Positions 1 to 40,855 of a stretch of 40,855 nt of DNA are shown here, one piece after another. The stretch is from assembly GCA_945878925.1 (NCBI GenBank), contig CAMDXE010000006.1, positions 1-40,855 of the forward strand, in the 5' to 3' direction. This stretch comes from Chitinophaga pinensis (GTDB lineage Bacteria > Bacteroidota > Bacteroidia > NS11-12g > UBA9320). The notes under the pieces were generated by a model. That model was not told the origin of the DNA. It worked only from the letters and a program-made list of their open reading frames with translations, and ran no database searches. The number at the start of each line of letters is the position of its first letter. Position 1 is the stretch's first letter. Position numbers and translations under genes: made by a program.

Positions 1-37
1 TAATTGTTATTTTAACTAACCCAGTGGTCCTGTTTTT

Positions 38-57
38 GGGGAGTATTACAGCTCCCC
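38..57 (+). terminator. Possible hairpin at element gene end
   Basis: Six-base arms GGGGAG (38-43) and CTCCCC (52-57) enclose an eight-base loop and are followed on the plus strand by TGTTTT. This could stop transcription entering from the left. It overlaps the last codons of the leftward gene at 46-507. On the minus strand no T-run follows, so it does not look like that gene's own terminator. Weak call. Confidence 0.25.
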
Positions 58-507
58 TGTTTTGAAAATATTTAAGAGTGCCTCATCTTGATCAGAAAAA
101 TGAATTTTTAAAATATTGTTAATCTCGTCAATGAAATCTGATTTAAAAACTGGATTAGCCTTAGCTTGTCTATTTGACTCACTTTTTTTAATTGGAACTT
201 TTAAGTGCCCATCTATAAAATCATTAAGATAATCAACAATTGGTTTTGTTCTGCTATAGGTAGTGCTTTTATTCTTCCAATATTTTAATTCATTCCCATT
301 TTTATATTCGACGGGGTAATCAAAATCAGGTAATTTAATAATAATTTCTTCTAAACTATATAGTTCTGTTTGGAGTATTTTAATAGCGTATTCTCTGAGC
401 TGTAGAGCTTCCATTTTATCTATATTATTTAATATTTCAACCCCATAAGTTACGGCTTTGGAATAAAACTCTTTAAGATCTTCTTCAGTTAGGCCTGGTG
501 TTTTCAT
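46..507 (-). CDS. Unknown protein coupled to integrase
   Basis: 153 residues, family not recognised. The ATG overlaps the stop of the upstream integrase gene by four bases (ATGA), so the two are probably translated together. The protein is charged, probably mostly helical, with no signal peptide, membrane segment or cysteine pair. An acidic N-terminal half (TEEDLKEFYSKAV) is followed by a basic patch near residues 107-120 (KKSESNRQAK), then a C-terminal helix ending FKTGEL. No helix-turn-helix of the usual excisionase kind is evident. Its position suggests a function in the integrated element, perhaps recombination directionality or accessory DNA binding, but that is inference from location only. 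The DNA is visibly more AT-rich than pyrF and gltA to the right, in keeping with horizontal acquisition. Confidence 0.7.
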   Translation of the reverse strand: MKTPGLTEEDLKEFYSKAVTYGVEILNNIDKMEALQLREYAIKILQTELYSLEEIIIKLPDFDYPVEYKNGNELKYWKNKSTTYSRTKPIVDYLNDFIDGHLKVPIKKSESNRQAKANPVFKSDFIDEINNILKIHFSDQDEALLNIFKTGEL

Positions 508-1652
508 TTTTCGAAATCTAAAATTATTTTATCAGTCGCATCTCGCTTAGTTTGATCAATAACCTTTGCGTAAATTTGGGTGGTCTTCAATTCACGATGG
601 CCTAACATTTTTGATAATGTATATATATCTGTTCCTTTACTTAGTTGAAGTGTAGCATAAGTATGTCTAAAGCAATGAAATGTAATTGGCTTACTAATTC
701 CCGCGGCACCAATCCATTGATATAGGTGTTTATTATGAAATGAGGAATAATTTAACCCATCAAAAACTCTTTGTGCAGAATCTTTTGGTTCTCCTAGCAA
801 ATCAACTGCTTGCTGTGAAATTGGCATCATCTCTACCCTTTTTGTTTTTTGCTGCGTAAATTTTATAAAAAAACCATTACCTTCTATGTATTCTATTTCA
901 TTCCAAATCATTTTAGATATATCCGAAAATCTAATACCAGTAATCGCAGAAAATAAAGCTGCATTTTTAATTAAATAATTATGGCATGGGGTTTTTATAA
1001 GTTGATTTAATTCTTCAATTGTCAGAAAATTTCTTTGTGTTTCAATTTTAGAAATACCAACAATCCTCCGATTAATATCATGTTGCAGAAAGCCATCCTT
1101 ATATGCTTCATTTAAAGCTGACTTAAATTTATTAAAATATGACCAAGCAGTATTTTGTGATAATGGTTTTTTTAATATTTTTTTAGAATTTGCATTTAGT
1201 ATGTAGTTTTTAAAATCATTACAAAAAGATTCGTTAATTTTTATAAACTTTATTTCTCCTTTACAATAATCTTCTAAATATTTAAGTGAAGAATTCCAGC
1301 CTTTCCTAACTGATTCTTTTTGTTTTTTTGCTATATTTCTAAAGTATAATATAAAGTCTTGGTCACCCTTTTCAATTATTTTTAATTGCTCTAACTCATA
1401 TCCAGAATATATTTCCGGTTTATTTAAAACATTATCTCTTTTTTGTCTTATATGCTCGGCAATATTTAAAGTTTCACTATTATGTAGTTTATCAATACTA
1501 GTTTTAGGATTATCTATAAGATAGTAACCTAAAAATTCTCTTCGAGAATACTTTCCGGTTTCAGGGTTTTGAATAGCAGGATAAAAATCCAAATACAAAC
1601 TTTTTCTTTTATTAGAAATCGTCTTTTTCCTAAGTGTAACTTTAATAGCCAT
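504..1652 (-). CDS. Tyrosine recombinase / integrase
   Basis: 382-residue phage-type integrase that would cut and rejoin DNA at attachment sites through a tyrosine-DNA intermediate. The layout is an N-terminal arm-binding-like part (about 1-90), a SAM-like core-binding domain (about 99-195) and a catalytic domain (about 205-370). The full catalytic set is visible: R241 in TGIR, K269 in the beta-hairpin, H326 and R329 in HCFR, H352 in LGH, and nucleophile Y361. It therefore looks intact. The form resembles integrases of Bacteroidota conjugative transposons and genomic islands. It is transcribed leftward, away from pyrF, so the element it serves should extend beyond the left window edge. An AT-rich, repeat-rich stretch lies directly upstream. 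The ATG gives a normal start for the family. Confidence 0.93.
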   Translation of the reverse strand: MAIKVTLRKKTISNKRKSLYLDFYPAIQNPETGKYSRREFLGYYLIDNPKTSIDKLHNSETLNIAEHIRQKRDNVLNKPEIYSGYELEQLKIIEKGDQDFILYFRNIAKKQKESVRKGWNSSLKYLEDYCKGEIKFIKINESFCNDFKNYILNANSKKILKKPLSQNTAWSYFNKFKSALNEAYKDGFLQHDINRRIVGISKIETQRNFLTIEELNQLIKTPCHNYLIKNAALFSAITGIRFSDISKMIWNEIEYIEGNGFFIKFTQQKTKRVEMMPISQQAVDLLGEPKDSAQRVFDGLNYSSFHNKHLYQWIGAAGISKPITFHCFRHTYATLQLSKGTDIYTLSKMLGHRELKTTQIYAKVIDQTKRDATDKIILDFEK

Positions 1653-1671
1653 CTAAATAAATATTTATAAA

Positions 1672-1702
1672 TATTTGTACCTTAAAATATAAGGTACAAA
1701 TA
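1672..1702. repeat. 13-bp perfect inverted repeat by integrase
   Basis: Arms TATTTGTACCTTA (1672-1684) and TAAGGTACAAATA (1690-1702) are perfectly complementary and separated by AAATA. The left arm overlaps an 18-base palindrome at 1659-1676. The repeat lies about 20 bases upstream of the integrase ATG. It could be an integrase or excisionase binding site, or an operator controlling int. The arms are seen directly; the role is inferred. Confidence 0.7.
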
Positions 1703-1887
1703 GGATACAAATATAACACTATAAATACATAATAAAACAAATAAAAGATAAACACAAAAATTACATATTTAATTTAATATCAAATAATTATAAAAATATA
1801 GCCTATTTGTATCTTCTTATTTTGTTTGGTTAAGATTTTGCCAAATAAAATGGATAAGCTTTTCTTGCATAAGGGTATTCAAAGCTT

Positions 1888-1920
1888 AAAAAAGAATGAG
1901 AGAGATGCAAGCAATCTCTT
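1888..1920 (-). terminator. Possible pyrF terminator hairpin
   Basis: Read on the minus strand downstream of pyrF, AGAGAT and ATCTCT arms (plus-strand 1914-1919 and 1901-1906) enclose a seven-base loop. A T-run follows (A-run at 1888-1893 on the plus strand) after a short spacer. The spacer is longer than in a classical intrinsic terminator, so the call is tentative. Confidence 0.3.
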
Positions 1921-1989
1921 AGATTAAATGTTTAAATTTAGGAAACAAAAATTAGAGAGTATTCGAATTGCAGTTGCCAGCCAAATTAG

Positions 1990-2799
1990 CTAGATCGATT
2001 GCAGATACGTCATCATTTCCATCTGCAATTTCATGGCTTCATTTGCTGCCGCCTCTTTAAAATCGAATCCATTGGAAGCATAGATTATTCCGCGCGACGA
2101 ATTTACCAATAGGCCACAATCTTTGTTTAAACCATAGAGGCTTACGTTTTTCAAATCGCCGCCTTGGGCGCCAATTCCAGGAACCAGAAGAAAATGATCA
2201 GGAAGAATTTTTCGTATTTCGGCAAATTTTTCGGCCTTAGTGGCGCCAATTACAAACATTAAGTTGTTGGGATGGCCCCAAGAGGCTACTTTTTTTAAAA
2301 CCGATTCGTAAACATGTCCATCTTGAGTTTCTAATAATTGAAAATCGGCACTTCCCGAATTGCTTGTGAGCCCCAAAACGATTGTAAATTTATTTTCATA
2401 TTCCAAAAATGGCCCAACGGAATCGTGGCCCATATACGGCGATACAGTAAGGGCATCGTAAGGGTAGGTTTCAAAAAATGTTTTGGCATACATTTTACTG
2501 GTATTTCCAATATCTCCTCGTTTGGCATCGGCAATTACAAAACAATTTTCGGGTATGGCCTGCAAAGTTTTCTCCATGCTTTTCCATCCCGATAATCCGT
2601 ACTGCTCATAAAATGCCAAATTTATTTTATAGGCTACTGCATAAGGCGATGTAGCTTCGATAATGGCTTTATTAAAACTGTAAATTGGATCGTCGTCGGC
2701 CATCAAATGTTGAGGAATTTTGCTTAATTCGGTATCAAGTCCTACACATAAATAGGATTTTTTTTGTCGAATTTGATCAATTAGTTGCTGGCGGTTCAA
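1990..2799 (-). CDS. pyrF: Orotidine 5'-phosphate decarboxylase
   Basis: 269 residues. Converts orotidine 5'-monophosphate to UMP, the last step of de novo pyrimidine synthesis, in the cytoplasm. The length and the motif DAKRGDIGNT (residues 91-100, with the catalytic Asp-Lys-Asp residues) match the longer PyrF group common in Bacteroidota and Actinobacteria. The N-terminal part carries the CVGLDT motif typical of the family. The start appears to be TTG: the translation from there (MNRQQLIDQI) matches the usual N-terminus and no ATG lies close by. It stands alone on the minus strand, between the presumed integrated element and the divergent gltA gene. Confidence 0.95.
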   Translation of the reverse strand: MNRQQLIDQIRQKKSYLCVGLDTELSKIPQHLMADDDPIYSFNKAIIEATSPYAVAYKINLAFYEQYGLSGWKSMEKTLQAIPENCFVIADAKRGDIGNTSKMYAKTFFETYPYDALTVSPYMGHDSVGPFLEYENKFTIVLGLTSNSGSADFQLLETQDGHVYESVLKKVASWGHPNNLMFVIGATKAEKFAEIRKILPDHFLLVPGIGAQGGDLKNVSLYGLNKDCGLLVNSSRGIIYASNGFDFKEAAANEAMKLQMEMMTYLQSI

Positions 2800-2914
2800 A
2801 ATATAATTTTATGCAAATAACTTATTATTTTATCAGAGGTAAATGGATTATTAAATTATTATAAAAAAAAATTAGGCCATTCATTCGTTAAATTGATGTA
2901 AAAAAAACATGGAG

Positions 2915-2947
2915 TTGAATTAAAATGAATTTGAAATGCTAATTTCG
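2915..2947 (+). promoter_or_regulatory. Possible gltA promoter
   Basis: TAATTTCG at 2940-2947 differs by one base from the Bacteroidota -7 element TAnnTTTG. A TTG sits 22 bases upstream at 2915-2917, near the spacing expected for the -33 element. Transcription would start about 20-25 bases before the gltA ATG. Pattern match only. Confidence 0.3.
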
Positions 2948-2976
2948 TGACACTTTTTTACAACTCCTAATTGCTC

Positions 2977-4263
2977 ATGAGCGAAACCGCTAAAATCAAT
3001 ATTCAAGGCAAAGAAATCGAATTGCCACTTATCCTTGGCTCAGAAAACGAAACCGGCATTGACATTTCGGATTTGCGTGCAAAAACTGGTGCCATCACCT
3101 TAGATATTGGGTATAAAAATACGGGCGCTGCCACAAGTGCTATAACGTATTTGGATGGCGAATTGGGCATCTTAAGGCATAGAGGCTATGCTATTGAAGA
3201 CTTAGCCGAAAATGCTACCTTTTTGGAAGTAGCCTACCTCCTTATAAATGGCAAGCTTCCCAATAATGACGAATACAAAGATTTTGATTTAAATATCCGA
3301 CATCACACGATAGTGAATGAAGATATGAAAAATATTTTTGAAGCATGGCCAACTGCAAGTCACCCCATGGGGCAACTTATTGCTATGATTTCGTCGCTCT
3401 CATCGTTTTATCCCGAAAGTTTAGGAACAGGACAAAATGAAGAACAGAAAAAATTAAACGTATACCGATTGTTGGCAAAAATGCCAACGATATGTGCCAT
3501 GATTTACAAAAAAAGTCTGGGACATCCGTTTAATTACCCTCAAAATAAATTGGATTACGTATCCAATTTTTTAAATATGACGTTTAAGCATGTTACCGAA
3601 GATTACGAAATCGATCCGGTTTTGGTGAATGCTTTAAACAAACTTTTAATTCTGCATGCCGATCATGAACAAAATTGCAGCACCTCTACGGTACGCCTTG
3701 TTGGCTCGTCGCATGCCAATTTGTATGCATCCATTGGGGCAGGAGTAGCAGCACTTTGGGGCCCTCTGCATGGTGGAGCAAACCAAGAAGTTATCGAAAT
3801 GCTTGAACTGATAAAAGCCGATGGTGGCAATGTTGAAAAATGGGTTAACAAAGCCAAAGACAAATCCGATGATTTTAGATTAATGGGTTTTGGCCACCGG
3901 GTTTATAAAAACTTCGACCCTCGTGCAAATATTATTAAAAAAGCCTGTGATGATGTTTTAAACAAGTTAGGCATTCACGATTCGTCGCTCGAAATTGCCA
4001 AAAAATTGGAACAAACCGCTTTAGCCGACCCTTATTTTATTGAGCGAAAATTGTTTCCAAACGTCGATTTTTATTCGGGTATTATTTATAAAGCGATGGG
4101 ATTTCCGGTCGAAATGTTTACGGTGCTTTTTGCCCTTGGGCGATTGCCAGGTTGGATAGCACAATGCAATGAAATGCGCGATCAAAAACAACCAATAGGC
4201 CGACCCCGACAAATATATACTGGCGAAATATTACGCCCCTACGTCGAACGTGGGCAGCGTTAG
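2977..4263 (+). CDS. gltA: Citrate synthase
   Basis: 428 residues from the ATG at 2977; an in-frame TTG two codons upstream is also open but less likely. Condenses acetyl-CoA and oxaloacetate to citrate, the entry step of the TCA cycle. The length fits the type I, hexameric bacterial class. Visible active-site motifs are GPLHGGANQE (catalytic His), FGHRVYKNFDPR (His and Arg) and NVDFYSG (catalytic Asp). The N-terminal stretch with TYLDGELGILRHRGY is typical of the family. It is a single transcription unit, divergent from pyrF and convergent with the 3-hydroxyacyl-CoA dehydrogenase gene; no clear terminator hairpin was seen between them. A second TCA enzyme, isocitrate dehydrogenase, lies at the far right of the window. 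Confidence 0.97.
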   Translation: MSETAKINIQGKEIELPLILGSENETGIDISDLRAKTGAITLDIGYKNTGAATSAITYLDGELGILRHRGYAIEDLAENATFLEVAYLLINGKLPNNDEYKDFDLNIRHHTIVNEDMKNIFEAWPTASHPMGQLIAMISSLSSFYPESLGTGQNEEQKKLNVYRLLAKMPTICAMIYKKSLGHPFNYPQNKLDYVSNFLNMTFKHVTEDYEIDPVLVNALNKLLILHADHEQNCSTSTVRLVGSSHANLYASIGAGVAALWGPLHGGANQEVIEMLELIKADGGNVEKWVNKAKDKSDDFRLMGFGHRVYKNFDPRANIIKKACDDVLNKLGIHDSSLEIAKKLEQTALADPYFIERKLFPNVDFYSGIIYKAMGFPVEMFTVLFALGRLPGWIAQCNEMRDQKQPIGRPRQIYTGEILRPYVERGQR

Positions 4264-4325
4264 TATTGGCTAATAGTCTGTATTAATTGCAAAACAAGAA
4301 GACTCTTTAACGTTTGTTTCGACAT

Positions 4326-5216
4326 TTAAGAAGTAAACCGTTTACTAACCCTCAATTCTTTTACGCCTAGAGTGTAATCGTAGAAACCTTCCCCTGTTTT
4401 TATTCCTAATTTTTTGGCCGTCACCATATTGGTGAGCAAAGGGCAGGGCGCATATTTAGGGTTTCCAAATCCTGTATAAAGTACCGTCAAAATGCTATGA
4501 CACACGTCCAAACCTATAAAATCGGCCAATTGCAAAGGACCCATTGGATGAGCCATTCCTAATTTCATAATGGTATCAATTTCTTCGACGCCTGCAACCC
4601 CTTCGTGAAGCGAACATATGGCTTCATTTATCATAGGCATTAAGATGCGGTTGGCTATAAATCCTGGATAATCCTCCACTACGGTTGGTATTTTATTAAT
4701 GGCTTTCGAAAGGGTTAAAATGGTTTCAGTAACCTGTTTATCGGTACTATATCCATTAATTACCTCCACCAATTTCATTACCGGAACGGGATTCATAAAA
4801 TGCATCCCAATTACCGCACCCGGCCTTTGGGTGGCCGAAGCCAATTTGGTAATCGAAATGGACGATGTATTGGTGGCCAATATGCAGTTGGCTGGTGCAT
4901 GTGCATCCATTTCTGCAAATATTTTCAATTTTAGGTCGCTATTTTCGGTGGCGGCCTCAATGACTAATTCGGCCGATTGGACACCTTCGGAAATAGACTG
5001 GTAAGTAGTAATATTAGCCAAAGCCTCATTTTTTGATTGTTCGCTAGCAAGGCCTTTCGCTATTTGCCTATCAAAGTTTTTGTTAATGTTTAAAAGGGCT
5101 TTGGACAAAGCCCTTTGATTCATATCTATAAGGGCCACTTTATAGCCATGTTGTGCAAAAACATGAGCAATGCCATTGCCCATGGTGCCCGAACCAATAA
5201 TTGAAATGTTTTTCAT
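4326..5216 (-). CDS. 3-hydroxybutyryl-CoA dehydrogenase
   Basis: 296 residues. NAD(P)-dependent oxidation/reduction between acetoacetyl-CoA and 3-hydroxybutyryl-CoA, in fatty-acid or butyrate/PHB-type metabolism. The N-terminal Rossmann domain begins with GSGTMG (residues 8-13). The catalytic histidine is H139 in GMHFMNP. The C-terminal helical domain contains PGFIANRILMPMINEA and GPLQLADFIGLD, both typical of the short, single-function PaaH/Hbd form rather than the fused FadB. It lies 15 bases downstream of the DUF5683 gene on the same strand, so it may be transcribed with the parAB run. That grouping has no obvious metabolic meaning. Confidence 0.93.
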   Translation of the reverse strand: MKNISIIGSGTMGNGIAHVFAQHGYKVALIDMNQRALSKALLNINKNFDRQIAKGLASEQSKNEALANITTYQSISEGVQSAELVIEAATENSDLKLKIFAEMDAHAPANCILATNTSSISITKLASATQRPGAVIGMHFMNPVPVMKLVEVINGYSTDKQVTETILTLSKAINKIPTVVEDYPGFIANRILMPMINEAICSLHEGVAGVEEIDTIMKLGMAHPMGPLQLADFIGLDVCHSILTVLYTGFGNPKYAPCPLLTNMVTAKKLGIKTGEGFYDYTLGVKELRVSKRFTS

Positions 5217-5231
5217 TTATATTTTTTTTGT

Positions 5232-5783
5232 TTAAAACGTTAAGGTGAAGGATAAAGACGAATTCATGCGTCCAAAATGGTTTAACACCAAATTAGGATA
5301 CCACTCTACACTTAAATCCTTATTAATTTTGAATTCTTGTAAATGCGCATCCACATTGGCATCTATAATATTTAGAGCATACAAACCCACATAGGCCAAA
5401 ATGCAAATATCTCGATTTCGCCTATGAAAATTTCGGTAGCTCTGCACGGTTCCATCGGTTAAAGTAGGAAATTTGGTATCAACGGTCGACGCAAGCGTGT
5501 CGAATCGAACATCTACGGCGTGTTGATAGCTTTTAAATTTGTTTTGGTTATAGCTAAATCCAGCAGTTATGCCAGCAAAACCTGCATACACAATCCCTGT
5601 TTTCCAAATTTTCCCGTTATATATTTGGCCTAGTCCAGGTATGATCGCCGAATACAGGGTTGCTTTTCGAGGATTTAAACGATGGGTACCAACACTATCC
5701 TGATCTTTTTTTTGTGCAATCAAGAAGCTTGGCTCTATAAAAAATAGAATAAACAAAAGTATAAAACCGCTGTGTTTATGCAC
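5232..5783 (-). CDS. DUF5683 membrane protein
   Basis: 183 residues from a GTG start. An N-terminal signal peptide or hydrophobic helix (about 7-24, FILLFILFFIEPSFLIAQ) is followed by the conserved block RKATLYSAIIPGLGQIYNGK and a second hydrophobic segment (about 62-77). This block, similar to the TM2-type PGLGQxYxGK motif, marks DUF5683, a Bacteroidota family of unknown function. It is commonly found directly downstream of parB, as here (51-base gap). It probably sits in the cell envelope. The role is unknown; proximity to segregation genes is the only clue. Confidence 0.85.
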   Translation of the reverse strand: MHKHSGFILLFILFFIEPSFLIAQKKDQDSVGTHRLNPRKATLYSAIIPGLGQIYNGKIWKTGIVYAGFAGITAGFSYNQNKFKSYQHAVDVRFDTLASTVDTKFPTLTDGTVQSYRNFHRRNRDICILAYVGLYALNIIDANVDAHLQEFKINKDLSVEWYPNLVLNHFGRMNSSLSFTLTF

Positions 5784-5834
5784 CTCACAAAATTAACTTT
5801 CCACACTCACATTACAAAAATGCAATTTTGCATG

Positions 5835-6761
5835 TTAAAATTGTTTCAAAATTTCCTTAAAGTGATCTCGGTTTTCAAATTCGATAACAATGCTCCCTTT
5901 TTCGCCTCCAAGGGGTTTGATTTCTACATGTGCCTTAAATTTTCGAGCTATCATGTCGCCAAAGTTCTTGAATTCGGCAAAATGTTTTGAAACGGGCAAG
6001 GGTTCATCCTCTCCTAGTTTATATAAATCGATGGCTTTTTTTTCGTTTTTGATTTTGGGCGAGCCTTGCTTTGCTAAATTTTCGACGGCGCGCACCGACA
6101 AACCTTCTGTTATCGTGCGTTGGTAAATTTCCATCTGCCAATCGTGGTTGGTAACATTAATTATAGCACGGGCATGGCCCATGCTTATTTTGTTTCCTTT
6201 CAACCCCAATTGAATCTCATCGGGCAATTTCAACAAACGAAGGTAATTATTAACGGTGGTTCTATTTTTGCCCACTCTTTCGCCCAATTCCTCTTGTTTT
6301 AAATCGCATTCTTCGAGCAATCGCTTATAACTTATAGCTATTTCAATGGGGTTAAGTTCTTCGCGTTGGATGTTTTCGATGATGGCCATTTCCAACATTT
6401 CCTGGTCGTTTGCCACACGCACATATGCAGGTATATCTAATAAGCCAGCTAATAAGGAAGCCCGTGTTCGGCGTTCGCCCGAAATGATTTGATACTTTTC
6501 GAACCCTATTTTGCGTACAGTAATGGGTTGGATAACGCCATGTACCCGAATGCTATCGGCCAGCTCGCTTAAATTTTCTTCGTTAAACTCGGTACGAGGT
6601 TGAAAAGGGTTGGCCTCAATTTGTGAGATAAATATATTTGCTACAGCATTCAAAACTCTTGGCTCGAGTGTAGCCGATTCGGTATTTGCTCCTTCAAGTA
6701 AGGCACTGAGTCCTCGTCCGAGAGCATTTCTTTTTTTATGTTGATTTAATGAATTTGTCAT
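5835..6761 (-). CDS. parB: Chromosome partitioning protein ParB
   Basis: 308 residues. Binds parS sites, spreads as a CTP-dependent clamp and works with ParA to segregate the origin region. The N-terminal conserved segment RNALGRGLSALL (11-22) is the ParA-contact type. The ParB/Spo0J nuclease-like domain (about 44-135) has the CTP-binding signature GERRTR (95-100). The helix-turn-helix (about 155-185) includes KQEELGERVGKNRTTVNNYL, and a C-terminal dimerisation part follows. Its ATG overlaps the parA stop by four bases, indicating coupled translation. I found no convincing parS (TGTTNCACGTGAAACA type) near the gene. Confidence 0.96.
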   Translation of the reverse strand: MTNSLNQHKKRNALGRGLSALLEGANTESATLEPRVLNAVANIFISQIEANPFQPRTEFNEENLSELADSIRVHGVIQPITVRKIGFEKYQIISGERRTRASLLAGLLDIPAYVRVANDQEMLEMAIIENIQREELNPIEIAISYKRLLEECDLKQEELGERVGKNRTTVNNYLRLLKLPDEIQLGLKGNKISMGHARAIINVTNHDWQMEIYQRTITEGLSVRAVENLAKQGSPKIKNEKKAIDLYKLGEDEPLPVSKHFAEFKNFGDMIARKFKAHVEIKPLGGEKGSIVIEFENRDHFKEILKQF

Positions 6762-7558
6762 GATACCTGTTTTTCTTCCTCCACCATTTTAGTTAACCCG
6801 TTTTTTTGTAATATTTCTCTAGCCAAGTTTAAATAATTAATGCTGCCTTTGCTTCCGGCATCGTGTTCCATAACTGAAATTCCAAAGCTTGGGGCCTCGC
6901 TTAGCTTGGTATTGCGTTGTATAATGGTATCGAATACCAGCTGTTGGAAATGGGTTTTTACTTCATCCACTACCTGATTGCTCAAGCGTAAGCGCGTATC
7001 GTACATCGTTAAAAGTATGCCTTCGATTTCGAGGCGTGGATTTATTCCTCTTTGAACTATTTTTATGGTATTCAATAATTTACCCAAACCCTCCAAGGCA
7101 AAAAACTCGCATTGTACAGGAATGATTATTGAATTGGCAGCCGTTAGAGCATTAGTGGTTATTAAGCCTAAAGAGGGCGAACAATCAATTATAATAAATT
7201 GATAGGTTTCTTTAACGCGATTCAAGGCCCTGCTCATTAATTTTTCGCGATTTGGCAAATCTACCAATTCGATTTCGGCACCTACCAAATCGATGTTAGC
7301 AGGCAATAAATCTAAAAAATTATTTTCTGTTTTAAGAATCAAATCGGCAGGATTTAAGTCCTGAATTAAGGTTTCGTACAATCCAACCTTTATATTTTTA
7401 AGATCAAAGCCCAAGCCTGAGGTGGTATTAGCCTGTGGATCGGCATCAACCAACAACGTTTTGAACTCGAGCAAGGCTAATGCCGACGCCAAATTAATGG
7501 CGGTGGTTGTTTTTCCTACGCCACCCTTTTGGTTGGCTATGCAAATTATTTTTCCCAT
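6758..7558 (-). CDS. parA: Chromosome partitioning ATPase ParA
   Basis: 266 residues. Walker-type ATPase of the Soj/ParA/MinD group that binds DNA non-specifically and is released by ParB, driving origin segregation. The deviant Walker A KGGVGKTT lies at 11-18 with its signature lysine at the first position. The A' motif DADPQANTTSGLG and the Walker B-like IIIDCSPSLG are present. The length is that of chromosomal Soj-type ParA without an added N-terminal HTH. It is 27 bases downstream of the UPF0173 hydrolase and overlaps parB, so at least parA-parB form one unit. Confidence 0.97.
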   Translation of the reverse strand: MGKIICIANQKGGVGKTTTAINLASALALLEFKTLLVDADPQANTTSGLGFDLKNIKVGLYETLIQDLNPADLILKTENNFLDLLPANIDLVGAEIELVDLPNREKLMSRALNRVKETYQFIIIDCSPSLGLITTNALTAANSIIIPVQCEFFALEGLGKLLNTIKIVQRGINPRLEIEGILLTMYDTRLRLSNQVVDEVKTHFQQLVFDTIIQRNTKLSEAPSFGISVMEHDAGSKGSINYLNLAREILQKNGLTKMVEEEKQVS

Positions 7559-7585
7559 GTTATTTTATCCTTACAATATGTCATT

Positions 7586-8275
7586 CTAGTAAATTTTTGT
7601 TTCTCCAATTGTCAATAAATCAAGCGTCATTCCCTTATCCTTAAACTGAGTTTTAGATATATTTTGATTTATTTTTATAACATCAAAAGTGTCGTAATGC
7701 ATGCCAATAATTCTATCGCAATTGATAAATTGCGCAGCCTTTACAGCATCATCTGTATTCATTGTAAAATTGCCTCCTATTGGCAGAAACGCAAAGTCAA
7801 GCTTATAGCTTTCGGCAATTAATTTCATGTCGAAGGTAAGGGCCGTATCGCCAGCAAAATAAAAACTGCAATCCTTGTTTTTTATTATATAACCAGCAGC
7901 AGTTCCTGCATACATTTGGTTGGGCAATGAATTGGAATGAACCGCCAAAACCATTTTGGCCTCTGCAAAACCAAAATCGTATATACCGCCAATATTCATA
8001 GCGTGCGTATTGCTTATGCCTTGGGCATTTACCCATTGAATGAGTTCCCAGCAGCCAACAACTTTTGCCCCTGTTTTGCGTGCAAAAAACTCTAAATCAG
8101 CCACATGATCTTCATGGCCATGACTTACAAAAATATAATCGCATAAAATGCTGTCTAAATTTACTTCTTTTGCAAGGACATTGGGGCGAATAAAAGGATC
8201 GAACAAGACCTTCACTCCCATTGTTTCAACTAAAAAACAGCTGTGTCCGAAATAAGTAACTTGCGTATTGTACAA
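7586..8275 (-). CDS. UPF0173 metallo-beta-lactamase-fold hydrolase
   Basis: 229 residues from a TTG start; the N-terminus QVTYFGHSCFLVE aligns with the usual family start and no upstream ATG is in frame. It is a metal-dependent hydrolase of the MBL superfamily, substrate unknown. The metal-binding motif SHGHEDH is at residues 51-57, with later ligands in FAGDTAL and GMHYDTF. The block GGNFTMNTDDAVKAA is diagnostic of UPF0173. It is the first gene of the leftward run leading into parAB. Its start is only 15 bases from the probable start of the divergent solute-binding lipoprotein gene, so its promoter must overlap that gene. Confidence 0.9.
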   Translation of the reverse strand: MYNTQVTYFGHSCFLVETMGVKVLFDPFIRPNVLAKEVNLDSILCDYIFVSHGHEDHVADLEFFARKTGAKVVGCWELIQWVNAQGISNTHAMNIGGIYDFGFAEAKMVLAVHSNSLPNQMYAGTAAGYIIKNKDCSFYFAGDTALTFDMKLIAESYKLDFAFLPIGGNFTMNTDDAVKAAQFINCDRIIGMHYDTFDVIKINQNISKTQFKDKGMTLDLLTIGETKIY

Positions 8276-8278
8276 AAT

Positions 8279-8283
8279 GGAGG
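8279..8283 (+). promoter_or_regulatory. Shine-Dalgarno site deciding the TTG start
   Basis: GGAGG stands seven bases before the TTG at 8291. It supports translation of the solute-binding protein from that TTG rather than from the GTG at 8243, which would overlap the divergent gene. Strong Shine-Dalgarno sites are not the rule in this phylum, which makes this one useful. Confidence 0.5.
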
Positions 8284-8290
8284 TGTTGGT

Positions 8291-9949
8291 TTGAAGTTCA
8301 AATCTATTTTCAATCCTTCAATAGATTTTAACAGCTTACTACTATTTATTAACATAATTTTGGGGTTAATTTCTTGTAATGGAAACCATTCGGACCCTAA
8401 AAATAAAACAATTTTTCATTATAATAGCGACAATGGAATTACCTCCCTTGATCCAGCCTTTGCCCGAACTCAGGACAATATTTGGGCTGTAAGTCAACTG
8501 TTTAATGGTTTGGTGCAGTGCGACAGTCAATTAAAAATTAAGCCAGCTATTGCCCATAAATGGAGCGTTTCGGAAGATGGTTTGATTTACCGCTTTTACT
8601 TAAGAAACAACGTTCGCTTTCATCCAAGCTTAGCATTTGGGGCAAACCAAAGCAGGCAAGTAGTAGCTTCCGATTTCGTTTATTCGTTTGAACGTTTAAT
8701 GAATGAGTCGACGGCCTCGCCGGGGGCTTGGATATTTAACGACAAAGTAGCTACCAAACCTTTTATAGCCATTGCCGATTCAATATTTGAGGTGCATCTA
8801 AAAAAACCATTCCCCCCATTTTTAGGCTTATTGACCATGCCGTATTGTTTTGTGATTCCTAAGGAAGCTGTAACCAAATATGGTAAAGATTTTGGGCGTC
8901 ACCCGATTGGAACTGGCCCTTTCAAATTCAGTAAATGGAATGAGGAAGTAAAACTTATTTTGTTGAAAAACACGCAATATTTTGAAACCGACGGCCAACA
9001 AAGGCTCCCCTATTTGGATGCAGTTTCCATTTCTTTTTTGGACGATAAGCAAGCTGCTTTTTTGGAATTTTTACAAGGCAATCTCGATTTTTTTAACGGT
9101 TTGGAGAGCAGCTTTAAAGACGAAATTATCACAAAAGAGGGGAAATTAAAAGAAAAATATACCACAAAATTTACGACTTTAGTTACCCCTTTTTTAAATA
9201 CCGAATACCTGGCTTTTTTGGTCGACGATTCATTAAACCATTCGGTAAAACATCCTGTTTATAATAAAAATTTGAGAAGGGCCATTCATTTGGCCATTGA
9301 TAAAAAATCAATTATCAAACACTTGCGAAACACCATTGGGCATCCCGCCGATGGTGGATTTATTCCAAAAGGTTTACCAGGATATTCGCCTCAAAATATC
9401 GAAAAATTTGGCTACAATCCGCTCCAAGCTAAGGCCTATTTAGCCAAATCGAATTATGCCAAAACCAAACAAAAAATAACCCTTTACACCACCAAAGATT
9501 ACCTTGATATCTGCCTATTTGTGCAAAAGGATTTAAAAAATATTGGATTGGATGTGTCTATTGAAGTGCAACCAGCCTCTTTTTTGAAAGAAGAAAAATC
9601 AAATACGCGTCTTAATTTTTTTAGAGGATCGTGGATTGCCGACTATCCCGATGCCGAGAACTATTTGGCCTGTTTTTACAGCCAAAATTTTTCGCCCAAT
9701 GGCCCTAACTATTCACATTTTAAAAATGCAGAATTCGACTTGCTTTACGAATCTATATTTTTACAGTCAAACGATTCAATGCGTATGAATATATACCGAC
9801 AAATGGAAGATATATTGCTAAATGAAAGCCCCGTTATTCCCTTATTCTACGATCAATCTATTAGGCTCGTTAGCCATAAGGTGAAAAATATGAAAAACAA
9901 CGCGTCCAATTCCTTAGATCTAAGGCGGGTTAGGATTTTAAATAACTAA
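8291..9949 (+). CDS. Peptide-type ABC solute-binding lipoprotein
   Basis: 552 residues from the TTG at 8291. It is a family 5 solute-binding protein of the OppA/DppA type, expected to capture oligopeptides or similar ligands for an ABC importer. A hydrophobic stretch (about 13-28) ends in the lipobox LISC, so the mature protein is probably lipid-anchored. Family signatures are TSLDPAFARTQDN near the mature start, then LVQCDSQLKIKPAIAHKWSVSEDG, YRFYLRNNVRFHP and HPIGTGPF. The C-terminal part has the ADYPDAENYL block. No permease or ATPase gene is adjacent, so its transporter must be encoded elsewhere. An upstream GTG at 8243 is open but would overlap the divergent gene and extend ahead of the signal sequence. 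Confidence 0.9.
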   Translation: MKFKSIFNPSIDFNSLLLFINIILGLISCNGNHSDPKNKTIFHYNSDNGITSLDPAFARTQDNIWAVSQLFNGLVQCDSQLKIKPAIAHKWSVSEDGLIYRFYLRNNVRFHPSLAFGANQSRQVVASDFVYSFERLMNESTASPGAWIFNDKVATKPFIAIADSIFEVHLKKPFPPFLGLLTMPYCFVIPKEAVTKYGKDFGRHPIGTGPFKFSKWNEEVKLILLKNTQYFETDGQQRLPYLDAVSISFLDDKQAAFLEFLQGNLDFFNGLESSFKDEIITKEGKLKEKYTTKFTTLVTPFLNTEYLAFLVDDSLNHSVKHPVYNKNLRRAIHLAIDKKSIIKHLRNTIGHPADGGFIPKGLPGYSPQNIEKFGYNPLQAKAYLAKSNYAKTKQKITLYTTKDYLDICLFVQKDLKNIGLDVSIEVQPASFLKEEKSNTRLNFFRGSWIADYPDAENYLACFYSQNFSPNGPNYSHFKNAEFDLLYESIFLQSNDSMRMNIYRQMEDILLNESPVIPLFYDQSIRLVSHKVKNMKNNASNSLDLRRVRILNN

Positions 9950-9988
9950 CAGCTTTCGCTAGAGTAGCTTTGCTTATACCATCGCCAC

Positions 9989-10002
9989 GGCCATTAATGG
10001 CC
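9989..10002. repeat. 14-bp palindrome between convergent genes
   Basis: GGCCATTAATGGCC is a perfect palindrome in the 72-base gap between the convergent solute-binding and DUF4476 genes. The flanks hold a direct repeat TAGCTTTGC on both sides. It could form a small bidirectional stop structure, but no T-run follows on either strand. Confidence 0.4.
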
Positions 10003-10021
10003 TAGCAGACAATAGCTTTGC

Positions 10022-11035
10022 CTATTTCTGCCCTTCAATAAATTTATTTAAATCGTCGATGCTCGATTCGAATGTAAAGGCATCGTTGAGTTTGTAATAA
10101 TTTCCGGGATCAAATGTTTTTCCCCAAGCCATTTTTGCAAAATCGAGTCTTGTATTTTCGAAATCAAAAATCAACATCACTTCTTTAACTTGTGACGATA
10201 GCAAACAATTTGAATTCAATATTTGTTTTGCTAAAGTTAGCTTGCTGTCTTCGAAAGATTTTGATTTTATGCTTTGTTTGGCTCCCGAAAACTCTTGAAC
10301 TGTCATTGGCCAATCGCAATTATTAGGTCCATTGTATCCTTGCAATACATACACCTCGCGTTTTGGTGCACGTGTAGCGTGATCGTCGTATGAATGGTGG
10401 CCATCGCCCTGCCCATGATTATGGCCTTCGTGGCCTCTTGATCCTGTTGAAGAAGACGAGGATGTAGTGGTAGTGGTGGTGGTACTTCGTGACGAACCAT
10501 TCATTATTGGGTCGTTTACGTTTATATTCATATTTACACCCATACCTCCTGCATTCATATCTATAGAAACATTGCCTCCAGATGGGGCATTGCCAGAGGT
10601 AGTAGTGGTAGAAATTGTGGTGGTGGTAGATTCAACCGGAGGGGGCGTCAAAGAATAGACCACAACCGATTGGCCAACCGTAGCTGGCGCTTGAATAATT
10701 TCGACACAACTCCGTGCTTTTAATTTATACACCTCTCCTTTTTTTACTACGGCATAGGTAAACTCCCATCCATTTTTAGTTTCGCCGGCCCACATAAAAT
10801 ATATTTTTTGATCAATATCGGCAATTTTACCGCCCTCAAAAATAATTTTGGCTGTGGCCATGGGCTGCTTTAAACCCGTAATTTTTACGTTGGTTTGTGG
10901 GTTGGCGTTTTGCTTTATTCCATCAATAACAATATGAAATCGTTCGCCTTGTTCGCTAAACACTACAAGATCGTTTTGAGCCTTGGCAAGTATAGCCAAG
11001 CATAGCAAACCCATTATTAAAATACTTTTTTTCAT
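10022..11035 (-). CDS. Exported DUF4476 protein with His/Ser/Thr linker
   Basis: 337 residues with a clear signal peptide (about 1-19, ending AKAQ). The N-terminal half (20-130) is probably a beta-rich domain, not recognised. The middle (about 135-230) is low complexity: runs of Ser/Thr, a Gly/Asn/Met-rich patch, then a His-rich stretch (HEGHNHGQGDGHHSYDDH). The C-terminal 95 residues match DUF4476, with the pattern of hydrophobic helices around SKLTLAKQ, QVKEVMLIFDFENTRLDFAK and NYYKLNDAFTF. DUF4476 is a Bacteroidota domain of unknown function. The His-rich stretch could bind metal ions, which is inference. It stands apart, 84 bases downstream of dut. Confidence 0.85.
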   Translation of the reverse strand: MKKSILIMGLLCLAILAKAQNDLVVFSEQGERFHIVIDGIKQNANPQTNVKITGLKQPMATAKIIFEGGKIADIDQKIYFMWAGETKNGWEFTYAVVKKGEVYKLKARSCVEIIQAPATVGQSVVVYSLTPPPVESTTTTISTTTTSGNAPSGGNVSIDMNAGGMGVNMNINVNDPIMNGSSRSTTTTTTTSSSSSTGSRGHEGHNHGQGDGHHSYDDHATRAPKREVYVLQGYNGPNNCDWPMTVQEFSGAKQSIKSKSFEDSKLTLAKQILNSNCLLSSQVKEVMLIFDFENTRLDFAKMAWGKTFDPGNYYKLNDAFTFESSIDDLNKFIEGQK

Positions 11036-11119
11036 TTTATCAATTTTTTTTAGAGTTGAAATTATTTGAAGTTAAGCGCCAAAAGTAATAATAATTTGAG
11101 AATATTTACTTTATCTCAA

Positions 11120-11557
11120 TTATTTGCCCGTATGCCCGTGTCCGCCTTCGCCTCTTTGGGTGTCGCTTAGGTATTCGCTTAGTTTAAAAATGGCCGTTTC
11201 GTGCTTTGCTATTACCATTTGGGCAATGCGTTCGCCGTTGACTATGGTGTAGGGGGTATTGGATAAATTAACCAAACAAATTTTTATTTCGCCTCTATAG
11301 TCCGAATCGATGGTTCCTGGCGAATTGATAACGGTTATACCGTGTTTGGTGGCCAATCCACTGCGGGGGCGTATCTGAGCCTCGTAACTTATTGGCAGTT
11401 CGATAAATAATCCGGTGCCAATCGTTTCCCTTTGCAAGGGATGCAGCAGCAGATCGCCTTCTAAATTGGCTTGCAAATCGAATCCAGCAGCTTGCAAACT
11501 TTGATACTTAGGCAAAGGGTGTTGTGATTTATTTATTATTTTTATTTCAATGGACAT
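11120..11557 (-). CDS. dut: dUTP diphosphatase
   Basis: 145 residues. Hydrolyses dUTP to dUMP and pyrophosphate, keeping uracil out of DNA and supplying dTMP synthesis. All five trimeric dUTPase motifs are visible: AAGFDLQA (I), RPRSGLA (II), [11 protein letters not shown] (III), GERIAQMVI (IV) and [10 protein letters not shown] (V). In motif V the usual aromatic (GGFG) is replaced by His, an uncommon but isolated change. The ATG overlaps the end of the upstream flippase gene by 11 bases, so the two are probably translated from one mRNA. Confidence 0.96.
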
Positions 11558-13034
11558 GTTCAGTTTTAAATCGTTTTTCGACCATGGCTATGGCGAGGCT
11601 AAATGCGAAAAGCCAAATTATATTTAACCCCCATTTATGAATAGGCAAAAAATTGCCTGCAAATGAGGATGCCATATAAATAAGCAAGGCAATAACCAAA
11701 ATAGCCCCTAACTTTTTGAGATTGTATGGCACTGGATAATACTTTTGGCCCCAATAATAATTGACAATGGCCAACAGGGCATAAACCAGCAACGTGATCC
11801 AGGCCGAAGCCAAAAAACTAAACATTGGAATAAATAATATGTTTAGGATGATGGTAAGTATAGCGGCTGCTATCGATAATTTGGATCCTTTTTTTGTGTT
11901 ATCGGTTAACCTATACCATACGCTAATGCTATAAAATATACCCAAAAATAAGTTGGCCATAAGCAGTATTGGCACAATTTTCATGCCATCGGGATGCGTA
12001 TAATACGACGAATTGCGAATAAGCATAGCAGCCAAATCGTCAACAAACAGCATGGTAAACACAAATATAAACGCACAAACCATTACAAAATAATCCATAA
12101 TGCGCGCATAAAGCAATTGGGCATTTTCGTGTTTATGTTGGTTGAAAAAGAAAGGCTCGGCGGCAAATTTAAACGCTTGCACAAACAAGGTCATGATCAT
12201 GCTTAGCTTATAAAATGCCCCAAAAACACCCAATTCGAAAAGCCCATCTTTTGCAGGACTTAAATATTTTAAGATTACTCTGCTAAAAGTTTCGTTTGCA
12301 ATGCCTGCAAGGCCAATAAAAATTAAGGGCCAGGCATAATTCAGCATTGATTTCCTAAGCTTTTGATCGGCCTTGAACCCAAATTTTACACATTCGGGCA
12401 ATAATAATAAGAGCACCATTATGCTGGCCACAAGGTTGGATATGAAAATATAGCCTAAGCCAATTTCTGGATTATAAAAGGGAGATGCTAAAGATTGTGA
12501 AGCCAATTGAGGCGCCCACACTAAAAAATAAAGATTTAATACCACATTAATAAGCACCCATGTTAATTTTAAAATCGAAAATCTAATCGGTTTCTCCATT
12601 TGGCGCAATAAGGCAAATGGCAAGGCACTTAAAGCATCTAAACCCAAAATCCAAACAAACCAAAGTATGTATTCAGGATTTTGCTCGTAGCCCAATGGAA
12701 TGGCTATTTGTTTATAAAACAAAGACCCAATAAGCACAAAAACAGCCGTGGTCCATAACAAATTATTAAATCCCGTAGCATACGTTTTTTCTATACTATG
12801 TTCGGTTTTGCGCGCATAATTAAAAAAGGAGGTTTCCATGCCATAGGTGAGCAAAATATTTAAGAACGCCACAAGGGCGTAAACATCGGTTACGATGCCG
12901 TAATCATGCGGATTGTAAACGGCGGTATAAAGAGGTACTAATAAAAAATTTATAAATCGACCAACAATGGTACTTAGCCCGTAGGTTAAAGTTTGCGATG
13001 CTAATTTTTTAATGGTACCCAAAGCTGGTGTCAA
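11547..13034 (-). CDS. Polysaccharide flippase, MOP superfamily
   Basis: 495 residues, about 12-14 hydrophobic segments through the whole chain, as in Wzx-like oligosaccharide flippases. It would move lipid-linked glycans across the inner membrane. The N-terminal signature [27 protein letters not shown] is typical of Bacteroidota members. The start is uncertain: TTG at 13034, or TTG four codons later. It follows the second alpha/beta hydrolase by 14 bases and overlaps dut, so these genes form one leftward unit. The glycosyltransferase cluster that might use it begins about 4 kb to the right, on the opposite strand. Confidence 0.9.
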
Positions 13035-13048
13035 AGGTATATTAAAAT

Positions 13049-13798
13049 TTATTTAGCGCCATTTACCTCAATAAATTGCCTGAGGCTATCCCAATACAGT
13101 GCAAAAGTGCTTAAATTATTATGTTTGCCGCCATCGATTTGAACAAATTTTACATGCGGATTCAATAAGCTTTCTGCTAATTTTTTGGCATGGCTAAACG
13201 GCACAACTCTATCCTTTGTTCCTTGAATAATTAGAAGAGGAAATTTTGAATTGATAAGATGTTGGTTTGAAATTAACTGAAATGGGGATTTATAAAATAC
13301 CTTGGGAATATATCGGGCTATTAAATCTGACATATCGTAAAAAGGCGTCTCGAGTATGAGCATCGTTGGATTAATTTGAGCGGCCAAGCATGAGGCTACG
13401 CATGTACCTAAGGATCGCCCATAAACTATCACTTTTTTAGGGTTTAATGAAGTTATTAGCTTCGTATAGCAATAGTGAGCATCGGTGAATAAATTTGCTG
13501 CGCTAGCTTCTCCCGTGCTTTTACCATACCCGCGGTAATCGATGGCTACAACTTCATAATTAAATTGCGTAAGCTCGGCAGCAATTGGTCCCCAGCGATC
13601 TAAATTTCCCTTATTGCCATGAAAATACAACAATAATCCCTCAGGATTGTCAACCTTAAAATGTATGGCCGAAAGAGCTACATTTGGATGTGGGTGAAAC
13701 GTAAGCTCTGTAAATTCATGTAAAAAACGAAACCGGTGCTCGGCCTTTAGTTTTACCGGTCGAAATATTAATTTTTTTAAAATCCACTCCAAACTCAT
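13049..13798 (-). CDS. Alpha/beta hydrolase, paralogue A
   Basis: 249 residues. Serine hydrolase of the alpha/beta fold, resembling ABHD/BEM46-type esterases; the substrate is unknown. The oxyanion region reads YFHGNKGNLDRW, followed by DYRGYGKS. The nucleophile serine lies in GRSLGT, the acid in QGTKDRVVPF and the histidine in GGKHNNL. No signal peptide is evident. A sister gene with the same motifs and order lies immediately upstream (25-base gap), so this is a tandem duplication that has since diverged. Confidence 0.9.
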   Translation of the reverse strand: MSLEWILKKLIFRPVKLKAEHRFRFLHEFTELTFHPHPNVALSAIHFKVDNPEGLLLYFHGNKGNLDRWGPIAAELTQFNYEVVAIDYRGYGKSTGEASAANLFTDAHYCYTKLITSLNPKKVIVYGRSLGTCVASCLAAQINPTMLILETPFYDMSDLIARYIPKVFYKSPFQLISNQHLINSKFPLLIIQGTKDRVVPFSHAKKLAESLLNPHVKFVQIDGGKHNNLSTFALYWDSLRQFIEVNGAK

Positions 13799-13823
13799 TT
13801 TTTAAAATGCACTAAATTCAAGG

Positions 13824-14711
13824 TTAAAATGGATGATATTTTTTTTTTGCTCTTTTAAATTCGATGCTACTGTTAAGGCGATCAAAGTTTGGGGTTTCTG
13901 AATTTAAAATCTGATTTAAAATTTCATGATACGATTCGAACGTATTCAAATTATTGTGTCCGCCGCCAAGGATGGGATAAAGCCTGCACAAATCTTTATT
14001 TTTCGACGACAATTTGATACTTGTGTTGAAGGGAAATAATTTATCGCTGGTGCCATGAAGTATGTGGATGGGGCATTTTACATATTTAATCCATTGATTG
14101 GTTGGAATAGGAAATTTTAATAAAAACGACATGGGCAAAAAGGGCAAGAATCGCCCAATAGACTTAGACATACTAAAATAAGGAGCATCCAAAATTAGCA
14201 TCCGTGGATTATTGGTGGAGGCTAACTTGGTAGCAAAGCCCGAGCCTAACGACCTTCCATATAAAACAATATACTGTTCGTCAACCCGCTCTTTTATTTT
14301 ATCGTACACCAATTGTAAATCGTTTTTGAAACCTTGTTGCGATTGTCGTCCCGTGCTTTTACCAAATCCACGGTAATCAACCATAATCACATCGTAATTG
14401 GACCTCACAAAATCGATTGCAAATTTTCCCCACCCTTTTATGCTTCGGCTATTTCCTTTGAGATAAAGCACAATGCCTTTAGGATTTTTGGCCCTAAACC
14501 TTAGGATTGATAAGGATACGCCTTCCTTTATATCAAGGGTATGTTCATCAAATTCTAAATTGTTGTATTGAAATTCGAATTCGGGTGCTAATTTCTCTGG
14601 TTTAAATAAAAAATAATTTTGTAAACTGTATACCAAAACACAAAGAATCAGGTAAGCCATTACCATATAAATAGCGATACTTACACCATGGGAGCTTAGC
14701 CAAACACTCAA
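13824..14711 (-). CDS. Alpha/beta hydrolase, paralogue B, membrane-anchored
   Basis: 295 residues from a TTG at 14711; an ATG at 14666 would give 280. A single hydrophobic helix near the N-terminus (about 12-32) probably anchors the enzyme in the membrane. The catalytic motifs mirror the downstream paralogue: LKGNSRSIKGW, DYRGFGKS, nucleophile in GRSLGSG, acid in HGTSDKLFPF, histidine in GGGHNNL. In the oxyanion loop the usual HG is replaced by KG (YLKGNS), a difference from paralogue A (YFHGNKG). Substrate unknown. Confidence 0.85.
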   Translation of the reverse strand: MSVWLSSHGVSIAIYMVMAYLILCVLVYSLQNYFLFKPEKLAPEFEFQYNNLEFDEHTLDIKEGVSLSILRFRAKNPKGIVLYLKGNSRSIKGWGKFAIDFVRSNYDVIMVDYRGFGKSTGRQSQQGFKNDLQLVYDKIKERVDEQYIVLYGRSLGSGFATKLASTNNPRMLILDAPYFSMSKSIGRFLPFLPMSFLLKFPIPTNQWIKYVKCPIHILHGTSDKLFPFNTSIKLSSKNKDLCRLYPILGGGHNNLNTFESYHEILNQILNSETPNFDRLNSSIEFKRAKKKYHPF

Positions 14712-14821
14712 TTTTAGATTGTTTTAATTGAAATAAGTATGACAAATGTAAAAAATAAAAAGGTTTTATGGCATAGCCTATGATTTAAAAATGAAGCGCC
14801 TTTCTAAAGCGTTATGTTCGG

Positions 14822-15394
14822 CTAGTGCATCTTAGCATCGGTATAGGATGATTTTAAGATCGAATAAATGGCGGTATCTTGGAAACTTCCATTAAAAAAA
14901 TAATTTTCGCGCAAATACGCTTCTTCTACAAAGTTGAATTTTGTTAAAATAGCCGCGGATGCAATATTGTTTGGATCGATAACGGCCTGAATGCTGTGAA
15001 AATTTAAGTTTAAAAACCCGAAACCCAAAATGCATTCTATGGCTTCTTCCATCAGGCCCTGCCTCCAATAGTTGGGGTGTAGCATGTAGCCAATTTCGGC
15101 ACGATAATGTTCACTTTCAATTTTGTGAAACCCTATGGTCCCAATTACGGTTGACGAATTTTTTAAACTTATACCCCAAGCAATAGCTGTGTTGGTAGCT
15201 ATGCCCTCTTCCATACTTTTTATTAACTTTTCGATTTCAAAAATCTCCTTCGCCAATGGTTTACCAATATATTTCATGGCCTCCTTATTAGACCTAAATT
15301 TTAATATATCAATGGCGTCGATTGTCTTTATTTCTACTAAATGTAGGCGCGCAGTTGCCAAACCTGGAAATGGGTTAAAGTTAAGCTTTAACAT
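14822..15394 (-). CDS. GNAT N-acetyltransferase, RimJ/RimL-like
   Basis: 190 residues. Acetyl-CoA-dependent acetyltransferase; the layout is that of the RimJ/RimL group, which acetylates protein N-termini or small amines. The acetyl-CoA loop region reads YMLHPNYWRQGLMEEA, and the later block VIDPNNIASAAILTKFNFVEE is typical of the family's C-terminal part. The target is unknown. It follows exbD by 21 bases on the same strand and probably rides on that transcript without a functional link. Confidence 0.88.
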   Translation of the reverse strand: MLKLNFNPFPGLATARLHLVEIKTIDAIDILKFRSNKEAMKYIGKPLAKEIFEIEKLIKSMEEGIATNTAIAWGISLKNSSTVIGTIGFHKIESEHYRAEIGYMLHPNYWRQGLMEEAIECILGFGFLNLNFHSIQAVIDPNNIASAAILTKFNFVEEAYLRENYFFNGSFQDTAIYSILKSSYTDAKMH

Positions 15395-15415
15395 GGGTAA
15401 AGGCCTTAAATCCTC

Positions 15416-15811
15416 CTACTGTTTTTGGGTTGCAATCACCATTTTTATATGATTTTTTACACCAATGGTCATTACATCTACAAGGTCTTGAACGCTTAGA
15501 GCTGCATCGGCTCGTAGTATGATGGTAGGTTCGTCCATTCCTGCCGATTTTTGAATTAACATACCTTCTATGTCGTCGAAAGCCACCTCGGCATTATTGA
15601 TAAAATAATGTTTATCGGCGGTTAGCACTAAAATAATTGGAGGTTTACTTACCCTTTCGCTTACAGCGGTTTTAGGCAAAAATATTTTTATTATGCTTGG
15701 ATTAGCCAAGGTAGAAATAATTAGAAAAAAGAGCATCAAAAAAAACATGATGTCGTTTAAGGCTCCTGTACCTACTTCGGCGTGAAAGCGTCGTTTGTGT
15801 CTTAATCGCAT
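15416..15811 (-). CDS. ExbD/TolR-family biopolymer transport protein
   Basis: 131 residues. Partner of the ExbB/TolQ proton channel, coupling proton-motive force to TonB or Tol-like work in the envelope. A basic cytoplasmic N-terminus (RLRHKRRFHAE) precedes one transmembrane helix (about 21-37). The essential aspartate is in LNDIMFFLM at the start of the helix. The rest is the periplasmic domain, ending in the VMTIGVKNHIKMVIAT part. It starts 13 bases after exbB. ExbD and TolR cannot be told apart here; the window holds a TonB receptor but no tonB gene. Confidence 0.9.
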   Translation of the reverse strand: MRLRHKRRFHAEVGTGALNDIMFFLMLFFLIISTLANPSIIKIFLPKTAVSERVSKPPIILVLTADKHYFINNAEVAFDDIEGMLIQKSAGMDEPTIILRADAALSVQDLVDVMTIGVKNHIKMVIATQKQ

Positions 15812-15824
15812 GATTTACTAAATA

Positions 15825-16523
15825 TTAGCGGGTTGGTTCCTGCAAAATATCAACAAACTCAATAACAGCGGCCTCAATTCTGAAAGTCAATCTATCCACC
15901 ATCATCATCAACATATGGTATCCCGAATAGGCAAAAACCCCTACCACCAAACCAGCTAAACTCGTAATCATTTTTTGATACAAACCTCCTGCAACAATCG
16001 AAATACTAAAATTATCGGTAGCAGCTATGGAATGAAAAATGGTAATTACACCCATAATTGTTCCAATAAAACCAAGCATTGGAGCTACGCCGGCAATGAT
16101 TCCCAAAACGCCCAAATTTTTCTCGGCTTTCGAAATTTCTAAGTTACCAACGTTTTCCATACTGGCCTCAATATCTTTTAATGGCTTGCCTATTCTGATA
16201 AGACCTTTTTCAACCATACGTGCCACCGGAGTAGGATTGGTTCGGCATAAATTTAAGGCTGCTGCAATATTGCCATTTACCACATTATCCTTAATGCTGG
16301 ACATAAAATTTGAATTAAGCTTAAATTTCTTTTTGATATTAAAGTAACGTTCTACCATAATAAACACAGCAATAATGCTACATAACGCAATGGGAATCAT
16401 AATGGGTCCCCCTTTGATTAGCATGGATAAAATATTAATGCCTTCAACCGGAGCTGTAGCAACAGCAGCACTTGTAGAATCAGCAGCTACGGGGCTAACT
16501 TGTAATAAAATGGATAACAACAT
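15825..16523 (-). CDS. MotA/TolQ/ExbB proton channel protein
   Basis: 232 residues. Inner-membrane proton channel subunit. Three hydrophobic segments are visible: near residues 30-52, about 130-160 (LGVLGIIAGVAPMLGFIGTI) and about 175-205. The conserved family block APMLGFIGTIMGVITIF and the following SIVAGGLYQKMITSLAGLVVG identify it. An N-terminal hydrophobic stretch (LLSILLQVSPVAA) may be a signal peptide, seen in some Bacteroidota ExbB proteins. First gene of the leftward exbB-exbD-GNAT run. A 314-base gap upstream should carry the promoter, but no clean TAnnTTTG element was found on this strand. Confidence 0.92.
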   Translation of the reverse strand: MLLSILLQVSPVAADSTSAAVATAPVEGINILSMLIKGGPIMIPIALCSIIAVFIMVERYFNIKKKFKLNSNFMSSIKDNVVNGNIAAALNLCRTNPTPVARMVEKGLIRIGKPLKDIEASMENVGNLEISKAEKNLGVLGIIAGVAPMLGFIGTIMGVITIFHSIAATDNFSISIVAGGLYQKMITSLAGLVVGVFAYSGYHMLMMMVDRLTFRIEAAVIEFVDILQEPTR

Positions 16524-16837
16524 ACGAATTTTTGATTTTAATTATATAGAACGCAAAGTTTAGGGTTTCGTATATTTTATTATTAAAATGTTATAAACAA
16601 TTGTTCAAAAATGCTGCCCTCCATTGGCAATGAAATCATTGGGTATAGATTTAGTATTGCCTTTTTTCTGTGCTATGTAATCAACCAATGGAATTCAATA
16701 CACTATATTATAATTAAGCAATAGCCTCAAGTTTCATAAAACCATGTTAATTTTGTCGATACCACTAAGTTTCAAAAACCCATAATTCTATTTTAATAGT
16801 AAGCATCAAAAAAACAGAGTGAACGCATAAATACAGC
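16524..16837. other. Divergent intergenic region, no gene seen
   Basis: The 314 bases between exbB (leftward) and the glycosyltransferase (rightward) hold no convincing reading frame or RNA gene. I see a small perfect hairpin CAATGA-AA-TCATTG at 16628-16641 and a plus-strand TAATTTTG at 16748-16755 that matches the Bacteroidota -7 element. There is no TTG at the expected -33 distance. Promoters for both directions should lie here. Confidence 0.4.
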
Positions 16838-18229
16838 ATGAGTAAAAAACGAATATTAATTCTGACCTATTATTGGCCTCCAAGTGGTGGTGGTGGCGTG
16901 CAGCGATGGATGTATTTTGCAATTTATCTTAAACGCTTAGGATGGAATCCCACCATAATTACCGTTCATCCCAATAAAGCATCCTATCCTTTGCTTGATA
17001 CTACACAATTGGAAATGGTAAACGGTATTGATTGTATTTACACTTCAACCTGCGAACCTTTAAAATTATATTCTTATTTAAAATCGGGCAAAAGCAACGA
17101 GGCTATACCTTACGGTAATCTTGGCGAAACAAGTGGCAGTGTTTTTACCAAAATCATGGCCTTTATTAGGGCCAATATTTTTGTGCCCGATGCGCGATTA
17201 GGATGGATGCCTTTTGCCAAAAAAGCGGCGGCCAACGAATTAAAATCAAAAAAATACGAGTGGCTGGTTACCACCGGTCCACCACATTCAACTCACCTGG
17301 CTGGGCTATCCCTATCCAAAAAATTTGACATCAAATGGTTGGCCGATATGCGTGACCCCTGGACTGAAATTTATTTTTTACAAAACAGCTTTCGGTTTAA
17401 TTTTATCAAACAACTCGATCGTCGCTTGGAAAGTAGGGTACTTAATACCGCCACATTGGTTACTACCGTTGGGCCAAGCATGGCTAATTTAATTCGTGTA
17501 AAAATGAAGACTCCACAAAACCTTCATGTACTTTATAATGGATTTGATCACGAAATGTTTGAAAACCTGGAAACAAAAAAATCAAAAAATGAAAAATTTA
17601 GCATTTCTCATGTAGGCCTATTAGGCCAATCGCAACGATTTGATGTGTTTATTGATGCCTTAAAAAATTCAAGCATCAATTTGTCTAAAATTAAGATTCA
17701 TTTAGCCGGTTTGATTCACCCGTTGCATCTCGATAAAGCCAGAACCGATTTGCCTCAAGTGGAGTTGAGCCATGAGGAATTTTTACCTCGAAAATTGGCA
17801 CTTGAGCTCATGAACAGCAGCGACCTATTATTGCTATGCCCTCCAATGGTTGGCCAAACACAATTAATTGTAAGCACCAAAACCATGGAATATTTGGCAT
17901 GCGGAATTCCAATATTAGGCATTGGCGATACAAAGAGCGACGCTGCTTCCTTGATAAAACAAGCGAATAATTCGTCGTTTAACGCTCCCGACGGCCAAAC
18001 GGAAATAACCCAATTTATGGAGGATGCTTTTAAAAATTGGGAAACCAATAGCGTCCAAACAAGCCTGTTCGACCCCAGTATTTACAGCCGATTTGCAGTT
18101 GCAAAATCATTGGCGGCTTTGTTAAATTCACAGAAATACGCCTTTGGGCATTGCCTGTTTTGTAACACCAAAAATCAAGTAAGTTCAAGGATTCATAAAT
18201 TTCCATTAATTTTGGAACACAAATTGTAA
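16838..18229 (+). CDS. Glycosyltransferase, GT4-like
   Basis: 463 residues. GT-B fold glycosyltransferase, probably acting on a surface polysaccharide or lipid-linked glycan. The N-terminal domain begins ILTYYWPPSGGGGVQRW, a glycine-rich acceptor-domain motif common to this Bacteroidota subgroup. LADMRDPWTEIY and LVTTVGPSM come before the nucleotide-binding C-terminal domain, with HVGLLGQSQRFDVFIDAL and TKTMEYLACGIPILGIGD. The last 30 or so residues (after LAALLNS) form an unusual tail with a CLFC pair that I do not recognise in the family. The donor sugar is unknown. First gene of a rightward glycan block. Confidence 0.88.
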   Translation: MSKKRILILTYYWPPSGGGGVQRWMYFAIYLKRLGWNPTIITVHPNKASYPLLDTTQLEMVNGIDCIYTSTCEPLKLYSYLKSGKSNEAIPYGNLGETSGSVFTKIMAFIRANIFVPDARLGWMPFAKKAAANELKSKKYEWLVTTGPPHSTHLAGLSLSKKFDIKWLADMRDPWTEIYFLQNSFRFNFIKQLDRRLESRVLNTATLVTTVGPSMANLIRVKMKTPQNLHVLYNGFDHEMFENLETKKSKNEKFSISHVGLLGQSQRFDVFIDALKNSSINLSKIKIHLAGLIHPLHLDKARTDLPQVELSHEEFLPRKLALELMNSSDLLLLCPPMVGQTQLIVSTKTMEYLACGIPILGIGDTKSDAASLIKQANNSSFNAPDGQTEITQFMEDAFKNWETNSVQTSLFDPSIYSRFAVAKSLAALLNSQKYAFGHCLFCNTKNQVSSRIHKFPLILEHKL

Positions 18230-18256
18230 ACTAAAAACGACCCTTTAAATACCCAG

Positions 18257-19291
18257 ATGAGAATTTTAAAACCTATTTTTGCGGCTTTACTTATAATAGC
18301 CTTTACATTGGAACTATCAGCACAAACAGAAGATGGCGTATATGCCAAAATCACCACAAATCGCGGCCCCATTTTAATAAAATTATTTTATAAAGAAGCG
18401 CCCATGACCACATGCAACTTTGTGGGCTTAGCCGAAGGAAAAATTGCCAATACAGCCAAGGCTGCCGGCCAACCCTTTTACGACGGTATAAAATTTCATA
18501 GAGTGATTAGCAAATTGAATGGCGACGGACAAGATTTTATGGTACAAACCGGCGATCCTCAAGGCAACGGAACGGGCGGACCAGGTTATTCATTTGCCGA
18601 TGAGTTTGCACCGGGATTAAAACATGCCACTCCAGGATATTTATCCATGGCCAATTCGGGACCAGCAACCAATGGCAGTCAGTTTTTTATTACCATAGTT
18701 CCTACACCATGGCTCGACGGCAAACATGCCATTTTTGGCAGAGTTGTAGAAGGCCAAAATTGGGTAGATTCTACGCGTACCAATGATGTGATGTTGAGTG
18801 TTAAAATTATTCGCAAAGGTCGCGAAGCCGAACAATTTATAGCCGACCAAGCACAATTCGACCGACTTAAGGAAGCTGCACAGCAAAAAGTAGCCTTTGA
18901 AAAAGCCAATGCAGGTAAAATTTTTGAAGAGTGGGTAATCAAAAATTATCCCACTGCCAAAAAACACGGCTGCGGATTATATTATGTAATTGAGCGTGAA
19001 GGCACAGGAGCAAAAGCCTTGGCAGATAAAACGGTTTCGGTAGCCTACCGAGGTGCCTTTATGGATGGCCAAGTATTCGACCAATCGCAGCCTGGCCAAC
19101 CCCTAAGCTTTCAATTAGGAAGAGGAAAGGTTATTCAAGGTTGGGACGAGGGAATAGCATTAATGCGAGTTGGGTCGAAATATAAGTTATTGATTCCTTT
19201 TCAATTGGCTTATGGAGAAGCCGGATATCCCGGAGCCATTCCTCCAAGTTCAAATCTGATTTTTGATACCGAATTACTATCGGTAGATTAA
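18257..19291 (+). CDS. Cyclophilin-FKBP fusion peptidylprolyl isomerase
   Basis: 344 residues with a signal peptide (about 1-22, LELSAQ), so it acts outside the cytoplasm. Catalyses cis-trans isomerisation of proline bonds. Two unrelated isomerase folds sit in one chain. A cyclophilin domain (about 28-190) has KFHRVI with catalytic R82, FMVQTGDP and GSQFFIT. A charged helical linker (about 190-240) follows. An FKBP domain (about 250-344) has YRGAFMDGQVFDQS, VIQGWDEGIALM and LAYGE. The stop codon is two bases before the next ATG, so it is co-transcribed with the nucleotidyltransferase. Each domain is well supported. Confidence 0.94.
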   Translation: MRILKPIFAALLIIAFTLELSAQTEDGVYAKITTNRGPILIKLFYKEAPMTTCNFVGLAEGKIANTAKAAGQPFYDGIKFHRVISKLNGDGQDFMVQTGDPQGNGTGGPGYSFADEFAPGLKHATPGYLSMANSGPATNGSQFFITIVPTPWLDGKHAIFGRVVEGQNWVDSTRTNDVMLSVKIIRKGREAEQFIADQAQFDRLKEAAQQKVAFEKANAGKIFEEWVIKNYPTAKKHGCGLYYVIEREGTGAKALADKTVSVAYRGAFMDGQVFDQSQPGQPLSFQLGRGKVIQGWDEGIALMRVGSKYKLLIPFQLAYGEAGYPGAIPPSSNLIFDTELLSVD

Positions 19292-19293
19292 AG

Positions 19294-20004
19294 ATGGGAA
19301 AACGAGCGGTAATATTAGCTGGAGGGCAAGGTACACGTTTAAAACCTTATACCATTGTATTGCCCAAACCTCTTGTTCCAGTGGGTTCATTACCCATTAT
19401 GGAAATATTACTCAATCAGCTTAAATCTGCAGGTTTTACACATATTACCATTGCGGTTAATCATTTGGCCGAAATCATTATGGCCTATTTTCAAGATGGC
19501 AAAAAATGGGGGCTAAGTATTGATTATTCCATCGAAGATATGCCTTTAAGTACTATGGGGCCCTTAAAATTAATTAAAGATTTACCCGACGATTTTTTGG
19601 TAATGAATGGAGATGTTTTAACCGACCTTGACTTTGAGGCCTTTATGGAAAATCACCTCAAAGAAAAACGCTTATTTTCTATTTCGTCGTTCATACGAAC
19701 CGATAAAAGCGAATACGGGGTCCTAAATGTTAATTCAGAAAGCCAACTAACCGAATTTAAAGAAAAACCCGAGCACACATTTCAAGTGAGCATGGGAATT
19801 TATGCCCTTAATAAAAAAGTTCTCGACTATATTCCTTCTCATACATTTTTTGGGTTCGATCATCTTATGTATAAATTATTAGATGAAAATCAACCTGTCA
19901 ATGTCATTCCCCATACCGGTATTTGGTTAGATATTGGCCGTCCTGCCGATTATCAATTGGCCATCGACACCTTTGAGTCGGATCAAAATAAATTCATGAA
20001 ATGA
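19294..20004 (+). CDS. Sugar-phosphate nucleotidyltransferase
   Basis: 236 residues. Makes an NDP-sugar from NTP and a sugar-1-phosphate for glycan synthesis. The nucleotide-binding signature GGQGTRLKPYT and the following LPKPLVPVG lie at the N-terminus. FLVMNGDVLTDLD gives the metal-binding aspartates, and the EFKEKP and WLDIGRPADYQLA blocks close the active site. It most resembles mannose-1-phosphate guanylyltransferase or HddC-like enzymes, but the sugar cannot be told from sequence alone. It overlaps the following epimerase gene by four bases (ATGA), and the two probably act in the same sugar pathway. Confidence 0.92.
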   Translation: MGKRAVILAGGQGTRLKPYTIVLPKPLVPVGSLPIMEILLNQLKSAGFTHITIAVNHLAEIIMAYFQDGKKWGLSIDYSIEDMPLSTMGPLKLIKDLPDDFLVMNGDVLTDLDFEAFMENHLKEKRLFSISSFIRTDKSEYGVLNVNSESQLTEFKEKPEHTFQVSMGIYALNKKVLDYIPSHTFFGFDHLMYKLLDENQPVNVIPHTGIWLDIGRPADYQLAIDTFESDQNKFMK

Positions 20005-20864
20005 CCATTTTAATCACAGGAAGCAACGGGTTTATTGGTAAAAAACTTACAGAATATTTATCCAACGTCTTTCCTGAGTTTAAGCATTATGGATGGTTGC
20101 GCTCCTATGGCCAGCTCAACATCGAAAATTTTCAACTTCAATTTGGCCATCAATTACAGATTGATAAGGTGGTGCACTTGGCTGGTAATTCCAAAATAAT
20201 AGAAAGCTGGGAGCAGCCGCATCCGTATTTAATTGAAAACCCCGAATTGACACTCGACGCTTTAGAGTTTTGTAAAGCCCAAAACGCCGATTTGGTTTTT
20301 ATAAGTTCTTATCTTTATGGCAATACAAAAAATTTGCCCATCGACGAATTGGAGCCCGTTGAACTAACAAGCCCCTATTCGTATGGCAAATTTTCGGCCG
20401 AAACCTTGTGTAAATTCTATTCGGATAATTATAAATTAAATTGCACCATACTCCGCCCTTTTAATATTTACGGGCCCGGGCAAGACCCTTATTTTCTTCT
20501 GCCAAAAATTGCCCGCCAATTAAAAGATTCATCCTCCGATGAAATATCGGTTCACAACCTTCTAACAAAACGCGATTATGTGTATATCGACGACTTTTGC
20601 GAAGCCATTTTTCTTTCCTTAAAGACCCAACTTGTATTCGAAATCATAAATATTGGATCGGGTGTATCGGTTTCTACTGAAAATATTATTGCTGAATTAT
20701 CTCAAATTGCCGGACACCAGAAACCTATTAATTCATTAGAGCTTTATCGAAAAAACGAAATAATGGATGTGGTGGCCGATATTCGAAAAGCAAAACACTG
20801 CTTAAATTGGCAGCCAAAAACCAGCTTAAGCCAAGGCTTAAAATTTTTGTACGAGGCTCTATAA
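20001..20864 (+). CDS. NAD-dependent epimerase/dehydratase
   Basis: 287 residues. Extended short-chain dehydrogenase acting on a nucleotide sugar. The Rossmann motif ITGSNGFIGKKL is at the N-terminus. The catalytic set is the Ser in FISSYLYG and the Tyr and Lys in YSYGKFSAE (YxxxK). RPFNIYGPGQ and RDYVYIDDF follow in the usual order. It is translationally coupled to the upstream nucleotidyltransferase. Its 3' end overlaps the convergent glycosyltransferase by six bases, leaving no room for a separate terminator. Substrate unknown. Confidence 0.92.
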   Translation: MTILITGSNGFIGKKLTEYLSNVFPEFKHYGWLRSYGQLNIENFQLQFGHQLQIDKVVHLAGNSKIIESWEQPHPYLIENPELTLDALEFCKAQNADLVFISSYLYGNTKNLPIDELEPVELTSPYSYGKFSAETLCKFYSDNYKLNCTILRPFNIYGPGQDPYFLLPKIARQLKDSSSDEISVHNLLTKRDYVYIDDFCEAIFLSLKTQLVFEIINIGSGVSVSTENIIAELSQIAGHQKPINSLELYRKNEIMDVVADIRKAKHCLNWQPKTSLSQGLKFLYEAL

Positions 20865-21890
20865 TTTTATGATTTCCAAAAGCCGTTTTTCGCGCCTTTC
20901 GGGTGTGTAATGTTCTGCAATATGTTGCACATTTTTTTTCGACCATTCTACCAAATCAAGGTCCAAAATCGAATCAATTAAATTTTTAAGCTCAAGTTCA
21001 TCCTTATGTTTCAATACAAATCCTGAATTTTTTACTATATCTGGCATACTCGAAACGTTCGAAACTATAGGAATCATGCCTTGCTGCATGGCTTCACATA
21101 GCGCATTTGGAAATCCCTCACTGAGCGACAATTGAAAATAAAAGGTATAAGTATTTAAGATACTCAACTTTTCGGCCTCGCTTAAAAAAGGCATTATTTT
21201 AACATTGGCCGGCACGGCATAATTAATAAATCTTCCACTGGCTCCTATGATAATAAACGGCAGTGAAGGATAATGCGTTGCTATTTTACAAATCAGATCT
21301 AAGCCTTTTAAGGTGAAAATATTTTCGCGGTTGAACCCTGCGATTGTTACAAACCCGATTTTTCGTTCCGATTCGTTAGGGTTTAGGTTTGTTTCGAATC
21401 CGTATTCGGCTACGTGTATCGAACCCCTTAATCGTCCCACAAAATTTTTAAACCCTTGTCGCTTGTAGGTGGCATTAAAATAAGTGTATGAATAATCGAG
21501 CAAGGCTGCGTGAACTGGCACCACTATTTGTGCCCATTCAATGGATTTGGCGGTAAAATATCCAAGAATTTTTTTTCGATAATTGCCGTAATTAATTTCA
21601 GGAAAACATGCACAATCGGTCCCGGCAAGAATTAGAATTGTTTTTTTATTAAAAAGCAAACCAAATAAACACGGCAAAAGCGAATGGTAGCCACCAAACT
21701 GAATGACGTATATCTTGGTGTTGAAATTTGCCATCAAAAACAAGCCTTGTTTTATAAAACCCCAAACCGTTTTTAATGGGCTTGTTTGCGAAAAATGAAA
21801 GGGAAGAACCTTATAATGCGCTTCCAATATTTTTATATCCTTTCGCACAAATGTGGCCATATTTGGATAAAAATATAAAATGGAGTGCAT
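20859..21890 (-). CDS. Glycosyltransferase, family 1/4 type
   Basis: 343 residues from the ATG at 21890; a TTG six codons upstream is also open. GT-B fold glycosyltransferase. The donor-binding half carries GFNRENIFTLKGLDLICKIA, FIIIGASG and the family signature LSLSEGFPNALCEAMQQGMIPIVS, with the glutamate motif in EGFPNALCE. No membrane anchor is evident apart from a mildly hydrophobic stretch near 85-105. It faces the epimerase gene and was probably acquired or shuffled as part of the same surface-glycan region. Acceptor and sugar are unknown. Confidence 0.9.
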   Translation of the reverse strand: MHSILYFYPNMATFVRKDIKILEAHYKVLPFHFSQTSPLKTVWGFIKQGLFLMANFNTKIYVIQFGGYHSLLPCLFGLLFNKKTILILAGTDCACFPEINYGNYRKKILGYFTAKSIEWAQIVVPVHAALLDYSYTYFNATYKRQGFKNFVGRLRGSIHVAEYGFETNLNPNESERKIGFVTIAGFNRENIFTLKGLDLICKIATHYPSLPFIIIGASGRFINYAVPANVKIMPFLSEAEKLSILNTYTFYFQLSLSEGFPNALCEAMQQGMIPIVSNVSSMPDIVKNSGFVLKHKDELELKNLIDSILDLDLVEWSKKNVQHIAEHYTPERREKRLLEIIKL

Positions 21891-21924
21891 GCTAAAATTA
21901 AAATGCAAGTATAAGTTTTTTGAT

Positions 21925-21932
21925 TAAATTTG
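21925..21932 (+). promoter_or_regulatory. Candidate -7 element for LamG gene
   Basis: TAAATTTG matches the Bacteroidota -7 element TAnnTTTG exactly and lies 53 bases before the LamG ATG. No TTG was found at the expected -33 position, so support is partial. Confidence 0.35.
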
Positions 21933-21985
21933 GAACTCTACAAATAGCCAATGTGCATTATTTATAGGCATTTAATTTATACATT

Positions 21986-23563
21986 ATGATGATTCTTATA
22001 AAAAAAATAGTTTTCACTCGCTCCTTTACATTGGCTCTAAGTTTGATAGTTTCGGTATTGGCCTATAGTCAAACCAACGGTTTGGTAGCCAATTATACCT
22101 TAGATGGCAACGCCCTCGACCAAAGCACTAGTGGCTTGCATGGCACATTGTTTGGAACTATGCCCACTACCGATCGATTTAACCGGCCCGATCAAGCCCT
22201 AAAGTTCAATGGCATTTCGGATTATGTTCGCTTAGGAACCAGCGCCGATTTTGAGCAACGCACCATAAGTGTTTGGTTCAAAGCCGATACTTTTCCGGGC
22301 TCGGGTGCTTATAGCATGGTTTTTTCATCCGATTTTGCTTCCAACAAATATGGGTTCACGGCCATAAGTTTGTCAAACAACGGCAGCAATAACATAAACA
22401 GCACGGTGGGCAGCAATGGAAAAGTTTACTCCAATGCTTTTCAAAACAAATGGTACCACTATGTAATTTCGGTTGATTTGAATTGGGTGAAATATTATGT
22501 TAATGGCAGGCTTATCGATTCGTTTGTTAACAACAGTTTTACCCATTCGGGCGATGGCGATACCAAAGCCAGGCTTGGAACCAGTCGCAAAGGTGTAGGG
22601 TTTATAAAAGGAGCCATCGACGAATGTAAAATATTCGATAGGGCCTTAAGCCAAGTACAAATCGATTCTATTTATACTTTCAAACCGTCGAGCTCATGCC
22701 TTGTAGCACATTATAAATTGGATGGCCATGCGGCCGATAGCAGTGGAAATGGCTTTAATGGAACCCTTTATGGTACCACGCCCACCACCGATAGATTTGG
22801 CAATAAAAATCAAGCGCTTTATTTTAATGGTATTTCTGATTATGTAAGGCTGGGTACCGATGCCGACTTTGCCGTGCGCACTATTAGCTGTTGGTTTAAA
22901 GTAGATTCATTTCCCGGCGATGGAGCCTATAGCTTGGTATTCTCATCCGATTTTGCCACCAATAAATATGGATTTACCGGCATTAGTGTGAGTAATACAG
23001 GCACCAATAACATTAACAGCACCGTTGGAAACAATGGTAAGATATATGCCAGTGCCAAAAAAAACACGTGGTATCAGTATGTGATTATGGTGGATGGCAC
23101 CTGGGTTAAATATTATTTAAACGGCCAATTGTTAGACTCGTTTGCCAATACCAATTTCAACCATTCGATAGATGGCGATACTAAAGCTAGGCTAGGAACA
23201 AGCCGCAAAGGAATTGGATTTTTAAAAGGCGCTATTGATGATGTAAAAATTTACGCATGTGCCTTTAATCCTTCAGAAATAGTGGAAATGTACACCCCAG
23301 GACTTAAAGTTAAAACCATAGTATCCAAAGGTCTGATAAAATTATACCCAAATCCTGCCCATAACAAATTAAAAATTGAGAAATCAAAAACTTTGCAAAA
23401 TCAAAAAGTTTCAATTTTTTCAATCGACGGGCAAGAACTGCTCAGCACCCTATTAACCGACCCTATAACCGAACTTGATATCAGCCACCTAGCCAAAGGT
23501 ATATATTTGGTGCTTGTAAATGGACCGAATACTTACTCGGCCAGTAAGTTCATTAAAAACTAA
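21986..23563 (+). CDS. Secreted double-LamG protein with T9SS domain
   Basis: 525 residues. The signal peptide (about 1-30, ending AYSQ) is followed by two tandem LamG/concanavalin-like domains (about 34-232 and 238-436) and a C-terminal type IX secretion sorting domain (about 447-525). The sorting domain shows the pattern LYPNPAHNKLKI ... IDGQELL ... LDISHLAKGIYLVLV. It is expected to leave the cell through the type IX system and stay attached to the surface or be released. LamG domains usually bind carbohydrate or protein ligands. The two copies share long identical stretches, such as FNGISDYVRLGT and TKARLGTSRKG, pointing to internal duplication. No catalytic domain is present, so an adhesion or binding role is likely. 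Confidence 0.92.
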   Translation: MMILIKKIVFTRSFTLALSLIVSVLAYSQTNGLVANYTLDGNALDQSTSGLHGTLFGTMPTTDRFNRPDQALKFNGISDYVRLGTSADFEQRTISVWFKADTFPGSGAYSMVFSSDFASNKYGFTAISLSNNGSNNINSTVGSNGKVYSNAFQNKWYHYVISVDLNWVKYYVNGRLIDSFVNNSFTHSGDGDTKARLGTSRKGVGFIKGAIDECKIFDRALSQVQIDSIYTFKPSSSCLVAHYKLDGHAADSSGNGFNGTLYGTTPTTDRFGNKNQALYFNGISDYVRLGTDADFAVRTISCWFKVDSFPGDGAYSLVFSSDFATNKYGFTGISVSNTGTNNINSTVGNNGKIYASAKKNTWYQYVIMVDGTWVKYYLNGQLLDSFANTNFNHSIDGDTKARLGTSRKGIGFLKGAIDDVKIYACAFNPSEIVEMYTPGLKVKTIVSKGLIKLYPNPAHNKLKIEKSKTLQNQKVSIFSIDGQELLSTLLTDPITELDISHLAKGIYLVLVNGPNTYSASKFIKN

Positions 23564-23650
23564 GGCAAGAAGGCATTGTTTTTTCTAAAGACAATAATCT
23601 GCAGTTATAGCTTTTGTTAAACAACTGCTTATTATGATGAAAATTAACAA

Positions 23651-23672
23651 CTCGATAGCGATAGCTATTGGG
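23651..23672. repeat. REP-like hairpin
   Basis: Arms CTCGATAGC (23651-23659) and GCTATTGGG (23664-23672) can form a nine-pair stem with two G-U pairs around a GATA loop. Similar CGATAGCTATCGGG-type palindromes are scattered through many Bacteroidota genomes; that comparison is from memory. It lies 24 bases upstream of the SRPBCC start. Confidence 0.35.
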
Positions 23673-23696
23673 ATAATTTAAATAAATATTAATAGT

Positions 23697-24155
23697 ATGA
23701 AAAAGTTACAATTCGAAGTTAGCATCAATGCATCTTTGGCCAAGATTTATGATTTTATGCTTGGCATCGACAGTAAATCAACTTATGAGCAATGGACTTC
23801 TTTGTTTAACCCGACATCGACCTATGAAGGAAGTTGGGACAAGGGAAATAAAATTCTATTTATTGGAGTAGATGAGAATGGAAAAAAGGGAGGTATGGTT
23901 TCCAAGATAGTTGAAAACATTCCCAACCGATTTGTTTCGATTCAACATTATGGTCTTTTAAAAGCTGGCAAGGAAATTACAGAAGGATCAGAAGTGGAAA
24001 AATGGGCCAATGGATTTGAAAATTATAGCTTCGAAGAAAACAATGGAACTACAACCATTACTGTTGACTTGGACACCTCAGAAGATTTTGTAGATTATAT
24101 GAACGAGACCTACCCAAAAGCACTCGACATGTTGAAAGAACTTTGTGAAAAATAA
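23697..24155 (+). CDS. SRPBCC-fold protein
   Basis: 152 residues, START/Bet v1-like helix-grip fold of the SRPBCC superfamily, near the AHSA1/polyketide-cyclase-like groups. The start (KKLQFEVSINASLAKIYDFML) gives the first strand and helix. YEQWTSLFNPTSTYEGSWDKGNKI and the alternating strands up to TTITVDLDT complete the sheet, and the C-terminal helix (YPKALDMLKELCEK) closes the pocket. These proteins bind small hydrophobic ligands or help fold partners; nothing here indicates the ligand. It is monocistronic, convergent with the DUF4249 gene. Confidence 0.85.
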   Translation: MKKLQFEVSINASLAKIYDFMLGIDSKSTYEQWTSLFNPTSTYEGSWDKGNKILFIGVDENGKKGGMVSKIVENIPNRFVSIQHYGLLKAGKEITEGSEVEKWANGFENYSFEENNGTTTITVDLDTSEDFVDYMNETYPKALDMLKELCEK

Positions 24156-24226
24156 CAATTTGAAGAATATTTTACGAAAATAGGATGTTGCATTTTACGA
24201 AAAATTGTAACCCCCTAATTAATACC

Positions 24227-25060
24227 TTAAAGGGCCACTTCAGTTTCAAACGAGCTATACGCACCAAAGCATCCTAATCCTCCCTTTATATTCGAATATA
24301 CTATGCTGGGTTCGCTAAAAAGGCCCATATTGTTCTGTGCCCCTTGCAAGGTTTTGTGGTATTCGAAATAATTCAAATCGCAATTAATTATCCAAGCCTT
24401 TACTTTTTCGGGTTTATCAAAACTATCATCGTAATACATCACTTTATAAGTATTTGACGATTTCAATTCTGTGTCTTTTTTAAATTCCCCATTTACATAA
24501 GGATCATCCCATGGATTGGAATAAATGGCGTGCCCCTCGAGTCTATAAAAATTAGTATTTAAACCATCATGGTCCATATAATTGAAGGTTAAAGTAATTT
24601 CAAAACCTCCAAAATCATTAGGCACTGTATCCCTACGTGATAGAGACAAGCTCGTGTTTTTGGAACTAGGCACGGTACACGTGGCCGAAACATTTTTGCC
24701 AATTGGCAGTGTTACCGATAAATTATAGGTTTTACCAGCCTCTATTTTAAAGAATGAAGAATCCAATTGGTATAGTTTTGAACTGGCATCCCAGATAAGT
24801 GTTGCTTTATTTCCTCCACCCTCAATTTCAACTTTAGCATCCATTATTACATCTGGTTCAGCATTTACAGTGGTTCCCAAAACTGGTTTGCTCCAGGTTA
24901 CCATCGCATTTATTTGCTCATCGTCAGCCGAAATAAAGCATTGTACCACTATCTTTTTTTCGGCCGCTGGCATTTTCACGTTCGTTGCCACATCTTCGCA
25001 GCCCGAAAGCATTAGCATTCCAAACATTACAGCTAAAACGTTTTTTATCTTAAAATTCAT
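24227..25060 (-). CDS. DUF4249 lipoprotein
   Basis: 277 residues. A hydrophobic leader (about 7-20) ends in the lipobox LSGC, so the mature protein is probably lipid-anchored in the envelope. The body matches DUF4249: an N-terminal KKIVVQCFISADD strand region, a beta-sandwich-like TYNLSVTLPIGKNVSATCTVP, and a C-terminal SNIKGGLGCFGAYS block. DUF4249 genes regularly sit beside TonB-dependent receptors in Bacteroidota, as here, where the receptor stop is one base upstream of this ATG. It is plausibly a surface or periplasmic partner of that receptor, analogous in position to SusD, but its ligand is unknown. Confidence 0.9.
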   Translation of the reverse strand: MNFKIKNVLAVMFGMLMLSGCEDVATNVKMPAAEKKIVVQCFISADDEQINAMVTWSKPVLGTTVNAEPDVIMDAKVEIEGGGNKATLIWDASSKLYQLDSSFFKIEAGKTYNLSVTLPIGKNVSATCTVPSSKNTSLSLSRRDTVPNDFGGFEITLTFNYMDHDGLNTNFYRLEGHAIYSNPWDDPYVNGEFKKDTELKSSNTYKVMYYDDSFDKPEKVKAWIINCDLNYFEYHKTLQGAQNNMGLFSEPSIVYSNIKGGLGCFGAYSSFETEVAL

Positions 25061-25061
25061 T

Positions 25062-27506
25062 TTATTTAAATTTATATGAATAGGTGAGTGTAGGAATTAT
25101 TCGGAATAAGCTTACTTGTTTAAGCTCACGCTCCTCATTATTGCTCGAAAAATTGCCGCCCAAAATACCTTTATAGCCTTTAGTGCCTACATAATAAAAG
25201 AAAGGATTGGCTCTATTGTATACATTATAACAACTCAATTCCCACATACGGGTTCCTCTTTTTTTAGGTTTACTCATCTGAAACCCAATGTCGGCTCGGT
25301 GGTACGGTGCCATTCGCGAGGCGTTTTTTCCACCGTATTCGGTTATCAAAAGGCCATTAAACATAGAATTGGCCAATGACCCAACCCCACTTTGGCCAGG
25401 TATATGCGATCCGCCTACAAATTCGGATTGAGGCAAAGTGATGGCATTGCCGGTGCCATAAACCCATGTTGCCGAAATAACCATATTTTCCTTTATTTCA
25501 TATATGCCTACAACCGAAATATCATGCCTTCGATCGTGACGAGGAAAGTATTCTTTTCCAAAATTTACTTCTGCAAATTGTACTTTGGTCCAACTTAAGG
25601 TATAGCCAACCCATCCTGTAAATTTGCCCTCCTTTTTTTGAGCAAAAACTTCGATGCCATAACTTTTTCCTTGGCCACGTGTTATATTATTTTGCCAATC
25701 TACTTCTTCGGCATTGCCCCCATTTAATTGATCGGCTACCTGAATAAAGGTAGCGCCATCTTTATAGGTAATAATATTTTGAAGGGCTTTGTAATACCCT
25801 TCGAGCGACAAACTGAACCCTTGATCGTAGAAATCCTTTGCCAATCCTGCGGCAATTTGGTGGCTGCGTTGTGGAATTATTTTTTCGGTGGCGGGTACCC
25901 ATAAATCGGTTGGCAACCCAACGCCAGTATTGCTCAGTAAATGAATGTATTGATTCATGGTGGCCCATGAAATTTTAGCCGATAATCTGGGAATAATTAT
26001 ATAATTACCCGAAAACCGAGGTTCGGCGTTGAGGTATGTTTTGCCCCCTTCAACAAGGGTGAACGATGTAAATCGCAAGCCAGGATTTAGATTTATTTTA
26101 TTTGTAAGCTTCCAAATATCTTCTACAAACAATCCCCCCTCTATCGCTTCAATATTTTTCTTTTTATCGATATTGTCAATTGGAAATTCTGAGCTTTTGA
26201 TGGCAAAAGCGCTTGGAGTAAATAAATGACGCGTTATTAAAGCCCCTGTTTTTACCGTATGGTTAGGATTCGGAATATAATCAAGGGTTGATTTTAGGGT
26301 AAGATCGTAAATACCACTAAAGTAGCTAAGCTTAAAACTTTCGGCATTGTACTTGCTTTCTACCCCAATGCCAAACTGGTATTGCGAGTAAATTGCAGAA
26401 GTATTCAAAAAAAGCTTAGGGTTTATTAAATGCGTCCATCGCACGGTCCCCGTGCCATTGCCCCAGTGAAAATCAATATTTTCGCTTGTTTTATCCAGTC
26501 CGCCATTCCCATTGCTAAATTCATCGCTGAATTTGAGATAGAGCTTGTCCTTTCCAAAATATCCACTTATAAAAAGCCTATCTTTTTTCGAAAGCTCAAA
26601 GTTACATTTAGCATTAAAATCATAAAAATAATATCCCGTGCGGGTAGTGCCATTCGAAGCCGCAAAGATGAAGGGTTGGGTAAGAATATCGAAATAGGTT
26701 CGCCTTGCTGAAATCAAAAAAGATGATTTACCTTTTTTTATTGGTCCTTCAAAAACCCCTCTCGATGCAATGGCTCCAATGCCAAATTCGCCTGTATATT
26801 TTTGCTTGTTGCCATCTTTCATTTGCATATCAATGACACTGCTTAGTCGGCCGCCATAACGTGCCGGAAACCCTCCCTTGGTAAGCTCAACGCTTTTTAG
26901 CGCATCGCCATTAAATACCGAAAAAAAACCGAACAAATGCTGGGCATTATAAACGGGGGCATCGTCCAAAATAATTAAATTTTGATCGGGGCCGCCGCCT
27001 CTTACATATAGCCCGCTTTGACCTTCGGTGCCTTTTTGAACGCCTGGCAGCAATTGAATAACCTTAAAAACGTCTTTCTCGCCTAAAAGTGCCGGTATAT
27101 CTTTGATTTGTTTGATTGGAATATCGATGGTGCTCATTTGAGGCTTATCGGCAATGGTATTGGATTGCCCTCTTACAACCACTTCTTTTAAATCATTAGC
27201 ATGAACTAGCTCTACATCAAAATTATAATTGCGATTTAAAAGGATTTCTTTAGTTTGCTTGGCATATCCTATATAGCTAAATATTATAGTAATAGTATCG
27301 CGTGGCAGTGTGATGGAATAAAATCCATAACTGTTGGTAGTTGTGCCTTTTTTGAGCTGTGGTAAATAAATACTTACCCCAGGCAACAACTCACCGCTTC
27401 CTTTTTCTTGTACAATACCTGAAATCGTAAATTTTTCCTTTTGCTGAGCAAATGAAAGAACCGGAAATAACAACAAAAGGCCAATTAATTTAAGATGTAA
27501 TAGCAT
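25062..27506 (-). CDS. TonB-dependent outer-membrane receptor
   Basis: 814 residues from the ATG at 27506, which begins directly with the signal peptide; a TTG seven codons upstream is also open. A carboxypeptidase-regulatory-like domain (about 27-105, with GELLPGVSIYLP and TNSYGFYSITLP) precedes the plug (about 120-230, with GLYVRGGGPDQNLIILDDAPVYNAQHLFGFF) and the beta-barrel. It imports an unknown substrate across the outer membrane using TonB energy; exbB/exbD-type genes lie about 10 kb away. The C-terminus ends in FKF..., here TYSYKFK, as expected for a barrel strand. It is not a SusC/SusD pair, because no SusD gene follows; DUF4249 does. Confidence 0.94.
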   Translation of the reverse strand: MLLHLKLIGLLLLFPVLSFAQQKEKFTISGIVQEKGSGELLPGVSIYLPQLKKGTTTNSYGFYSITLPRDTITIIFSYIGYAKQTKEILLNRNYNFDVELVHANDLKEVVVRGQSNTIADKPQMSTIDIPIKQIKDIPALLGEKDVFKVIQLLPGVQKGTEGQSGLYVRGGGPDQNLIILDDAPVYNAQHLFGFFSVFNGDALKSVELTKGGFPARYGGRLSSVIDMQMKDGNKQKYTGEFGIGAIASRGVFEGPIKKGKSSFLISARRTYFDILTQPFIFAASNGTTRTGYYFYDFNAKCNFELSKKDRLFISGYFGKDKLYLKFSDEFSNGNGGLDKTSENIDFHWGNGTGTVRWTHLINPKLFLNTSAIYSQYQFGIGVESKYNAESFKLSYFSGIYDLTLKSTLDYIPNPNHTVKTGALITRHLFTPSAFAIKSSEFPIDNIDKKKNIEAIEGGLFVEDIWKLTNKINLNPGLRFTSFTLVEGGKTYLNAEPRFSGNYIIIPRLSAKISWATMNQYIHLLSNTGVGLPTDLWVPATEKIIPQRSHQIAAGLAKDFYDQGFSLSLEGYYKALQNIITYKDGATFIQVADQLNGGNAEEVDWQNNITRGQGKSYGIEVFAQKKEGKFTGWVGYTLSWTKVQFAEVNFGKEYFPRHDRRHDISVVGIYEIKENMVISATWVYGTGNAITLPQSEFVGGSHIPGQSGVGSLANSMFNGLLITEYGGKNASRMAPYHRADIGFQMSKPKKRGTRMWELSCYNVYNRANPFFYYVGTKGYKGILGGNFSSNNEERELKQVSLFRIIPTLTYSYKFK

Positions 27507-27549
27507 TGGTACAATAATACTCTCCAAAACGAAATTTCAGTATAAAAAA

Positions 27550-29115
27550 TTATTCTACCTCATCCACCAGATCATCCTCATCCGTTGTGGTATTTGATAA
27601 ATCTGATTCATAGTCTATGGCCTCTCCAAGTAAAGCAATTGTTTGTTCTTTTGGGAGTTCATGAACTGTTCTCAAATGCCTTTCGATGGCTCGTGATCGT
27701 AAACCGGCTTTATCAATAACATTGGTGGCTTCCTGAAGTTTTTTCTTTGTTTTAGCTAGAATGTCTCCGAAACTTCCAAATTGTGTTTTAACTGCACCCA
27801 AAACTTCCCATACCTCACTCGATCGTTTTTCGATTGCAAGTGTATTGAATCCCATTTGCAAACTGCTTAAAAATGCCACAAGATTGGTGGGACCCACCAC
27901 GGTAACCTTAAAGTCTCTTTGTAATATTTCAAATAAACCCGCACGCCTTAATATTTCAGCATATAAGCCCTCGGTTGGAACAAACATAATTGCAAAATCT
28001 GTTGTGGTAGGCGGATTTATGTATTTTTCTTTAATATCCTTTGCATTTTTCTTAACAGAATTTTCAAATTGCTTAGAAATAGTTTCTACTTCTTTAGGAT
28101 TCATATTCGTAATATTTTCATAGGCGTCCATCAGGCGTTGGTAATCTTCGCTCGGAAATTTTGAATCTATTGACAAAAGCAATGGTTTATTATCGGCATT
28201 TTTCCCTGGAAGTTTAATGGCATATTCTACTCTTTCTTGTGTGCCTTCTTTTACAATTGCATTTTGCTCATATTGTTCGCGTGATAATATTTGTTCGAGT
28301 ATCGCACCAAGCTGAATTTCACCCAGATTTCCTCTCGTTTTTACATTTGTTAGTACTTTCTTCAAATCGCCAACACCCGATGCCAATGTTTGCATTTCGC
28401 CTAAACCCTGATGAACTAAGTCTAGCCTTTCGCTGATTAATTTAAAGGATTCATTAAATCTTTTTTCAACAGATTCTTGTAATTTTTCATCCACAACATT
28501 TTTCATTTCATCTAATTTCTTGCCATTTTCAACTTGTAAATTTTGAAGTTTTTCTTCAACAGTTAATCTGATTTCTTTCAATTTAGCCTCGGTATCCTGT
28601 TTGATTTGCTCCTGTTTAAGTGAAAGATCACTAAATTTCTGCCTTTGTAGGTCATTAAAATCTTTAACGTTCTGGGTAAATTTATCTTCAAATGATTTAA
28701 GGGAACTTGTTTGCTCTGTTCTGTTTTCTTTGGCTGATTGGTTTAATTGAACTTTTAAATCACTTGTTTTTTCTTCAAAGGATTTAAGCAATTCTGTTAA
28801 TTGATTTGAAAATGTATCGAATTGATTTTTTTGAGCGGTTGAAAGACCTGTGATGGTATTTGTTAGAGTATCACCGAGTGTCTTAAATGAGTTATTTAAT
28901 TCCTCTCTGTTTTCTTTAAACGATTTTTGATTTTCTATCCTATTTTGTCCAAATTCACTCCTAATTAAGGGATCTATTTTTGTTAAATCAGAATCCATCT
29001 TAATTAACTTGGTATTCAGATCTTCTGAATTATCTTGTACTTTTCGTGTAATCGTCAGCCAAATATTTAATACTAAAAGTGCAATTATGACTGCTAATAG
29101 AATGGGTATTATCAT
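27550..29115 (-). CDS. rmuC: DNA recombination protein RmuC
   Basis: 521 residues. RmuC-family protein, linked in E. coli to limiting inversion at inverted repeats; the mechanism is unclear and a nuclease-like core is suspected. One N-terminal membrane helix (about 1-22) is followed by a long coiled coil (about 30-235, rich in Lys, Glu and Gln). The conserved RmuC domain (about 245-480) starts NVKTRGNLGEIQLGAILEQI and includes LLLSIDSKFPSEDYQRL, FAIMFVPTEGLYAEILRR and VVGPTNLVAFLSSLQMGF. It stands alone, between the TonB receptor and the divergent symporter. Confidence 0.95.
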   Translation of the reverse strand: MIIPILLAVIIALLVLNIWLTITRKVQDNSEDLNTKLIKMDSDLTKIDPLIRSEFGQNRIENQKSFKENREELNNSFKTLGDTLTNTITGLSTAQKNQFDTFSNQLTELLKSFEEKTSDLKVQLNQSAKENRTEQTSSLKSFEDKFTQNVKDFNDLQRQKFSDLSLKQEQIKQDTEAKLKEIRLTVEEKLQNLQVENGKKLDEMKNVVDEKLQESVEKRFNESFKLISERLDLVHQGLGEMQTLASGVGDLKKVLTNVKTRGNLGEIQLGAILEQILSREQYEQNAIVKEGTQERVEYAIKLPGKNADNKPLLLSIDSKFPSEDYQRLMDAYENITNMNPKEVETISKQFENSVKKNAKDIKEKYINPPTTTDFAIMFVPTEGLYAEILRRAGLFEILQRDFKVTVVGPTNLVAFLSSLQMGFNTLAIEKRSSEVWEVLGAVKTQFGSFGDILAKTKKKLQEATNVIDKAGLRSRAIERHLRTVHELPKEQTIALLGEAIDYESDLSNTTTDEDDLVDEVE

Positions 29116-29237
29116 GATTTATTTTAAAAATTTAAAACTACGAATTTAAGATGTAATAAAATTAAGATGTTAGGATGTTGAGAAATTTTCAAATTTTCAA
29201 ATCCCCAAATCTTCAAATCCTTTGTATGTTCGCAGCC

Positions 29238-30707
29238 ATGAATCCAGAAATAATTCTACTTATTATAGGTCTTTATTTTTTAATGTTGGTAGCTATATCT
29301 TGGATGACCTCGAAAAATGCTGATTCAAAAGATTATTTTATAGGCAACAAAAAATCAATATGGTGGTTGGTTGCCTTAGGCATGATTAGCGATAGCCTCA
29401 GCGGAGTAACCTTTATTTCGGTTCCAGGAAATGTATTTGGCGAAAAATTTAGCTATATGCAAGTGGTGTTTGGGTACGTTATAGGCAATTTTATTACCGC
29501 CTATATTCTTTTGCCCCTGTATTACAGGCTTAATCTCACCTCCATTTATAGCTATCTTGGACAAAGGTTTGGGACTATAACCCAAAAAACCGGTTCTTTT
29601 TATTTTTTACTCAGTCGCACCTTGGGTGCAGCTGCACGTTTATATTTGGCTGCAGGCGTTTTGCAAACTTATTTATTTCAACCCTTCGGCATACCGTTTC
29701 CTATATCTGTCCTAATTATTATTAGCCTTATTCTAATTTATACATATAGAGGCGGAATCAAGTCTCTGGTTTGGACCGATGCCTTGCAATCGGTGTTTTT
29801 GTTAACAGCCTTAGGCTTAACCCTTTTTAACTTATACGCCTATATAAACTGGAATACTGCATGGACTATTATCGAAGAAAATAACTTCAACCAGGTATTC
29901 GTTTGGGATTGGTTGCCTAAAAACAATTTTTTTAAGATGATTCTGGGAGGCATTTTTATTGCGGTAACCATGACAGGAATGGACCAAAATATGATGCAAA
30001 AAAATCTGAGTTGCAAAAACATAAAGGAAGCACGAAAAAACATATTGTCGTACAATAGCACGCTTATTGTTATTAATTTCTTTTTTTTAAGTTTAGGCGT
30101 TCTGCTCTATGTTTTGGCGAGCCAACAAGGAATTGATTTGCCGCTGAAACCCGATGGCAAAGTGGCCACAGATGGCATGTTTCCAATGATGGCCTTTAAT
30201 CATTTAGGCGCCATCGCGGGATTAATTTTTATTGTAGGACTCACTGCAGCTACGTTTTCGAGTGCCGATTCGGTTCTTACCACCTTAACCACCAGTTTTT
30301 GCATCGATTTTTTAAAGGTAAATCCTGAAGAAGTTGAATCAAAATCGAATAAAAACCGAAGGCATGGCATTCATATCTTATTTGCCATCGCTATTTTAAT
30401 AAGCATCTTATTGATTCAAAAACTGAATAACGGTGCCATTATCACTACCATTCTTACTGTGGCAGGATATACATATGGCCCATTGTTGGGTATGTTTGCT
30501 TTTGGTATTTTTACTAAAATTAATATCCGAGAAAAGGGAGTAATTGCCGTTTGTTTGATAGCACCAATCCTAACCTATTTCATAGATCTGTATCTGCCAA
30601 TTCATACCGGTGGATTTCAGCTAGGGTTCTTAAACTTACCTGTAAATGGCGCGCTTACTTTTGTGGGATTGTGGTTTATAAAAAAATCAACGCACATAGT
30701 ACTTTAA
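29238..30707 (+). CDS. Sodium:solute symporter
   Basis: 489 residues from the ATG at 29238; ATG codons at 29226 and 29175 are in frame, but the first hydrophobic helix begins right after 29238. SSS-family secondary transporter with about 13 hydrophobic segments. The family motifs are DYFIGNKKSIWWLVALGMISDSLSGVTF near the start, GGIKSLVWTDALQ, and GLTAATFSSADSVLTTLTTSF, whose serines lie in the sodium-binding part. The substrate (sugar, sialic acid or amino acid) cannot be told. A simple CAAATC-rich stretch precedes the gene, and a terminator-like hairpin follows it. Confidence 0.92.
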   Translation: MNPEIILLIIGLYFLMLVAISWMTSKNADSKDYFIGNKKSIWWLVALGMISDSLSGVTFISVPGNVFGEKFSYMQVVFGYVIGNFITAYILLPLYYRLNLTSIYSYLGQRFGTITQKTGSFYFLLSRTLGAAARLYLAAGVLQTYLFQPFGIPFPISVLIIISLILIYTYRGGIKSLVWTDALQSVFLLTALGLTLFNLYAYINWNTAWTIIEENNFNQVFVWDWLPKNNFFKMILGGIFIAVTMTGMDQNMMQKNLSCKNIKEARKNILSYNSTLIVINFFFLSLGVLLYVLASQQGIDLPLKPDGKVATDGMFPMMAFNHLGAIAGLIFIVGLTAATFSSADSVLTTLTTSFCIDFLKVNPEEVESKSNKNRRHGIHILFAIAILISILLIQKLNNGAIITTILTVAGYTYGPLLGMFAFGIFTKINIREKGVIAVCLIAPILTYFIDLYLPIHTGGFQLGFLNLPVNGALTFVGLWFIKKSTHIVL

Positions 30708-30762
30708 CCACTTTTCTAAAAAACCCTTCTCATATTTATAAAAACAATAGTGTATAGGATTG

Positions 30763-30802
30763 AATTAGTCAATTCTTAATTTCGCTAATTGGCTAATTTT
30801 TT
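30763..30802 (+). terminator. Intrinsic terminator after symporter gene
   Basis: AATTAGTCAATT (30763-30774) pairs with AATTGGCTAATT (30787-30798), one pair being G-U, with a 12-base loop and T-run through 30802. It lies 55 bases after the symporter stop. The stem is AT-rich but long. Confidence 0.5.
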
Positions 30803-30872
30803 CACCAACTTTCCACTATTTATTATAGTTAAGCTCGATTATTGAAGATACTAAATGATTCTTAAAAATCAA

Positions 30873-30917
30873 ATTATCGGATATTATGCAAAAATATTTT
30901 GCATAATATCCGATAAT
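30873..30917. repeat. Long perfect palindrome upstream of ATPase
   Basis: Arms of 21 bases (30873-30893 and 30897-30917) are perfectly complementary around a three-base centre. The arm core reads TTATCGGATATTATGCAAAA. It ends 60 bases before the ATPase ATG and 27 bases before its candidate -7 element. It could be a regulator binding site, a cruciform-forming site or a trace of a mobile unit. The symmetry is seen directly; the role is open. Confidence 0.8.
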
Positions 30918-30943
30918 AGCTAATAATTTTTGCGAATTATACA

Positions 30944-30951
30944 TATATTTG
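30944..30951 (+). promoter_or_regulatory. Candidate -7 element for ATPase gene
   Basis: TATATTTG matches TAnnTTTG exactly, 26 bases before the ATPase ATG, giving a short leader of about 20 bases. No TTG stands at the usual -33 distance, so an activator acting at the upstream palindrome is one possibility. Confidence 0.4.
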
Positions 30952-30976
30952 CTATTACAATAGATAATTAGCAGCG

Positions 30977-32158
30977 ATGTTTACACGAAAAATTTATCCA
31001 ATTCTAGAAAATCACTTGAGCCAAAAACAGGTAACTGTAATTACTGGTTTGCGTCGTGTTGGGAAATCTACGGCCTTAAAACACCTACTGAATGTATCTA
31101 GTATTGAAAACAAAATTTATCTTGATTTGGAAAGATTGGAAAATCAAAATATTTTTTTACAAAATTCATATAAGGATATAGAAAGGGCCATAGAAATACT
31201 TGGTTTTGATTTTTCACAGCCGGGTATTATTGCTATGGATGAAATACAAATGGCCAAAAACAGCAGCAGTGTTATTAAAGCCTTGTATGACGAGTATGGA
31301 ACAAAATTTATAGTTACGGGTTCCAGTTCATTTTATATTAAAAATCATTTTTCAGAAAGTTTGGCTGGACGAAAACGAATATTTGAACTCAACCCATTAG
31401 ACTTTGAGGAGTTTTTGCAATTTAAAGAAATAGATACTAAGCCTTTGCAAAAAGAAAAAATGAAACCCTTTTTACCCATGTATTACGATTTATACAAAAA
31501 ATGGTATGAGGAATATTTAGCGTATGGAGGATTTCCAGAAGTGGTACTTGCTCCAAAGGCAGAATATAAGGTTGATTATTTAAAGGATGTTTTAAACTCA
31601 CACATTGAGTTGGATGTAAAATTATTGGGCGATGTAAGTTCGTCGGATATACTTTACAAATTAATACTTTTGCTTGCCAATAGAGTAGGCAGCAAAATGG
31701 ATTTTACAAAAATTGCCAGCCTCTTGGGTATAAATAGAATGAAGGTTAAGGACTACATTTTACTTCTTGAATACACGTATTTAATAAAAACAATTAAGCC
31801 TTTTACGAAAGGAAAAGACAAAGAAATAACCAAACAACCTAAAATTTATTTTTCCGACAACGGATTATTGCAAATATGCGGTCAAACATCAAGCGGCGCT
31901 ATTTTTGAAAACGCAATAGCAAACCAGCTAAGTAATTTAGGTGAAGTGAATTTTTATGAGAAGAGCTCGGGTACAGAAATTGATTTTATATTAAATAAAA
32001 AAACTGCTATAGAGGTAAAAGAAACTCCCAGTGATTTTGATCTGAAAACATTGGAACGAAGAGCCAAGCCTCTAGAATTGGAAACCAATTTATTGATTGG
32101 AAAGAATATAGCTCCAAGTGGGTACTCTAATTTTATTTGGGGAGGAAATATTTTTTAG
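30977..32158 (+). CDS. AAA ATPase with DUF4143 domain
   Basis: 393 residues. P-loop ATPase of the AAA_14/DUF4143 group, function not established; members are frequent, variable accessory genes. The Walker A GLRRVGKST is at residues 24-32, the Walker B IIAMDEIQ at 84-91, and a sensor-like FIVTGSSS at 111-118. The middle has GRKRIFELNPLDFEEFL and EEYLAYGGFPEVVL, both typical of the group. The C-terminal DUF4143 part (about 205-370) contains SSGTEIDFILNKKTAIEVK, a PD-(D/E)xK-nuclease-like pattern that may be structural rather than active. It is a single gene with its own apparent promoter, preceded by a long perfect palindrome, and AT-rich by eye. Confidence 0.93.
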   Translation: MFTRKIYPILENHLSQKQVTVITGLRRVGKSTALKHLLNVSSIENKIYLDLERLENQNIFLQNSYKDIERAIEILGFDFSQPGIIAMDEIQMAKNSSSVIKALYDEYGTKFIVTGSSSFYIKNHFSESLAGRKRIFELNPLDFEEFLQFKEIDTKPLQKEKMKPFLPMYYDLYKKWYEEYLAYGGFPEVVLAPKAEYKVDYLKDVLNSHIELDVKLLGDVSSSDILYKLILLLANRVGSKMDFTKIASLLGINRMKVKDYILLLEYTYLIKTIKPFTKGKDKEITKQPKIYFSDNGLLQICGQTSSGAIFENAIANQLSNLGEVNFYEKSSGTEIDFILNKKTAIEVKETPSDFDLKTLERRAKPLELETNLLIGKNIAPSGYSNFIWGGNIF

Positions 32159-32172
32159 CCTCTCGCAAATAC

Positions 32173-35076
32173 CTATTCATTTTTTAATGCCTCATAAATA
32201 ACATCCATTATTTCGGTTCTGACGTTTTTGGTAATTAAGGTTCTATTATCGGCACTGGGATGAATACGATTAGAGAGAAATACATAAACCAATCCATTTT
32301 GAGGGTCCATCCAAATACAAGTTCCAGTAAACCCGGTATGGCCATACCCTAAGTTTGAAGCTAATTTTGAAGCTGGGCTCGTTTTTCCTGCGGTATTATC
32401 TGGCTTGTCAAAACCCAAGCCTCTTCTGCTGTGAGCGTTTTGGCGTTTGGTGAATTCTAATATGGTGCTTTGATTAAGGATTCGTTTCCCATTATAAAAT
32501 CCATAATTCATGAGCATTTGCCCAATTTCGGCCAGTTCAAATGCGTTGCCAAATAATCCGGCATGACCGCTAACTCCCCCTAATAAGGCCGCCGAAGGAT
32601 CATGTACAAAACCTTGCAGTACACCTTTTCTAAAATCGGGGTCCTTCTCGCTAGGCACAATTTGGTTTTTCTCTACTTTTTTGCGAGGATTAAACGTGAG
32701 GTTCTTTAAACCCATAGGCTTATAAAAATTTTCATCCATATAAACAGAAAATTCTTTATGGGTAACCCTTTCTATCATAAATCGAAGCATAATCATTCCC
32801 AAATCGCTATATACATAAGTCCCTTTTTGGCCCATAGGCGATTCGGCAATCTCTCGAAGTATCCGTTTTTGATAATCCTTATTTACAAAAAGCCCCTCGC
32901 CTATTTCATTACTAAACACGTCTGTTCGCACATTCGACAATGCACTATCTCGCAATTTTTCATCCGATGCAAAGCTTTTATAAAACGGAATAAAATCTTT
33001 AAGGCCCGCTTCGTGAACCAGTATTTCTCTTAAGGTTATATTTTCTTTAGTGCTTCCTCTGAGTTCGGGCAAATACATGGATAGAGTATCATCCAATTTT
33101 ATTTTATCATTTTCAACCAATTTCATTACGGCCAAAGTGGTGGTTGCCAGTTTGGTGATGGATGCCAAGTCGTAGAGATTAGAATTTTCAACCTTTACTT
33201 TTTTATCATAGGTATGGTATCCAAACGACTCATTATAAATTACTTTTCCATGCTGCGCCACGAGTACTTGACATCCCGGTGTGGCCTTGGCGCTTATGGC
33301 ATTTTTCACTATATCGTTAATCCGATTGAGTTTGGTACTTAATTTAGCATTCACCTTGCCTCCAACATAGGGTTGCAAAACATCACTTTTGGGAAGTGAT
33401 ATTCCGTCGGATACAGAATATTCGTTGCCCACCGAAACGCTCAACTTGGCATTGGTGTTTTTCATACCCCATAAGGTATTTGCCGCTGCTTTATAATAGG
33501 GTTCCTCATCGCCAAATGCGTAAACGGTAGATTTAATACCTGGAAAATTTCGCATCGAATATGGATTGCCAAAACACACCATGCTTATGTTGGTTTTTTC
33601 CTTGAGTTGGCTCACCAAACTGCACAAATCTGAGGTTATGCCATAATTGTCTTTTGGATATTTATTAATCTGATGCAAGGCTACGATAACATGGTCGTAT
33701 TTTTCTAATTTACTAACCATATTTGAGCAATATGCAATCCCGAATAATTTATCGACTGAGAAAATATCGCAGTTGCCGAGCTCCTTCATTTTGCGTTCGA
33801 ATCCCGTGGGGCCATTCCCACCTAAGGCAATTACGGCCATAGTTTTAAAGGGTTTTAAAAAAAGCGGAATGCACGACGAATCATCTTTTGCTACGCAAAT
33901 CTCACTTTCAACAAGTTGGGTATAAAGGCTTAAGGCGTCCGAATTGTTCAAATCCATAAGCAAATTGGTATAGTATTGATTGGCCATCATATCGAGGCCA
34001 ACAAAAGCCTTGGCTTGCAATATTTTTTTTACCTTAGCATTAAGCGCCTCCATGCTATATCTGCCATCTAAAACCGCTGTTTTGATTGTGTCGATTGCTC
34101 TTGGAACATCGGCTGGGCAGAGCAATATATCGTTGCCAGCCATTAATGCTTTTAATTCGAGGATGCCGCTCTGATAATCTTTCGATACGCCTTGCATATC
34201 TAAGGCATCGGTTATGGCAAGGCCTCTAAAATTTAATTCTTTTTTTAATAAACCATTGATAGCTAATGGCGATAGTGAAATAGCCAAATTTGCCGTAGTA
34301 TCAATACCTGGCATAAACACATGAGCTGTCATAATGCTCATTACACCGCTGTCGATTAAATATCTAAATGGTTTTAATTCTATGGAATCTAATCGGCCGC
34401 GATGGTGCTTAATTATCGGTAGGTCTTTATGCGAATCGGTTTTGGTATCGCCATGTCCCGGAAAATGTTTGGCACACGCAATAATGCCTTCATCTTGCAT
34501 GCCTTTAGCATACTTCCATCCTTTACGAGCCACATTCATAGGGTCTTCGCCAAACGATCGAAAATTGATAACCGGGTTGTCGGGGTTATTATTTACATCA
34601 ATTACAGGGGCAAAATTAATATGTATGCCCAATCGCTTACATTGTTTGCCAATATCCCTCCCCATTTTATAAATCAAATTCTCGTCTTGAATGCCCCCTA
34701 ATCCTATTTGATATGGGTATTGAATCGTATTGTCCACTCGCATAGACACTCCCCATTCGCCATCAATGCCTACTAACAGCGGTACGTCGGCCATCGACTG
34801 GTACTTTTGGACCGAAAGAAACAGATTTTGAGGGTCGGTTTTAAAAAAAATGATACCCCCAACCTTGTATTTTGCCACCAGAGAATCTACCTTATCGAGG
34901 TGATTTTTTCCTTTTGATGGCCGAACTTCCACCATCATTAATTGCGCAATTTTCTCTTCGAGGCTTAGTTTTGAAAGGGTTTCCGACACCCACGACTCTT
35001 TCCCTAAACCGCTAAGGGTTCGGGTATCAAAAAATGAAACAACACCGAATAGTGTCAGCAATAATCCCCAGCGCAT
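32173..35076 (-). CDS. GH3 glucosaminidase-beta-lactamase fusion
   Basis: 967 residues with an N-terminal hydrophobic leader, so probably exported. A GH3 N-terminal domain of the NagZ type (about 30-360) has KHFPGHGD (203-210), the Asp-His pair in DSH (214-216) and nucleophile D290 in ITDALDM. A GH3 C-terminal-like part (about 390-575) follows. A serine beta-lactamase/DD-peptidase-like domain (about 585-960) has S639-x-x-K642, Y756-S-D758 and H913-T-G915. One chain could therefore both remove N-acetylglucosamine from and cut or esterolyse peptidoglycan-derived material. The fusion is known in Bacteroidota, but the combined function is not settled. It follows the AAA ATPase gene tail to tail, 14 bases apart. 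Confidence 0.93.
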   Translation of the reverse strand: MRWGLLLTLFGVVSFFDTRTLSGLGKESWVSETLSKLSLEEKIAQLMMVEVRPSKGKNHLDKVDSLVAKYKVGGIIFFKTDPQNLFLSVQKYQSMADVPLLVGIDGEWGVSMRVDNTIQYPYQIGLGGIQDENLIYKMGRDIGKQCKRLGIHINFAPVIDVNNNPDNPVINFRSFGEDPMNVARKGWKYAKGMQDEGIIACAKHFPGHGDTKTDSHKDLPIIKHHRGRLDSIELKPFRYLIDSGVMSIMTAHVFMPGIDTTANLAISLSPLAINGLLKKELNFRGLAITDALDMQGVSKDYQSGILELKALMAGNDILLCPADVPRAIDTIKTAVLDGRYSMEALNAKVKKILQAKAFVGLDMMANQYYTNLLMDLNNSDALSLYTQLVESEICVAKDDSSCIPLFLKPFKTMAVIALGGNGPTGFERKMKELGNCDIFSVDKLFGIAYCSNMVSKLEKYDHVIVALHQINKYPKDNYGITSDLCSLVSQLKEKTNISMVCFGNPYSMRNFPGIKSTVYAFGDEEPYYKAAANTLWGMKNTNAKLSVSVGNEYSVSDGISLPKSDVLQPYVGGKVNAKLSTKLNRINDIVKNAISAKATPGCQVLVAQHGKVIYNESFGYHTYDKKVKVENSNLYDLASITKLATTTLAVMKLVENDKIKLDDTLSMYLPELRGSTKENITLREILVHEAGLKDFIPFYKSFASDEKLRDSALSNVRTDVFSNEIGEGLFVNKDYQKRILREIAESPMGQKGTYVYSDLGMIMLRFMIERVTHKEFSVYMDENFYKPMGLKNLTFNPRKKVEKNQIVPSEKDPDFRKGVLQGFVHDPSAALLGGVSGHAGLFGNAFELAEIGQMLMNYGFYNGKRILNQSTILEFTKRQNAHSRRGLGFDKPDNTAGKTSPASKLASNLGYGHTGFTGTCIWMDPQNGLVYVFLSNRIHPSADNRTLITKNVRTEIMDVIYEALKNE

Positions 35077-35167
35077 ATTAAAATAGTTTAAGGCAATTTT
35101 AATCCCAAAAGAGTTTTAGGGACCAATTTACTTATCAACGGAGGTTGATGAAGGCTTAGTATGAAAT

Positions 35168-35635
35168 TTAAAGGTTTTCTAAAACTTTTTTTAGCGCTAC
35201 AAAATCTGGTTGTTCTCCGGCATTTTCTAGCACTTCGGCATAAGCAATATTTCCCTCGGCATTCACAACAAATGCGCTGCGTTTCGAAACCCCGTGCATC
35301 CATCCACCAAAGGTATCATATAGAGATTGGTAGGCGCTTGAAATTGTTTTATTGAAATCGGAAACGAGGGTAAAATTTAAGGCTTGCTCCTCTTTGAATT
35401 TCTTTAACGAAAAAATCGAATCAACCGATAGACCTATAACTTCCACATTAAGTTGGTTGTACCAAGCTAAAGTATCCCTTACCGAGCAAAGTTCGGTAGT
35501 GCAAACCCCTGTAAACGCAAAAGGAAAAAATAGCAAAACAACGGGTTTTCCTTTAAAATTCGTAAGGGTTACTTCATTTTTGTCAGTATCAAACGATGTA
35601 AATTCGGGGGCAGCTTGGCCAATTTGTAGAGTCAT
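35168..35635 (-). CDS. Peroxiredoxin, AhpC/TSA-like
   Basis: 155 residues from the ATG at 35635; a TTG eight codons upstream is open but less likely. Thiol peroxidase reducing hydrogen peroxide or organic peroxides. The peroxidatic cysteine lies in PFAFTGVCTTELC, with the family Thr two residues after it. The second cysteine, five residues after it (ELC), resembles some AhpE/Prx-like proteins. VEVIGLSVDSIFSLKKF and the later KRSAFVVNAEGNIAY complete the thioredoxin fold. No partner reductase is nearby. Confidence 0.92.
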   Translation of the reverse strand: MTLQIGQAAPEFTSFDTDKNEVTLTNFKGKPVVLLFFPFAFTGVCTTELCSVRDTLAWYNQLNVEVIGLSVDSIFSLKKFKEEQALNFTLVSDFNKTISSAYQSLYDTFGGWMHGVSKRSAFVVNAEGNIAYAEVLENAGEQPDFVALKKVLENL

Positions 35636-35834
35636 GGGACGGTATAGATTTTGTGGCAAATTTAGTCGAATAAACCCTTATTTAATTCTACTATTTAACT
35701 TGTGCTAATTTTTTGAATTTCGAATAGCAGAAATCTTCTCCATTCAAAAAATCAAAAATCAAAAATCCCAAATCCGCTTACAATCCATACTGCTAAGAAA
35801 ACGACTAAATAAACCCTAACTTTGCCCCCTACTT

Positions 35835-36056
35835 TTGAAACTTTCCGAATTAAAAAAAGGGCAATCTGCCGAAATTATTTCCTTTGAGAAGGACTATCTA
35901 AAACTTAAGTTTTATGAAATGGGCTGTTTGCCAGGCGAAAAAATTACCCTTGAATTGGTAGCGCCTCTTGGCGATCCTATTGCCATAAATATTGGGGGAT
36001 ATTTGTTAAGTCTTCGAAAACAAGATGCTCAAAATATAAACGTGCAAATAGATTGA
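35835..36056 (+). CDS. feoA: Ferrous iron transport protein FeoA
   Basis: 73 residues from a TTG start; no ATG precedes the conserved N-terminus (KLSELKKGQSAEI). Small cytoplasmic SH3-like protein needed with FeoB for ferrous iron uptake. The family block KFYEMGCLPGEKITLELVAPLGDPIAINIGGY is complete. Its stop overlaps the feoB start as TTGA, so the two are translationally coupled. A CAAAAATC-rich simple-sequence stretch lies about 60-90 bases upstream. No Fur box was identified with confidence. Confidence 0.93.
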   Translation: MKLSELKKGQSAEIISFEKDYLKLKFYEMGCLPGEKITLELVAPLGDPIAINIGGYLLSLRKQDAQNINVQID

Positions 36057-38119
36057 GGGACTCTAAACCCATACAAAATATTTATTTAGTTGGAAATCCC
36101 AATTGCGGGAAATCAACGCTCTTTAATTTACTTACCGGGCTGCAACAAAAAACCAGTAATCTGCCAGGAACAACCATTGAAATTCGAAAAAGTAAGCTCA
36201 CCCATAAGTCGGGCAAAAGCATTCGACTTTTTGATTTGCCGGGTATTTATAGTATAAATCCGGCAAGTAAAGACGAACAAATAGCCTGCGAACCCTTGCT
36301 TAATCCTGAGCATAAGGACAGGCCCGATTCTGTTATAATCATTGTTGATGCGTCAAATCTAAAGCGAAATCTCTTGCTGTTTACACAAGTTTCTGATCTT
36401 GGCTTTCCAGTGTCGTTGGTTTTAAACATGTCGGATATTGCGGCCAAAAAAGGAATTGCGATAGATTGCGATCGATTGGAACGAGAATTGGGCGTAAAAG
36501 TTTTGGAAACTTCGGCACGAACCAATCAAAATATTGATCAACTTAAAAATCTAATATTCGAAACCGGGTTTACCTCGCATTTCAGATGCTTCACACCTCC
36601 ATCGCTCAAAAGTTTTTTTACAGCTTCCGATTTAGATCTTAGCAAATACAACGATTATCAAGCTCTTCAAATTGTTTACAAAAATGCCGATGTTGTTGGC
36701 GGAAAGGCGCATCAAAAAATATTTGAAGAACAAAGAAGCGTCGAGGTAATGGTAAGGTATAAAGCCATTGATGGATTATTAATAAAATGTTTAACACAAT
36801 CGAGTGGACGTAAGCAGTTTTCAAAAAAAATTGATAGCGTAGTTACCCATCCTATTTTAGGCTACCTCCTATTTCTATCTATACTCTTCATTATCTTTCA
36901 GTCGGTATTTACCTTAGCGGCTTATCCAATGGATTTGATAGAACAAGGTTTTGATTGGGTAGGCAATTTTAGTTCCAACAAAATGCCGAATGGAATTATG
37001 GAAAGTTTAATTGTCAATGGCGTATTGGCGGGGTTGTCGGGGGTTATAGTGTTTATCCCACAAATCATCATTTTGTTTATGTTTTTGGCCATTTTAGAAG
37101 ATTCGGGTTACATGAGCCGAGTGAGTTTTATTTTGGATAAAATTATGCGAAAATTTGGGATGAATGGGCGTTCTGTTTTACCCTTAATAAGTGGTGCAGC
37201 ATGTGCCATCCCCGCCATTATGAGTACCCGAACCATCGAAAACAAGCGCGACCGCCTGATTACCATTATGGTTACCCCATTTATCAGTTGCTCGGCTCGG
37301 CTTCCGGTTTATATTTTATTAATAAGTATCATTCCCATTCAAACCAAAATTTTTGGCATATTTAATCATCAAGGATTTTTGCTGATGGCCATGTATTTAT
37401 TGGGTGTTTTTACCTCCTTAATTGCAGGAATTGTATTGAGCAGATTTATCAAAAACACCGACTCCACCGGATTTTTTATGGAAATGCCAAACTATCAATG
37501 GCCCCGCACTAAAAACATTGTCATAACCTGTTTTACAAAAGCCAAAACCTTTGTTTGGGATGCCGGAAAAATAATTTTTTTAGTTTCTTTGGTATTGTGG
37601 TATCTCACTTCCTTTGGCCCCAAAGAAAAATTTAAGGAAATTGAAGAGGAAGTAGCCTATGAGGTGCGCATGAATAAAATAAGCACTCAAGAAGCAAACC
37701 TCAGCCTTGCTTTGCAAAAACAAGAACATTCCTATGCTGGATATTTTGGCAAAAGCATCGAACCGCTCATCAAGCCCCTTGGATTTGATTGGCGAATAGG
37801 CATTTCTTTAATCACGTCATTTATAGCCCGCGAAGTATTTGTAGGTTCGATGGCCACCATTTATGGCGCAGGGCAAGACGATTTTGTAAACATTCGAAAA
37901 AAAATGCAGAGTGAAATTAATCCCGTCACCAAAAAACCATTATTCTCAACTTCCGTTTGCTTGTCGCTAATGGTTTTTTATGCCTTAGCTTTGCAATGTG
38001 TTAGTACAATTAGCGTGGTGCATAAGGAAACAAAAACATGGAAATGGCCCATTTTGCAATTTGTTTTGATGAGCATTACGGCATGGTTGGCAAGTTGGGT
38101 TGTTTTTAATATTTTCTAG
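36053..38119 (+). CDS. feoB: Ferrous iron transporter FeoB
   Basis: 688 residues from the TTG in the TTGA overlap with feoA. Inner-membrane ferrous iron transporter with a GTPase domain. The G1 motif GNPNCGKS is at 14-21, G3 is DLPGIYS and G4 is NMSD. The helical gating region follows, then a membrane part with about nine segments. Both Gate motifs are seen: SGAACAIPAIMSTR (Gate 1) and MVTPFISCSARLPVY (Gate 2), each with its conserved cysteine. The length is normal for a form without a fused FeoA or FeoC. Confidence 0.97.
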   Translation: MRDSKPIQNIYLVGNPNCGKSTLFNLLTGLQQKTSNLPGTTIEIRKSKLTHKSGKSIRLFDLPGIYSINPASKDEQIACEPLLNPEHKDRPDSVIIIVDASNLKRNLLLFTQVSDLGFPVSLVLNMSDIAAKKGIAIDCDRLERELGVKVLETSARTNQNIDQLKNLIFETGFTSHFRCFTPPSLKSFFTASDLDLSKYNDYQALQIVYKNADVVGGKAHQKIFEEQRSVEVMVRYKAIDGLLIKCLTQSSGRKQFSKKIDSVVTHPILGYLLFLSILFIIFQSVFTLAAYPMDLIEQGFDWVGNFSSNKMPNGIMESLIVNGVLAGLSGVIVFIPQIIILFMFLAILEDSGYMSRVSFILDKIMRKFGMNGRSVLPLISGAACAIPAIMSTRTIENKRDRLITIMVTPFISCSARLPVYILLISIIPIQTKIFGIFNHQGFLLMAMYLLGVFTSLIAGIVLSRFIKNTDSTGFFMEMPNYQWPRTKNIVITCFTKAKTFVWDAGKIIFLVSLVLWYLTSFGPKEKFKEIEEEVAYEVRMNKISTQEANLSLALQKQEHSYAGYFGKSIEPLIKPLGFDWRIGISLITSFIAREVFVGSMATIYGAGQDDFVNIRKKMQSEINPVTKKPLFSTSVCLSLMVFYALALQCVSTISVVHKETKTWKWPILQFVLMSITAWLASWVVFNIF

Positions 38120-38152
38120 AAAAAAACATTCAATATTCTAGATATATTGTTA

Positions 38153-38160
38153 TATTTTTG
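38153..38160 (+). promoter_or_regulatory. Candidate -7 element for sigma factor gene
   Basis: TATTTTTG matches TAnnTTTG exactly and lies 69 bases before the sigma factor ATG. No TTG is at the expected -33 site. It fits transcription of the sigma gene by its own holoenzyme. Confidence 0.4.
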
Positions 38161-38229
38161 CAAGTTCTTAAAATTTAAAGAATAAATATTCTAATTTAAT
38201 CGTCTAATAAAAGCGCACAAGAGGAAAAA

Positions 38230-39093
38230 ATGAGGCAACTAAAAATCAGCAAACAGTTTACCAACCGAGAGAATAAATCGCTTGATAAATACTTAAATGA
38301 AATTTCGAAAGTACCAATGATTGATGCACAGGAAGAGGTGGAACTAGCCCGCCGAATTCGTGAAGGAGATCAAACGGCTTTGGAAAAACTGGTAAATGCC
38401 AACCTCCGATTTGTGGTTTCTGTTTCAAAACAGTATCAGAACCAGGGATTAACTCTGGGCGATTTGATTAATGAAGGAAATTTAGGTTTGATAAAAGCCG
38501 CTAAACGATTTGACGAAACCCGAGGGTTTAAGTTTATTTCGTATGCCGTTTGGTGGATTCGTCAATCCATTTTACAAGCATTAGCCGACCAATCGCGTAT
38601 TGTTAGGTTGCCCTTAAATAAGGTAGGGTCCATTGGTCGTATTTCGGCAATGGCTGCCAAATTAGAGCAATTGCACGAACGCGAACCTACAGCCGAAGAA
38701 ATTGCAGTAGCCCTAGATGTTCCATTAATTGAAGTTGAAAATGCATTGCGCTCTGCCGGTCGTCATTTATCTATCGACGCCCCACTTACCGAAGGCGAAG
38801 ACAATACGTTATTAGGCGTATTGGATAGCAACGACGAGCCACGTCCCGATTCATCCTTAATTAGCGAGTCGCTGCAAAAAGAAATCAGCCGCGTTATAAG
38901 CACCTTGAGCGACAAAGAACGTGATGTTTTAAAATATTACTATGGCCTTGATGGCGGCCCAGCCCATACCTTAGAAGACATTAGCGAAAAAGTAGGGCTA
39001 ACCCGCGAAAGAGTTCGCCAAATAAAAGAAAAAGCTTTGCGACGACTGCGAAAATCATCGAAAAGCAAAATCCTCAAATCGTATTTAGGATAA
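38230..39093 (+). CDS. rpoD: Primary sigma factor
   Basis: 287 residues, the short form of the primary sigma factor usual in Bacteroidota. It directs RNA polymerase to housekeeping promoters of the TAnnTTTG type. Region 1.2 is [25 protein letters not shown]. Regions 2.1-2.4 run through [39 protein letters not shown] and [15 protein letters not shown]. Region 3 follows. Region 4.2 is the helix-turn-helix in [28 protein letters not shown]. The long acidic insert seen in proteobacterial RpoD is absent. It forms its own unit after feoAB. Confidence 0.96.
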
Positions 39094-39189
39094 TTTTTCA
39101 TCGCTTTATTGGGGCTAAATTTATGCCCACATTAGGTTGTCAAATTTCCTTAGGCGATTCTTAAGTTCAACTACAGCATAATATTTATT

Positions 39190-39223
39190 GGATTTTAGTG
39201 CACTTATCTGCTGCATAAAATCC
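39190..39223 (+). other. Stem-loop downstream of sigma factor gene
   Basis: GGATTTTAGTGCA (39190-39202) pairs with TGCATAAAATCC (39212-39223), with one bulged G and a nine-base loop. It lies about 100 bases after the sigma factor stop and no T-run follows directly. It might protect the mRNA end or stop transcription inefficiently. The rest of the 258-base gap shows nothing else. Confidence 0.35.
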
Positions 39224-39351
39224 ATTCGATTTATTTATTATCCCTTCATCATTCCATTTTATCTTTAAATTTGATGGAAATTTTAAATCCATCTATCTTC
39301 GTCATGTTTCAACTATTGACTGTATTTCCATCTCTAAAAAATCAACCTTCT

Positions 39352-39693
39352 ATGTCCTATAATATCCAATTGGCCGACAGAATTCGCGAGTACCTTGAAA
39401 GTCAAGTTAATGTAGTCGAAAAGGAAATGATGGGAGGATTAACGTTTATGGTAAACGACAAAATGTGTATAGGTATAATTAAAGACGAAATGATGTGCCG
39501 TATCGACCCCATGCTTCATGAACAGAGTGTCGAAAAAATCGGGTGTCGAACCATGGATTTTACCAAACGCCCCATGAGAGGGTATGTCATGATTGATCAA
39601 TCGGGTATGTTAAGCCATCAGGAATTTAACGATTGGATTAACCTTGCCCTCGAGTTTAATAAATTTGCTAAGTCGTCGAAAAAGAAAAAATAA
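39352..39693 (+). CDS. TfoX N-terminal domain protein
   Basis: 113 residues from the ATG at 39352; an ATG at 39271 is in frame but its 27 extra residues do not fit the family. Small cytoplasmic protein with the TfoX/Sxy N-terminal fold. Marks are ADRIREYL at the start, EKEMMGGLTFMVNDKMCIGII and TMDFTKRPMRGYVMI. In Gammaproteobacteria TfoX/Sxy promotes competence with CRP. Stand-alone N-terminal-domain proteins like this one are widespread and their role is mostly unknown, so no competence function is claimed. The C-terminus is a lysine-rich tail (KSSKKKK). Confidence 0.85.
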   Translation: MSYNIQLADRIREYLESQVNVVEKEMMGGLTFMVNDKMCIGIIKDEMMCRIDPMLHEQSVEKIGCRTMDFTKRPMRGYVMIDQSGMLSHQEFNDWINLALEFNKFAKSSKKKK

Positions 39694-39738
39694 AAGCTTT
39701 TTAAGTTTTTAATATAAGGGAAGGCTGTCTACACTTTT

Positions 39739-40200
39739 TCAAAAACTATCTAAAAGTTTTTCCATGTATTTATCCGATTTATAGGCAAAGCTTGACAAAT
39801 CCTTGATTACTTTTCTGAATTCTTTAATTTGCGAAGCCTTTCCATTAGGGTCTTTAATTTTTGACAGTGATTTTATTGCAGGGTCAAAACCTCGACGTTT
39901 TCGTTCATTGGTCAAAATTTTGGCTATGACTGCTATGTCCTTATCGGCCTTAAAATATTCTTTTCTATCGCCGGGCATGTGCACTTTAGAGAGCAAACCC
40001 AAAGCCACGAGGGCACGAATATTGGTATTGGCATTGCCACTCGATATTTGAAGCACTTCCCTGATTTCTAAAGTATTGAGTTGTTTCTCGGATATAAGCA
40101 TCAGGGCGTGAATATGGCCCATGGCTTTATTAATGCCCCATTGCTGTCCATAATTTCCCCAGGTACTGATAAATTGGCCTTTTGCTTCTAAAAATTCCAT
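39739..40200 (-). CDS. GbsR/MarR-like transcriptional regulator
   Basis: 153 residues from the ATG at 40200, where the family's usual N-terminus ([24 protein letters not shown]) begins. An ATG at 40251 or a TTG at 40290 would add up to 30 residues. Winged-helix DNA-binding protein: the HTH lies in [25 protein letters not shown] and the wing in [13 protein letters not shown]. The GbsR group regulates osmolyte or other genes in Firmicutes, while the targets of Bacteroidota members are unknown. It is divergent from isocitrate dehydrogenase, so it could regulate that gene or itself; this is inference from position. Confidence 0.85.
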
Positions 40201-40345
40201 AGACTCCAAAAATACATTCCTTTGCCAATCTAGCCCAATTCGTTGGAACATTGATTTAAACAGATTAAATAAACTGTATATTTTAGACAACGTTTTGAGT
40301 TTTGAAATTAAAGCTGTTGGTTTGCAGAAAATTTATAAATTTCAA

Positions 40346-40855
40346 ATGTCTGGCCAAAAAATATCCATTAAAGAAGGCGTACTGCAGGTTCCCAATCATC
40401 CCATAATTCCATTTATCGAAGGCGACGGAACAGGTCCAGATATTTGGAAATCGAGCAAACGTGTTTTGGATGCTGCGGTTGAAAAAGCCTATGCAGGTAC
40501 CAAAAAAATAGAATGGGTAGAAGTATTAGCAGGCCAAAAAGCATTTGATCAAACAGGCAATTGGTTACCCGACGAAACTTTATCTGCTTTTAATGAGTAT
40601 TTAGTGGGGATAAAAGGCCCGCTAACTACGCCTGTGGGTGGGGGAATCAGATCGTTAAATGTAGCCTTAAGGCAGATTTTAGACCTCTATGTATGCCTGC
40701 GGCCTGTGCGATGGTTTAAGGGCGTGCCAAGTCCGGTAAAAAATCCTGGCGCAGTGGACATGGTAATTTTTAGAGAAAATACCGAGGATATTTATGCTGG
40801 TATCGAATATGCCGCTGGAAGCGAAGACGCGCAACGCGTCCTTGATTTTTTAGAA
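40346..40855 (+). CDS. icd: Isocitrate dehydrogenase (NADP), 5' part
   Basis: The gene runs off the right window edge; 170 codons from the ATG at 40346 are present. Oxidatively decarboxylates isocitrate to 2-oxoglutarate in the TCA cycle. The translation includes [11 protein letters not shown] at 24-34 and the substrate-binding block with S103, N105, R109 and R119 in [13 protein letters not shown] and CLRPVR. The next conserved stretch reads [18 protein letters not shown]. This is the E. coli Icd-like homodimeric class, and S103 corresponds to the serine phosphorylated by AceK in E. coli. Whether that control exists here is unknown. Position, sequence and frame are clear; only the C-terminal part is missing. 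Confidence 0.95.

Follow-up and report, generated by a model that had tools for sequence, protein, structure and literature searches.

A 45-bp palindrome in the Chitinophaga pinensis window (the whole 40,855-nucleotide stretch of DNA analysed here) stands before an AAA_14-DUF4143 ATPase gene of the PDC-S01 type, and is a two-unit version of a layout found upstream of many genes of this family. We consider it probable, at roughly 0.6, that the palindrome is a private operator array read by the product of the gene behind it, with the ATPase oligomerising, binding the array and repressing its own promoter.

The palindrome and the promoter

The palindrome (30873–30917, no strand assigned) consists of two perfect arms of 21 nt at 30873–30893 and 30897–30917 that are 100% complementary and flank a 3-nt centre, bearing out the near-uninterrupted 45-bp dyad reported in the initial annotation. 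It had also been judged to lie far beyond chance, and so it does: thirty dinucleotide-preserving shuffles of the window gave longest arms of 9–12 nt, and the runner-up perfect arms across the window, with loops of up to 10 nt, are 13 and 11 nt. A single copy is present in the 2.42-Mb assembly, so within its own genome the palindrome is not a dispersed repeat, a possibility for which a genome search had been proposed. The long form is absent from the viral contigs searched, and Rfam gives no match to 30600–31100.

Within the arms lie two units on the plus strand, TATCGGATA at 30875–30883, which is near-palindromic by itself and centred at 30879, and TATCCGATA at 30907–30915, centred at 30911; the pair occurs once genome-wide. 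We take the layout to require at least two units, their centres separated by 22/23 or 32/33 bp, and the window has two (TATCSGATA at both centres) at 32 bp. In the direct-repeat profile of the window upstream d = 32 is tied for best with a score of 7.5 against a threshold of 11, which does not exceed the 1% null; the score is this low since each unit mirrors the other. The significance of the element is carried by the long dyad and not by the direct repeat, and the palindrome works like the periodic upstream arrays described below without strict membership of that class by direct-repeat score.

Extending the phase of the two units leads to a third position at 30943, and this is where the promoter box is found. 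The sequence TATATTTG (30944–30951, plus strand) matches exactly TAnnTTTG, which we take to be the Bacteroidota −7 consensus, and lies 33 nt 5′ of the ATG at 30977. In Bacteroides the −33 and −7 elements are separated by 17–23 nt, and the closest TTTG 5′ of the box ends at 30932, 11 nt away, so it is unfit as a −33 partner; the box had been described as exact and lacking such a partner, and this description stands.

The predicted ATPase-nuclease

The gene (30977–32158; this and the domains below on the plus strand) encodes 393 residues that score 101.4 bits against Pfam AAA_14 (cut-off 27) and 90.2 bits against DUF4143 (cut-off 28.1), and seven PADLOC models of PDC-S01 match it, the best with E 4.7e-63 over residues 1–348. 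The AAA_14 ATPase domain (31025–31417, residues 17–147), assigned from Pfam and invariant residues, includes Walker A GLRRVGKST and Walker B AMDEIQ. A winged helix, the proposed DNA reader, is predicted from secondary structure and fold neighbours at residues about 223–275 (31643–31801), and a PD-(D/E)XK nuclease domain is predicted at residues about 306–374 (31892–32098), with E334, D336, E346 and K348 invariant in 12/12 and 27/27 rows of the alignments.

A structure model built from the 27 rows (mean pLDDT 86, pTM 0.86) suggests the order ATPase, winged helix, PD-(D/E)XK fold, the domain names being read from secondary structure and fold matches. The best fold neighbours over residues 1–303 are the archaeal STAND-type ATPases 2QEN (PABY2304; Z 17.2, rmsd 4.5, 262 aligned) and 2FNA (SSO1545; Z 16.7, rmsd 3.9, 260 aligned), and the neighbours also include plant NLRs, CED-4, Avs5 and the DNA-binding Orc1/Cdc6. 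This likeness to Orc1/Cdc6 and to NLR/STAND ATPases that have a winged helix favours the operator reading; sequence identity of the STAND-type ATPases to the window protein is weak (18–23%). Residues 304 onward are hardly covered in the fold matches, and for the nuclease reading we therefore rely on the four invariant residues and on PMC12988326, the available part of which describes PDC-S01 as an ATPase fused to PD-(D/E)XK. As modelled, the window protein would be an NLR/Orc-like ATPase with a winged helix and an intact PD-(D/E)XK site. The same part of that paper places PDC-S01 fourth in frequency among prokaryotic defences, states that most PDCs await validation, and does not mention upstream arrays (PMC12988326). 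PDC-S01 is a widespread candidate defence family with a putative anti-phage role.

Periodic arrays upstream of family genes

PF13635 genes above the cut-off were gathered from 26/58 genomes of relatives and 149/296 genomes of the phylum, and relatives of the window protein at 1e-20 were present in 60/395 phylum genomes. The resulting sample is non-random, being made up of best-scoring hits plus picks, with strong hits clustered by kin, and its start codons are guessed; genes with an incomplete N-terminus, N's, identical upstreams or short upstreams (<120 nt for the 219-gene score, <150–170 nt for other counts) were left out. On a first look many family genes have long dyads 5′ of the start codon, the sequence being different in each, and a dyad score of at least 14 is reached by 36/128 family genes versus 5/125 same-genome controls with at least 60 bp of intergenic sequence (Fisher p 9e-8).

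Scoring the recurrence of 12-mers with up to one mismatch in 151 Bacteroidota upstreams identified repeats at 32 bp (30 genes), 33 bp (23), 22 bp (8) and 23 bp (9), together with peaks at 64 and 66 bp (11 genes each) that are harmonics. Spacings of 32 or 33 bp combined are present in 52/151 of these upstreams; among 261 controls there is one at 32 and two at 33. A local direct-repeat score with a 1% shuffle threshold, applied within 200 nt upstream, is significant for 94/219 family genes (40 at 32 bp, 31 at 33, 7 at 22, 7 at 23 and 9 elsewhere), such that 85 of the 94 use one of four periods, versus 8/263 same-genome control genes, none of them at 22, 23, 32 or 33 bp. Neighbouring genes used as a further control gave 19/156 with a repeat, and when these were re-run 11 of the 13 hits at the four periods turned out to be the array of the family gene itself, picked up because the neighbour is transcribed divergently from it. 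After clustering the proteins at 50% identity, 34/106 clusters have a 32/33 array and 8 a 22/23 array. In the arrays a palindrome-rich unit occurs two to six times directly upstream of the gene, reaching up to the −7 box. The quantised periods match two and three turns of B-DNA, and this points to protein geometry rather than slippage.

By the direct-repeat score 57% of the 219 family genes have no significant array; many of them, not all, have a single dyad instead. The initial annotation linked the dyad to the DUF4143 ATPase family, with control of the family as one possibility; the link is borne out, and the dyad probably reflects such control. Its suggestion of a cruciform signal is not needed, since the repeats of most arrays are direct and form no single long arm pair. 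Among the ten closest orthologues of the window protein, four have significant repeats (L254, L255, L258, and L256 at 34 bp) and six have none; both array and dyad are missing from the nearest of them, L251, and from a Runella plasmid copy, each at 55% identity. The same palindrome precedes none of the nine closest orthologues read (39–55% identity), so the expectation that it would recur before them failed as worded; what is shared is the layout, in which palindromic units of private sequence form a periodic array.

In a small sample of DUF234 relatives 1/13 has a significant repeat, at d = 22. A subfamily of DUF4143 ATPases (L211, L225, L301, L303 and similar), comprising the best PF13635 hits of the phylum and their kin, carries one short dyad near the start codon and no array. 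We found no mention of such upstream arrays in the literature on DUF4143, PF13635 or PDC-S01, in a search of open-access journal papers.

Outside the Bacteroidota we collected 68 genes from 49 genomes reached via a palindrome-pattern scan; these genomes were picked for the TATCGGATA pattern anywhere, and the pattern is unrelated to the family genes except in one genome (that of L042). An array at one of the four periods is present in 22/68, and carriers include spirochaetes, Fibrobacterota, Clostridia, Leptospirales and archaea (L320, L324), with phyla taken from record titles. Three of eight plasmid copies have an array: that of Haloferax larsenii (L374) is a 66-bp repeat with a score of 23 and 33-bp phasing, and the periods are 32 in Methanomethylovorans (L373) and 23 in Ruminococcus albus. 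Among family copies on viral contigs the count is 3/27.

Several of these loci are of interest in their own right. On the H. larsenii plasmid the PDC-S01-like gene has an ACAAC...GTTGT array phased at 33 bp (L374, 268–390) and adjoins cas3, and on an Arcobacter cloacae plasmid (L375) a PDC-S01-like gene is flanked by cas3 and cas4. An Acinetobacter seifertii plasmid (L372, 266–311) has a 46-bp perfect palindrome with a T-run 46 nt before a PDC-S01-like gene, perhaps a terminator, and another family copy (L371) has a hairpin and no array. The AAA_14-DUF4143 gene TT_P0211 of Thermus thermophilus HB27 is up 6.6-fold with plasmid in Argonaute-positive cells, according to the accessible portion of PMC4406477.

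Private units are co-inherited with the protein

The array period tracks protein phylogeny: a tree of 86 proteins needs 19 changes of period label versus a shuffled mean of 36.9, and 0/200 shuffles were as low. Unit sequences are likewise inherited with the protein, being shared by 17/18 pairs whose proteins are at least 70% identical, 6/11 at 60–70%, 28% at 50–60% and about 1% below 45%. Paralogues do not share them, with 0/66 pairs having a common unit in the 13 genomes where at least two arrays occur; the genome of the window has three different arrays (the window, L138 and L160). The two arrays checked, the window pair and that of L338 in genome G553, are each unique within their own genome. 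Because the unit is inherited with the protein, is private and is single in the genome, we infer that its reader is the product of the same gene, which would also be the most economical arrangement.

On this reading the ATPase would oligomerise and place one winged-helix dimer on each unit, all along the same face of the helix, and fast change of unit and reader together would prevent cross-talk among paralogues in one genome. In a comparison of alignment columns between unit-sharing and non-sharing pairs, delta is 0.14–0.18 at residues 242–286 versus 0.10 overall, with other blocks equally high, which points only weakly to the winged helix as the recognition segment.

Scanning genome contigs for TATCGGATA...TATCCGATA gave at least 118 loci, and among the matches listed an AAA_14-DUF4143 gene adjoins the pattern in 2/118 (L015 and L042), both belonging to the three listed matches with unit centres 33 bp apart. 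Since these two were selected by that very pattern, their sharing of the window unit is not counted as conservation. A family of proteins of about 317 aa lies beside TATCGGATA-N15/16-TATCCGATA palindromes at 28/118 listed loci (L016, L036, L052, L054, L085 and others), the palindrome being mostly before the gene, in Flavobacterium, archaea and other phyla among the matches listed. Fic/DOC domains were identified in the two members that were scanned, one of which also matches HTH_17 weakly. In contrast to the ATPase arrays, the site beside this family is constant in sequence across phyla, but it was the search pattern.

Position relative to the promoter

TAnnTTTG occurs at −75 to −15 in 62/151 Bacteroidota family genes versus 2/151 shuffled sequences. 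Where a gene has both an array and a −7 box, the box is within the array in 12 and no more than 45 nt downstream of it in 21, together 33/34, and in Ruminococcus albus the units of the 23-bp array cover both the −35 and the −10 (boxes that we assigned by reading the sequence). Because the arrays meet the −7 box, and in Ruminococcus overlie −35 and −10, we lean towards repression, in which the bound ATPase would silence its own promoter.

The absent −33 element of the window could instead signal that the array activates, as the initial annotation had also proposed, with a host factor or the triggered ATPase binding upstream of a −33-less promoter and recruiting RNA polymerase; many arrays do stop just 5′ of the −7 box. 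We think this unlikely. A common host factor would not be expected to meet a private unit at each gene, shared by none of the 66 paralogue pairs, nor to have a period that tracks the ATPase tree, and an activation site sits poorly with the −7 box lying inside the array in 12/34 genes and with the R. albus arrangement.

The operator of RptR, a defence-island repressor, resembles the arrays in having three direct repeats, each with a short palindrome, that lie 31–58 bp before the start codon, overlap the −10 and are bound in a modular manner, as described in the available part of PMC12255303. RptR differs in being a small stand-alone regulator whose one site, TAGCTA, is conserved (PMC12255303, same part), whereas here each gene has its own unit at two- or three-turn spacing. 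Neither a TAGCTA series nor an RptR gene was found directly upstream of the ATPase gene: 30708–30976 has a single TAGCTA (30917–30922), and no ORF of at least 80 aa, and hence no separate regulator gene of that size, is listed between the upstream SSF gene and the ATPase.

Phased repeats are also known from plasmid iterons, which are often about 22 bp apart and precede an autoregulated winged-helix Rep initiator, and from the origin boxes of Orc1/Cdc6, itself a fold neighbour of the window protein. Unlike these, the window gene is chromosomal, its product has a predicted C-terminal nuclease, and the unit changes from gene to gene.

The locus and its variability

The junction between the SSF transporter gene, which ends at 30707, and nagZ (30707–32173) varies within the genus. 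About 260 nt separate the two genes in the sister genome G005, whose nagZ is 88% identical; in G004 there is almost nothing between them, and in G003 a different ORF of 343 aa occupies the junction. Since the junction lacks the ATPase in G005 and G004, gene and palindrome are present or absent together.

This joint presence and absence fits a reading in which the array, besides being an operator, takes part in the immune mechanism itself, either a tether or licensing site that holds the nuclease inactive or an occupancy sensor of invasion, and so do the fusion of an NLR-like ATPase to an intact predicted nuclease site and the conservation of private arrays over bacteria and archaea. We regard it as distinctly unlikely, for the tight fit to the −7 box is needed by an operator and not by a tether, and many family members have no array.

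The initial annotation raised the further thought that the palindrome is a footprint of spread, that is, the ends or the insertion target of a moving cassette. The empty junctions in G005 and G004, the patchiness of the family (26/58 relatives above the cut-off) and its occurrence in 566 plasmid records speak for mobility, but none of the 80/80 arrays with at least 150 nt of downstream sequence has a unit copy 3′ of the gene, the window unit does not recur on the 3′ side of its own gene either, and the unit varies from gene to gene, so this reading is largely refuted and very improbable. Least credible is a plain tandem duplication or transcription terminator with no specific reader, suggested by a terminator-like minus-strand call over the window hairpin and by the T-run ending the long dyad of Acinetobacter L372, since slippage would not select 22, 23, 32 and 33 bp, periods that none of the control genes shows, and the window hairpin is A+T-rich (5 G-C among 20 pairs) with no nearby gene needing a terminator or ending beside it (SSF end 30707).

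Implications

A bolder and tentative extension, which we consider unlikely, is that an NLR-like nuclease switch reads a private, helically phased array as a fast-diversifying lock-and-key pair, with at least ten mutually blind copies in a cell, and that loss of occupancy in infection could derepress the gene and arm the nuclease. If true, a single-gene immune candidate that is among the commonest in bacteria and archaea would be a self-reading nuclease switch. A private operator array would offer a direct handle on what PDC-S01 senses and how it is restrained: each private array names the DNA for a binding assay and predicts that paralogues are orthogonal. It may also mark true start sites for annotation, and the rules of recognition could be learned from the hundreds of array-protein pairs that exist in nature.
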